From the NCBI GenBank assembly GCA_009377845.1, contig WHTE01000010.1, positions 1 through 47,189 on the forward strand: a stretch of 47,189 nucleotides of DNA. The letters run 5' to 3'. A program made the translations under genes and the position numbers. The notes under the pieces were generated by a model, which saw nothing but the letters and a program-made list of their open reading frames with translations, was not told where the DNA came from and did not search any database. Position 1 is the stretch's first letter; the number at the start of each line of letters is the position of its first letter. This DNA is from Nitrospirales bacterium. Its GTDB lineage: Bacteria > Nitrospirota > Nitrospiria > Nitrospirales > UBA8639. Below, in pieces: positions 1 through 47,189 of the stretch.

Positions 1-439
1 CATACATTCCACCGGAAGTAACTTCCCGTTTGGTGGCATTCACCGGATGACTGACATAAAACGTGACCAGTTCCTGAGGAACAGCCAGTCCCAATCCTTC
101 CAATAATCGTGGAGCTAACAAATCAATTTCTTCTTCACGAAACGCCGGTTCCTGATCATCGAGGCCCAGGAACCATCGGATGGGACCGGAACGATGCTCA
201 CGCACCTGCAACCCTCTCAAAGCCTCTATCATTTGGCGACGAGAAAGTGTCGCAGGATGCCCGTTCCAGGTCTGAGGGAGATCTGGGTCGACCCAAGGGG
301 AGACTTCAAGCCGAATATACGAAGTGGGATTTTCGTAGACAAGGTAGGAATACAACGGCGAGGCGATACACCCGGTGAATAGACACCCCAAAACTATAAA
401 CAGAGGCCCCACCCACCGACACCGCCGCACATTAGGCAT
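1..439 (-). CDS. Putative lipoprotein, 3' end outside window
   Basis: An open frame of 146 codons starts at an ATG at 439 and runs off the left edge without a stop. The N-terminus has several arginines, a hydrophobic stretch and two possible lipoboxes (VLGC at Cys19, FTGC at Cys24), as expected for a lipid-anchored envelope protein. The rest (visible motif LEVSPWVDPDLPQTW) matches no family I recognise. The start codon overlaps the last 8 bases of the cyclophilin gene, so the two are probably translationally coupled. The function is unknown. The frame and lipoprotein signal are seen directly, and the cell location is inferred. Confidence 0.7.
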   Translation of the reverse strand, partial: MPNVRRCRWVGPLFIVLGCLFTGCIASPLYSYLVYENPTSYIRLEVSPWVDPDLPQTWNGHPATLSRRQMIEALRGLQVREHRSGPIRWFLGLDDQEPAFREEEIDLLAPRLLEGLGLAVPQELVTFYVSHPVNATKREVTSGGMY

Positions 440-956
440 TCGCTTCAGTAACACTCATGGTCATTTCAATGCGATCAAGAGGATTATCATTGCCATCCCG
501 CTGTGCATTCACGATGCGATCCACCGTTTCCATGCCACTCACCACTTCACCAAACACGGTGTATTGGCCGTCCAGGAATTTCGAATCCGCAACGCAAATA
601 AAAAATTGTGACCCGGCGCTATTGGGATCCTGCGACCGCGCCATCGACAAGGTCCCCCGTTTATGCGGCCGGTGACTGAATTCCGCCTTGACGCGATGGC
701 CAGGGCCACCCATTCCATGCCGGGAGCGATCAGAGTCTTTTGTATTGGGGTCTCCTCCTTGAATCATAAAGCCCGGAATCACTCGATGAAAGGTGGTTCC
801 ATCATAAAATTTATTTTTGGCTAACTTCACCATATTCTGCACATGATTGGGCGCGACATCAGGGAAAAACTTCAATCGAATGTCACCCCAGGGCTCTCCT
901 TTCACTTGTATGTGAATGGAGGCTGTCTGATCTTCATTGCCTGCTTCACTCATCAT
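432..956 (-). CDS. Cyclophilin-type peptidyl-prolyl cis-trans isomerase
   Basis: This 174-residue protein is a single cyclophilin domain that catalyses cis-trans isomerisation of Xaa-Pro bonds during protein folding. The active-site block FHRVIPGFMIQGGDP lies at residues 56-70 and includes the catalytic Arg and Gln. The SAGSQFFI block and LDGQYTVFGEV follow. There is no signal peptide, so it should act in the cytoplasm. Position 121 of human cyclophilin A (Trp) is replaced by Phe, as in many bacterial enzymes. Two adjacent ATG codons serve as possible starts, preceded by GGAAAGGA. It lies 29 bases downstream of the propeller gene and overlaps the following lipoprotein gene. Confidence 0.93.
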   Translation of the reverse strand: MMSEAGNEDQTASIHIQVKGEPWGDIRLKFFPDVAPNHVQNMVKLAKNKFYDGTTFHRVIPGFMIQGGDPNTKDSDRSRHGMGGPGHRVKAEFSHRPHKRGTLSMARSQDPNSAGSQFFICVADSKFLDGQYTVFGEVVSGMETVDRIVNAQRDGNDNPLDRIEMTMSVTEANA

Positions 957-985
957 GCCGTCCTTTCCGATAACGATAACAATGT

Positions 986-2107
986 CTATTCATAAGGCCC
1001 TTTGGGAGTCATCTGCACCCCAAACCCTTGGCTGATGTCCATCCAATGGGCACCCCCATCATCACTCCGAAATGCTCCATTGCTTGTTCCAGCATAGAAC
1101 TCGCCGGTTTCCGTAATCGTAAGACTTTGAATCGCGAGTTTTGTCAACCCGGCATTGATGCCGATCCATCGTTGTTGATCATGCTTCCATCGAAAAATTC
1201 CGTTTCCCGTCGCCACAATAACATCCTCATGATCCGGGACAATGCTCCTGATGGAATCATTGGGAAGATTCCGGCTGAGGGACGACCAGGATTGTCCACG
1301 ATCGGTACTTCGAAAAATGCCCCCATCCTGTGTGCCTAAAAAAATATGTTGAGCCTGATTGACGGCAATAACTCGAAGATAGCGATGCGGCAATCGTTCC
1401 TGGGGATCGATAAACGTGGATTGGGAATCCACCCATTTCGAGAGATGAGATTGTTGAGTATCAAAATGGAACAGACCTTTCCCTGAGGTCGCAGCTAAGA
1501 GTTTGCCATCATCCATAATCGCGAGGCCCGGCACCAGGATCCGATCCAATCCGGCTCCGACGGCGATCCATTGTTTCTCGGCTTCGACCCACCGGTACAC
1601 ACCGGTTCCCGTCCCTGCATACACCGCATCCTGATGAACCAAAAAAGATTTGACTTCCGCATCATCCAATCCAGTTCCAATGGATTCCCATTTCGTACCA
1701 TTTAACGCCAGACGATACGCCCCTCCCCGCATCGTCCCAGCATAGATGTGCTGCCCAGGAATCACCGCGAGACACAGCAAAAATGGATCCGTCAATCCCC
1801 GGTTAAGGGCCTCCCAGGATTTCCCCTTATCCTGACTCCGGAATAGCCCCATCCCAAATGATCCCGCATAGACCACACCATCCGGAGTCACCACCACGGT
1901 TTGGATACTGGGAGCGACCCCCTTTTGGTAATCCTCAGAGGCATCGGGATGAATAGAAGGAATACTCGAAACGGAATACAGAGCCGATAGCAGCAGGCCA
2001 CTTTCTCCGGGGACGGAAAAGCCTATAAGCCAGAAGAGGAAAACCGTGCTCGTCACGCTCTTCGACAAACGCGTATTCCTTAATGTGAATCTCAAAGTCG
2101 ATACCAT
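986..2107 (-). CDS. BNR-repeat beta-propeller protein, membrane-anchored or secreted
   Basis: The protein has about 373 residues. After a basic N-terminus comes one hydrophobic segment (TSTVFLFWLIGFSVPG), a signal peptide or anchor. The rest is built of propeller blades with sialidase-type Asp-box motifs such as SQDKGKSWEAL, STDRGQSWSSL and SDDGGAHWMDI, and with recurring phrases of the form 'YAGT.G.GVYR'. Such folds bind proteins or glycans, and Ycf48-type assembly factors share this architecture, but catalytic sialidase residues are not evident. The start was placed at the ATG four bases after the tatC stop. An ATG at 2128 inside tatC is an alternative, and neither has a strong ribosome site. 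Function unknown. Confidence 0.75.
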   Translation of the reverse strand: MVSTLRFTLRNTRLSKSVTSTVFLFWLIGFSVPGESGLLLSALYSVSSIPSIHPDASEDYQKGVAPSIQTVVVTPDGVVYAGSFGMGLFRSQDKGKSWEALNRGLTDPFLLCLAVIPGQHIYAGTMRGGAYRLALNGTKWESIGTGLDDAEVKSFLVHQDAVYAGTGTGVYRWVEAEKQWIAVGAGLDRILVPGLAIMDDGKLLAATSGKGLFHFDTQQSHLSKWVDSQSTFIDPQERLPHRYLRVIAVNQAQHIFLGTQDGGIFRSTDRGQSWSSLSRNLPNDSIRSIVPDHEDVIVATGNGIFRWKHDQQRWIGINAGLTKLAIQSLTITETGEFYAGTSNGAFRSDDGGAHWMDISQGFGVQMTPKGPYE

Positions 2108-2111
2108 GGTA

Positions 2112-2912
2112 TTAATCTTGTTTCCCATCGGCAAAAGCGTCCCCTTGATCAGTCGCTTCACTCTTTTCCTCTGCAGGCTGAGGATTACGACCGAATGCCT
2201 TCGCTCCCCAAATGCCAATTTCATACAGAATAATCAAGGGGACAGCCATCAGTAACATGGTGAACATCGTGGCATCCGGAGTAATCACCGCAGAAAGAAT
2301 TAACGCCACCAGGGCGGCATGTTTGCGGAATTGAATGAGGACAGACGCTTGAATCACCCCCGCTCGGGCCAGGAGAGAAATCACCAGCGGAATTTCAAAC
2401 GCAAACCCAAACGCCAGGAGAAACTTGACATTAAAGTCTACATAGGTTCCAACCGCTAATTCCGGAGTAATAGCCCGATCCATGCCAAATGTCACGAAAA
2501 AGTTGATGACCAACGGCAAGATCACCAAATTACAAAACGCCAACCCCAGGATAAAAAACCCCAATCCCAGGAAAAAGAGCGGCACCGCCCATCGTTGCTC
2601 TTTCTTGAGTAACGCCGGTTCAATGAATTTCCAAAATTGATACAGAATCATGGGAACGCTGGCGATGATCGCCGCCATAAAAGAAATTTTAATGGAGGCA
2701 AATAACGCCTCCGCGGGAGCGTAAAAAATCAGATCATCTTCAAATGGACGCTTGAACCAGTCGATGAGAATGGAGGAGTAAGAAAAGGCCACGACAAAAA
2801 ACACACTAATCGTGGCGCCCACAATCAGGAGCCGGCGTTTAATATCTCGAATGTGGCGCTGAAGGGGATGCACCACCGTATTGATGGCCATGGTCGGAGA
2901 AAAAGCAGCCAT
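2112..2912 (-). CDS. tatC: Sec-independent protein translocase TatC
   Basis: TatC is the inner-membrane receptor for twin-arginine signal peptides on folded, often cofactor-bearing exported proteins. The 266-residue protein has six hydrophobic segments and the diagnostic cytoplasmic loop FIEPALLKKEQR, whose Glu contacts the signal peptide. The tail (KSEATDQGDAFADGKQD) is short and acidic. A client is encoded in this window: the molybdo-oxidoreductase at 30109-31155 has an SRRALFK Tat motif. tatA/tatB genes are not adjacent. ATG codons at 2912 and 2891 are both possible starts, and neither has a strong ribosome site. Confidence 0.96.
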   Translation of the reverse strand: MAAFSPTMAINTVVHPLQRHIRDIKRRLLIVGATISVFFVVAFSYSSILIDWFKRPFEDDLIFYAPAEALFASIKISFMAAIIASVPMILYQFWKFIEPALLKKEQRWAVPLFFLGLGFFILGLAFCNLVILPLVINFFVTFGMDRAITPELAVGTYVDFNVKFLLAFGFAFEIPLVISLLARAGVIQASVLIQFRKHAALVALILSAVITPDATMFTMLLMAVPLIILYEIGIWGAKAFGRNPQPAEEKSEATDQGDAFADGKQD

Positions 2913-2951
2913 TACAAAGAGAGACCTAGGGTGGCGAAACAGCCAGGCCGG

Positions 2952-3197
2952 TTATCCGGGTGTTCCGGCTCTATCAAATGAGGCACGATGTTCACGAATG
3001 AGAGCGGCCATTCGGTCTTTCTTGCCAAGTTTGTCTTTTTGTAATTGTTTTTTAAGAATTTCTTCCTGAGGAGTCAGGACATGATGCTTCAATAACTGCT
3101 GTAATTCCATATCCAACCGGTGATGGGATTCTTCCAATTCCCGATACTCTACATTGGATGCCCGCAAACTTTCGGCGATTTGATCGTCCGTCATCAT
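2952..3197 (-). CDS. DUF465 (YdcH-like) small coiled-coil protein
   Basis: This 81-residue charged, helical protein has the DUF465 pattern. A region 'VEYRELEESHHRLDMEL' is followed by 'LTPQEEILKKQLQKDKLGKKDRM', which predicts an antiparallel coiled coil. The family is common and cytoplasmic, with no firmly assigned role. The start is well supported by AAAGGAGG six bases before ATG-ATG. It lies 39 bases upstream of tatC and 72 bases downstream of rimI in the same leftward series. Confidence 0.85.
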   Translation of the reverse strand: MMTDDQIAESLRASNVEYRELEESHHRLDMELQQLLKHHVLTPQEEILKKQLQKDKLGKKDRMAALIREHRASFDRAGTPG

Positions 3198-3269
3198 CGG
3201 TGCCCTCCTTTGTCAGCGGTTAATGATGAAATGGTGAGCATGTTCTCTTCCTCATGAGACCGGGATTCC

Positions 3270-3800
3270 CTATAGATCCTTTTTGTCAGAAATGGTTTTG
3301 GAAATAGGTTCCAGAATCATAAGGATAGCATCCTCGGTAGGATTCGTATAGTAGGAATTTCTTGTGGCATATTCCTTGAAATTAAAGGATTCATAGAGCG
3401 TTCGCGCCGTCTGATTGGAGTGCCGAACCTCTAACATTCCCCGACAACATCCCTGATCAACCCCAATACGTAATGCCTGCAGGATTAACTGTTTCGCCAA
3501 TCCTCGTCGACGGAATTGAGGGTGAACCGCCAAATTTAAAAAGCGGATTTCTTCAAAGATTACCCACACACAGATATAGGCGAGCAAGGGACTACCTGAT
3601 GCTCCCATGGGTCCTGGTACAACCAGGATTTGACTGAATGGGTTCCCGTGCAATTCGGCTTCAAAGCTTTTTCGAGACCAGGGCGAAGCAAAGCAAACCT
3701 CTTCGAGACTCACCAACTCTTCAAGATCAGCGACAATCGCCGATCTCATCACCCAGTCTTGCGACTGAGATGCCGCCATCGTGCTCAGATTCGTTTCCAT
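3270..3800 (-). CDS. rimI: Ribosomal protein S18-alanine N-acetyltransferase (RimI-type GNAT)
   Basis: GNAT-fold acetyltransferase that transfers acetyl from acetyl-CoA to protein N-termini, classically ribosomal protein S18. The acetyl-CoA loop is RRRGLAKQLI. The C-terminal block EVRHSNQTARTLYESFNF, followed by NSYYTNPTEDAILMIL, is typical of RimI. The frame is open upstream to a GTG at 3851 that overlaps the tsaB stop (GTGA). I prefer the ATG at 3800 because it has a GGAGAGG ribosome site nine bases upstream and the extra 17 residues are atypical for the family. Adjacent tsaB-rimI is a common bacterial arrangement and supports the call. Confidence 0.88.
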   Translation of the reverse strand: METNLSTMAASQSQDWVMRSAIVADLEELVSLEEVCFASPWSRKSFEAELHGNPFSQILVVPGPMGASGSPLLAYICVWVIFEEIRFLNLAVHPQFRRRGLAKQLILQALRIGVDQGCCRGMLEVRHSNQTARTLYESFNFKEYATRNSYYTNPTEDAILMILEPISKTISDKKDL

Positions 3801-3847
3801 GCTCTCTCGCCTCTCCGTCAAACCACCAGCTACCGATGAGGAGAATC

Positions 3848-4543
3848 TCACCCGGTTGGATCAAGGCTCTTGGATTTCGACATTTCCGCATAAGAGGGTT
3901 GAATATAATGAGGGGTACAACCTTGAGGAAGGAACGTGCCCCTTGCCAGCAACACTCGCCCTGCGCGTCCGATCCCTTTGGCCGATGGCCGTAACGTTGC
4001 AGGAGGAGCCTCAATAAGGGGAAACCCTGTTGAGGGAAGGGAATTCCGGTTCTGTATCCACCCATCTCCAAGGATGATTGTCGGCTCGGACAAGGCGCTA
4101 CAGACTTCTGTGATGTCCCCGATTTTGGCTTCCTTCAGACAGACGATCTGTTGATCTTCCCAACGGAAAATCCCCCAATACACCATTCCTGGTCGAATAC
4201 TGACAGTACTTAACAGCGGGAGATCTGAACAGGGATGATTCCATGCGAGCCCTTCGAGGGTGGAAACCCCGACCAAAGGAATATTTAAAGCCAGTCGAAA
4301 GGCAGTCATCGTGGCCAATCCCACCCGTAATCCGGTAAAGGTACCGGGTCCCATCGATATCGCCAAGCCATCAAGATCCGACATCCGTAAAGAGACCGAG
4401 GTTAACAGACGGTCGATCGTGGGGATGATTTGCGGGGTGAGTGGCCGCCCTGACTCATATTCCAGACAGGCTAACAGGTGTTGATCATTAAAGACCGCCA
4501 CACTCTGATGAGACGTGGCCGTTTCGAGCGCTAAGATAATCAT
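3848..4543 (-). CDS. tsaB: tRNA N6-threonylcarbamoyladenosine biosynthesis protein TsaB
   Basis: TsaB is the non-catalytic partner of TsaD in making t6A37 on ANN-decoding tRNAs. The 231-residue protein shows the ASKHA-type start MIILALETAT and the signature GPGTFTGLRVGLAT. The metal-binding residues of TsaD are absent, as expected for TsaB. TsaE, TsaD and TsaC are not in this window. It is followed directly by rimI, whose longest possible frame overlaps its stop codon. The ATG at 4543 has GGAG four bases upstream. Confidence 0.93.
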   Translation of the reverse strand: MIILALETATSHQSVAVFNDQHLLACLEYESGRPLTPQIIPTIDRLLTSVSLRMSDLDGLAISMGPGTFTGLRVGLATMTAFRLALNIPLVGVSTLEGLAWNHPCSDLPLLSTVSIRPGMVYWGIFRWEDQQIVCLKEAKIGDITEVCSALSEPTIILGDGWIQNRNSLPSTGFPLIEAPPATLRPSAKGIGRAGRVLLARGTFLPQGCTPHYIQPSYAEMSKSKSLDPTG

Positions 4544-4601
4544 ACTCTCCGTTGACTCCAGACACGACCGTTATTCGACCCCTCGCGCATAGGTAAATTC
4601 A

Positions 4602-5381
4602 CTAGGCAGCATTGACGATGAATTCCTGAAAGTGCAAGGTCATGGATCCTCCGCCGGGTCGATGGTCCGTAGCCCGAACAAGGAACGGCAATCGGACCGG
4701 AGAGACTTCCCCAGATGTTTTGCTCCGCACTTCTCGATAATCTTCACACTCCACTGAAACGACGATATCATCAAACGATCGTCGATATTCAATCGACGTC
4801 AGCTCTAAGGTCTGGACATCAACCCAGGTCCGGACGGTGAAATCGTCTTGGGCAGAAACGGGTGACGATTGGCCTGCTTCCATATCAATGCGATAGCGGT
4901 CTTCATTTTTCCACACGCGGACACCAGCACTCGACAATCCAGAAATTTTCCCCAGCATAGCATCCAGGGCACGAACACTCAGCATCACGGTTTGATCCCA
5001 TTGCGTGCCATTTTTGGTTTCATCTACCCGTCCTGTGACCACCTTGCCCTCCGCGGGGAAATACAGTTCATACTGATTGCCCTCGCGATGAAAATCCATC
5101 ACGGGAACACCCAGCCGAATGAAGCCTTTCAAGTGCAACACATCGGGTCGCACATATGAAAACATGCCTTGAAGATTTTGGGAAAGAGGGATTCCAGAAC
5201 CGGAGATGGACGCCTGAAACAATCCTCGAAGGGTGTTAATGGTCTCCTCTTTTTGACGCAAGGCTTCAAGGACCAGCCGGCCTTGCTCCTCTTCGACAGG
5301 TCGTAACGACCCTTGGAACAATCCGGCGCATCCAACGAGAAACACCACCGGCAACAGCAACCATCGACTCAGAGCTCGCAT
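4602..5381 (-). CDS. Envelope lipoprotein with LolA/LolB-like character
   Basis: About 259 residues start with RALSRWLLLPVVFLVGC, a clear lipoprotein signal with lipobox LVGC. The mature part has a heptad-like helix (LRQKEETINTLRGLFQASIS) and then beta-rich sequence in which PDVLHLKGFIRLGVPVMDF, ELYFPAEGKVVTG and RIDMEAG suggest the half-barrel fold shared by LolA, LolB and DUF4292-type proteins. A role in moving or sensing lipids at the cell envelope is inferred from the fold only. The start was chosen as the ATG just before the signal. An ATG at 5423 overlapping the radA stop by 11 bases is an alternative and would couple the two genes. Confidence 0.72.
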   Translation of the reverse strand: MRALSRWLLLPVVFLVGCAGLFQGSLRPVEEEQGRLVLEALRQKEETINTLRGLFQASISGSGIPLSQNLQGMFSYVRPDVLHLKGFIRLGVPVMDFHREGNQYELYFPAEGKVVTGRVDETKNGTQWDQTVMLSVRALDAMLGKISGLSSAGVRVWKNEDRYRIDMEAGQSSPVSAQDDFTVRTWVDVQTLELTSIEYRRSFDDIVVSVECEDYREVRSKTSGEVSPVRLPFLVRATDHRPGGGSMTLHFQEFIVNAA

Positions 5382-5412
5382 CGTGAAATGTCTATCCGTC
5401 GGACCTCGCCAT

Positions 5413-6792
5413 TTATGAGGCATGGCTGACAACCGTTTCCCAAATGTCTCCAATTTCACGGACACCCACGACTTCCATTCCTGGAACAGGTTTGCAATGC
5501 TCCAAATTGGGCTCAGGCACCACGCAGCGTGTAAATCCTAATTTCATGGCCTCACAAATGCGAAGCTCCGCATGTTGCACCGGGCGGACTTCCCCACCTA
5601 ACCCCACCTCTCCCATCACCACCAGTCTGGGGTCCAACGCCAACTCTCGAAAGCTGGAGAGCACCGCACACACGATGCCCACATCAACCGTCGGCTCATC
5701 GATCCGAAGCCCCCCCACCACATTCACATACACATCGTACCCGGTAAAGTGTAGCCCTAGTCGCTTCTCCATGACCGCCAACAGTAACGCCACCCGGTTC
5801 ACCTCCACGCCTTTGGCCATGCGTTTCGGCATGGGGTAACTGGTCTCCGCCACCAGAGCCTGCAATTCCACCAACAAGGGGCGCGACCCTTCCACGCTGG
5901 ACACTACCACGGACCCGGCACCGTGTCCGATTCGGCCGGTCAAAAACATTTCCGAGGGATTGTCCACCTCAATGAGCCCCTCATCCTTCATTTCAAACAC
6001 GCCGATCTCATTGGTAGGCCCGAACCGATTCTTCACCGCTCGGAGAATACGATAGCTCTGTCCTTTATCTCCTTCAAAATACAACACTGTATCGACAATA
6101 TGCTCCAGGAGACGTGGCCCCGCAATGACGCCTTCCTTGGTCACATGACCGATAATAAAGACCGGGACGTTGGTCCGTTTGGCATACCACATCAGCCGAC
6201 ATCCAATTTCCTGAACCTGGCTCACACTACCCGGAGCCGACGTGAGTTCCTGAGTGAAGACAGTTTGAATGGAATCGACGACCATGACACCAGGATTGAT
6301 CTGTTCAGCCACCTTGAAAATATCTTCCAGGGAGGTCGCGGCAACCACATATAAATTGGGAGATTGAATACCCAGGCGATCCGCACGCATCTTGATTTGC
6401 TGCGGGGATTCTTCCCCCGACACATACAACCCTACCTGTTCCGATGTCCTCAAAGACGCCAGCGTTTGCAGCAGGAGGGTCGTTTTGCCAATTCCAGGAT
6501 CGCCCCCAATCAAAATCACCGATCCCGGAACCACTCCCCCACCAAGAACCCGGTTCAATTCTTCAATTCCGGCCTGAAGACGAAACTCCTGGGTATGCAC
6601 AATAGCGCCAATCGGTACCGCCTCAGGGATTCCACCCGCGACACTTCGTTGTTGAAGGGTCGAAAGATCCCGATCAACCTCTTCTCGCAGCGAATTCCAT
6701 TGCGCACATTCCGGGCACCGACCGGTCCATCGGACTCCTTGGTATCCGCATTCCTGGCACACAAAACGGGTTTTGGGACGAGCTGCCTTCAC
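5413..6792 (-). CDS. radA: DNA repair protein RadA
   Basis: RadA (Sms) is a RecA-like ATPase that helps branch migration in recombination and repair. The 459-residue protein has the N-terminal C4 zinc ribbon (Cys12, 15, 26, 29), a Walker A motif GGDPGIGKTT near residue 98, the RadA-specific KNRFGPTNEIGVFEM, and a C-terminal Lon-protease-like domain. Length and domain order are standard. The start is a GTG with GAGAGG upstream, and the 103 bases before it contain no other gene. The next gene downstream is the envelope lipoprotein, separated by about 31 bases. Confidence 0.97.
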   Translation of the reverse strand: MKAARPKTRFVCQECGYQGVRWTGRCPECAQWNSLREEVDRDLSTLQQRSVAGGIPEAVPIGAIVHTQEFRLQAGIEELNRVLGGGVVPGSVILIGGDPGIGKTTLLLQTLASLRTSEQVGLYVSGEESPQQIKMRADRLGIQSPNLYVVAATSLEDIFKVAEQINPGVMVVDSIQTVFTQELTSAPGSVSQVQEIGCRLMWYAKRTNVPVFIIGHVTKEGVIAGPRLLEHIVDTVLYFEGDKGQSYRILRAVKNRFGPTNEIGVFEMKDEGLIEVDNPSEMFLTGRIGHGAGSVVVSSVEGSRPLLVELQALVAETSYPMPKRMAKGVEVNRVALLLAVMEKRLGLHFTGYDVYVNVVGGLRIDEPTVDVGIVCAVLSSFRELALDPRLVVMGEVGLGGEVRPVQHAELRICEAMKLGFTRCVVPEPNLEHCKPVPGMEVVGVREIGDIWETVVSHAS

Positions 6793-6895
6793 CTAATTTT
6801 CCTCTCCCAATCACATGCGCGAAAAACGGCACTCTGAACAACGCAGAATAATAGTCTAAGCATTTGTCAGCATGCCACTCGCCGGGTATTCATCC

Positions 6896-7762
6896 TTAAA
6901 GATGTCGCCGGACCCGTGACCAATCATTGAGAACAATAGCCCTGTGTGGAAAGCGTTCCTGAATATTGGGAAGCGGCAAAATAATCGTTTGCAAACGATT
7001 TTGAACAAGGACTTCCGCAAAACTTGCCGTGCGTCCGATGCCTCCACTCACTTTTTCCCAACCTTCCGCTTTCAGATCGTGTAAGAGATTGGTCAAGGCC
7101 GTGGGCGTGCGCGGAAGGATTCTGATCATCCCGGGAGGAAATTGATGATCCCGCAACCAGGTCTGAATGACTTCGAGATGCCCTCGCCCGGTCTGGTCCA
7201 GATACACAAGGTTGTAATAAAATTCGGCCAGCTTGCCTAATTCTGCAGCCGCTTCAGGATGGGCGTCTCCTAATATCAGCCCAGGGTCTTGAAACAGTTC
7301 AGGCGGAGGTGCTTCGGTGTCAAGCTCCCCTGCCACCAGCACAGCCAGGTCAATCAGCAAAATGGGGCGGCGGCGCTCCCAGGATAGTAAGACACCTTTT
7401 CCCTCAATGGCTTCTGCTTTGGATTGGGTGACCACTTTCACGACAATGGATAAATTCCCCCGCATGCTTGGAACAAAATCGAGCCGAGCCCACCCCCGCG
7501 CATCAGTATTTGCCTGCCCAGCCGTCCGGCCATGGACAAAAAACTCTAAGACCCGATCAGGGATACCGATCTCGCCTTCTGCCTCCGGATTGGTCAAGCG
7601 CGCCTGTAATTGGATGCGTTTCCCGGGAGACGTTAACCCGTCCGTCACAGACAGGTCAGCCGCATACGCCAGGGAGACACTCAAGACCATCAGACCCGCC
7701 AAAAGGCCGAGTGTCCGACTCATCGTCACAAGTCTGGCAAACCAACCGCGTCTAAGCTTCAT
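6896..7762 (-). CDS. Secreted protein with Ig-like region and degenerate App1/LNS2-like domain
   Basis: The 288-residue protein starts with a signal peptide (RTLGLLAGLMVLSVSLAYA). An approximately 100-residue beta-rich region follows, where 'SPGKRIQLQARLTN', 'VLEFFVHGRTAGQANTDARGWARLDF' resembles a bacterial Ig-like domain. The second half (ILLIDLAVLV ... YYNLVYLDQTGRGHLEVIQTWLRDHQFPPG) resembles the HAD-type LNS2/App1 fold, but the catalytic DxDxT motif is not present, so enzymatic activity is doubtful. The ATG at 7762 is preferred over longer frames because it precedes the signal peptide and has GAGGGAAGG directly upstream. It follows the small membrane gene by 29 bases. Function unknown. 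Confidence 0.68.
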   Translation of the reverse strand: MKLRRGWFARLVTMSRTLGLLAGLMVLSVSLAYAADLSVTDGLTSPGKRIQLQARLTNPEAEGEIGIPDRVLEFFVHGRTAGQANTDARGWARLDFVPSMRGNLSIVVKVVTQSKAEAIEGKGVLLSWERRRPILLIDLAVLVAGELDTEAPPPELFQDPGLILGDAHPEAAAELGKLAEFYYNLVYLDQTGRGHLEVIQTWLRDHQFPPGMIRILPRTPTALTNLLHDLKAEGWEKVSGGIGRTASFAEVLVQNRLQTIILPLPNIQERFPHRAIVLNDWSRVRRHL

Positions 7763-7791
7763 CCTTCCCTCTTCATCCCGTTTGACAAATT

Positions 7792-8031
7792 CTAAAACAG
7801 TCCTCTCCCTCGTTTGCCAAATGCAAAGGCATCGAAGCCTGCCAAAATGGCAAATTGGATATAGATCAACCATCCGGTCGGCCAGAACAACTTGGAAATG
7901 ATCAATAGAAGGATCCCGCACACTAAGAAAATATTCCCACGTTTGGCACCTAAGTACAGATGCCCCATCCCAGGCAAAATGGAGAGGGTGGCGGCCCCGA
8001 GAGCATGCATGGTCTTTTCACGGTTATCCAT
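7792..8031 (-). CDS. Small membrane protein, TM2-like
   Basis: A 79-residue protein with two or three hydrophobic segments. The motif LSILPGMGHLYLGAKRGNIFL resembles the glycine-rich turn of TM2-domain and related small membrane proteins, and the C-terminus is basic (FGKRGRGLF). The ATG at 8031 is chosen because CAGGG lies about nine bases upstream. A longer frame from 8067 has no comparable signal. It sits between the DUF507 pair and the secreted protein gene in the same orientation. Role unknown. Confidence 0.62.
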   Translation of the reverse strand: MDNREKTMHALGAATLSILPGMGHLYLGAKRGNIFLVCGILLLIISKLFWPTGWLIYIQFAILAGFDAFAFGKRGRGLF

Positions 8032-8164
8032 GAGACTTACCCTGGCCCAACCATACCATTCGCCCACTACGGAGTTCCAGGGATCGGAATCTCCAACATG
8101 AACAGGTATGCGTCAAACCCGCAGAAAAGAAAGGGGTCGGAGAGCGGCCGGAATAGGAGGACAA

Positions 8165-8452
8165 TCAGCCAAGTTTCCGCTTACGTAATTCTTCCTCGTA
8201 GGTTTTATGATAGAGCACATCCCATTCCTGGGAACCTTCTGGAATTTGCCGGGCATACGATTGCAACCGACTACGCACCTTTTGGATCAGTTCCTCTTCG
8301 GCCTTCATATTCTCGGCCAGGACTCGCTTCACCTCACGAAGGGCTTGAGCAGAATCGCCTATCACGGTAGCCTGGGGGATCCCTTTTAAACTCGACAGAA
8401 TGACATGGGCGAGATGGGTCTGTTTTTCGTTACTCAGGATGGGAGTATTCAT
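8165..8452 (-). CDS. DUF507 family protein (second copy)
   Basis: About 95 residues, helical and charged. It resembles the neighbouring gene at 8502-8783 and the DUF507 family: an N-terminal helix with LSNEKQTHLAHVILSSLKG, a central 'EVKRVLAENMKAEEELIQKVR', and a C-terminal 'YHKTYEEELRKRKL'. The family has no assigned function. An ATG with GGAT upstream was preferred over a GTG at 8485. The two DUF507 genes are tandem, about 49 bases apart. Confidence 0.75.
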   Translation of the reverse strand: MNTPILSNEKQTHLAHVILSSLKGIPQATVIGDSAQALREVKRVLAENMKAEEELIQKVRSRLQSYARQIPEGSQEWDVLYHKTYEEELRKRKLG

Positions 8453-8501
8453 TGAAAATCCAGTGGCACGGTCCCTACTCAACACTATCCCGTGTAGCGC
8501 C

Positions 8502-8783
8502 CTACAAGATTAATCCGCGATCCTTGATCAGTTTTTGCTTCACCATTGTAAACATTTTCTGATAGTCGGCACGGCCTTCTGAAAACTCTCGTTCAAATTG
8601 TTTCAACATTTCCCGGACATCGGCATTCAACCGATCTTCCACCTGCAATTCGGAAGTAATAGCCGATTCCAATTGCTGGACCACTACATCAGGTTCTCCC
8701 TGAATCTGCAAAAACCCGCTCGATGCTAATCGTTCAACGACTGAGACGGCCATATGATGCACGCGAACCTTATTCAGTCGCAT
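8502..8783 (-). CDS. DUF507 family protein (first copy)
   Basis: A 93-residue protein matching DUF507: MRLNKVRVHHMAVSVVERL at the start, then 'ITSELQVEDRLNADVREML', ending 'MFTMVKQKLIKDRGLIL'. The start ATG shares one base with the stop of the cyclophilin-like gene (TGATG), the classic arrangement for translational coupling. A GTG one codon upstream is also possible. It is followed by its paralogue at 8165-8452. Biochemical role unknown. Confidence 0.82.
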   Translation of the reverse strand: MRLNKVRVHHMAVSVVERLASSGFLQIQGEPDVVVQQLESAITSELQVEDRLNADVREMLKQFEREFSEGRADYQKMFTMVKQKLIKDRGLIL

Positions 8784-9178
8784 CACATTCCCTCAGGAAG
8801 AAGTTCCACCTTCATCATGGACGCTCCAATCGCTTGCTTTAGTATGTTCGGATCATCCAAAATTTTTCCAATCACATTGACCCGATCAGCGGGAACGGGA
8901 TCATCGCCGAGGCTCATGGGCGTGCGACCAAAAAAAACTGCCAACATTTCTCCCATACCCCAAAAGGCCACATCGCCAACCTTCAATTGGGTCGTGGCGA
9001 TTTCTCGATAATCTTTGACCCCAGGCATTTTGCAATAAAATTCTTCCCCCCATTGATTCACTGGCGCATGAACAGGCAGAGCCCCTAAAACAGCCTGGGC
9101 GGTCCGATTCGGCTTAAGTTGAGCCACCACCTGTATTCCGCCGATGGTAATCTTGATTTTCTGTGAGCTGAATTCCAT
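8783..9178 (-). CDS. Cyclophilin-like fold protein (DUF369/COG2164 type)
   Basis: A 131-residue protein beginning MEFSSQKIKITIGGIQV, with ALPVHAPVNQWGEEFYC and VGDVAFWGMGEMLAVFFGRTPMS. These blocks match the small cyclophilin-like beta-barrel family, whose members lack the isomerase active site and mostly have unknown function. It heads a leftward operon and is coupled to the DUF507 gene by an overlapping TGATG. The ATG at 9178 was preferred over an upstream TTG. Its 5' leader contains the parS site. Confidence 0.8.
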   Translation of the reverse strand: MEFSSQKIKITIGGIQVVAQLKPNRTAQAVLGALPVHAPVNQWGEEFYCKMPGVKDYREIATTQLKVGDVAFWGMGEMLAVFFGRTPMSLGDDPVPADRVNVIGKILDDPNILKQAIGASMMKVELLPEGM

Positions 9179-9191
9179 ATGTTCTCGTTGA

Positions 9192-9207
9192 GGTTTCACG
9201 TGAAACA
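9192..9207. promoter_or_regulatory. parS: parS site (ParB/Spo0J binding)
   Basis: The 16-base sequence GGTTTCACGTGAAACA matches the bacterial parS consensus TGTTTCACGTGAAACA at 15 of 16 positions and contains a perfect 14-base palindrome (9193-9206). parS is the CTP-dependent loading site of ParB for chromosome segregation and is usually found near the replication origin. It is intergenic, between the divergent genes starting at 9178 and 9289. parA and parB are not in the window. Confidence 0.85.
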
Positions 9208-9226
9208 ATAAATGTTATCGCCTCAG

Positions 9227-9255
9227 AATGTAGCTTGTCCTCCTGGTGAAATCAA
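9227..9255 (-). promoter_or_regulatory. Possible sigma-70 promoter of the leftward operon
   Basis: On the minus strand, TTGATT (9250-9255) and TACATT (9227-9232) are 17 bases apart, a fair match to sigma-70 -35 and -10 elements. Transcription would start near 9220 and run through parS before the start codon at 9178. It overlaps the opposing rightward promoter, so the two could interfere. The evidence is sequence only. Confidence 0.4.
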
Positions 9256-9264
9256 GGCTAGAAT
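9235..9264 (+). promoter_or_regulatory. Possible sigma-70 promoter of the exonuclease-PP2C pair
   Basis: TTGTCC (9235-9240) and TAGAAT (9259-9264) are separated by 18 bases. A transcript starting near 9271 would have an 18-base leader to the ATG at 9289. It faces the leftward promoter across the same 40 bases. Confidence 0.45.
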
Positions 9265-9288
9265 GGGTCATCCTCCCCGTCTAGACTC

Positions 9289-10062
9289 ATGTTGCAATCC
9301 ACATTTCTTTTTTTACAAGGCATTGGAGAATCCACCGAACGCCTCTGGTGGGAGGAAGGCATGGCCACATGGGATGCGTTCCTGAAAAAACCAACCGCTC
9401 CCCGCATTTCCACTTTTCGAAAAGCTCAGTACGATAAAGAAATTCAGGAAGCCGGAAATCAATGGAAGGCCCATAATTCCCGTTTCTTTGCCCGAATCCT
9501 GAAAACTCGCGATCACTGGCGACTCTACCCTGACTTTCGATCTCATGCGGCGTTTCTCGATATTGAAACGAACGGGCTCCCGTTACCCGATGGCGAGATC
9601 ACAGTCGTGGGCATTTACGGAAAGGGTCTTATGACCACCCTCATTCACGGAGAGAACTTATCCGAGGAGCGGTTGCAAGCAGAACTCGCCTCTTACGATC
9701 TCATCGTCACCTTTTTCGGCTCGAGTTTTGACCTGCCATTTCTGAAAGTCAAATATCCCAACCTGGTGCTCGATCATCCCCATATAGATTTGTGTTTTGC
9801 AGCCAGACGATTAGGATTGAAAGGCGGGCTGAAAGCCATTGAGGCGGAAGTGGGCTGTTATCGCCCAGCTTCCCTGGACGGTCTCACGGGGTGGGATGCC
9901 GTCCGTCTGTGGGAAGAATGGCAACACGGACAATCGGCCTCAGGAGATTTGTTAATCCAGTATAATAAGGCGGACTGCAAAAACTTGGAGCCCCTGGCCG
10001 ACCTGATTTATAACCGTATGGTTCAACGACATGGACTTCCTGCATACATCGCTTCTCTATGA
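9289..10062 (+). CDS. Ribonuclease H-like (YprB-type) 3'-5' exonuclease domain protein
   Basis: A 257-residue protein with DEDD-type exonuclease motifs. Exo I is AFLDIETNG (Asp91, Glu93), Exo II is VTFFGSSFDLPFL with an Asp near 150, and a final block YNKADCKNL has an Asp near 229. This matches the RNase_H_2/YprB family, predicted nucleases for DNA or RNA. The N-terminal 80 residues are helical and family-specific. The gene overlaps the next one by ATGA, so they are co-translated. The nuclease activity is inferred from the conserved metal ligands. Confidence 0.85.
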   Translation: MLQSTFLFLQGIGESTERLWWEEGMATWDAFLKKPTAPRISTFRKAQYDKEIQEAGNQWKAHNSRFFARILKTRDHWRLYPDFRSHAAFLDIETNGLPLPDGEITVVGIYGKGLMTTLIHGENLSEERLQAELASYDLIVTFFGSSFDLPFLKVKYPNLVLDHPHIDLCFAARRLGLKGGLKAIEAEVGCYRPASLDGLTGWDAVRLWEEWQHGQSASGDLLIQYNKADCKNLEPLADLIYNRMVQRHGLPAYIASL

Positions 10063-10850
10063 TATCGGCTCAACGATCTGACAAATGGATTGGCGTCGGG
10101 CTGACGGATATTGGTCTGGTCAGGAAGCTGAACCAGGATGCCTTTTTTCTCGATAACGCCCTCCAACTGTGGGTGTTGGCAGATGGGATGGCTGGATATG
10201 CCGGGGGAGAAGTGGCGAGCCACATTGCGGTCGAAACCATTCCCCAAGTCGTTCGAACCCGACTCTCTTCTGAAACCTCTCAGGACATTCAACCCGACAG
10301 ATTCGAATCGATCTTGTGCCAAGCCATTGAGTCGGCCAATCAGTCCATTCGGAAAGAAGGGGCACAAAACGAACGTATTCATGGAATGGGCACGACCATT
10401 GTCGTTGTGGCCATCACCCGCACTCCTACAGGACATCAGGCGATTGTGGCCCATGCCGGCGACAGCCGCGCGTATCTCTTAAGACACGGCACGCTCTCGC
10501 TCTGGACCAAAGATCATTCGCTGGTCGAAGAACGGCTGGCGTTAAACCTCATCACGCCGGAACAAGTGCGCACGCATCCCCTTCGCCATGTTTTGACCAA
10601 AGCCCTGGGAATAGATCCTCAGGCTCACCCCACCATTCAGACCTACCCGATTGAACCCTCCGACCTCATTCTGCTTTGTTCAGACGGGCTCACCAAAATG
10701 CTGACTGATCAGGAAATTCAAACCATTGTGATGCGAGAATCCCCACATTTCGAATCGATCTGCCGCACACTCGTGGATACGGCCAACCGCCTAGGTGGAG
10801 AAGATAATACGACGGTCGTGGTGATTGGCCTGGACTCATGGACGAACTGA
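10059..10850 (+). CDS. PP2C-type serine/threonine protein phosphatase
   Basis: A 263-residue cytoplasmic phosphatase with the metal-dependent PP2C motifs: VRKLNQDAFF, VLADGMAGYAGGE, VAHAGDSRAYLL, LLCSDGLTKML and GGEDNTTVVVI. All metal-binding aspartates are present. It should remove phosphate from Ser/Thr residues and so oppose Hanks-type kinases, but no kinase gene is visible in this window. Its ATG overlaps the stop of the exonuclease gene (ATGA), which suggests joint expression. Confidence 0.93.
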   Translation: MISAQRSDKWIGVGLTDIGLVRKLNQDAFFLDNALQLWVLADGMAGYAGGEVASHIAVETIPQVVRTRLSSETSQDIQPDRFESILCQAIESANQSIRKEGAQNERIHGMGTTIVVVAITRTPTGHQAIVAHAGDSRAYLLRHGTLSLWTKDHSLVEERLALNLITPEQVRTHPLRHVLTKALGIDPQAHPTIQTYPIEPSDLILLCSDGLTKMLTDQEIQTIVMRESPHFESICRTLVDTANRLGGEDNTTVVVIGLDSWTN

Positions 10851-10908
10851 GTCAAAACCCAGCAGGCAATCGGACAACAACAAATTACATATGCGATAAA
10901 CCCACGCA

Positions 10909-11058
10909 TTAGCGTGCAATGTCCCTAAGGGGTTGCTCAATACCTTTCGTCCGACAAGAGCGCTGGAAGGGTGATTTACGAAACAGACAGACCAATTCAT
11001 GACAATGAGGGCAGACCGAGCAGGCATTAGCGGGCTGATTCACGAACTGATGGAACAC
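10909..11058 (-). CDS. Possible 49-residue Cys/His-rich small protein
   Basis: A GTG shares one base with the stop of the oxygenase gene (TAGTG) and opens a 49-codon frame. The product contains CSVCPHCHELVC plus a further Cys, which could bind zinc. The coupling geometry and cysteine spacing are seen directly. Whether it is expressed is unknown, and no family is recognised. The remaining bases up to the PP2C gene (10851-10908) hold only a small stem CACGC/GCGTG (loop ATTA) without a T-run. Confidence 0.3.
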   Translation of the reverse strand: MFHQFVNQPANACSVCPHCHELVCLFRKSPFQRSCRTKGIEQPLRDIAR

Positions 11059-11798
11059 TAACGATTCAGTTTTCGGAACAGGACCGACCACCCAAAATAC
11101 CCAACCGCATCTTTCATATTCGAAAACCACCGTTGAGCCATACCCATCGACGGATTCGTGACATATTGAAGAGTGAGTACAATCCGCTCTTCTCCCACAC
11201 CCAGCGGAGTGACGGCATGATGGAGTTTATCCCCGTTAAAAAAAATGTATGTCCCCGGATCAGTTGCTAATGATAACTCCTTAACCTCTCGACCCGGTTC
11301 CTTCGTATGAAGACGGCATACCAAGCGGCTGCTCGATTGATCTCTTAACCCCAATAAGACCGTAAACCGTTCGCCTTTATAATAGGAGGTGTCATAATGA
11401 TACCCGATGTGATCACCAGGCTCCGTGTAAAAATACAGCGCACAGGCGTGGGGATCCTCTTCAGGACACAGCAGTAACGGCACCCCGGCAATCTGACTCA
11501 ACAGGTTAATCCACCCCTGATGGTGATAGAACGCGAGGAGCGCGGGAGCAGATTTCTGCAGGAGGTAAAAGCTGACGCTCCCTCCCTTTTTATGACCTGG
11601 AATAAAGTTGCGATTGATCTGAGGCCGCACGCGATCCACTTCCTGCATGAACTCCTCGACAAGCTGAGTGGGCATCAGATGTTCCAAGGCCAGAAACTCC
11701 CCCTGCTCCCAATATTGGCGCGTCATATCCTCAACCTTGAGGGCTTGAAGCGCTTCCATCAACTGTTGATCAATGGCAGGCACCGCGTGGTTGAGCAT
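11058..11798 (-). CDS. 2-oxoglutarate/Fe(II)-dependent oxygenase
   Basis: A 246-residue protein with the double-stranded beta-helix metal site: HxD in IGYHYDTSYYKGERF (His134, Asp136), a distal His in NGDKLHHAVTP (His193 or 194), and an Arg in VGEERIVLTLQYV (Arg205) for 2-oxoglutarate. Because the Asp is present, hydroxylation is more likely than halogenation. The substrate is unknown. The last part (NMKDAVGYFGWSVLFRK) is unusual. The ATG at 11798 has AAGGAG eight bases upstream. It is divergent from the second oxygenase-like gene at 12038. Confidence 0.85.
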   Translation of the reverse strand: MLNHAVPAIDQQLMEALQALKVEDMTRQYWEQGEFLALEHLMPTQLVEEFMQEVDRVRPQINRNFIPGHKKGGSVSFYLLQKSAPALLAFYHHQGWINLLSQIAGVPLLLCPEEDPHACALYFYTEPGDHIGYHYDTSYYKGERFTVLLGLRDQSSSRLVCRLHTKEPGREVKELSLATDPGTYIFFNGDKLHHAVTPLGVGEERIVLTLQYVTNPSMGMAQRWFSNMKDAVGYFGWSVLFRKLNR

Positions 11799-12037
11799 AT
11801 TCAGTCTCCTTCATTCACCCGGGCAAACAACTTCAAAACCATGTCTTTTTTGCAAAGAAGCATGCGGCGTCACTGTATCATGACTTTCACTAAATTCTCA
11901 CGGGAACAATCGCACGTCACATTTCTCTTGACCCCACCGTTACTCACGTTTTATGGTGCCCGTTCGCGTCAACCATTTCAAACGTCATCGCGCAATTCAT
12001 TTTTAACATTACATACCACCATTCTTCTCTTTCACCC
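11799..12037. other. Intergenic region between divergent oxygenase genes
   Basis: These 239 bases separate two divergently transcribed oxygenase-type genes and must hold both promoters. The stretch is pyrimidine-rich on the plus strand, especially just before 12038, where no good ribosome site is visible. I could not assign convincing -35/-10 pairs or an operator. Confidence 0.4.
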
Positions 12038-12706
12038 ATGAGCCGACTTCCTTTTCGCGAATTGATCCAAGGACAGGATTATTGGATCCAGGATCAGGCC
12101 CTATCCAACGCACTAGAGATTGCCCAACGGTGTATCGCCAAAACGACCTGGATCTTGGGATCCCCCTGGCGGCCAGAACCCTGGCCTGGCATGCGAGCGC
12201 CAGGAGCTCTGACTCCTGAAGAACTTCTCACGGTGGAAACATATGTGACAACGCACTTAGACGTTCCCAACCTCACTCCCCAATCGGATAGCGAGGCTGG
12301 GCTTTCCGGACACAACCATATTCAGATTTGCGGAGGAGCTGAAGGAGTGGCCAGGCCGCATGTCGACTCAGCCCGAATCTGCGATTACGCCGCCGTCCTC
12401 TACCTCCATCCAAGCCCCCCCACGGGTCACTGTGGCACCTCCTTTTACCGGCTACACCTCCCTGGAGAACCACCGGACGGAAATTATTGCCCAAAAGAAT
12501 ATGAAAGTCTCAGCGAAGTGCCCGGGTTGCCACGAGAAATGGATCCCACCATGTTCGAGGAAATCCTGGAGACTCCGTACGTGTTTAACCGCCTGGTAGC
12601 CTACAAATCCGATCTCATTCATTCTGCCACCGGCTATTTCGGATGGGATCATGCCCTGGCCTCAAAACGTATGGCTGTAGTGTTTTTTTGGAAAGTCGGA
12701 TTTTAA
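12038..12706 (+). CDS. DUF6445-like 2OG-Fe(II) oxygenase superfamily protein
   Basis: A 222-residue protein with HVDSARICDYAAVLYLHP (His108, Asp110), GTSFYRL, then FNRLVAYKSDLIHSATGYFG (distal His195) and a closing KRMAVVFFW (Arg211). This order matches the DUF6445 group of putative 2-oxoglutarate/Fe(II) enzymes. Substrate and product are unknown. The start ATG lacks a strong ribosome site. It is divergent to the oxygenase gene at 11058-11798. Two related folds side by side suggest a shared pathway, which is inference. It converges on recN. Confidence 0.75.
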   Translation: MSRLPFRELIQGQDYWIQDQALSNALEIAQRCIAKTTWILGSPWRPEPWPGMRAPGALTPEELLTVETYVTTHLDVPNLTPQSDSEAGLSGHNHIQICGGAEGVARPHVDSARICDYAAVLYLHPSPPTGHCGTSFYRLHLPGEPPDGNYCPKEYESLSEVPGLPREMDPTMFEEILETPYVFNRLVAYKSDLIHSATGYFGWDHALASKRMAVVFFWKVGF

Positions 12707-12785
12707 CGACTCTCGAAGGGAAGGGAAAAAATTTCATCCGTTCATGAGGGGCTTCTAGAATTTGCCCGGCTCACTCCAAGCAGTT

Positions 12786-14516
12786 TTAGGTCTTGGCAGG
12801 CTTTCTTTTGGATTCGTTGAGATTGACACCTGCGTCGGAACTGCTTCCTCGATCCAGCATTTCACCCGCGGTTTTTCTGATAGTTGGCGTAAGGGTGCCC
12901 CCTCCTAGCATTCTGGCAATCTCGATTTCTCGTTTGACACCTGTCACTTCTTGCACATGCATGAGCGTTCGATTTTCTGTTGAGGTTTTCTCTACCACAA
13001 ACTGTGCATGGGCCTGCGAAGCAATTTGCGGGAGATGGGTGATACAACACACTTGATGAAATTGGGCCAATTGACGTAAACGGCTCCCCATGACCATCCC
13101 CGCTTCCCCACCTACCCCACTGTCAATTTCATCAAAAATTACCACGGGCGTTTGATCGTTCCCGGCAAACACCGTTTTCAAGGCCAACATAATTCGAGAC
13201 AATTCCCCACCCGATGCAATCCGGCCCAAAGGCATCGGCGGTTCTCCTGGATTTGGGGCCAGTAACATGTCGACACGATCCATTCCTGTCGGACCAAATA
13301 GATTGTCTGCATTGGCCATCTCAATATTGACCTGCACCTCCATTGTGGCCATTTTGAGAGCGGCTAATTCTTGTTTGATCTCTTGCACCAAGTGCTTGGC
13401 AACTATTTTTCGCCTGGCCGACAAGTCTTGCGCCAAGGCGTTCATCCCTTCATATCGACTGGCCACTTCTGCTTGCCGATGTGCCACCTGTTCCTCACCG
13501 TGTTGAAGCAAAGCCAGGTCTTGCTCCAGAGTCCGGGTGAGTTCCACTAAATCTTCTATAGTTTTTCCGTATTTCTTTTTGAGCCGTTGAAGGCCGGCCA
13601 ACCGGCTATCAATGACTTCCATTCGCTTCGGGTCATATTCCATCTGTGACCGGTAATCCCGTAGATTATCGGTCACCTCCCGCAACGCGATGGTGGCCGT
13701 GTCCAACAATGGGACCCATGATCCTCCTTGCGCATCAATTTGCGCAAGTTCATGAATCCACTGGGTCACCTCACCCAGTTGATCCAGAACCGACCGTTCT
13801 TCTTCATACAATGCAGTAAAGGCTTGATTCGATAACTCTCCCAGTCGGCCACTGTGTTTCAACCGCTGATACTCCTGACTGAGAGCCTCTTCTTCTCCAG
13901 ACTGCAACTGCATCTTGACTAACTCGTCATATTGATATTGCAGGATATCCTGCCGATTGCCTTGATCCCGTAGCTTCTGCAGAAATTCTTCCAAGGCTTC
14001 CTTTTTCTCTACCCACTCCCGGTGCATCCCCTGATAGCGGGCCACGACGTTCTCAAGGTTTCCAAACGCATCCAGAAGTTTGAGCTGGGTCTTGGGCAAT
14101 AGCAGTGATTGCTGGTCATGTTGGCCATGAATGTCCACCAGCTCCTGACCAATGTCCTGAATCGTTTGAAGCGGGGCGAGTTGCCCATTTAGATAGACGC
14201 GGTTCTTTCCGGATCGGGACAGCATCCGGCGAACGATGATTTCCTGTTGGTCGGGTAAGAGATACCCGTCCTGTTGCAACCTGGTCACGAGCGGATGAGT
14301 AAGCGGGAGAACAAAACAGGCTTCTAGCAGAGCTTCATCAGCGCCAAACCGGATATGTTCAGCGGAGGCTCGTCCGCCGATGAGCAACACCAGCGCATCG
14401 ATGAGAAGAGATTTTCCGGCTCCAGTTTCCCCCGAGAACACCAGAAACCCGGAGGGAAATTCCAGATGGAGTTGATCGATGAGTGCGAAGTTGGAAATAC
14501 GCAGCTCGGTCAGCAT
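12786..14516 (-). CDS. recN: DNA repair protein RecN
   Basis: RecN is an SMC-like ATPase in double-strand break repair. The 576-residue protein begins LRISNFALIDQLHLEF and has Walker A GETGAGKSLLIDAL near residue 30. A long central coiled coil follows. Near the C-terminus come the signature LGRIASGGELSRIMLALK and Walker B VVIFDEIDSGVGGEAG. The length is typical and no key residue is missing. trxA lies 25 bases upstream in the same orientation. The 79 bases after it, towards the convergent DUF6445 gene, show no clear terminator. Confidence 0.97.
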   Translation of the reverse strand: MLTELRISNFALIDQLHLEFPSGFLVFSGETGAGKSLLIDALVLLIGGRASAEHIRFGADEALLEACFVLPLTHPLVTRLQQDGYLLPDQQEIIVRRMLSRSGKNRVYLNGQLAPLQTIQDIGQELVDIHGQHDQQSLLLPKTQLKLLDAFGNLENVVARYQGMHREWVEKKEALEEFLQKLRDQGNRQDILQYQYDELVKMQLQSGEEEALSQEYQRLKHSGRLGELSNQAFTALYEEERSVLDQLGEVTQWIHELAQIDAQGGSWVPLLDTATIALREVTDNLRDYRSQMEYDPKRMEVIDSRLAGLQRLKKKYGKTIEDLVELTRTLEQDLALLQHGEEQVAHRQAEVASRYEGMNALAQDLSARRKIVAKHLVQEIKQELAALKMATMEVQVNIEMANADNLFGPTGMDRVDMLLAPNPGEPPMPLGRIASGGELSRIMLALKTVFAGNDQTPVVIFDEIDSGVGGEAGMVMGSRLRQLAQFHQVCCITHLPQIASQAHAQFVVEKTSTENRTLMHVQEVTGVKREIEIARMLGGGTLTPTIRKTAGEMLDRGSSSDAGVNLNESKRKPAKT

Positions 14517-14541
14517 AACACCGAGTCATCCGTCCCTCTGA

Positions 14542-14889
14542 TCAGGCAGTGGCAGAAGATTGTGACAGGAGCGAGTCAATGATTTGTTTAAATTGTTGCT
14601 TCGGTCTTGCGCCAACAATTTTTTCCACGACTTGCCCGTCCTTGAAGAAGAGAATGCTGGGGATACTCATGATTTGATATTGTCCGGCCACTTCAGGAGC
14701 TTCATCGGTGTTTAGCTTCATGACCTTAAGTTTGCCTTGATATTCCTTGGCGAGTTCATCGACGATAGGGGCCACCATTTGACAGGGTCCACACCAGACT
14801 GCCCAGAAATCCACCATGACCACCTCTGGGGATTTAAGCACTTCCCTATCCCAGTTCGCTGCATCCGCATTGGCCACTGAATCAGACAC
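14542..14889 (-). CDS. trxA: Thioredoxin
   Basis: A 115-residue thioredoxin with the active site WCGPC (Cys33, Cys36), the DFWAVWCGPC context, and the conserved cis-proline segment IMSIPSILFFKDGQ. It is a cytoplasmic dithiol reductant for reductases and oxidised proteins. The start is GTG with a strong AAGGAGG six bases upstream. It is followed closely by recN, so the two are probably co-transcribed. The N-terminal extension of about ten residues is slightly longer than in the shortest thioredoxins. Confidence 0.96.
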   Translation of the reverse strand: MSDSVANADAANWDREVLKSPEVVMVDFWAVWCGPCQMVAPIVDELAKEYQGKLKVMKLNTDEAPEVAGQYQIMSIPSILFFKDGQVVEKIVGARPKQQFKQIIDSLLSQSSATA

Positions 14890-15055
14890 TGACTGCCTCC
14901 TTGGATAAATACGACAAAATGTTTGGACTGTGCTGGCATCCTAAAACCGCTCTTGGGGACCTGTCAACTGACTCATGGGCTCTTGACCGGTTGTAATGGC
15001 AGAATTTCTTTGTCTGCTTGATCTCGCCCATTCTCGCAGGATTCACGGACAGGAT

Positions 15056-15616
15056 TCACCACTTCCACGCGTCAGGTACACCTGCCCACCATGAATCAGG
15101 CTTCGCTTCACGCCAAAGGGTTTGCTGTGCCCACAATTCATCCGTCCGCGTCCGGCTCAACCGATTGGCCATCGCCGCAGTCACATCAAATTGTTGCCGA
15201 ATGCCTTCATGAATGAGTTCTTGCGCCATACGGGGCAGCACATTGGGCGGATCAATGAGATCAAGAATTTCCCGTGCAGTCAGATTCAAGGCCAATTGTT
15301 CCACTTTCACATAATCTTCCTGTTTCACCAGAGAGCCTAAATACCCATTAATCGCCTGGTAGACATACGCCAAATATACATACGCCTCAACGGACGGATT
15401 GAGGTCAATATTTTGCTGGCAAGCCTCCACTGCTCGTCGGTAGTCTCCGGCCACCAGATAGACCGTTGCGCGCGCGAGATGTTCATTGGTTGCGACAGGA
15501 ATCTGGTCAGACTGTGCCCAACTATCAGAAAGATGCAACCCTACAATAAGAAAAACTCCCACTCCTAGACAGATCGCCATCTCCCACTTTCTCCCCTTCA
15601 CAGATGAAGCCTTCAT
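15056..15616 (-). CDS. Exported TPR-containing protein
   Basis: A 186-residue protein with an N-terminal signal (MAICLGVGVFLIVGLHLSDSWAQ). One or two tetratricopeptide units follow, visible in LARATVYLVAGDYRRAVEACQQNIDLNP and 'VEAYVYLAYVYQAINGYL'. The rest is helical and ends with a Trp-rich PDSWWAGVPDAWKW. TPRs mediate protein contacts, and the partner here is unknown. GGAGGG lies a few bases before the ATG. An ATGACA/GAGAAT pair about 18 bases apart within 15640-15680 (minus strand) may be its promoter. Confidence 0.72.
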   Translation of the reverse strand: MKASSVKGRKWEMAICLGVGVFLIVGLHLSDSWAQSDQIPVATNEHLARATVYLVAGDYRRAVEACQQNIDLNPSVEAYVYLAYVYQAINGYLGSLVKQEDYVKVEQLALNLTAREILDLIDPPNVLPRMAQELIHEGIRQQFDVTAAMANRLSRTRTDELWAQQTLWREAKPDSWWAGVPDAWKW

Positions 15617-15798
15617 GTTCTCCCTCCGTCACAAATACCGTTCAATGTACATCATTCTCCATGAATTTTCAGGCATTTGTCATTCTATTCTTTTTGCCTT
15701 CAGGGCTTTTTGCGAGATGTCAGATTTCTTTTCAGCACGAGATTCTCGAAAACTCTTTTTTCCCAATCATTTTTATTAAGTGACCGATTCTGCCTACC

Positions 15799-15872
15799 CT
15801 CAACTGTCCCCGAACAACGACACGAATTCCTTTTAGGGACCGCTTGGCTGTGTCGAAATAAAAAAAGTTGAG
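15799..15872. repeat. Nested inverted repeats in the intergenic region
   Basis: CTCAACT (15799-15805) pairs with AGTTGAG (15866-15872). Nested inside, CGACAC (15818-15823) pairs with GTGTCG (15850-15855), with GTCCC/GGGAC as a competing stem. This could be a structured leader, a small RNA or a remnant element. No family is recognised. The rest of the 445-base gap between 15616 and 16062 is AT-rich with no plausible gene. Confidence 0.4.
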
Positions 15873-15916
15873 CATCAATCTCCCCTCTAATGAACAAGAC
15901 TCCCATAAACGCCTGT

Positions 15917-15954
15917 CATTGAACAATGCAAATCGTATTTGGCACACCCATTGC
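15917..15954 (+). promoter_or_regulatory. Sigma-54 promoter upstream of the cell wall hydrolase
   Basis: The 15 bases TGGCACACCCATTGC (15940-15954) match the sigma-54 consensus TGGCACRNNNNTTGC at every defined position, with the GG at -24 and GC at -12 correctly spaced. Transcription would start near 15966, about 95 bases before the hydrolase ATG. A small inverted repeat CATTG-AA-CAATG (15917-15928) lies just upstream. Sigma-54 promoters need an AAA+ activator, and no such gene is in the window. Confidence 0.7.
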
Positions 15955-16061
15955 GAACGGCAGTTACCCAGGAAGGTCTTGAAATCGATTGATTGCTGCA
16001 CACCACAACCAACAAACAAAGAATGAGAAGAATGGACGTCACCACCACCAAAAGAGGCATC

Positions 16062-16631
16062 ATGAAACGCAACCAATCATTTTTTTATTCTACCATCATC
16101 ATCGGAATTGGAGCTCTGTCCTTGTGCTTGATCCCTATCGCGCCCACTCCGGCCAATTCGGCTGATGTCGCATTCATCCTTTCCTCTTCTACGCTTCGTC
16201 CCTCATTACTCGGGGGAATGAACCACCCACAGAAACCCCTCCACAGCGACGACACCTTAGCAGCCTTAACAATCTACCTAGAAGCCCGTGGAGAAAGCTT
16301 TGCAGGAAAGATGGCTGTCGCTGCCGTCATTCGGAATCGGATGAATCACAAATACCACAGCGATGGCACCGTAAAGGGCACGGTCCTCCGCGCCAAACAG
16401 TTCGAACCGTGGATAGGGCGCAATCCTGAGAAAGTGGGATTTGATCCAACAAATCGCAAGATGCAGGAAAGCTTATTAGCCTGGAAACTTGTTCAAGATG
16501 GGCGGAATGTCGTGGACGGCGCGGTATTATTTTACAATCCCCAACTCGTCAAGACTCCTCGTTGGGCTCAAGTTAACCGAAAAGTGGCAAAGATTGGTGG
16601 ACACGAATTTTTCAACAGGCACACCATTTAA
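16062..16631 (+). CDS. SleB/CwlJ-type cell wall hydrolase
   Basis: A 189-residue protein with an N-terminal signal (SFFYSTIIIGIGALSLCLI) and a Hydrolase_2 (SleB-like) domain. ALTIYLEARGESFAGKMAVA holds the catalytic Glu74, and VAAVIRNRM and VDGAVLFYNPQ follow. The family are lytic transglycosylases that cut peptidoglycan, so it should act in the periplasm. The start was set at the ATG preceded by AAAGAGG, and longer frames lack a signal. A sigma-54 promoter lies upstream. Its stop codon overlaps the stop of the convergent sigma factor gene. Confidence 0.88.
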   Translation: MKRNQSFFYSTIIIGIGALSLCLIPIAPTPANSADVAFILSSSTLRPSLLGGMNHPQKPLHSDDTLAALTIYLEARGESFAGKMAVAAVIRNRMNHKYHSDGTVKGTVLRAKQFEPWIGRNPEKVGFDPTNRKMQESLLAWKLVQDGRNVVDGAVLFYNPQLVKTPRWAQVNRKVAKIGGHEFFNRHTI

Positions 16632-17503
16632 CTAGACACCTGCGTTTTTCGTAAATTTTTAGGTCGGGTTGCTCTAGCTCCCCCATCCTCAATGCGTTTC
16701 AACTCGATGCGTAAATGCCTGAGTGCGCCTGAATGCACCCTGCAAACGCCAGATTCGGTGAGACCCAGTTGGCCGCCAATTTCTTTCATCGTCAATCCGG
16801 TGTGATAATATAATCGCAGAACTTCTTGCTGGCGTTCCGATAAGGTCACAAGGGCCGCATGCAAAGCGGCTTTCATTTCTGAATCAGCACAGGCCACGAA
16901 AGGATCCTGATGGTCGACATCAGGTAATATATCCCGGAGCGTACACCCCTCTTCCCCTGGCCCAACAGGTTCATCCAGACTGACTAATTTGGGATCACAG
17001 CCCTCTACTCCTTCTATTTCTTCGGCGGGAATTCCTAACAAGATAGCCAATTCCTGTGTCGTCGGTGGCATGCCGTTTTTCTGTAAATGCTCCTCAACGA
17101 TCTGTCTCATTTGATCCCGGCGGGACCGAACGGACCGTGGGACCCAATCCATCGCCCGAATTTCGTCCAACATCATTCCGCGAATCCGATATTCTGCAAA
17201 TGTGCGAAATTTAATATCGCGAGTTGGATCAAAGCGCTTTAAGGCCGACAGCAAACCCATTGCCCCTGCGCTGGTTAAATCTTCGACATCCAACGAAAAT
17301 GGATTTTTGAGCGCCAGGGCCCCAGCCATTCGACGAATCATCGGCAGAAACTCCTGCAAGATCTTGGTGATTTTTTCTTGATCGAGCTGGCACTGAAACT
17401 CGACATGTGCCTCTCTATCAGGGACAACCGGTTGATAGAAAGACGGGTCGACTTCCTTGATGACTACTGCCAATTCCGTGGAATGTTGCGGGTGTTCGTC
17501 CAT
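16628..17503 (-). CDS. RNA polymerase sigma factor, FliA/WhiG (sigma-28) type
   Basis: A 291-residue group 3 sigma factor. Region 2 reads AGAMGLLSALKRFDP and FRTFAEYRIRGMMLDEIR, followed by the FliA/WhiG signature MDWVPRSVRSRR. Region 3 follows, and region 4 has LSERQQEVLRLYY and LTMKEIGGQLGLTESGVCR. FliA homologues drive late flagellar genes, but no flagellar gene is in this window, so the regulon is unknown. The ATG has GGAAAGG upstream. The gene is preceded by a c-di-GMP riboswitch and an intrinsic terminator. Its 3' end overlaps the hydrolase stop. fliA is possible as a symbol but not certain. Confidence 0.9.
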   Translation of the reverse strand: MDEHPQHSTELAVVIKEVDPSFYQPVVPDREAHVEFQCQLDQEKITKILQEFLPMIRRMAGALALKNPFSLDVEDLTSAGAMGLLSALKRFDPTRDIKFRTFAEYRIRGMMLDEIRAMDWVPRSVRSRRDQMRQIVEEHLQKNGMPPTTQELAILLGIPAEEIEGVEGCDPKLVSLDEPVGPGEEGCTLRDILPDVDHQDPFVACADSEMKAALHAALVTLSERQQEVLRLYYHTGLTMKEIGGQLGLTESGVCRVHSGALRHLRIELKRIEDGGARATRPKNLRKTQVSS

Positions 17504-17526
17504 ATTCCGGCCTTTCCAGGGTGACC

Positions 17527-17558
17527 AAAAAAAAACGCCCAATTCCGGGGAATGGGCG
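17527..17558 (-). terminator. Intrinsic terminator in the sigma factor leader
   Basis: On the minus strand, CGCCCA/TGGGCG plus TTCC/GGAA form a GC-rich hairpin (about 17536-17558), followed at once by nine T residues (17527-17535). It lies between the c-di-GMP aptamer and the sigma factor ribosome site, 24 bases before the ATG. This is the expected place for the expression platform of a transcriptional riboswitch. Confidence 0.85.
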
Positions 17559-17583
17559 CATGAACGAACGCACGGAACTACTC

Positions 17584-17683
17584 ACACAGTTCGGTAACCA
17601 GACCAACCCTGAAATAAGCATTCTCTCAGGGTCTCTTGGCTTTGCGCCCTACCCTCGCGGATAGTTTGCCCTTGTCACCTGTT
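17584..17683 (-). ncRNA. Cyclic-di-GMP-I (GEMM-I) riboswitch aptamer
   Basis: Read on the minus strand, the region carries all GEMM-I landmarks in order: CAAGGGCAAAC, helix P2 CTATCC-GCGA-GGGTAG closed by a GNRA tetraloop, GGGCGCAAAGCC, a variable P3 helix (CCCTGA/TCAGGG), and GGTTACCG. P1 closes as GGTGAC/GTTACC. The base equivalent to G20 of the Vibrio Vc2 aptamer is G, which favours c-di-GMP over cyclic GMP-AMP. The terminator just downstream implies control of sigma factor transcription. Whether ligand turns it on or off is not decidable by eye. Confidence 0.9.
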
Positions 17684-17978
17684 TAATTCGTTATCCTATA
17701 ATCAAAACCTCATGTTAGTGGTGGTCATTGGATGCTTCTTAACTAAATGCCTGCCTTCTAGAACCACAATTTCTTCTGGCGTTCGATTCCTTCCTCTGTG
17801 CCTGTGTTATCGGATCCGAGTCATGGGGAGTTAAGAAAAAAACTTGAGTGGTCGTGAGAAAAAATGACAAATTCATACATTGAGAGGTATCGAAGAAAAA
17901 CCTTAAAGCGGGATGTTAAGAATAACGAAAAACTCGATCGGTTTCCCTCAACTTTTTTTCAGAAAAATCATTGAAAGC
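17684..17978. other. Intergenic region upstream of the riboswitch
   Basis: Roughly 295 bases with no plausible gene between the riboswitch and lptG, both on the minus strand. The riboswitch promoter must lie here. The minus strand shows TAAC, 15 bases, then TAGGATAA ending near 17692, which loosely resembles a sigma-28 promoter. A sigma-70 reading with TATAGG as -10 is also possible. T-rich tracts near 17950-17960 might help end lptG transcription, but no clean hairpin is visible. Confidence 0.35.
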
Positions 17979-19067
17979 TCATTTTAACTTCAAAAACAGA
18001 TTGATCCCAATCATCAGAAACATGACCGTGGCAATCCAACTTCCAATCACCGGCAGGACCGCCCCATTGCGGCCCAAGACAATGCCAACCGAATGCGCCG
18101 CCCAAAAGAAAAACCCGATAACCAGAGTTTGACCAAGCCCTTTGGCCACTCCCACCCCACGCACCCCACTTCCCCGAAAACTCACCGAGACCCCTAACAG
18201 CGTCATCACCAGAGGAACAAATGAATAAGCAATGCGGGCCCAATAGTCGGTCAAAAATCGATGAGGACTTTGCCCATCTTTCGCCACATGCTGAACATAG
18301 TCATATAATTGATACAGAGACATATGCTCTGGAGACTGGGCCAGCCAATTCCGAAAATCATCCGGCGTAAGAGAGAGGGGCAGCACTTGCCGTGGTATTT
18401 CCGTCACTTGTATTCGTTCTTCTTCCTTAAAGGTTCGCTGAATCACATGTTCCATAACCCATTCAGAATTTGAAAACGATGCCCGTTCCGCCACAAGAAT
18501 CTCCTTGAGACCGAAGGGATCACCCAGCGCGTACTGATGAATTCCATTCAAACGAATACCATCTTCTTCCACCGAGTCAATCTGGAGGAGGAGGTTGCTC
18601 CCCACCCGAAGCCATAAACGGTCAGGAGTAAATAAGAGAGGCTCTGGCTTATTTTGGATCAACACCGATTGGACATATTCTGCTTTGATATTGGCCAAGG
18701 GAATCAAGACAGCCGTTAAACTTAGCGCCACGACACTCACGAGGGCTCCAAAGACAAAAAACGGCGTGGCAATTTGATAAAAACTTAAGCCACAACTGCG
18801 CATCGCAGTTATTTCACGAGTCCGGTTAAGGCCACCGACCGTCAAGATCGAAGCCATCAGGGCAGCCAGCGGGGCAAGTAAAAACGCAATTTCGGGAACC
18901 CGATAGACAAAAAAACTGAAGATGACCATTAAGTCCGCATCATATTTTAAAAACTTCCTTAACTTTTCAAAAAAATCCACAACCAGATAAATCGTCAGCA
19001 CCATCACGAGGCACATCAAAAAAACCCGGCTGAATTTTCCAAATACATACCAGGAAATTTTTTTCAT
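17979..19067 (-). CDS. lptG: LPS export permease LptG
   Basis: LptG is one of two membrane subunits of the LptB2FG ABC transporter, which extracts LPS from the inner membrane. The 362-residue protein has the YjgP/YjgQ layout: three N-terminal membrane spans, a periplasmic beta-jellyroll domain (about residues 140-260), and three C-terminal spans. The cytoplasmic coupling segment NRTREITAMRSCGLSFYQI is typical. It follows lptF by 28 bases, the usual order lptF-lptG. lptB is elsewhere. Confidence 0.92.
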   Translation of the reverse strand: MKKISWYVFGKFSRVFLMCLVMVLTIYLVVDFFEKLRKFLKYDADLMVIFSFFVYRVPEIAFLLAPLAALMASILTVGGLNRTREITAMRSCGLSFYQIATPFFVFGALVSVVALSLTAVLIPLANIKAEYVQSVLIQNKPEPLLFTPDRLWLRVGSNLLLQIDSVEEDGIRLNGIHQYALGDPFGLKEILVAERASFSNSEWVMEHVIQRTFKEEERIQVTEIPRQVLPLSLTPDDFRNWLAQSPEHMSLYQLYDYVQHVAKDGQSPHRFLTDYWARIAYSFVPLVMTLLGVSVSFRGSGVRGVGVAKGLGQTLVIGFFFWAAHSVGIVLGRNGAVLPVIGSWIATVMFLMIGINLFLKLK

Positions 19068-19095
19068 GATCTGAATCTGTAGAGAGAATCCTGGA

Positions 19096-20181
19096 TTATT
19101 GTTTCCGAGCTTGAATCATCAGGAATCCTGTCAGACCGGCCAGCGCAATGTTGGGCATCCACGCCCCGGCAAACGGAGAAATGACCAGGGTCGTCACGAG
19201 AAATTCTCCCAGCACATTACATAAGTAAAATCCGATTACCACCAAGACCCCAATCGCAAACCCTCCGGCTTTCCCTGACCGCTTCGACACAATCCCGACC
19301 GGAACTCCCAATAAACCCAGGACAAATGTGGCAATAGGAAAGGCTGTATCTTTGTAATACTCCATTAATCGACGAAGAGCGCCAGCATCATTTCCACCCG
19401 ATTCCTGTAATTGCTGAATAAGGTCCTTGTAGGTTCTCCGTTGCGTCTTGTCTTTAATCGATTGAAAGGGCGAAGGGAGCCAAAAATCATAGGTGCCAAA
19501 GGTGACCCGGTGAAAACTATATATATTTTGGGGAATTTGATGAATGGCCCCCTCAAACAGCCGAATGCCAATTTGGCGACGTTCGTTCTGTTTCAACATC
19601 TGAAATTCCTCCGCCACAATAATCAAAGGTTGTTCCGGATTGCGCTGATCTGCAATAAAGACCCCCTTGTGGCCCGAGGAATTCTCCGAATTGGGCACAT
19701 ACACCACGAGTCCGGGAATCGGCTCATTAAACACACCGAAATCAACAGCAAGAGTCAATTCATCTTCAATGACACTAAGCGCCAACGTCTTTAACGATAC
19801 ACTGGCCCAAGGTTGGCCCCATTGAGAAAGATAAACCGTCAACAAGAACACTAATCCTGAAAAGACCACCACAGGAAGATTGATCCGCCAAAAACTGACT
19901 CCCGCTGCTCGAATTGCAATGACTTCGTTGTCAAACGACATTCGATTAAACGCCGAGATCGAGGCAATGAGACAGGCAATAGGAAGGGTCAAGACTAAAA
20001 AGGAAGGAAGCAAATGAAGCACAATCGTCCCCAAGGCCGCCACACTGATCCCCCGGGATACGACTAAATCCACCAGTCGTAACATTTCTTTCGTGAAAAT
20101 AATGAAGCACAGTCCGGTCAGACTGGTCAAAAACGGCGTTAGCAGCTCAAAAAATATGTACCGATCGAGAAGTCTGATCAA
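19096..20181 (-). CDS. lptF: LPS export permease LptF
   Basis: A 361-residue YjgP/YjgQ-family permease that starts IRLLDRYIFFELLTPF, typical of LptF. The coupling helix is NRMSFDNEVIAIRAAGVSFWRI, and the periplasmic domain and last three spans follow. It pairs with LptG in LPS export, which implies a Gram-negative envelope. The start is TTG with a weak ribosome site, and no in-frame ATG is close by, so translation may be inefficient. The gene is divergent from the cold-shock gene promoter. Confidence 0.92.
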   Translation of the reverse strand: MIRLLDRYIFFELLTPFLTSLTGLCFIIFTKEMLRLVDLVVSRGISVAALGTIVLHLLPSFLVLTLPIACLIASISAFNRMSFDNEVIAIRAAGVSFWRINLPVVVFSGLVFLLTVYLSQWGQPWASVSLKTLALSVIEDELTLAVDFGVFNEPIPGLVVYVPNSENSSGHKGVFIADQRNPEQPLIIVAEEFQMLKQNERRQIGIRLFEGAIHQIPQNIYSFHRVTFGTYDFWLPSPFQSIKDKTQRRTYKDLIQQLQESGGNDAGALRRLMEYYKDTAFPIATFVLGLLGVPVGIVSKRSGKAGGFAIGVLVVIGFYLCNVLGEFLVTTLVISPFAGAWMPNIALAGLTGFLMIQARKQ

Positions 20182-20310
20182 CTTATTGGACGGAACAAAT
20201 AGAGGGAAGAGACCCGAAACATCTGTTGAATAGAATTGTCACCCACAAAAATTACCCTGGAATGACCAGAAAAAGCACTCTCGCAAGAAATGGCGGGAAT
20301 GATTTTCCTC

Positions 20311-20349
20311 CTGTCATTTATTGACAGATTTTTCAAACTGTGCTACATC
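20311..20349 (+). promoter_or_regulatory. Promoter with palindrome upstream of the cold-shock gene
   Basis: TTGACA (20321-20326), 17 bases, then TACATC (20344-20349) make a sigma-70-like promoter with a weak -10. The -35 is embedded in a perfect inverted repeat CTGTCA-TTTAT-TGACAG (20311-20327), a possible repressor site. Transcription from here would give a leader of about 145 bases before the csp ATG, a length common for cold-shock mRNAs. Confidence 0.45.
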
Positions 20350-20398
20350 CTTGTCGTTTTTGTAAAGGTTAAAGAAGTGAAAAGAACACTACGCTGGG

Positions 20399-20440
20399 AA
20401 GCCGAGAGAGGAATCAACTCCTTTTTCGGCTTTTTCTTTT
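20399..20440 (+). terminator. Terminator-like hairpin inside the cold-shock gene leader
   Basis: AAGCCGA (20399-20405) pairs with TCGGCTT (20426-20432), with an inner AGGA/TCCT stem, and runs into TTTTTCTTTT (20431-20440). This is a good intrinsic terminator shape located between the putative promoter and the csp gene. It could end an approximately 85-base small RNA or act as a temperature- or antitermination-controlled attenuator, and CspA-type proteins are known antiterminators. Confidence 0.6.
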
Positions 20441-20501
20441 AGCCACGCGTCGTCAATATTGAGTATTCATATCCACGAGAACTTTAAGGGGAGGGGACAT
20501 T

Positions 20502-20723
20502 ATGAAAAGTAAGGGAACTGTAAAATGGTTTAATGATCGAAAAGGTTTTGGATTCATTCAGGTTGAAGGTGGACAGGATGTGTTCGTCCATTATTCCGCT
20601 CTACAAGAAGACGGATTTAAATCCCTGAAAGAGGGGGAATCCGTAGAATTTGACCTGGTAGAGGGAGCAAAGGGTCCGCAGGCAGCCAACGTCACAAAAT
20701 CGGGAATTGGCCAACCCTCTTAA
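20502..20723 (+). CDS. Cold-shock domain protein (CspA family)
   Basis: A 73-residue single cold-shock domain with RNP1 KGFGFIQ and RNP2 VFVHYSA and the usual start [11 protein letters not shown]. These small OB-fold proteins bind single-stranded RNA and DNA and act as RNA chaperones. The ribosome site GGGGAGG before the ATG is strong. The long leader with a terminator-like hairpin suggests post-initiation control. It stands alone in the rightward direction. Confidence 0.96.
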
Positions 20724-20889
20724 TGGCTGGGCTAAATCTTTATCACATTCTTTCTCTGATGTGTGAAGGTTGGGGCCTATCTATGTACCTGAACTTCTCA
20801 CTTTGAAAATCAAGAGCGGTTTTTCGGTTTGCTATTCTTTGGAGTTTGATTTGCTGTCAGACAGGGCAGAATAGTATGCCGGTCTTTCC

Positions 20890-20919
20890 TTGACTTCCCT
20901 CTTTTTCTCCTGGTAGAAT
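20890..20919 (+). promoter_or_regulatory. Sigma-70 promoter of the NHL-repeat gene
   Basis: TTGACT (20890-20895) and TAGAAT (20914-20919) are separated by 18 bases, each one mismatch from consensus. Transcription would start near 20926, about 70 bases before the ATG at 20997. The preceding bases 20724-20889 hold no gene and no clear terminator for csp. Confidence 0.6.
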
Positions 20920-20996
20920 TTTCACGTAAGTCTTTGTATTTATTGTAAAAATTAACAAAATCATCACAATTGATCTATCAATTTCAGGGGAACAGC

Positions 20997-23939
20997 ATGA
21001 CAAAACTCCTAGATGCCTTATTTTTTGGACATCCTAATCATCGAAACATGTTGAGCGTAGAAAGTGTAGGGGAAGATTGGGGAGCAGGAAAAAACCAGGA
21101 AGCCAATCTCCCGGCAGCACCAACCAACCTTCGGACAAACCCTGATCACAACCGCATTACCATTTCCTGGGATCCTGCCCCGCAAGCGCTGTACTACAAC
21201 ATTTATTTCATGACCACCAAAGGCGTTCAAATTAAACCTTGCGAACTGTCCCGTCCCATTGCGTCCCAAGAGGATTTCATCCCGAAGGTTGGAATAACTA
21301 AAGACAAAGCCAATTGCATTGAAGGGGCGATCTCTCCTTATGTGCATAACGATTTAGCTAACAATTTCTGTTACCACTATGCCATCTCTGTTGTCACAGA
21401 GGAAGGCGAGAGTCCACTTTCTGAAGAGGTGATGTCCATTCCCTCTCCTTACCTCGCGGTGATGCAAATCGGTTGCGAAGGCGTCGAGGATGGTGAATTT
21501 AAATCACCAACCGGCATTGCTGTTGATAAAGACGGAAATATCTATGTCGGCGATACGGATAATCATTCGATTCAGAAATTTGACCAGTCAGGAAAATTTC
21601 TGGCGCGCTGGGGAGACGAGCCCGATTCTATCGAAGGAAAATTCTACTATCCCCGTGGCATCGCGACTTCGCCGGAGGGAGATGTGTATGTCGCCGATAG
21701 CGGGAACAATCGCATCCAAAAATTTGACTCAGAAGGAAATATTGTCAACGCCTGGGGGAAATTTGGCTTTGCCTGGCGAGGCGCAGAAGCCGGGAAATTT
21801 GATGTCCCCTGGGGCATCACAACTGATTCCCGCGGCAACCTGTTTGTCTCGGATACCAGCAACGCCCGGATTCAAAAATTTCTGCCCGACGGCTCCCCTG
21901 TACTCAAATGGGGACGTGATGGGGGATATGATGGCGCGTTCTTTTATCCGCGCGGCCTCGCGGTCGACTTTGTCGGAAATATCTATATTGCCGATGAAGG
22001 GAACCATCGGATCCAAAAGTTTGACGCACGCGGCAACTTTCTTCTGAAGTGGGGAAAAGAAGGTAATGCCCCTGGCCAATTCAAATCCCCATGGGGAGTC
22101 GCCTGTGACCCGTTAGGGTATGTGTATGTAGTAGATAGTGGAAATCACCGTGTCCAAAAATTTGATTCTAACGGCACCTATCTCTGCTCATGGGGGAATC
22201 GGGGATTAACCGAAGGGCAGCTGAATTTCCCCTCAGGAATTGCCGTCGACAAAGAGGGATGCGTCTATGTAGTGGACAGCGGCAATCATCGTTTAACCAA
22301 ATTTGCTCCAACCGAGGACGAACTCAATCGAGGCAAACAAGAAAAACGGATAGCCAGCGACCTCACTGCCCCCATCAATCTGGTCGTCAAGCCCGGAGAT
22401 ACGGAAAACATCCTCAGTTGGCTGGAAATTTCCGGTGCCGTCAGTTACAACCTCTATTTCAGCACTGAGCCTCAACTCGCCATTAATACCTCCACAAAGA
22501 TTGAGGGGGTCACCACCCCCTATATTCATAGTGGTCTCACAAACAACACGGCATATTTTTATGCACTCACCTCTGTCACTGAAGAAGGAGCAGAAAGCCG
22601 CCTATCCGAAGAGCAGACGGCTATTCCGGTTCTGATCGACATCTCGGCGCCTCAAAATCCTGATATCGTCTTAAATCATGGGGCCTACATGACCAATAGT
22701 CCGGACATGGTTGCCACCATCTCCGCTAAAGACGTGGATAGCGGCGTGGCTGCCTACTTCATCTCTGAAAATCCCATGACCCCAAGCGGGACCATGCCTG
22801 GTTGGGTTGACGTGGAGCCGGAACAAAAGTTTGGGGCTACAATTCCATTTACCACCTCCCCTGGCGATGGCACGAAAACGGTGTATGTTTGGTTTAAGGA
22901 TGCCAACAACAATGTATCCGTCCCCGCCAGCACCAGCATTCTTCTCAATACTTCGGGATATCTATGTGTGGCGAAGTGGGGCAAACCAGGCCGTGGAGCC
23001 TCACTCCTCCACGGCGGAGAATTTATTAGCCCCCTGTACGGGTTGACTATTGATCGCCAAGGGGCATTGTTTGTGGTCGATAATGGAAACAATCGCATCC
23101 AAAAATTCGACCGAAATGGTAATTTCATCCTGCTGTGGGGAAATTTCGGATCCGCAAATGGAAATTTCAATAACCCAACGGGCATTGCCTGCGACGCCAA
23201 CGGAAATGTGTTTGTGGCCGACACCAATAACCATCGGATTCAAAAATTCGATGGGAAATTGGGACATTACATGATGAAACTCGGCTCCCGTGGGAATGGC
23301 GAAGGCCAGTTCAATGCTCCATGGGGGATGGCCGTCGACCGGGTTCGTGGATACCTCTATGTTGTCGATAGTGCCAATTTTCGTGTTCAAAAGTTTGATG
23401 AAACCGGAGAATTCATCATGCAGTGGGGAAGCTTTGGGAATGGGGACGGTCAATTTTATTTTGCCCGAGGCATTGCGGTTGATCAAACAGATGGAACCGT
23501 CTATGTCGTGGATATGGGCAACCACCGGATTCAAAAATTCGATACCAGTTCCAACGTCCTACCCCAATTACTCCTCAAGTGGGGCGGAGGGATCGGCCCG
23601 GGCCATGCAAGCAGTGCCCAGGCACAAGAACCCGGACAATTCCGATCTCCCTGGGGTGTGACCGTAGACGAAGCAGGGGACGTGTTTGTTAGTGACACCG
23701 GCAACCAACGCATCCAAAAATTCGATCGAGACGGCAACTTTATTACCCAATGGGGCGGCTTTGGTTCCAATGAAGGCCAATTCAACTTTCCGTATGGGCT
23801 TGGGGTTGACGCCAGGGGACATGTCTATGCGGTAGACAGTGGAAATATGCGTGTTCAACAATTTATGCCGGCTGAGGAAGCGGAAGATCACTTCCAAGAA
23901 GAAGAAACGATGGCCTTTATTCCAGAAGCTGCCGAATAG
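20997..23939 (+). CDS. Large NHL-repeat / fibronectin-III protein
   Basis: A 980-residue protein. A short N-terminus and a fibronectin-III-like domain (about 40-140) precede six NHL repeats (about 155-440). A second FnIII-like domain (455-543), an Ig-like domain (548-653) and six more NHL repeats (655-958) follow. Each repeat has the form GxFxxPxGIAVD...YVxDxxNxRIQKFD. Six repeats suit one six-bladed propeller, so two propellers are expected. No signal peptide is visible, although such proteins are often extracellular. NHL propellers bind protein, RNA or glycan, and the ligand is unknown. The ATG was preferred over an upstream TTG because of GGGGA six bases before it. Confidence 0.85.
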   Translation: MTKLLDALFFGHPNHRNMLSVESVGEDWGAGKNQEANLPAAPTNLRTNPDHNRITISWDPAPQALYYNIYFMTTKGVQIKPCELSRPIASQEDFIPKVGITKDKANCIEGAISPYVHNDLANNFCYHYAISVVTEEGESPLSEEVMSIPSPYLAVMQIGCEGVEDGEFKSPTGIAVDKDGNIYVGDTDNHSIQKFDQSGKFLARWGDEPDSIEGKFYYPRGIATSPEGDVYVADSGNNRIQKFDSEGNIVNAWGKFGFAWRGAEAGKFDVPWGITTDSRGNLFVSDTSNARIQKFLPDGSPVLKWGRDGGYDGAFFYPRGLAVDFVGNIYIADEGNHRIQKFDARGNFLLKWGKEGNAPGQFKSPWGVACDPLGYVYVVDSGNHRVQKFDSNGTYLCSWGNRGLTEGQLNFPSGIAVDKEGCVYVVDSGNHRLTKFAPTEDELNRGKQEKRIASDLTAPINLVVKPGDTENILSWLEISGAVSYNLYFSTEPQLAINTSTKIEGVTTPYIHSGLTNNTAYFYALTSVTEEGAESRLSEEQTAIPVLIDISAPQNPDIVLNHGAYMTNSPDMVATISAKDVDSGVAAYFISENPMTPSGTMPGWVDVEPEQKFGATIPFTTSPGDGTKTVYVWFKDANNNVSVPASTSILLNTSGYLCVAKWGKPGRGASLLHGGEFISPLYGLTIDRQGALFVVDNGNNRIQKFDRNGNFILLWGNFGSANGNFNNPTGIACDANGNVFVADTNNHRIQKFDGKLGHYMMKLGSRGNGEGQFNAPWGMAVDRVRGYLYVVDSANFRVQKFDETGEFIMQWGSFGNGDGQFYFARGIAVDQTDGTVYVVDMGNHRIQKFDTSSNVLPQLLLKWGGGIGPGHASSAQAQEPGQFRSPWGVTVDEAGDVFVSDTGNQRIQKFDRDGNFITQWGGFGSNEGQFNFPYGLGVDARGHVYAVDSGNMRVQQFMPAEEAEDHFQEEETMAFIPEAAE

Positions 23940-23992
23940 CCACGTAGCTCGTTATCAAAGTCCAAGAAACGTAAGTGCACATATTCGTTAAC

Positions 23993-24030
23993 GGACGCGA
24001 AAGGGCATTAGCCACGACCCCTTCGCGTCC
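23993..24030. terminator. Long hairpin after the NHL gene
   Basis: GGACGCGAAAGGG (23993-24005) pairs with CCCCTTCGCGTCC (24018-24030) with one mismatch and a 12-base loop. It starts 53 bases after the NHL stop and probably ends or stabilises that transcript. There is no T-run directly after the stem (a T-rich stretch follows about 25 bases later), so it is not a textbook intrinsic terminator. Confidence 0.45.
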
Positions 24031-24138
24031 ATCGTGCAGCAGCGCAACGTTTTTCTTCCTTGATACACACCTGGCTACCGTTTCTGTGTAGCCTAAGTCA
24101 TATTCTCAAGGATTCAACGGGGTCGTGACAGCGGCGCA

Positions 24139-24167
24139 TTGACTGCCTTTCCAAAGGAAATTATGAT
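24139..24167 (+). promoter_or_regulatory. Sigma-70 promoter of guaB
   Basis: TTGACT (24139-24144), exactly 17 bases, then TATGAT (24162-24167): each hexamer has five of six consensus bases. The start would be near 24174, leaving an approximately 70-base leader. The spacer contains the inverted repeat CCTTT-CC-AAAGG (24146-24157), a possible operator. Confidence 0.7.
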
Positions 24168-24244
24168 GGGATACTTTTTCTTGTGCTTGAATATCGATGG
24201 TCTGGGTTCCTTAATCCAACCTGCCGAATAAAAAGGCCTCAATC

Positions 24245-25705
24245 ATGTTGGAAAAACAATTACGAACAGGACTCACCTTTGACGACGTCGTGTTGGTACC
24301 GCGCCGCTCAAATATTGTCCCCTCGGAGGTTGATCCTTCCACCCAACTTACTCGAAATATTCGAATCAATATCCCGATCCTGAGCGCCGCAATGGACACC
24401 GTAACCGAAGGACGGTTGGCCATCGCCATCGCACGCGAAGGAGGGATTGGGATAATTCACCGCGCACTTTCCCCTGACATGCAAGCCTCAGAAGTCGATA
24501 AGGTCAAAAAATCAGAAAGCGGGATGATCCTGTCTCCGATTACCATCTCTCCGGATCACACGATTCGCGATGCGCATCACCTGATGTCGACCTATCGGAT
24601 ATCAGGAATCCCGGTTACCAAAGAGGGCAAGTTGGTCGGAATTTTAACCAATCGAGACCTTCGATTTGAAAATCGCCTTGATCTCAAGGTTTCTCAGGTC
24701 ATGACCAAAAACAACCTGATTACCGCTCCGGAAGGCACAGGGTTAGAAAAGGCCCAAGCGATTCTTCATGAGCATCGCATCGAAAAGCTTCCCGTTGTGA
24801 ATGATCAATTTGAATTAAAGGGATTGATCACCATCAAAGACATTCAAAAAAAAATCAAATATCCCTTTGCCTGCAAAGATGCTCACGGGCGACTGCGGGT
24901 CGGTGCGGCCGTGGGAGTCGGAGCCGATGTCGAAGAACGATTGGAGCGGCTCACGAAGGCTGGAATCGACCTAATTGTCGTCGACACAGCCCACGGGCAC
25001 TCACAAAGTGTCTTAGATCAAGTGAAAGACATTAAATCTCGATATCCGGACTTAGATGTCGTCGCAGGAAATGTCGCAACCCCCGAGGCCACCCTCGATC
25101 TCATTAAGGCCGGGGCAGACGCCATTAAAGTGGGAGTGGGGCCAGGGTCAATTTGTACCACCCGCATTGTATCGGGAGCCGGAGTTCCTCAACTGACGGC
25201 AGTGGCAGATTGCGCCGTCATCGCGAAAGAGCACCAGGTGCCCTTGATCGCTGACGGGGGAATCAAATTTTCGGGAGATCTGACCAAGGCGCTCGCCGCT
25301 GGAGCCTCATCCGTCATGATCGGATCCCTCTTTGCGGGAACCGAAGAGTCCCCGGGAGAAACCGTGTTGTATCAAGGCCGAACCTACAAAGAGTACCGGG
25401 GAATGGGGTCCCTTGGAGCCATGGAACGTGGGGGGAAGGATCGATACTTTCAAGAAGGCCGCGAGTCTTCCAAATTAGTCCCTGAAGGCATTGAAGCACG
25501 GGTTCCCTACAAGGGAAATTTAGCAGTCATGGTCTATCAATTAGTTGGAGGGCTGAAGGCGGGAATGGGGTATTGCGGGTGTCGAACAATTCCTGAACTC
25601 CAACAAGACGCTCACTTCATTCAGCTCACCTCTGCAGGACTACGAGAAGCCCACGTACATGATGTGGTGATTACGAAGGAGGCCCCCAATTATCGGGCTG
25701 ACTAA
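24245..25705 (+). CDS. guaB: IMP dehydrogenase
   Basis: IMPDH oxidises IMP to XMP with NAD, the rate-setting step of GMP synthesis. The 486-residue protein has the N-terminal [14 protein letters not shown], a CBS-domain pair (about 95-205) inserted into the TIM barrel, the catalytic loop [18 protein letters not shown] with its active-site Cys near 305, and the flap [10 protein letters not shown]. Length is standard. It is followed 60 bases later by guaA, so the two steps to GMP are adjacent. An AAAAAGG lies before the ATG. Confidence 0.98.
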
Positions 25706-25765
25706 GACCTGCTTCTCCCCCTAAGGCACCCCAGGTCCCATGTTGACGATTTCACGCTCACGCTT

Positions 25766-27322
25766 ATGCACTCTCACCACGACACCATTGTCATTCTTGA
25801 TTTTGGATCGCAGTATACGCAACTCATCGCACGGCGGATACGCGAATTCCATGTCTTCTCCGTCATCCTCCCCGCGCATGCGACGGTTCAGGATATCCTC
25901 GGATATCATCCCAAAGGGATCATTTTCTCAGGAGGGCCGGCCAGTGTCACACAGTCCCATTCACCGAAAATAGACGGTCATATTTTTGACCTCGACATCC
26001 CTATCCTGGGTATTTGCTACGGCATGCAACTGCTCGCCCACCAATGTGGTGGCACGGTCAATCCCACTCCTCATCGAGAATTCGGCCGAGCTGACCTGAG
26101 AATCGATGACAACACCAATTTGTTTCTCGGCCTGGATACCGCAACCGCCTTTCCAGTCTGGATGTCTCATGGAGATTCGGTCCAACAACTTCCTCCGGGA
26201 TTTCAGGTGATCGCCCACACTGCACATGCACCGATCGCCGCCATGAAATTCTCAAAAGGCAACCAACAGCTCTTTGGGATTCAGTTCCACCCGGAAGTGG
26301 TCCATACCCTTCACGGGTCAACCATTCTTCAAAACTTTGCACGTCACATCTGTCACTGTGAGCCGACCTGGACTATGGGGTCCTTCATCGAACAAGCGGT
26401 CACGGAGATCAGGCAGATCGTCGGCAATGGCAAGGTGATTTGCGCACTCAGCGGAGGAGTTGATTCCACGGTGGCCGCTGTCCTGGCTCACCGGGCAATC
26501 GGAGACCAATTGACCTGTCTATTCATTGACAACGGGCTCATGCGAAAGAATGAAGTCACACAATTACAAACGACCTTCGATTCAGCCTACCAGATGAATG
26601 TTCGCATTGCCAACCATGGGGCCGCATTTCTGGCAGCGCTGGGACGCACAACAGACCCGGAACGCAAACGCAAAATCATTGGCCGTCAATTCATCAAAGT
26701 CTTCGAACAGGAAGCCGTATCCTTGGGTAAAGTGAATTTTCTCGTTCAGGGAACACTGTATCCGGATGTGATTGAAAGTCTCAGCGTGAAAGGTCCATCG
26801 GCAACGATCAAAACGCACCATAATGTCGGTGGCTTACCCAAGCGCATGAAATTCAAACTCATTGAGCCATTTCGGGAATTGTTTAAAGATGAGGTTCGTC
26901 AATTAGGTCTGGAACTGGGTCTGCCGGAGGATATTGTCTGGCGACAACCCTTTCCAGGACCAGGCTTGGCGATCCGCATCATTGGCTCAGTCACAGCCCA
27001 GCGTTTAACCATTCTTCGTGAGGCGGATGCCATTGTTCGAGACGAAATCGAACGAGCTGGACTGTCAAAAATCATCTGGCAATCATTTGCCGTATTGCTA
27101 CCAATCCAAACTGTAGGTGTTATGGGCGACCAACGGACCTACGAATCCGTCATTGCCATTCGCGCCGTCACCAGCACCGATGGCATGACCGCGGACTGGG
27201 CCGTGATTCCCCGAGAGGTGTTGGGAAAAATGTCCAATCGGATTATTAATGAAGTGCAGGGGATCAATCGGGTGGTCTACGACATTAGCTCAAAACCTCC
27301 AGCGACGATCGAATGGGAATAG
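25766..27322 (+). CDS. guaA: GMP synthase (glutamine-hydrolysing)
   Basis: GuaA converts XMP to GMP with glutamine and ATP. The 518-residue protein has a class I amidotransferase domain starting ILDFGSQYTQLIARR, with nucleophile Cys84 in GICYGMQ and a catalytic His/Glu in FHPEV. An ATP pyrophosphatase domain has the PP-loop ALSGGVDST near residue 225, and the GMP-synthase dimerisation domain ends with the usual IEWE. No strong ribosome site precedes the ATG. The rluB-like gene starts two bases after its stop. Confidence 0.98.
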   Translation: MHSHHDTIVILDFGSQYTQLIARRIREFHVFSVILPAHATVQDILGYHPKGIIFSGGPASVTQSHSPKIDGHIFDLDIPILGICYGMQLLAHQCGGTVNPTPHREFGRADLRIDDNTNLFLGLDTATAFPVWMSHGDSVQQLPPGFQVIAHTAHAPIAAMKFSKGNQQLFGIQFHPEVVHTLHGSTILQNFARHICHCEPTWTMGSFIEQAVTEIRQIVGNGKVICALSGGVDSTVAAVLAHRAIGDQLTCLFIDNGLMRKNEVTQLQTTFDSAYQMNVRIANHGAAFLAALGRTTDPERKRKIIGRQFIKVFEQEAVSLGKVNFLVQGTLYPDVIESLSVKGPSATIKTHHNVGGLPKRMKFKLIEPFRELFKDEVRQLGLELGLPEDIVWRQPFPGPGLAIRIIGSVTAQRLTILREADAIVRDEIERAGLSKIIWQSFAVLLPIQTVGVMGDQRTYESVIAIRAVTSTDGMTADWAVIPREVLGKMSNRIINEVQGINRVVYDISSKPPATIEWE

Positions 27323-27324
27323 GT

Positions 27325-28269
27325 ATGACTCAGGCAGAAAAGACCGTCCGTTTGCAAAAAATCATCGCCCGTTCCGGCATCGCCTCCAGACGAAAGGCTG
27401 AGGAACTTATCCGACACGGTCTGGTGACCGTGAACGGAGAAACGGTCATGACTCTAGGGACCAAAGTAGATCCGGTGCTTGACCATATCAAGGTCAATGG
27501 GCGCCACCTCAAGTCCCAACCACCCGATATGTTTCTCATGCTCAATAAGCCGTTGGGGTATATCTCCACGTTGCATGATCCCGCTGGTCGTCCGACGATC
27601 AAAGCCTTGGTCCCTAAACCCTCTCTACGGTTATTTCCCGTCGGGCGATTGGACTATGATAGTGAAGGCTTACTCCTGCTCACCAATAACGGCGATATTG
27701 CGCAAGCCTGTCTTCATCCCTCCCACCATGTCCCGAAAACCTATCTCGTGAAAATCAAAGGCATCTTAGAAGATCCCGAAATCCAACAACTTCGACATGG
27801 GCTGATGTTGGAAGATGGGCCTACGGCTCCTGCGAAAGTGAAAAAGGCCGGAAAAGCCGAGGCCAATTCCTGGGTAGAAATCACGATCCATGAAGGACGC
27901 AAGCACCAGGTCAAACGCATGTTTGAGCAGATTGGACATCCCGTGATCCGGTTGAAACGCATTCAATTTGGGCCTCTGAATCTTGGGACCCTTCCTCCAG
28001 GGCAGACCAGGTATTTGACTGACAAGGAAGCGAACGCATTGCGCCATCTACTCCTTGAGCCTGAATCGCCACGTCTGCCCAAACGCCAACCGATCAGGAG
28101 TACCGGAAAATTACCTCCCTCGACACCTGTGGCTCCATCACGGCCACGCCCGGCAAAACCAAATCCCATCAGAAGGAAAAGAACACTATCGCCTTCGGGA
28201 ACGACCGGCCAAGCACGACCCCGCCGCCGACCCGTAACATCCAGAACCCGTGTCAACGTCAAAACTTGA
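27325..28269 (+). CDS. rluB: 23S rRNA pseudouridine synthase, RluB/RsuA family
   Basis: A 314-residue protein with an N-terminal S4 RNA-binding domain (RLQKIIARSGIASRRKAEELI) and an RsuA-type catalytic domain with Asp110 in GRLDYDSEGLLLLTN. HEGRKHQVKRMFEQIGHPV follows, then a basic proline/arginine-rich tail of about 60 residues. RluB modifies U2605 of 23S rRNA, and the tail resembles the long basic ends of some RluB proteins. RsuA specificity cannot be excluded. The ATG at 27325, two bases after the guaA stop, was preferred over one at 27313 inside guaA. Confidence 0.88.
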   Translation: MTQAEKTVRLQKIIARSGIASRRKAEELIRHGLVTVNGETVMTLGTKVDPVLDHIKVNGRHLKSQPPDMFLMLNKPLGYISTLHDPAGRPTIKALVPKPSLRLFPVGRLDYDSEGLLLLTNNGDIAQACLHPSHHVPKTYLVKIKGILEDPEIQQLRHGLMLEDGPTAPAKVKKAGKAEANSWVEITIHEGRKHQVKRMFEQIGHPVIRLKRIQFGPLNLGTLPPGQTRYLTDKEANALRHLLLEPESPRLPKRQPIRSTGKLPPSTPVAPSRPRPAKPNPIRRKRTLSPSGTTGQARPRRRPVTSRTRVNVKT

Positions 28270-28315
28270 GCGTTCAGCATTCTCTGTTCCATATTCTTCC
28301 GTAACATGATATCAG

Positions 28316-30112
28316 GTGTTTGAAAGGACCCTTCAGGTGAAACGATCCCATCATTGCGGTGAGCTATCCTTGGCACACGTTGGCCAAACCGTCACATTGG
28401 CCGGCTGGGTCGCTAGCCGCCGTGACCATGGCGGAGTGATGTTTATTGATCTCCGTGATCGCTATGGCCTCACGCAAATTGTCTTTGATTCAGAACACCA
28501 TCCCACCGTGCATCAACTGGCCGACCGCCTTCGCAATGAATATGTTGTGGCGGCCACCGGTGTGGTGACAATCCGCCCGGAGGGTTCAGCGAACCCTCAC
28601 ATCCCGACCGGGGCCATAGAAATTCGAGCCACGTCGCTGGTCATCCTCAATGAAGCCAAACCCCTCCCCTTTGCACTTGACGATACTGTCACAACCTCTG
28701 AGACTCTTCGTTTAAAACACCGGTATCTGGACCTTCGCCGGCCAAGGATGCAAGAACTCCTGCAACTGCGCAGTCAGGTCTCACACCTTGTGCGGCAATA
28801 CCTGCACGACAATCAATTTATAGAGGTAGAAACACCGATTTTAACGAAAAGTACTCCAGAGGGCGCACGGGATTATCTCGTGCCCAGTCGAGTCAATCCC
28901 GGTGAATTTTTCGCCCTTCCCCAATCCCCGCAACTCTTCAAGCAGATTCTCATGATTGGGGGAACCGATCGATATTTTCAAATTGCCCGATGCTTTCGGG
29001 ATGAAGACCTGCGGCTGGATCGACAACCGGAATTCACTCAAATCGACGTGGAAATGTCCTTTGTCGATCAGGAAGATATCATGCAACTGATTGAACACAT
29101 GGTCAGACTGGTCTTCAAAGAGACGAAAAACATTGATCTTCCCACCCCACTGCCTCGTCTGTCCTTTGAGGAAGCCATGGCACGATATGGGACGGATAAA
29201 CCGGATCTTCGGTTTGACCTACAACTGCAAGACCTGAGTCAATTTGCCAACACCTGTAATTTTAAAGTTTTTCGGAGTGCGGTGGAAAGCGGGGAGATGG
29301 TCAACGCCCTCGTTATTCCCGGTGGCAACACCTTTACCCGAAACCGGATAGACAACCTTATTGAGACCGCAAAAGAATTCGGGGCCAAGGGGTTAGCGTG
29401 GGTCAAAATAAACGAAGAGGGCAACCTGGATTCCTCTATCGCCAAATTCTTCAATGCACAGGCCCTACGTGAAGCACTTCCAGCGGCGCAACCCGGAGAC
29501 CTGCTCATTTTTGTCGCGGATCGGGCACCCATCGTCCATCAAGTCTTAGGCCGCCTTCGCCTTTTACTGGGCGAGGAACTTCAATTAGTGGACAGAAACC
29601 GTTGGAACCCTTGTGGGTCATGGACTTTCCTATGTTTGAATTATGACGCTGCCGCCAAACGGTATGTTGCCCTGCACCACCCGTTCACAGCCCCTCACAC
29701 AGCGGATATGCCGTTACTGGAGACCGATCCTTTGCAGGTTCGGACGCAAGCCTATGACCTAGTCTTGAATGGCTTCGAGTTAGGGGGAGGCAGTATCCGA
29801 ATTCACGCGCCGCAGGTCCAATCAAAAGTCTTTGATTTACTCAACATCTCTAAAACCGAAGCTCGCGAGAAATTCGGATTTCTCCTGGATGCACTGGAAT
29901 CGGGAGCACCTCCACATGGAGGCATTGCACTGGGGTTGGATCGATTGGTGATGTTGCTCGGAAAGACGGAGTCAATTCGGGAAGTCATCCCGTTTCCAAA
30001 AACACAAAAAGCGCAATGCCTGATGACCGAAGCGCCCTCCCCGGTCACACCCGAACAACTCGAGGAACTCTCTATTCACACGACGGCCAAAAAGCCTGAT
30101 AGCCCACTTTAA
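28316..30112 (+). CDS. aspS: Aspartyl-tRNA synthetase
   Basis: A 598-residue class IIb synthetase that charges tRNA-Asp. It has the N-terminal OB-fold (GWVASRRDHGG), motif 2 FRDEDLRLDRQPEFTQID, the bacterial GAD insertion, and motif 3 GGIALGLDRLVML. The residue after RRD is His rather than the Leu of discriminating enzymes, a feature reported for AspRS that also charges tRNA-Asn. The start is GTG with a weak ribosome site, and no nearby in-frame ATG offers an alternative. Its stop overlaps the stop of the convergent molybdo-oxidoreductase. Confidence 0.97.
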   Translation: MFERTLQVKRSHHCGELSLAHVGQTVTLAGWVASRRDHGGVMFIDLRDRYGLTQIVFDSEHHPTVHQLADRLRNEYVVAATGVVTIRPEGSANPHIPTGAIEIRATSLVILNEAKPLPFALDDTVTTSETLRLKHRYLDLRRPRMQELLQLRSQVSHLVRQYLHDNQFIEVETPILTKSTPEGARDYLVPSRVNPGEFFALPQSPQLFKQILMIGGTDRYFQIARCFRDEDLRLDRQPEFTQIDVEMSFVDQEDIMQLIEHMVRLVFKETKNIDLPTPLPRLSFEEAMARYGTDKPDLRFDLQLQDLSQFANTCNFKVFRSAVESGEMVNALVIPGGNTFTRNRIDNLIETAKEFGAKGLAWVKINEEGNLDSSIAKFFNAQALREALPAAQPGDLLIFVADRAPIVHQVLGRLRLLLGEELQLVDRNRWNPCGSWTFLCLNYDAAAKRYVALHHPFTAPHTADMPLLETDPLQVRTQAYDLVLNGFELGGGSIRIHAPQVQSKVFDLLNISKTEAREKFGFLLDALESGAPPHGGIALGLDRLVMLLGKTESIREVIPFPKTQKAQCLMTEAPSPVTPEQLEELSIHTTAKKPDSPL

Positions 30113-31155
30113 GCTTTTAACACGTCCAGCACAATAGAATGCAAACCCGTCGCCCCGGCCGGTTGGGGCCTCGTGATTTCAGAGGTTTGGATCTTTCCCT
30201 TGGTATCGATAGCCCGAACAGCCACCATGTGTTTTCCAGGTATTGGCGGCTGCCAATCATAATTCCAGATCACCCAGGTATAAGGAGAAAGCGGGGGTTC
30301 GATTTCGGCCGACACCCAGGTTTTCTCTTTATCAAAACTGAGTTGAACCTCACTGATGCTCTCAGGCCCCCCATAGGCAATCCCGCGCAAGCGTTGGTAA
30401 GGACCTTGTAACGACTGATAATGACCCGGGCTATCGATTCGGGAAAAAATGTGAATCCTCCCATCATCCGTCCAACCTTTTTGTTGCCAGTAGCCAAGGT
30501 AATCCCCGTTATAGACTTCGATTTCCGTAATCCATTTCACATTTTTAATCCCGTAAAGGCCGGGAACGACTAGGCGAACGGGATAACCGTGATCCTTAGG
30601 AAGTTTTTCGCCATTCATCAGATAGGCCAACATGACATCATCTTCCATGGCCCGGGAAAAGGGAATGCTGTCGTGATACCCGTCAGCTGCTCGAAAAATC
30701 ACATCCCGGGCGGTCTCTTCGTCTGCCCCGACCTCTTGAAGAAGTTTCTTAAGGGAAATCCCTCGCCACATGGCATTTCCCAAACTACTTCCGCCGGGAA
30801 GGGTATCAATACACATCAGGGTCACAGCCTGATCGAAAGACTCCCGGTTGAGCAGATCACGCCATTTCATCACCAATGGGCGTTGTACCGATCCTTTGAC
30901 CACCATTTGCCACTGCTCCACATCCAAATCGCGCGTGAAATTGTAGGAGGCATCCATAAAATTCACGGTAAAAAATTTGTCGTTTGGGGTAAAATACACT
31001 GTCTCCCGTGGTGGCACCGCAAACATTTTCCCCATATCGCATCCAGGGAAGCTGAGGCCGAGCGAAGTCAAGCCCCCGAGCTTGAACAGGGCGCGACGAG
31101 ACAGAGGAAAAGAAAATGGAGAATGGTAGGTAAATGGCATAGACTTTTGATTCAT
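30109..31155 (-). CDS. Tat-exported molybdopterin oxidoreductase, sulfite-oxidase fold
   Basis: A 348-residue protein with a twin-arginine signal (SRRALFKLGG, Arg20-Arg21). A Moco domain follows whose Mo-ligating cysteine is Cys115 in VTLMCIDTLPGGSSLGN, followed by GYPVRLVVPGLYGIKNVKW. The C-terminal Ig-like dimerisation domain (EVQLSFDKEKTWVSAEI) is typical of sulfite oxidases and SorA- or YedY-like enzymes. No heme domain is present. The actual substrate (sulfite, or an oxidised sulfur compound) is not decidable. It should be folded with cofactor and exported by Tat, whose tatC is at 2112-2912. A Cys at 39 could be lipidated. Confidence 0.88.
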   Translation of the reverse strand: MNQKSMPFTYHSPFSFPLSRRALFKLGGLTSLGLSFPGCDMGKMFAVPPRETVYFTPNDKFFTVNFMDASYNFTRDLDVEQWQMVVKGSVQRPLVMKWRDLLNRESFDQAVTLMCIDTLPGGSSLGNAMWRGISLKKLLQEVGADEETARDVIFRAADGYHDSIPFSRAMEDDVMLAYLMNGEKLPKDHGYPVRLVVPGLYGIKNVKWITEIEVYNGDYLGYWQQKGWTDDGRIHIFSRIDSPGHYQSLQGPYQRLRGIAYGGPESISEVQLSFDKEKTWVSAEIEPPLSPYTWVIWNYDWQPPIPGKHMVAVRAIDTKGKIQTSEITRPQPAGATGLHSIVLDVLKA

Positions 31156-31236
31156 TCTCCCATACCCTTATCACTTTGAACAAGATTTACCATACATTCA
31201 AACCCACCGTTTAGGGAGAAAAGAAGGAGAAACCGC

Positions 31237-32250
31237 ATGCGGATATTCATCACGGGAGGAGCCGGTTTTTTAGGAAGCCATTTATGTGAAACTCTTATCC
31301 GTCAAGGACATACAGTGATTTGCTTGGACAATTTGATAACCGGCCGAACAGAAAATATCGCCGCCCTAATGGGAAATCCTCAGTTCTCTTTCATTCACTA
31401 TAACGTGTGCGATTATCTTCATGTCGACGGACATGTCGATGCCGTCATGCATTTTGCTTCTCCGGCAAGCCCACAAGACTATCTGGAATTTCCCATCGCC
31501 ACCATGAAAGTCGGCGCATTAGGCACCCACAAGGCGTTGGGATTAGCCAAGGCTAAACAATCGCGGTTCCTCCTAGCCAGTACCTCTGAAGTCTACGGAG
31601 ACCCACTGGTCAATCCACAGCCGGAAACCTACTGGGGGAACGTCAACCCCATTAGCCCTAGAGGCGTCTATGACGAAGCCAAGCGATTTGCCGAAGCCTT
31701 AACCACCGCCTACCATCGGTTTCACGGCCTAGATACTAGAATTGTCCGAATTTTCAATACTTATGGTCCAAGGATGCGGCCCAAAGATGGAAGGGTCGTG
31801 TCCAACTTTATTGTTCAAGCCTTGCAGGGCCATCCGCTGACCGTCTACGGCGAAGGAAATCAGACCCGTAGCTTCTGTTACGTCGATGACCTGGTCGCAG
31901 GAATCGTGGCGCTCCTCCATGCCCCGGAAGATCAATTGCGAAAAAATCAACAATTTCAAGATTCGGTGCGGTTTGGAAAAACTCAGGCCAACCTTGGGTC
32001 CATTCATGACCCAGTCAACATCGGTAATCCACACGAACTCACCGTCCTGGACATTGCCAAAACGGTGATCAAACTCACCAACTCATCCAGCACAATTACG
32101 CATCACCCTCTACCTATCGATGACCCAAAAGTACGCCGGCCCAAGATCGAGAAGGCAAAAACCCTTCTCAAGTGGGAACCGCAGTTCACCTTGGAACAAG
32201 GCCTGGGAAAAACCATCGCCTATTTTCGTTCGCTCCCCAACCTCGGGTAA
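31237..32250 (+). CDS. UDP-glucuronate decarboxylase-like NAD-dependent epimerase/dehydratase
   Basis: A 337-residue extended SDR enzyme. The NAD-binding [10 protein letters not shown] is at the N-terminus, [14 protein letters not shown] and STSEVYGDP follow, the catalytic Tyr-Lys is in [11 protein letters not shown], then [21 protein letters not shown] and [11 protein letters not shown]. These blocks match UDP-xylose synthase (UXS), which converts UDP-glucuronate to UDP-xylose for surface polysaccharide. dTDP-glucose dehydratases are close relatives, so the substrate is only probable. AAGGAG lies upstream of the ATG. No other sugar-nucleotide gene is adjacent. Confidence 0.87.
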
Positions 32251-32678
32251 GGAATCAATCATCATGAGATTGGTCTATCCCCTCAATCTGAAACTCATCG
32301 AAGGGCTTGCCCTGAGCGCAGTCGAAGGACGGGGACAATTGATGAATTGGGTTCATGGTTCGACCCGCTCACAATGAATGAACAGTGGAGATCCACGCGA
32401 AGCCGTTCCTCCACAGTATGCCTGGCTTTTTTGAACGTAGGTCCGGAAGGGATCGGCCATGACAAGGACCGGACTCCCTTGGAGTTGTAGGATCGACCAA
32501 TTAATCACATAGGGTGGGCGCCGCGGATCTTGGTGGACGGTTGCCTGCTCTAAAAATTTGGCCAACCTTCCTTGACAACATGACGAATGACTTCTGACCG
32601 CCCAAAGGCATATGCAGAAACCAAAAAGGTTCCTGATCCCTTTGTATCACTCCCACTTTATTGAGGTCCTGCCGGACC
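32251..32678. other. Gene-poor stretch with a possible gene remnant
   Basis: No convincing gene. Near 32300-32345 is GGGCTTGCCCTGAGCGCAGTCGAAGG-like sequence of the kind spread through many bacterial genomes as an intergenic repeat. On the minus strand a 70-codon frame (32353-32565, TTG start) reads like real protein (PYVINWSILQLQGSPVLVM, ADPFRTYVQKSQAYC) but lacks a good start and extends upstream without one, so it may be the tail of a decayed gene. Confidence 0.35.
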
Positions 32679-32969
32679 TTAATTCCCACAGAGTCGATTG
32701 ATCTTAATCGCAAGATCAAAATCAGCTTGGCTGACTCCATTGACGTCGTGAGTTGCGAGATCAATCCGGACAGTATTGTAAACATTGAACCATTCAGGAT
32801 GATGCCCAGCAGTCTCTGCAAGTAGTGCAACACGTGACATAAATCCGAAGGTTTCAACAAAATCGGTAAATTTAAACTCCCTGTGCAGTTTACCATCCTG
32901 AAGTTCCCATCCGGGAAGTTCAGTGAGTCTGGAAGTGATCTCGTTTGGGGAAAGTTTTATTAATTCCAT
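32679..32969 (-). CDS. 4a-hydroxytetrahydrobiopterin (pterin carbinolamine) dehydratase
   Basis: A complete 96-residue PCD/DCoH family protein. The active-site segment AGHHPEWFNVYNTVRIDLATHD has the catalytic histidines, and SQADFDLAIKINRL closes the fold. PCD recycles the pterin cofactor of aromatic amino acid hydroxylases, or acts on molybdopterin-related or other pterins in bacteria lacking them. No hydroxylase gene is nearby. AAGGAAA lies seven bases before the ATG. It is followed and preceded by gene-poor DNA. Confidence 0.94.
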   Translation of the reverse strand: MELIKLSPNEITSRLTELPGWELQDGKLHREFKFTDFVETFGFMSRVALLAETAGHHPEWFNVYNTVRIDLATHDVNGVSQADFDLAIKINRLCGN

Positions 32970-33622
32970 ACGAATTTTCCTTGTCTATTTTTCAAATCTA
33001 AGTTTAAATTATCACGTGTGTGTATCAACCAACCAGAGGTTTTGTAGATAGCATTGTAGAGAGTCTTCAAATATTCTCTTAGGTTAATACTGTAGAATGA
33101 TGGTTTCTCAAAACTGTGGTCAAGTATTTTGTTGAGAGTAAAAGAATAAGCTTTTCGCCATCCTGCTAGCTCGCGTAGAGCTTTACGAGGCCCAATGCAT
33201 GGGCCAGCATTAACAAGGAGACATTGAAGTTCGAGGCTAGAAGCATGGGAAACCGAAACACGTTGAAGGAGTCCGGCATGTTACGGTATAGGCGAAAAAG
33301 GGAGGGGACGGAAAAGAACATAGAAATCCCAGCTCCTGCAAACAACGCCAAGCCGACGTTGTGCTAGCGCATACTATAATGTCTGGGAAAACAATTTTGG
33401 GGAACCAATATTTGTCGATCCCCATTTTTCAAACAAGGAGGTGGATCATGCCGACCTTTATTGCACTTTTCGGGGTTTAGAAAAGGACGGAATGTCGTAA
33501 TTAGTCAACGAAAGATTTGAACCCTTTTTGTGCTATTCCCTTGTTTTACTTTTTTTTCTTAGCTAACAAGCCCAAATAGGGTATGTTTCATTGGCTTGCT
33601 CCCATTTTTTTAACTGGCTATT

Positions 33623-33643
33623 CCCCGTAGCTTGCTACGTGGG
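33623..33643. repeat. Hairpin repeat unit 1
   Basis: CCCCGTAGCTTGCTACGTGGG folds on itself (CGTAGC/GCTACG with flanking C/G pairs). It is closely related in sequence and spacing to the unit at 33683-33703, and both are preceded by TTC/TAC and lie in non-coding DNA, so they look like members of a dispersed REP-type repeat. Confidence 0.55.
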
Positions 33644-33682
33644 TTACCGCTTGAGGGGGTCTGATTGGCATTCATCTGAATA

Positions 33683-33703
33683 CCCCGTCAGCTTGCTGCG
33701 GGG
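33683..33703. repeat. Hairpin repeat unit 2
   Basis: CCCCGTCAGCTTGCTGCGGGG shares the CCCCGT-AGCTTGCT-CGGGG design with unit 1 but has a different middle. The stem halves vary while pairing is largely kept, as expected of a REP-type family under structural constraint. Confidence 0.55.
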
Positions 33704-33770
33704 ATCTTTATTGAAGGCTTAGGTTCTAACTCCAAGTGCAACACTTCCGGCAAACCGGGATTTCTCTTCC

Positions 33771-33857
33771 TCGTCATTACCGACATCTGTTATCGGGAAT
33801 CTCTCCTGGTTTCTTCGTTTCGGATGGATCCCCGCTACCAACCTGCGGGAATGACGA
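33771..33857. repeat. Short element with 12-base terminal inverted repeats
   Basis: TCGTCATTACCG (33771-33782) and CGGGAATGACGA (33846-33857) are inverted copies with one mismatch, bounding 87 bases with no coding potential. The inner text (GGGAATCTCTCCTGG) recurs near 42735. It looks like a small non-autonomous or REP-type element, and no target duplication is obvious. Confidence 0.5.
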
Positions 33858-34446
33858 CTGGTATGCGTTCGGCTTCGCCCACATGCTCAATGATATCTGA
33901 CGCTGTCCGTCAACTGATATCCAGGTTTTTACAGCTTAGCTCTTGCAAAACTTTCATAATAATCAGGATGACGGCCTCATTGAGGGATACCTCAAGTCAC
34001 ACCTTGTTTATCCACTGGCTGAATGGTCAAATCTCATTTTTACACTCCAGGCAGGCACAAAGCTCCAGGACTTCAGAACCACCAACACGGTGTGCCTCCC
34101 CGTTAGTGCGAGGGTTATCTTTCCCTATGCCCCAGGAAGAGGGCATTCGTGATTGCGGACACTGCACGCTGTCGCTGCTGCCCCTTTGATTAGGAGGAAA
34201 AATACAGTATGATCTGAAAAAGTTGTCCGTTGTCTTTGAGAGTTATTCACATGCCGACTGCCATCGTGTGTTCGCCTTCACCTTGACCCGTTGAATGGTG
34301 ATTGACCCGTTTTCTTTGTGTATCCGCCGACTCTTTGTCATCATTTTCTCTCTAGCGGCCAGGTCCGAAATGATGTTTGAGGCTCCATTGGTTTTTACAC
34401 AGGTCTCAACGCGCCCCATTCACCCACACGTCATCAGGAGCCACAC

Positions 34447-35310
34447 GTGGAACAGATGGTAGATACGACCGGCGACATGGTTTTCCGGTACGGCCTCAGC
34501 ACCTTCTTTCTGGTGTTAATCATCATCATCGTCCGGATGGGAATCCATCACAGTCTCTTTCGGTCCACCGAGCTACCCGTGGAAACGCGCAGACGGTGGG
34601 CGGTCAACCTGAGAAATGGCCTGCTCTTTCTATTTATCCTCGGGATGATTTTCATTTGGGCACCCCAACTCCAAACCTTCGCCGTCTCCGTGTTTGCCGT
34701 CGCGGTCGCCTTTGTCCTGGCTACCAAGGAAATCATCGATTGCTTGAGCGGATCAGGACTCCGGGTGCTGACCAAAGCGTATTCGTTGGGTGATCGTATC
34801 GAGATCGGGGGCATTCGGGGAAACGTGGTCGACCACAACGCCTTGACCACCACCGTTTTGGAAATCGGACCGGGTCAAACCTCTCATCAATACACCGGCC
34901 GGGCCATGGTCATTCCCAACAGCTTTATCTTCGATCACCCCTTAACCAATGAAACCTATACGAAAAAATACCGCCTCCACATTGTGACGGTCCCGCTCAG
35001 TACCGATGATGACTGGAAAACAGCCGAACGACTTCTGCTGCAAGCCGGAGAAGAAGAATCGGCGCCGTTTATCGACGAGGCCCGGACTTATCTGAAACGA
35101 CTGGAGGGCAAGCTGTGGCTGGACGCCCCCTCCGTTGAACCACGCGTTACCATTCAATTGCCGGAACCCGGCCGCATCAATTTATTACTCCGCGTGCCCT
35201 GCCCGACTCAATATCCTTCCCGCCTGGAACAAGCCATCCTTCGAAAATTTCTTTCTGAATTTTCCTTTGCCCCGCGTATATTTACACAGGAAACGCATTC
35301 TTCTCATTAA
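34447..35310 (+). CDS. Small-conductance mechanosensitive channel, MscS family
   Basis: A 287-residue MscS-like channel with three membrane spans (about 13-40, 60-78, 83-110). The third is the pore-lining TM3, rich in Ala/Val/Gly and ending in EIIDCLSGSGLRVLTKAYSLGDRIEIGGIRGNV, the MscS beta-domain signature. A C-terminal alpha/beta domain follows. It would release solutes on hypo-osmotic shock. The start is GTG with GGAG seven bases upstream (ATG at 34456 is an alternative). It lies just before the trehalose/glucan genes, fitting osmotic adaptation, but a link is only inferred. Confidence 0.88.
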   Translation: MEQMVDTTGDMVFRYGLSTFFLVLIIIIVRMGIHHSLFRSTELPVETRRRWAVNLRNGLLFLFILGMIFIWAPQLQTFAVSVFAVAVAFVLATKEIIDCLSGSGLRVLTKAYSLGDRIEIGGIRGNVVDHNALTTTVLEIGPGQTSHQYTGRAMVIPNSFIFDHPLTNETYTKKYRLHIVTVPLSTDDDWKTAERLLLQAGEEESAPFIDEARTYLKRLEGKLWLDAPSVEPRVTIQLPEPGRINLLLRVPCPTQYPSRLEQAILRKFLSEFSFAPRIFTQETHSSH

Positions 35311-35493
35311 CACTCGATTGGCCTACCATGCGTCACTATGGTAAACCATAGATATTCGTACGTACATTTCAGCATCCTCGCTGAACAGTCATCCACCCAC
35401 ACATTGTCGGTTTCAATTGCCAATTCGAGGCCGCACACCCTGTGTCCGGCCGGGGATGAGAACTGAAGATCCAGATTCAGGAAAGGCCGCTCC

Positions 35494-38400
35494 ATGATTG
35501 TCGACACACTCGAAAACGATCCGCTGTGGTACAAAGATGCCATTATTTACGAACTCCATGTTCGGGCATTTTGCGATAGCAACGCCGATGGCATTGGCGA
35601 TTTTAAAGGGTTAACCCACAAACTCGATTATCTCCAGGATCTGGGTGTGACCGCGATCTGGCTTCTGCCCTTTTGTTCTTCTCCTTTACGGGACGATGGC
35701 TATGACATTTCAGATTACACCAATATTCATCCGCATTATGGAACACGGCGGGACTTCCAGGGGTTTGTCCGGGAAGCCCATCGCCGAGGATTGCGGGTAA
35801 TCACGGAACTGGTGGTGAATCACACTTCGGACCAACACCCCTGGTTTCAACGTGCGCGCAAGACTCCCCCCGGCAGCAAATGGCGAAATTGGTACGTGTG
35901 GAGTGAGACGCCCGATCTGTACTCGGACACCCGCATTATTTTCAAAGACACCGAACATTCGAATTGGACCTGGGACCCGGTGGCCAAAGCGTATTTCTGG
36001 CATCGCTTTTTCTCCCACCAGCCTGACCTCAATTACGACAACCCTGATGTGCAAAAGGCGATCTTTGAGGTCTTGGATTTCTGGCTGGAAATGGGAGTGG
36101 ACGGCTTGCGGCTGGACGCCGTGCCTTATCTCTACGAACGGGAAGGCACCAATTGCGAAAACCTCCCGGAAACCCATGCGTTCCTCAAATCGTTAAGAAC
36201 GCACGTCGATAAGAAATTCCAAAACCGCCTGTTCCTGGCGGAGGCGAATCAATGGCCGGAAGATGCCGCCGCCTATTTCGGGAATGGCGACGAATGCCAT
36301 ATGAACTTTCATTTCCCCTTGATGCCCCGGCTCTTCATGGCCATGCAAATGGAAGATCGATTTCCGATTATCGATATCCTGGAACAAACTCCCGCCATCC
36401 CGGAATCCTGTCAATGGGGGCTCTTTTTGCGCAATCACGACGAACTCACACTGGAAATGGTGACGGATGAAGAACGGGATTATATGTACCGGGTCTTTGC
36501 CCATGATAAGCAGGCCCGGATCAATCTGGGGATCCGGCGCCGCTTGACCCCACTGTTGGGAAATGACCGGAAAAAGATTGAGCTGATGTACAGCTTGTTG
36601 TTTTCGATGCCGGGCACGCCGGTCATCTATTACGGCGAAGAGATCGGGATGGGCGATAACTTTTATTTGGGCGACCGGAACGGAGTCCGGACTCCCATGC
36701 AATGGAGTTCGGATCGCAATGCCGGCTTCTCCTATGGCAATCCCCAGAAACTCTATCTCCCGATTATCATTGACCCCGAATATCATTACGAGGCGATCAA
36801 TGTCGAACTGCAACAAAACAACGCCCAATCCCCCCTCTGGTGGATGAAGCGCATCGTCTCCCTGCGTAAACGCTATAAGGTCTTTGGACGGGGATCAATT
36901 GAATTTCTCCATCCTTCCAACCGGAAAGTCCTGGTCTTCCTTCGACGTTATCTGGACGAAACCATTCTTGTGGCGGTCAACTTATCCCGCCACGCGCAAT
37001 GGGTCGAGCTCGATCTCGCTGAATTCAAAGGGCGACGTCCCCTGACATTGTTCGGGCGGAGTAAATTTCCGGCCATCGGTGATTTGCCGTATTTGTTAAC
37101 GCTGAGCGGGCATACCTTTTACTGGTTCGTCCTGGAACCGGTTGAAGCAGGAAAACCCGAGTTGCCCGGGAAAGCGGAACACGGGTTGCCCACCATCACC
37201 ATCGCGAAAGATTGGGATCACCTCATCCACAAACGGGAAAAGGCCAAACTGGAGAATATTTTACCTCAGTACCTGCAAGGCCGACGGTGGTTTGGCGGCA
37301 AAGCCCGCACGATGCAAATCGTGGAAATCACGGAAGTGATTCCTATTCCGCAGGAAGATCCCTTAGCCGTCCTCGCGCTCATCCGCGTGGAATACACCGA
37401 GGGAGAACCGGAGACCTATCTCCTGCCCTTGCGGTATCTTCCGGCCGATCGCATGGCCCTCCTTCTGGATTCGCCGGCAGCCATTGCGCGCGTGCGAGTC
37501 AAAATGAAAGACGGCGAGCAGGAAGGCCTGCTCATCGATGCGATCTGGGATCGGGAATTTCAAAAATTGCTGTTGGACAGTATATCCCGAAACCGCCGGT
37601 TTAATGGCCCTGCAGGCGATCTGGTCACTCATGTCATGAAAACATTTCGACGGCAGCTTCTGAAAGAGGTCCCCACCCTTGAACCTACTCTGCTCAAGGC
37701 GGAACAAAGCAACTCCTCCGTGTTGTTCGGGCACCAATTCATCTTAAAGCTGTACCGCCGGGCTGAAGTCGGCGTGAATCCCGACTTTGAAATTGGACGG
37801 TTTTTAACTCAGAAAGGATTTTCGCATATCGCTCCCTTAGCCGGAGCCATCGAATATCAACGGGACAATGGCGAAGTCCTGACGTTTGGCATTTTGCAAC
37901 AATTTGTTCAAAACGAAGGTGATGCCTGGAAATACACTTTGGATGAACTGGGTCGCTATCTGGAAGAAGCCTTAACCCATCCCACCGCCATCACGACCTC
38001 GTCCATTCCTCATAAATCTCTGATGGCCTTAGTGGGCGAGGAAATTCCGACTACCGCCCGCGAATGGATCGGCCCGTATCTGGAGGAAGCACGGCTCCTG
38101 GGCCTTCGAACGGGAGAATTGCACGCCGCCCTTGCCTCGGATTCCGAAGACCCGGAGTTTGCGCCTGAACCGTTCACAGATTTTTACCGGCGGGGCCTCT
38201 ATCAAAGCATGCTGGGAACGGTCAATATGAACTTTCCGCTTCTCCGCTCCCAGATCAAAGGACTCCATGACCCCGTGCAAGCCCTGGCGAAACACGTGCT
38301 GGAGGGAGAAGGCCGAATCCGCAAACGTCTGCTCACGATACGGGACCGGAAACTCAAGTGCGCCCGTATCCGGTGCCATGGCGACTACCATCTCGGCCAG

Positions 38401-38826
38401 GTGTTGTATACCGGAAAAGATTTTATCATCATTGATTTTGAGGGCGAACCGGCCAGGCCGTTGAGTGTCAGACGACTCAAGGAATCCCCGCTGCGTGACG
38501 TCGCGGGCATGTTACGTTCATTTCATTATGCGGCACAGGCCTCCTCGATCGGATTGGTCCCGGGAGTCCGGCCGGAAGACTTTTCCCTACTCGACCCATG
38601 GTCACGATACTGGCAATTATGGGTCAGCGTCAGTTACCTCAAGGCGTATCTCTCGGTCAAAGAGGTCACGGAAATTCTGCCCCAGTCATTCGACGACATT
38701 CAAATTTTATTGAATGGCTATTTACTGCAAAAAGCGATGTATGAACTCGGCTATGAACTCAATAATCGCCCTGACTGGGTGCGCATTCCCCTGGATGGTA
38801 TCGACCAGATTTTGGAAGTTGACTGA
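35494..38826 (+). CDS. treS: Trehalose synthase fused to maltokinase (TreS-Mak)
   Basis: An 1110-residue fusion. Residues 1-550 are a GH13 trehalose synthase that interconverts trehalose and maltose. The catalytic Asp (about 206, in DGLRLDAVPYLY), Glu (about 249, LFLAEANQWP) and Asp (about 316, RNHDEL) are present. From about residue 575 is a maltokinase (Pep2) domain that phosphorylates maltose with ATP, with QGRRWFGGKAR, the catalytic HGDYHLGQV (about 963) and IIDFEGEPARPL. The product maltose-1-phosphate is the substrate of GlgE, encoded 144 bases downstream. The start ATG has GGAAAGG upstream. Confidence 0.96.
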   Translation: MIVDTLENDPLWYKDAIIYELHVRAFCDSNADGIGDFKGLTHKLDYLQDLGVTAIWLLPFCSSPLRDDGYDISDYTNIHPHYGTRRDFQGFVREAHRRGLRVITELVVNHTSDQHPWFQRARKTPPGSKWRNWYVWSETPDLYSDTRIIFKDTEHSNWTWDPVAKAYFWHRFFSHQPDLNYDNPDVQKAIFEVLDFWLEMGVDGLRLDAVPYLYEREGTNCENLPETHAFLKSLRTHVDKKFQNRLFLAEANQWPEDAAAYFGNGDECHMNFHFPLMPRLFMAMQMEDRFPIIDILEQTPAIPESCQWGLFLRNHDELTLEMVTDEERDYMYRVFAHDKQARINLGIRRRLTPLLGNDRKKIELMYSLLFSMPGTPVIYYGEEIGMGDNFYLGDRNGVRTPMQWSSDRNAGFSYGNPQKLYLPIIIDPEYHYEAINVELQQNNAQSPLWWMKRIVSLRKRYKVFGRGSIEFLHPSNRKVLVFLRRYLDETILVAVNLSRHAQWVELDLAEFKGRRPLTLFGRSKFPAIGDLPYLLTLSGHTFYWFVLEPVEAGKPELPGKAEHGLPTITIAKDWDHLIHKREKAKLENILPQYLQGRRWFGGKARTMQIVEITEVIPIPQEDPLAVLALIRVEYTEGEPETYLLPLRYLPADRMALLLDSPAAIARVRVKMKDGEQEGLLIDAIWDREFQKLLLDSISRNRRFNGPAGDLVTHVMKTFRRQLLKEVPTLEPTLLKAEQSNSSVLFGHQFILKLYRRAEVGVNPDFEIGRFLTQKGFSHIAPLAGAIEYQRDNGEVLTFGILQQFVQNEGDAWKYTLDELGRYLEEALTHPTAITTSSIPHKSLMALVGEEIPTTAREWIGPYLEEARLLGLRTGELHAALASDSEDPEFAPEPFTDFYRRGLYQSMLGTVNMNFPLLRSQIKGLHDPVQALAKHVLEGEGRIRKRLLTIRDRKLKCARIRCHGDYHLGQVLYTGKDFIIIDFEGEPARPLSVRRLKESPLRDVAGMLRSFHYAAQASSIGLVPGVRPEDFSLLDPWSRYWQLWVSVSYLKAYLSVKEVTEILPQSFDDIQILLNGYLLQKAMYELGYELNNRPDWVRIPLDGIDQILEVD

Positions 38827-38969
38827 TCGTCCTGATGGCGTTGCCTGAGCCGTGAGCATGCCTGACTCACGGGTGATCGACAACAATATCAGGCCTTCTT
38901 GAAGGGGAACCATCGCGAATCGTCATCCCGGCACAAATATCCGACAAGCCAACCACGAAGGAGTGCTTC

Positions 38970-40958
38970 ATGCCCAACATGCCAAAAACCCTGCAAACCC
39001 TGATCATTGAACATGTCGAGCCCGAGCTGGACGGAGGGCGCTATCCGATTAAGCGGATCGTCGGCGAGCACCTGGACATCACAGCCGACATTTTCAAGGA
39101 AGGCCACGACACCATCGGCGCCGTGCTTCGCTATAAAGTGCTGGGAAGGAAAGAATGGTTGGAAACGCCCATGCACCATGTCGATAACGACCGGTGGGCT
39201 GGATCGTTCCACCTCTCGGAAAACACCCGCTATCTGTATTCAGTGGGGGCCTATGTCAAAAGCTTCGAAACCTGGCGAGTTGAACTCACCAAGAAACACG
39301 GGGTGCTTCCAGACCTTTCGAGTGAATTATTGGAAGGAGAGGCGCATGTCAAAGACGCCAGGGCCAGGGCCAAAGGTCCCGATAAATCCGAGCTGAAACT
39401 CTGGCTGGATAAATGGAAGTCCGCTTCCGACCAGGAAGACCGGATCGCCATCGCCTTAGATCCGATTGTGGCCGCACTGGTCGGCCAGCACGAACTACGG
39501 GCCGCATGGTCCACCTATGAGAAAGAATTGGAAGTGATTGTAGACCGTGAGCGGGCCAGGCATGGCGCGTGGTATGAAATATTTCCCCGATCGGAAGGGA
39601 CTGTGCCGGGAAAAGGGGGCACGTTTAAAGATTGCGAACAACGCCTTCCGGCCATTCGGGATATGGGGTTTGATGTCCTCTACCTCACGCCGATTCATCC
39701 TATCGGGGAGACCAACCGCAAGGGCCGCAACAACAGCCTGAAAGCCAAGCCAGGCGACCCTGGCAGTCCCTGGGCCATCGGCAGCCGGCATGGCGGGCAT
39801 GATGCCATCGAGCCGGCGCTTGGCACGATCCAGGACTTTGACCATTTTCAACAAACCGTCAGAAACCATGGCATGGAGGTCGCGTTGGATATCGCCATCA
39901 ATGCCACGCCGGATCATCCTTACGTTACACAACACCCGGAGTGGTTCAAACAACGCCCGGACGGGACGATCAAGTACGCCGAGAACCCTCCCAAAAAGTA
40001 TGAAGACATTTACGGATTTGATTTCTATTCTGAAGCCTGGCAGAACATCTGGCAGGAAATGAAGCGGGTCTTCCTCTTTTGGATCGAGCATGGAGTCAAA
40101 ATTTTTCGAGTGGATAATCCGCACACCAAACCCGTTATCTTCTGGGAATGGCTCATTCGGGAAATCCAACTGGACCATCCGGATGTGCTGTTTCTCGCAG
40201 AAGCCTTCACCCGTCCCAAAATGATGCGGGTGCTGGCGAAAGCCGGGTATACACAGTCGTACACGTATTTCACGTGGCGGAATTCCAAAGGAGAAATGAC
40301 CGAATACCTGACCGAATTAACCCAGACCCAAATGAAAGATTATTTCCGGCCGAATTTTTTCGCGAACACCCCGGACATCCTGCCGGAAATTCTCCAGCAG
40401 GGCGGTCGGCCGGCCTTTAAGTTCCGTCTCGTGCTCGCCGCCACGCTCTCCCCGTCCTACGGGATCTACAATAGCTACGAACTGTGTGAGAATCGGGCGA
40501 TCCCCGGAACGGAGGAATATCAGGATTCGGAAAAATATGAAATCCGGCACTGGGATTGGGATCGTCCCGGAAACATCCGCGACTATATCACCCGCATCAA
40601 TCAGATCCGACGGGACAATCCCGCATTGCATATATTTACCAATCTGCGGTTTTACCAATCCGACAACGACCACATTCTCTTTTATGGAAAAATGAATGCC
40701 GACAACACGAACGTGCTCTTGTTCGTGATCAATATGGATCCCTATACCGTGCATGAGGCTCACCTGCGAATCCCAATTGAGGACTGCGGGATTGGCGAAC
40801 AGGACACCTATCAAATGCATGAACTGATTCAGGATACCCGCCATCAAGTCGTGGGGAGGGATTATACCATTCGATTGGACCCTAACCAGGAACCGGCAGC
40901 CATTTTCGCGCTCCGCCGCTGGATCCGCCGGGAAAGCGACTTCGACTATTTCATGTAA
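38970..40958 (+). CDS. glgE: Alpha-1,4-glucan:maltose-1-phosphate maltosyltransferase GlgE
   Basis: A 662-residue GH13_3 enzyme that adds maltosyl units from maltose-1-phosphate to alpha-1,4-glucan. An N-terminal beta domain precedes AWYEIFPRSEG, the barrel, the nucleophile Asp (about 380) in IFRVDNPHTKP, the acid/base Glu (about 410) in FLAEAFTRPKMM, and TYFTWRNSKGEMTEYLTEL. The usual region before SPDHP reads DIAINATPDHPYV here, a small variation. It acts with TreS-Mak upstream. A branching enzyme gene is not in the window. AAGGAG lies seven bases before the ATG. Confidence 0.97.
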   Translation: MPNMPKTLQTLIIEHVEPELDGGRYPIKRIVGEHLDITADIFKEGHDTIGAVLRYKVLGRKEWLETPMHHVDNDRWAGSFHLSENTRYLYSVGAYVKSFETWRVELTKKHGVLPDLSSELLEGEAHVKDARARAKGPDKSELKLWLDKWKSASDQEDRIAIALDPIVAALVGQHELRAAWSTYEKELEVIVDRERARHGAWYEIFPRSEGTVPGKGGTFKDCEQRLPAIRDMGFDVLYLTPIHPIGETNRKGRNNSLKAKPGDPGSPWAIGSRHGGHDAIEPALGTIQDFDHFQQTVRNHGMEVALDIAINATPDHPYVTQHPEWFKQRPDGTIKYAENPPKKYEDIYGFDFYSEAWQNIWQEMKRVFLFWIEHGVKIFRVDNPHTKPVIFWEWLIREIQLDHPDVLFLAEAFTRPKMMRVLAKAGYTQSYTYFTWRNSKGEMTEYLTELTQTQMKDYFRPNFFANTPDILPEILQQGGRPAFKFRLVLAATLSPSYGIYNSYELCENRAIPGTEEYQDSEKYEIRHWDWDRPGNIRDYITRINQIRRDNPALHIFTNLRFYQSDNDHILFYGKMNADNTNVLLFVINMDPYTVHEAHLRIPIEDCGIGEQDTYQMHELIQDTRHQVVGRDYTIRLDPNQEPAAIFALRRWIRRESDFDYFM

Positions 40959-41590
40959 GGGTGAAGGGTCATTTATCCGTTCTACTGTACGTCGTGAATC
41001 CGGCATCCATCCGCCCTCTAAGTGAACTCCATCAAACACCGAGCGATTCATGCTGCGCGATGAACACCTGAGGCAAGACCCGGAAAACATTGTCATCCTG
41101 AGTGAAACGAAGGATCTCGCTAAGCCACAGGTCATGTCCACCCGGCCACAGACCTTTCCCCCTCCCCTCATCCTCTCCGCAGTGACATTCCCCACGTTGA
41201 CAAAGGGGGCCAAGGGGGATTTTCAAATCGCCACGTGCCATAATTCTTCATCAGGCATCCATCCCTCCTCGATCCCCGCACCACATCTCTCAACACCCCC
41301 ACCTCTCCCACAACACGGCATAAACGACATTTCTGTACTTTTGCGTAGGGGTCGGATAGCATAGCGTTTTCGTTTCTCTGTGTACTCAACGGGAATGTCG
41401 AACACCAACGAAGCAAAAATTCCTGATACTTGCCGGTCCGAAGAGTTTGGGCTTTGCGTTATTCAATATATCGAGAATGTGCCCAAGACCCCGTTTTCAC
41501 CTGGGCAGCAGGAATTGGGATTGACATAGGAGGTCATGACCAGGGCGGGCTTTGGGACATCCTGAGGGGTGCCACATTTGTGAGTATGAT
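40959..41590. other. Gene-free stretch containing repeat copy 1
   Basis: No gene is supported between glgE and the nuclease-like pseudogene. About 175 bases (41050-41224) belong to a direct repeat described separately. A TTGACA followed by AGGAGG at 41521-41534 leads only to a nine-codon frame. Reading frames across the repeat look like artefacts. Confidence 0.5.
41050..41224 (+). repeat. Imperfect direct repeat, copy 1
   Basis: This copy runs from ATGCTGCGC through GTCATCCTGAGTGAAACG and AAGGATCTCGCTAAGCC, CACCCGGCCACAGACC, to CCCCACGTTGACAAAGGGGG and GGGGGATTTTC. The same blocks recur in the same order at 42441-42623. The two copies bracket the nuclease-like/DUF2283 genes. Confidence 0.8.
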
Positions 41591-41892
41591 ATGATTGATC
41601 AAATTCTGTCCAAGAACGGTGTTTCCATCCGGCTGACGGATGAACGGTGGGCTCATATTACCGAAGAGCATTGTGAACTAGCCGGTTTGCGTTCCGATGT
41701 TCTTGAAACGGTTTTGGATCCTGAGCGAATTTTCATCGGCGGGGAGGGAGAGTTGATCGCCGTTCGGGAAATGAAAATCGGAAAACACCTGGTTGTGATA
41801 TATCGGGAGCAGCGAAAGACGGGTTTATTATTACCGCGTTCTTAACGAGCAAGGCTCGATCACTTGCGAAGAGGAGGCAGATATGGCCATAG
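41591..41892 (+). pseudogene. Frameshifted nuclease-like gene (PBECR-type fold), possible toxin
   Basis: The frame opens MIDQILSKNG, then IRLTDERWAHITEEHCELAG, VLDPERIFIGGEGELIAVR and KHLVVIYREQ, the pattern of small proteins annotated as phage-barnase/EndoU-like (PBECR) nuclease folds. After codon 76 the correct continuation DGFIITAFLTSKARSLAKR is in another frame, so one base is missing near 41817. The shifted frame ends at 41892 and overlaps the next gene by ten bases, as expected for an intact coupled gene. The naive frame stops early at 41845. It may be a true mutation or a sequence error. The toxin role is inferred from its partner. Confidence 0.7.
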
Positions 41893-42125
41893 CGGACTTT
41901 CAGGAATATTTAAGGCTGATCCCGGCAGTGAACCGCTCGCCGCAGCATGCGGTGTGGCTTTCCTATGATACCGAGGCGGACACACTGTATGTAAATTTCA
42001 AAAAACCGAGTTATGCCACCAACAGTGAATTGACTGATGAAGACATTATTGTCCGCTATGAAGGAGAGACAGTCATCGGCTTCACCGTGTTACACGCCGG
42101 CAAAAGGGTCAATAAGACAGCTTAG
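41883..42125 (+). CDS. DUF2283 family protein, putative antitoxin partner
   Basis: An 80-residue protein. A family-specific N-terminus (FQEYLRLIPAVNRSPQHAVW) precedes a DUF2283 core: LSYDTEADTLYVNFKKP, then LTDEDIIVRYEGETVIGFTVLHA. DUF2283 genes often sit directly after small toxin-like genes. The ATG overlaps the end of the (frameshifted) nuclease-like gene and has AGGAGG five bases upstream. This copy is intact, and a second DUF2283 gene follows but is broken. The antitoxin role is inference. Confidence 0.78.
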   Translation: MAIADFQEYLRLIPAVNRSPQHAVWLSYDTEADTLYVNFKKPSYATNSELTDEDIIVRYEGETVIGFTVLHAGKRVNKTA

Positions 42126-42211
42126 GCCAGGATACGATGTCGTCATGCAACCTGAACCACATTTCAGTAAGGCTTTATAAAACGTAAATTGAGACCGCCG
42201 AACAGTCATCC

Positions 42212-42417
42212 ATGAAAGTCAAATACGATCAGGAAGTGGATGTGCTGACCATTGAGTTCAGTTCTGCTCCCGTGGAAGAAAGCGCCGAGGAGAAGCCAGG
42301 TTCATCCTCGACTACCATAAGGACGGCAATATCATCGGACACGATACTTTGAACGCCTCGAAGCGGATGGAAAACCCACAAGCCCTGGAATATACCGAGG
42401 CTTGGGCCGCCAGTTGA
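42212..42417 (+). pseudogene. Second DUF2283 gene, frameshifted
   Basis: The frame starts MKVKYDQEVDVLTIEFSSAPVEE and continues SAEEKPG. The rest of the domain (FILDYHKDGNIIGHDTLNA, SKRMENPQALEYTEAWAAS, stop at 42417) lies in another frame from position 42301. One base is missing near 42300. Joined, the two parts make a 68-residue DUF2283 protein of normal length. It is the second single-base shift within 500 bases. Confidence 0.75.
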
Positions 42418-42440
42418 GCCATGAACACATGGAGCAATGC

Positions 42441-42623
42441 ATGCTGCGCCATGAACACATGGCGTAAGACCCGGAAGACCTTGTCATCCTGAGTGAAACG
42501 AAGGATCTCGCTAAGCCGGCCCAACATCCACCCGGCCACAGACCTTTCCCCCTCCCTCACCCTCCCCAACATTCCCGCCGTGTCATTCCCCACGTTGTCA
42601 AAGGAGGGCCAGGGGGGATTTTC
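42441..42623 (+). repeat. Imperfect direct repeat, copy 2
   Basis: This copy shares with copy 1 the blocks ATGCTGCGC, GTCATCCTGAGTGAAACG, AAGGATCTCGCTAAGCC, CACCCGGCCACAGACC, TTCCCCACGTTG and GGGGGATTTTC. It is slightly longer because of a few inserted bases. The repeat is immediately downstream of the broken DUF2283 gene. Confidence 0.8.
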
Positions 42624-42771
42624 TCTTCATCACGTTCCTTAGAGAATTCCGCAGGTCCTCCTCAGCAACATGGTCATGCCCGCCGGTCGGTATCAGGCAT
42701 CCATCTTTCTCTCCGTCATTCCTGCGGTCTCTGGCAGGAATCTCTCCTTCCCTCATCATGCCCGTTTCGAA

Positions 42772-42810
42772 CTCCCCACGTTGACAAAGGGGGGCAAGGG
42801 AGGATTTTCT
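42772..42810 (+). repeat. Partial third repeat copy
   Basis: Only the tail module is present: CTCCCCACGTTGACAAAGG followed by a G-rich run and AGGATTTTC. It shows that this module (ACGTTGACAAAGGGGG ... GATTTTC) spreads or persists separately from the rest of the repeat. Confidence 0.65.
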
Positions 42811-43010
42811 CATTCTGCCTCCATCAACACCCCGTAAAAAGTGAGCCGGAACCCATCCTCAATTCATACACCCTCATCAAACCCACACCCTGAAAGACCC
42901 CGCCATAAAAAACCCTTGTAGTTATTCATCGATCGGGGTATCGTTAGGTCCTGTCAGGCCCACCGGGAAGGTGGAAATGCGCAACACAAAACCTCGGAGC
43001 CCGTGTCCGC

Positions 43011-44048
43011 ATGCCGCGCAACGACCAAATGATTCGGCAGTTGCACCTCCTCCGTGAATTGGAAAGCCTCTGCGGCAAAACCCTCCGGGAACTGACCCGA
43101 GCCTTACCCGCAGACTACTCCCGCCATGAACGCACCGTCCGCCGGGATCTCGAAGCCCTGGAAGCCGCAGGGTTCCCCCTCATCACGGAAAAAATCAACG
43201 GCCAGGTTCGGTGGCGATTCATCGACGGCTACCGCAACACACTCGCGTTAGGATTTTCCCCCAGTGAAATCCTCGCCCTCCGGCTCACGCGCCAATTGTT
43301 AGCCCCCTTAGAAGGCACGGGCATTCAAGAGTCCTTGCAATCCGCCCTGGCCAAAGCCGAAGCCGGCGTGCCCAACCTCGAAGAACAAACACCCCGCCAA
43401 CTCCCCGCCATCTTTTCCTTCAACCTCGGCTCCCATAAATCCTATACATCCCACAAAGCCACCATCGCCACGCTGACCAAAGCCACGGCCAAACTCCACA
43501 CCGTGCAAATGCGGTACTTCTCCGCGGCCAGAAATCAGACCACCAGACGGGAAGTCAGCCCGTACCGGCTGTGGTACACCAACGGCGCCCTCTATCTCAT
43601 CGGCTATTGCCACCTCCGAAAAGACGTGCGCATGTTCGCGGTGGAACGCATCAAATCGGTCACCCTCACCGATCATCCGTTTCAAATCCCTTTGGAGTTC
43701 GACATCGAGGACTATGTCAAAGATGCCATCGGCATCATGCGCGGCCAACCCATCAAGGTGGAACTCCGGTTCAACACACCCACCACTGCCTGGGTTAAAG
43801 ATCGCATCTGGCACCCCACGCAAGCCCTGACGCCACTCAAAAACGGCGAACTCACCATGACGCTCACCGTGGCCGACAATCGCGAACTCGTGGGATGGAT
43901 CTTAAGCTTTGGCAGCGGCGTGCGGGTCATGCAACCCGCCTCACTCCGACAAGCCGTGCGTCAGGAAGCCAAAGCTATTGCCGACCAACCGGAAGAAATC
44001 AAAGGCCAACTCCTGAATGTTTCGTCCAAAAGAAAACGACGCGCGTGA
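43011..44048 (+). CDS. WYL-domain transcriptional regulator
   Basis: A 345-residue protein with an N-terminal helix-turn-helix (about 5-70; YSRHERTVRRDLEALEAAGF), a linker, and a WYL domain (about 150-230) with VSPYRLWYTNGALYLIGYC and RMFAVERIKSVTLTD. A C-terminal WCX-type extension is visible (VGWILSFGSGVRVMQP). Such regulators sense ligands, possibly nucleotides, and several control CRISPR or other defence genes. A cas3 gene lies 542 bases downstream in the same direction, so control of the cas genes is plausible. The ATG has CGGAG eleven bases upstream. Confidence 0.9.
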   Translation: MPRNDQMIRQLHLLRELESLCGKTLRELTRALPADYSRHERTVRRDLEALEAAGFPLITEKINGQVRWRFIDGYRNTLALGFSPSEILALRLTRQLLAPLEGTGIQESLQSALAKAEAGVPNLEEQTPRQLPAIFSFNLGSHKSYTSHKATIATLTKATAKLHTVQMRYFSAARNQTTRREVSPYRLWYTNGALYLIGYCHLRKDVRMFAVERIKSVTLTDHPFQIPLEFDIEDYVKDAIGIMRGQPIKVELRFNTPTTAWVKDRIWHPTQALTPLKNGELTMTLTVADNRELVGWILSFGSGVRVMQPASLRQAVRQEAKAIADQPEEIKGQLLNVSSKRKRRA

Positions 44049-44590
44049 CATCCGAGGTCACAAGAGGAACGAGGCACAGAAGAGAATGAAAGCAAAAGCT
44101 ATGAAAACCAACAGTTTCCAAGACCAAAATTTATTTTCAAAAAGGACCTGATTTGTCACAGCATCGGGATATCATAAAAAAAGAAAGCAAAATTTTCTGG
44201 ACACAACAAAAGATGTCGCCCCAAATGAAAACATCTCCGGCATTTCAATCAAATTCGTTGTTCTCCATCAAAACAATCCCGTTGTCATTCCGAACGTACC
44301 CCTTTTGTCATTCCAACCCTGTCCCGAGTCCCTCGAGGGAGCTTGTGAGGAATCTACCCTTGGAACACCGAACATCCCATAAGCCCATGACAAACACTCA
44401 ACCCTTTCAGTCATGGTTTCAGGCCGCCATGGGTAACTCTCCCTACCCATTCCAAACTAACTTTGACTGCGAGACGACTCGGCCAAAATTGGTGGTGTGC
44501 TGATGGAGATGAAGAAAAAGAGCAATGGCGGAAATGAGAGAATTATAGCGATGGAGAATCTATATCAGCTCGACAAAGTGGGGCACTCAA
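44049..44590. other. Gap between WYL regulator and cas3
   Basis: No gene is supported in 542 bases. The region includes GTCATTCC/GAGGAATCT-type repeat sequence (about 44280-44360) with a 12-base perfect palindrome TCCCTCGAGGGA (44329-44340). The stretch just before cas3 is purine-rich, and GGGG eight bases before the ATG may serve as ribosome site. No CRISPR repeat is visible. Confidence 0.45.
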
Positions 44591-47161
44591 ATGATTATTT
44601 TTGAGGAAGCTTTCAAGATTCTGACGGAAACGGAAGGGCCATTCCCTTGGCAAATAGATCTCTACAAAAAGTGGTTTGTTGATGGCAGATTTCCCTCTTC
44701 GTGCAACTTGCCCACCGGAGTGGGGAAGACATCGGTTATCGCGATATGGCTCATTGCGCTAATGAACCAGCCCGAGAAGATGCCTCGCCGCTTGGTTTAT
44801 GTGGTCAACAGGCGCACGGTGGTGGATCAGACAACGGACGAAGTCCAAAAGCTCCGTGAGAACCTCCCGAAGCTGAATGACCTGGCAGATCATACGCGAC
44901 CCCTGGCGATCAGCACCTTGCGAGGTCAGTTTGCGGACAATCGCGAGTGGGCAGCTGACCCCTCGCGACCGGCAGTGATCTGCGGGACCGTGGACATGAT
45001 CGGAAGCCGGTTGCTCTTCAGCGGTTACGGAGTCGGGTTCAAGTCAAAGCCACTACATGCCGGTTTCCTTGGTCAGGATGTGTTGTTAGTACATGACGAG
45101 GCACATCTGGAGCCGGCATTTCAAACGCTGCTTGTCGAGATCGAAAAAGAACAGAAACGTTGTAATGAGTTTCGCAAGTTTCACGTGATGGAGCTATCGG
45201 CGACATCGCGAGAGAATGGGGCTGAGGAGCAAAAGGCGAATTCGTTCGAACTGACTGAGGCCGAGAAGAACCCACCAGCTCTCATTCCCGATCTTCCGAC
45301 TAAACCGATACACCATGTGTGGCGTCGGCAGAAAGCGAATAAGGCGCTTAATCTGACTCCGATCGAGGACGAAAAAGTGTTAGCTGGGAAAATTGCAAGG
45401 CTTGCCCTGGAACACAAAGACTCAGGACGGGCTGTCTTGGTGTTCGTGCGTACCGTGGAGGACGTCGAGAAGGTTATAAAGAACCTGCCCAAGGATTCAG
45501 CCGAGCAACTAACCGGTACTCTCCGGGGTTTGGAACGAGATGGCCTGGTAAATAGGCCGATTTTTCAGCGATTCCTACCGGCGTCGAATCGCAAGAACGA
45601 TGCGTCGCCTGCCATAGGGACGGTCTACCTTGTCTGTACGAGCGCGGGCGAAGTCGGGGTTAATATCTCAGCCGATCACATGGTCTGCGACCTGTCCACA
45701 TTCGAAAGCATGACCCAACGCTTTGGCCGCGTGAACCGCTTCGGGGATCACGACGATTCCAAGATCGACGTCGTCTATTCAAAGGAGTTCAAAGAGAGTG
45801 TGCTCGACCAGCGTCGGAAGAAGGCGTTAGAACTTTTGAAGCAAATCAACAGTAACGCCAGTCCTTTAGCGCTCAGCAAACTCGACCCTGCGACCTGTCG
45901 CGAGGCCTTTGCTCCAACTCCTGCCATCCTGCCCGCCACGGATATTCTCTTCGATGCCTGGGCGCTGACGACTATTCGCGGGAAGCTTCCCGGTCGGCCC
46001 CCTGTCGAGCCGTACCTGCACGGCATCGGCATCAGCGAGTGGCAGCCTCCGGAGACCCACGTCGCATGGCGTGAGGACGTTGAGATCATCATCGGCCCTC
46101 TTCTCGAACGTTTTATGCCCGAAGACTTGCTCCAAGACTATCCAATCAAGCCGCATGAATTACTGCGTGATCGAAGCGACCGCGTATTCGCCCATCTCCA
46201 GCAGATTGCCGCAAGGCATCCCGACGCTCCGGTATGGATCGTGGACATGCGAGACAGCATAGAAATCACGACTCTTAAAAAGCTGACAGATGCCGACAAG
46301 CGCAGCATCCACAACACCACCATTCTCCTGCCGCCAGGGGTTGGAGGATTAACAGCGACCGGAATTCTAGATGGTGCTGCCGTGCAAAATAAGCCAACCG
46401 CTAATCAGGGAGGCGAAACAGATCAGATGGCCAGTGTGGTTAGCAAAGTCCCACACGACGTCGCAGATGAGTGGTACAAGGACAAGGAGAGGAAGGAAAG
46501 ACGTCGCTACCGACGTTGGGATGACAGTACTGTTCCTCCTGGAATGCGACTGGTACGTATCGTCGACATCGCTCCTGATTCAGATGGAGACGAAAAGTCC
46601 GATGGACGGCGATTCTGGTACTGGTTTGTTCAGCCTCGCTCGGCTGACGACGACGGGTCTCGAACTGCTCGAACAGCCCAAGAGCTAGCACCACACCTGC
46701 AGGCTGTCGAACGTGAAGCACTGAGGATCGCCACAAGACTTGGAATGCTCCAAAACAATCCGACAGAGGCCCAAGCAGTGATCCTCGCTGCCAAATGGCA
46801 TGACCTCGGAAAAAAACGAGACATTTGGCAGCGGTCCATCGGCAACTTAAATCCAGATATCGTGTTAGCCAAGTCAGGGCCTGGCATGAAGCCTCGGGAT
46901 ATTTCTAGTTATCGTCACGAGTTTGGATCGTTAATTGATGCAACAGCTCTTCCAGAATTTCAGAGTCTTGATGAAGAAACGAAAAATCTCGTCCTCCATC
47001 TTGTCGCCGCGCACCATGGTCGGGCACGCCCGCATTTCCCTGAAGATGAAGCGTTTGATTCCGAACACAACGGGCGTGAAGGCGACTCGCTAGAGCATTT
47101 TCAGTTTATGTCTTTACATAACCTGAGGACGCGAAGTAGCGTGTGCATTCGTCGGGTGTGA
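44591..47161 (+). CDS. cas3: Type I-G-like Cas3 helicase-nuclease, C-terminus replaced by IS sequence
   Basis: An 856-codon frame. The N-terminal helicase has Walker A LPTGVGKTS (about 39-47), DEAH at about 169, motif III ELSATSR, and motif VI MTQRFGRVNRFG. The HD nuclease domain follows at the C-terminus, with HDLGKKRDIW (His737, Asp738), a conserved HEFGS, and AAHHGRARPHFP (about 806). Helicase first and HD last is the arrangement of type I-G (formerly I-U, GSU0051-like) Cas3. After about residue 834 the frame enters IS630-type sequence (LEHFQFMSLHNLRTRSSV), so the last HD-domain residues are lost. The protein is probably impaired as a nuclease. Confidence 0.88.
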   Translation: MIIFEEAFKILTETEGPFPWQIDLYKKWFVDGRFPSSCNLPTGVGKTSVIAIWLIALMNQPEKMPRRLVYVVNRRTVVDQTTDEVQKLRENLPKLNDLADHTRPLAISTLRGQFADNREWAADPSRPAVICGTVDMIGSRLLFSGYGVGFKSKPLHAGFLGQDVLLVHDEAHLEPAFQTLLVEIEKEQKRCNEFRKFHVMELSATSRENGAEEQKANSFELTEAEKNPPALIPDLPTKPIHHVWRRQKANKALNLTPIEDEKVLAGKIARLALEHKDSGRAVLVFVRTVEDVEKVIKNLPKDSAEQLTGTLRGLERDGLVNRPIFQRFLPASNRKNDASPAIGTVYLVCTSAGEVGVNISADHMVCDLSTFESMTQRFGRVNRFGDHDDSKIDVVYSKEFKESVLDQRRKKALELLKQINSNASPLALSKLDPATCREAFAPTPAILPATDILFDAWALTTIRGKLPGRPPVEPYLHGIGISEWQPPETHVAWREDVEIIIGPLLERFMPEDLLQDYPIKPHELLRDRSDRVFAHLQQIAARHPDAPVWIVDMRDSIEITTLKKLTDADKRSIHNTTILLPPGVGGLTATGILDGAAVQNKPTANQGGETDQMASVVSKVPHDVADEWYKDKERKERRRYRRWDDSTVPPGMRLVRIVDIAPDSDGDEKSDGRRFWYWFVQPRSADDDGSRTARTAQELAPHLQAVEREALRIATRLGMLQNNPTEAQAVILAAKWHDLGKKRDIWQRSIGNLNPDIVLAKSGPGMKPRDISSYRHEFGSLIDATALPEFQSLDEETKNLVLHLVAAHHGRARPHFPEDEAFDSEHNGREGDSLEHFQFMSLHNLRTRSSVCIRRV

Positions 47162-47189
47162 AGCGGTCAAGCAGCGTGCCGATGTCCTT
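47093..47189 (-). mobile_element. End of an IS630-family element inserted in cas3
   Basis: Cas3-like sequence stops at about 47092, where a TA dinucleotide (47091-47092), the usual IS630 target, is followed by GAGCATTTTCAGTTTATG, a plausible terminal inverted repeat. The transposase reading frame begins 14 bases further in and continues beyond the window. The exact boundary is inferred, and the other end is outside. Confidence 0.65.
47106..47189 (-). CDS. IS630-family transposase, C-terminal fragment
   Basis: A 27-codon partial frame enters from the right edge on the minus strand and ends with a TAA at 47106. The visible end reads DIGTLLDRFTPDECTRYF and ASSGYVKT. The ending F-x-P-D/E-E-C-x-x-Y-F-x-x-x-G-Y is characteristic of IS630-type DDE transposases. 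The DDE catalytic residues lie outside the window. Confidence 0.75.
   Translation of the reverse strand, partial: KDIGTLLDRFTPDECTRYFASSGYVKT

Follow-up and report, generated by a model that had tools for sequence, protein, structure and literature searches.

A c-di-GMP-I riboswitch, probably a transcriptional OFF switch, in the leader of a diverged FliA/WhiG-family sigma factor gene of Nitrospirales

Introduction

Riboswitches usually govern single operons. What, then, does it mean for a c-di-GMP-I riboswitch to stand directly before the gene of an alternative sigma factor, and in which direction, with which ligand and for which promoters would it act? The question is raised by a locus of a Nitrospirales bacterium, from the order of the nitrite oxidiser Nitrospira and from a family whose members are uncultured. 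The stretch of DNA analysed, hereafter the window, is 47,189 bases long and belongs to a genome of 3.2 Mb in 169 contigs. Our reading, to which we give a probability of roughly 0.7, is that the c-di-GMP-I riboswitch in the leader of this gene, here called sigma-2, turns its transcription OFF, that the promoter is of the sigma28 type and that both belong to an arrangement in which c-di-GMP probably acts twice. If a riboswitch does govern how much of a dedicated alternative sigma factor is made, a small molecule would serve as a regulon-wide switch with no protein sensor.

Architecture of the sigma-2 leader

A cmscan search of the window against Rfam gives RF01051 (c-di-GMP-I, GEMM-I) at 17680-17590 on the minus strand, with 59.4 bits against a gathering threshold of 35 and an E-value of 3.2e-9; the alignment spans positions 1-87 of the 87 of the model, and no second Rfam match reaches the gathering thresholds in the 47,189 bases. 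The initial annotation, made from the letters alone, had proposed this riboswitch and named the covariance model as the check, and the score bears it out. The landmarks that it listed can likewise all be read in the sequence: AAGGGCAAAC, a GCGA-capped hairpin, GCGCAAAGCC, GGTTACCG and a closing P1 in which GGTGAC is paired with GTTACC.

On the minus strand, the aptamer (17590-17680) is followed by a bulged hairpin with nine U (17527-17559), the sequence GGAAAGG (17511-17517), a ribosome binding site presumed from sequence only, and the ATG at 17503 of sigma-2, a gene of 291 codons for amino acids (16628-17503). The run of nine T noted at the outset is indeed present, at 17527-17535 (A on the plus strand); it ends 23 bases 5' of the ATG by our count, not the 24 first given. 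Upstream of the aptamer, a sigma28-type promoter motif, TAAC-N15-TCCGATAA, lies at 17807-17833 on the same strand, recognised by pattern match and by its conservation before the aptamer. From its position transcription would start at about 17800, so that the presumed 5' part of the leader would cover 17681-17800. At 17500-17526 (minus strand), around the ribosome site, a short hairpin of GGTC with GGCC or GACC is possible, as judged by eye in the leaders of the same genus.

An alignment of leaders was built from 26 of the 28 that have the aptamer core; L068 and L069, in which no terminator was found at its usual place, were left out, and the leaders of a gene fragment (L059) and of a gene with no detected aptamer (L070) also stand outside it. 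Pairing in this alignment is kept in 99.8% of 425 cells for the aptamer and, over 25 distinct leaders, in 88.3% of 266 cells for the terminator, whose original proposal is thereby upheld by sequence, folds and alignment together. Taken alone, the terminator hairpin is moderately stable (-10.7 kcal/mol, z -1.67, with 12 of 200 shuffles equally good). A simple consensus scan of 17480-17985 returned no terminator and no sigma70-type promoter. Its stem rule probably misses a bulged stem, and the case for the terminator rested on folding and alignment.

Sigma-2 is a paralog of flagellar FliA

Profile searches place the sigma-2 product in the FliA/WhiG family, as first annotated: it matches TIGR02479 with 202 bits against a cut-off of 189.6, and Sigma70_r2, r3 and r4 (PF04542, PF04539 and PF04545) are all over their cut-offs. 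The identification of both riboswitch and sigma factor is therefore sound. One other match to TIGR02479 over the cut-off occurs in the genome, with 264.7 bits, on contig 148, and its two upstream neighbours resemble flhF and flhG, labels that we assigned from the translations. This gene is the canonical flagellar FliA and sigma-2 is not; the place beside flhF/flhG is occupied by the paralog, while the neighbours of sigma-2 are lptG, lptF and a convergent SleB-like hydrolase gene, with no flagellar genes among them, in agreement with the earlier remark on this point.

In a tree of 42 rows, 16 sigma-2 and 26 FliA sequences are split by a single branch with a support of 100/100, at which, by a warning of the tree program, long branches meet. 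The tree takes 16 of 29 sigma-2 sequences, and among those left out is L060 (genome G019), the gene of which runs out of frame near the C-terminus. The two groups also differ in the helix of region 4.2, which reads TESG-CR-H in all 16 sigma-2 sequences and TESR-CQ-H in all 26 FliA sequences. Of the alignments to PDB chains, the four displayed (two WhiG-type and two FliA) likewise carry R and Q at the respective places, and the form ESR..Q.H is not found in sigma-2. As this helix motif was picked as a feature by ourselves, it marks a subgroup and not an exclusion from the FliA/WhiG family. On these sequence comparisons sigma-2 is a distinct clade with a changed DNA-recognition helix. The early hunch that its regulon may not be flagellar fits both this divergence and the separate canonical FliA.

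Distribution of sigma-2 and its riboswitch

An ortholog of sigma-2 (at least 52% identity) is present in 30 of 48 family genomes, and an RF01051 match lies directly upstream of it in 29 of these 30 (coordinates compared by eye), an association which is not chance and which answers the suggestion that related genomes be searched for the same leader. In G034 the sigma-2 gene is split between two contigs, and the riboswitch precedes the N-terminal piece. No aptamer was detected before the sigma-2 gene of G016 (L070), a genome which, like every one of the 30, does hold RF01051 riboswitches. In all, RF01051 is found in 32 of the 48 genomes: each of the 30 that carry sigma-2, plus two incomplete genomes (64% and 83%) where no sigma-2 was detected. 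The 16 riboswitch-free genomes are, without exception, also without sigma-2. Among them, G015 carries, besides FliA, another homolog, untyped, at 33% identity.

A scan of named contigs, considered for the best 80 of 232 relatives, gives 25 at 52% identity or above, several of which are probably duplicates of genomes of the 48-genome set. These are labelled Nitrospirales, Nitrospirota/Nitrospirae, Nitrospiria, Nitrospira sp. and, once, Nitrospinota. The remaining relatives of the best 80 have at most 47% identity, and the 19 of them that were placed in the tree all fall with FliA.

An alternative pairing and the direction of switching

RNAalifold, given 26 leaders and no hint, pairs columns 31-36 (GGGCGC) with columns 132-137 (GCGCCC), the latter being the 5' arm of the terminator; unprompted, it thus prefers an antiterminator pairing to the terminator itself. 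In the window, the antiterminator strand GGGCGC lies inside the aptamer, at the end of P1b and in the next junction (17644-17649, minus strand), and the terminator 5' arm GCGCCC at 17554-17559 on the same strand, its partner being either the terminator 3' arm or 17644-17649. This pairing is kept in 96.7% of 150 cells. Covariation is seen in one pair only, which varies from G-C (19) to A-U (4). This gives 4 double-changed cells against 1.0 in shuffles, but 353 of 500 shuffles also yield one such pair, and the variation stays within one genus and perhaps reflects one event. RNAalifold also joined the 5' strand of the aptamer to the U-tract, a pairing that was discounted as an effect of the run of U.

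Because the aptamer strand and the terminator 3' arm are alike, the 5' arm has a choice of partner. In a mimicry test the 5' arm binds the aptamer strand better than shuffled arms do (p<=0.05) in 31 of 35 leaders, with shuffles that ignore relatedness. The exceptions are L053 (0.058), L063 (0.088), L065 (0.25) and L238 (0.21). The 35 are the terminator-bearing leaders, 26 of sigma-2 and 9 of response-regulator genes; the latter come from 16 of 18 such leaders taken, the 7 without a terminator being left outside the 35. In other target classes, assigned by crude sequence patterns, a terminator was seen in just 3 of 43 Fn3 and 3 of 16 Flp/Tad riboswitches.

Folding of the growing RNA gives the antiterminator a probability of 0.61 at nucleotide 138 and, in the ligand-free state, gives the terminator 0.997 at nucleotide 145 and 0.85 at full length. 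At ligand-free equilibrium the terminator fold is likewise favoured (-56.3 vs -54.0 kcal/mol), and a read-through model therefore needs kinetic control. Under such a model, the GGGCGC of the unliganded aptamer would pair with the nascent terminator arm GCGCCC, the terminator would come too late, RNA polymerase would read through and sigma-2 would be made. With c-di-GMP bound, GGGCGC would be locked in the aptamer, the terminator would form and sigma-2 would be low. The precedent is Cd1, before the flgB operon of C. difficile, a c-di-GMP-I OFF switch in which an antiterminator is in competition with aptamer and terminator, the latter two being present together (PMC9262584, PMC5386303); this antiterminator is described as transiently stable (PMC9262584). 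Within the limits set by covariation and equilibrium, the leader likewise combines a terminator with a rival antiterminator pairing in which an aptamer strand takes part, and an OFF mechanism, with c-di-GMP lowering sigma-2, is likely.

The opposite sign would make the leader an ON switch, in which c-di-GMP binding blocks termination and raises sigma-2. The equilibrium preference for the terminator would suit it, and a highly similar aptamer is an ON switch at pilM (PMC9262584). We regard it as unlikely: aptamer and terminator can coexist here, as in Cd1, whereas they are described as mutually exclusive in pilM, and the alternative pairing sets an aptamer strand against the terminator 5' arm, so that holding the aptamer would free the terminator. 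An effector other than c-di-GMP, for instance 3',3'-cGAMP, is more improbable still. Sensors of cGAMP belong to the same riboswitch class, and the position of G20 in Vc2 is a selectivity factor and not a hard filter (PMC9049102); at its equivalent, two sigma-2 leaders, L069 (A) and L065 (C), give a hint of altered ligand choice. Against this stand the G at that place in 26 of 28 leaders, that of the window included, and the expected A and C of the window at the places of A47 and C92. With positions by our own mapping on the Rfam alignment and residue roles as described in PMC9049102 and PMC9262584, the G, A and C at the three places favour c-di-GMP as the ligand. The genome further encodes four GGDEF proteins over the cut-off, which may likewise speak against cGAMP.

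Sigma28-type motifs before family riboswitches

The sigma28 consensus is TAAA-N15-GCCGATAA. The pattern TAA-N17-CCGATAA has a single exact match in the window, at the sigma-2 motif described above; with up to one mismatch there are 4 matches against 2.15 expected, which is not significant in the window alone. Among orthologous sigma-2 leaders, 22 of 27 score at least 9 of 12 for the motif before the aptamer and the other five just 7-8. Its distance to the aptamer is 151-162 nt in 18 of the 22, which come from the same genus and a further one, and varies elsewhere.

The motif extends to the other riboswitches of the family. These number 138 matches, of which 107, two of them sigma-2 leaders, were scored for the motif; the rest comprise the 27 other sigma-2 leaders (handled separately or too short), three matches at contig ends or below the cut-off, and G020:C77. 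A score of at least 9 of 12 within 260 nt upstream is reached by 90 of the 107, against 13% of shuffles drawn from the first 31 regions, in counts that shared leader ancestry inflates in the family and its sister families alike. With the motif masked and the clustering repeated at four thresholds, the clusters carrying it are 3 of 3, 19 of 25, 40 of 56 and 51 of 72, against 0.18, 1.6, 4.0 and 5.25 expected and 0, 0, 5 and 6 on the reverse strand; we take the second threshold (19 of 25 vs 1.6, reverse strand 0) as the non-redundant count. Unmasked 8-mer clustering was discarded after it chained 97 of the 107 regions into one of 8 clusters (motif in 4 of the 8, with 0.46 expected). In many leaders of response-regulator genes the distance from the beginning of the motif to the aptamer is 35-38 nt, which would put the transcription start at the aptamer edge.

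Genome-wide, in G000, G029 and G030, the broad pattern gives 8, 14 and 15 hits against 10, 19 and 13 in the reversed control, and the TAAAG pattern 6, 10 and 8 against 10, 15 and 12. These broad patterns thus show no excess, and the motif carries information only when it is anchored by a riboswitch. A flagellin-type pattern gives 2, 6 and 6 hits against 2, 0 and 1. A separation of the -35 elements of FliA and sigma-2 was considered by comparing TCAAGTTT/GCAAGTTT with TAAAG, and with the TAA(C/T)TC found before sigma-2; the result is suggestive, and the two are not separable with few promoters. As a separate observation, at L336, L338 and L345, in three genomes of the genus, a motif TTAAGAAT..TCCGATAA precedes a gene for a 490-aa protein with a signal-like N-terminus, with no riboswitch.

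Ten target proteins of family riboswitches were scanned: eight have a Pfam family over the cut-off, one has none and one has a match below it. The domains are FG-GAP, fn3, Flp_Fap, Tad, Response_reg (two, one with HisKA), subtilase and a galactose-binding domain. The source genome has two further c-di-GMP-I riboswitches, L001 and L002 on contig C126, which stand before genes that share an N-terminus; the product at L001 has FG-GAP repeats and a clear sigma28-type motif lies upstream, while L002 is without such a motif. Riboswitches L255, L257 and L269 precede similar genes, and the product at L257 is weakly like the BREX ATPase BrxC/D (19.5 bits, below the cut-off of 22.2).

A possible two-layer circuit

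Most of the other family riboswitches are preceded by sigma28-type motifs, which makes it probable that one gene set is under c-di-GMP control twice over. The promoter of sigma-2 would be of the sigma28 type, with its -35 end about 150 nt 5' of the aptamer, and c-di-GMP would act both on the supply of the sigma factor and on the target transcripts. In its full form, the proposal is that sigma-2, throttled by its own riboswitch, reads sigma28-type promoters of further riboswitch-bearing transcripts throughout the family, the targets being pilus, adhesin-like and response-regulator genes as well as sigma-2, with both layers operating via RNA alone. We hold this specific circuit tentatively, at somewhat under even odds, and consider the two-layer loop a good hypothesis. 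If the pairing of motif and riboswitch is driven by sigma-2, a single ligand would control one circuit at two layers, which is rare.

The motifs before riboswitch genes might instead be read by flagellar FliA, with sigma-2 serving another regulon and no feed-forward loop, which we think quite possible, though less likely than not. In these genomes flagellin motifs (TCAAGTTT..GTCGATA) resemble those of Flp pilin genes (GCAAGTTT..GTCGATA), and the attack-phase promoters of Bdellovibrio assigned to FliA have the comparable form TTAAG-N16-CCGATA (PMC3627812). What speaks for sigma-2 as the reader is its co-occurrence with the riboswitches, which are present in 30 of 30 sigma-2 genomes, with sigma-2 absent from 16 of 16 riboswitch-free ones. 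In the sister families, where 39 riboswitches were found and 21 examined for the motif, it occurs at just 5 of 21 against 2.7 expected at the 13% rate; one FliA/WhiG sigma factor over the cut-off was detected in 11 of 16 genomes searched there, and two in none. Few motifs and no second sigma factor together suggest that the coupling of motif and riboswitch goes with sigma-2. Three of the sister-family loci (L270-L272) do have the motif though their genomes hold one FliA/WhiG sigma factor, as FliA reading would have it. As a side observation, at 12 of the 21 sister-family loci (L270-L272, L276, L278-L280, L282-L284, L288 and L289) the riboswitch precedes a gene of about 117 aa resembling a flagellar rod protein, named from its translation.

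Related systems

The OFF reading of the sigma-2 leader has partial parallels. It shares with Cd1, as described, the c-di-GMP-I aptamer, the antiterminator layout and a sigma28-family gene downstream, sigD. In C. difficile, however, sigD is one among the genes of an early flagellar operon whose promoter fits the sigmaA consensus, whereas the riboswitch described here is followed at once by a stand-alone paralog, with a sigma28-type motif upstream. Bdellovibrio bacteriovorus offers a likeness in a FliA-type motif beyond flagella together with a c-di-GMP riboswitch RNA: TTAAG-N16-CCGATA is reported in 92 of 140 attack-phase promoters, far beyond flagellar genes, and merRNA, an abundant RNA with a c-di-GMP riboswitch, belongs to the same phase (PMC3627812). 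As presented there, however, no gene is conserved downstream of merRNA, and the table of that paper marks no FliA promoter for it, whereas the Nitrospirales riboswitches precede genes. In Actinobacteria, c-di-GMP restrains a FliA/WhiG-family sigma factor through RsiG-(c-di-GMP)-WhiG, a switch that in Rubrobacter controls type IV pili (PMC8325347); RsiG, as described, is a protein anti-sigma acting on the finished sigma factor, in contrast to an RNA switch in the transcript of sigma-2.

Narrow searches of the open-access literature found no paper on Nitrospira and a c-di-GMP riboswitch, and none on a c-di-GMP-I riboswitch and a sigma factor gene. As far as seen in that literature, what is new is a direct target that is a stand-alone diverged sigma factor, and the coupling of sigma28-type motif and c-di-GMP-I riboswitch across the family. 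Relative to the initial annotation, the additions are the sign (OFF being the likeliest), the antiterminator, the sigma28-type motif of sigma-2 itself and the family-wide link of motif and riboswitch.

Other genes of the window

Elsewhere on the plus strand of the window, 35494-40958 encodes an alpha-amylase/maltokinase fusion and, after it, a GlgE-type maltosyltransferase. At 43011-44048 a WYL-domain regulator precedes a Cas3-like helicase at 44591-47161 (plus strand), which has a weak Cas3 HD match.
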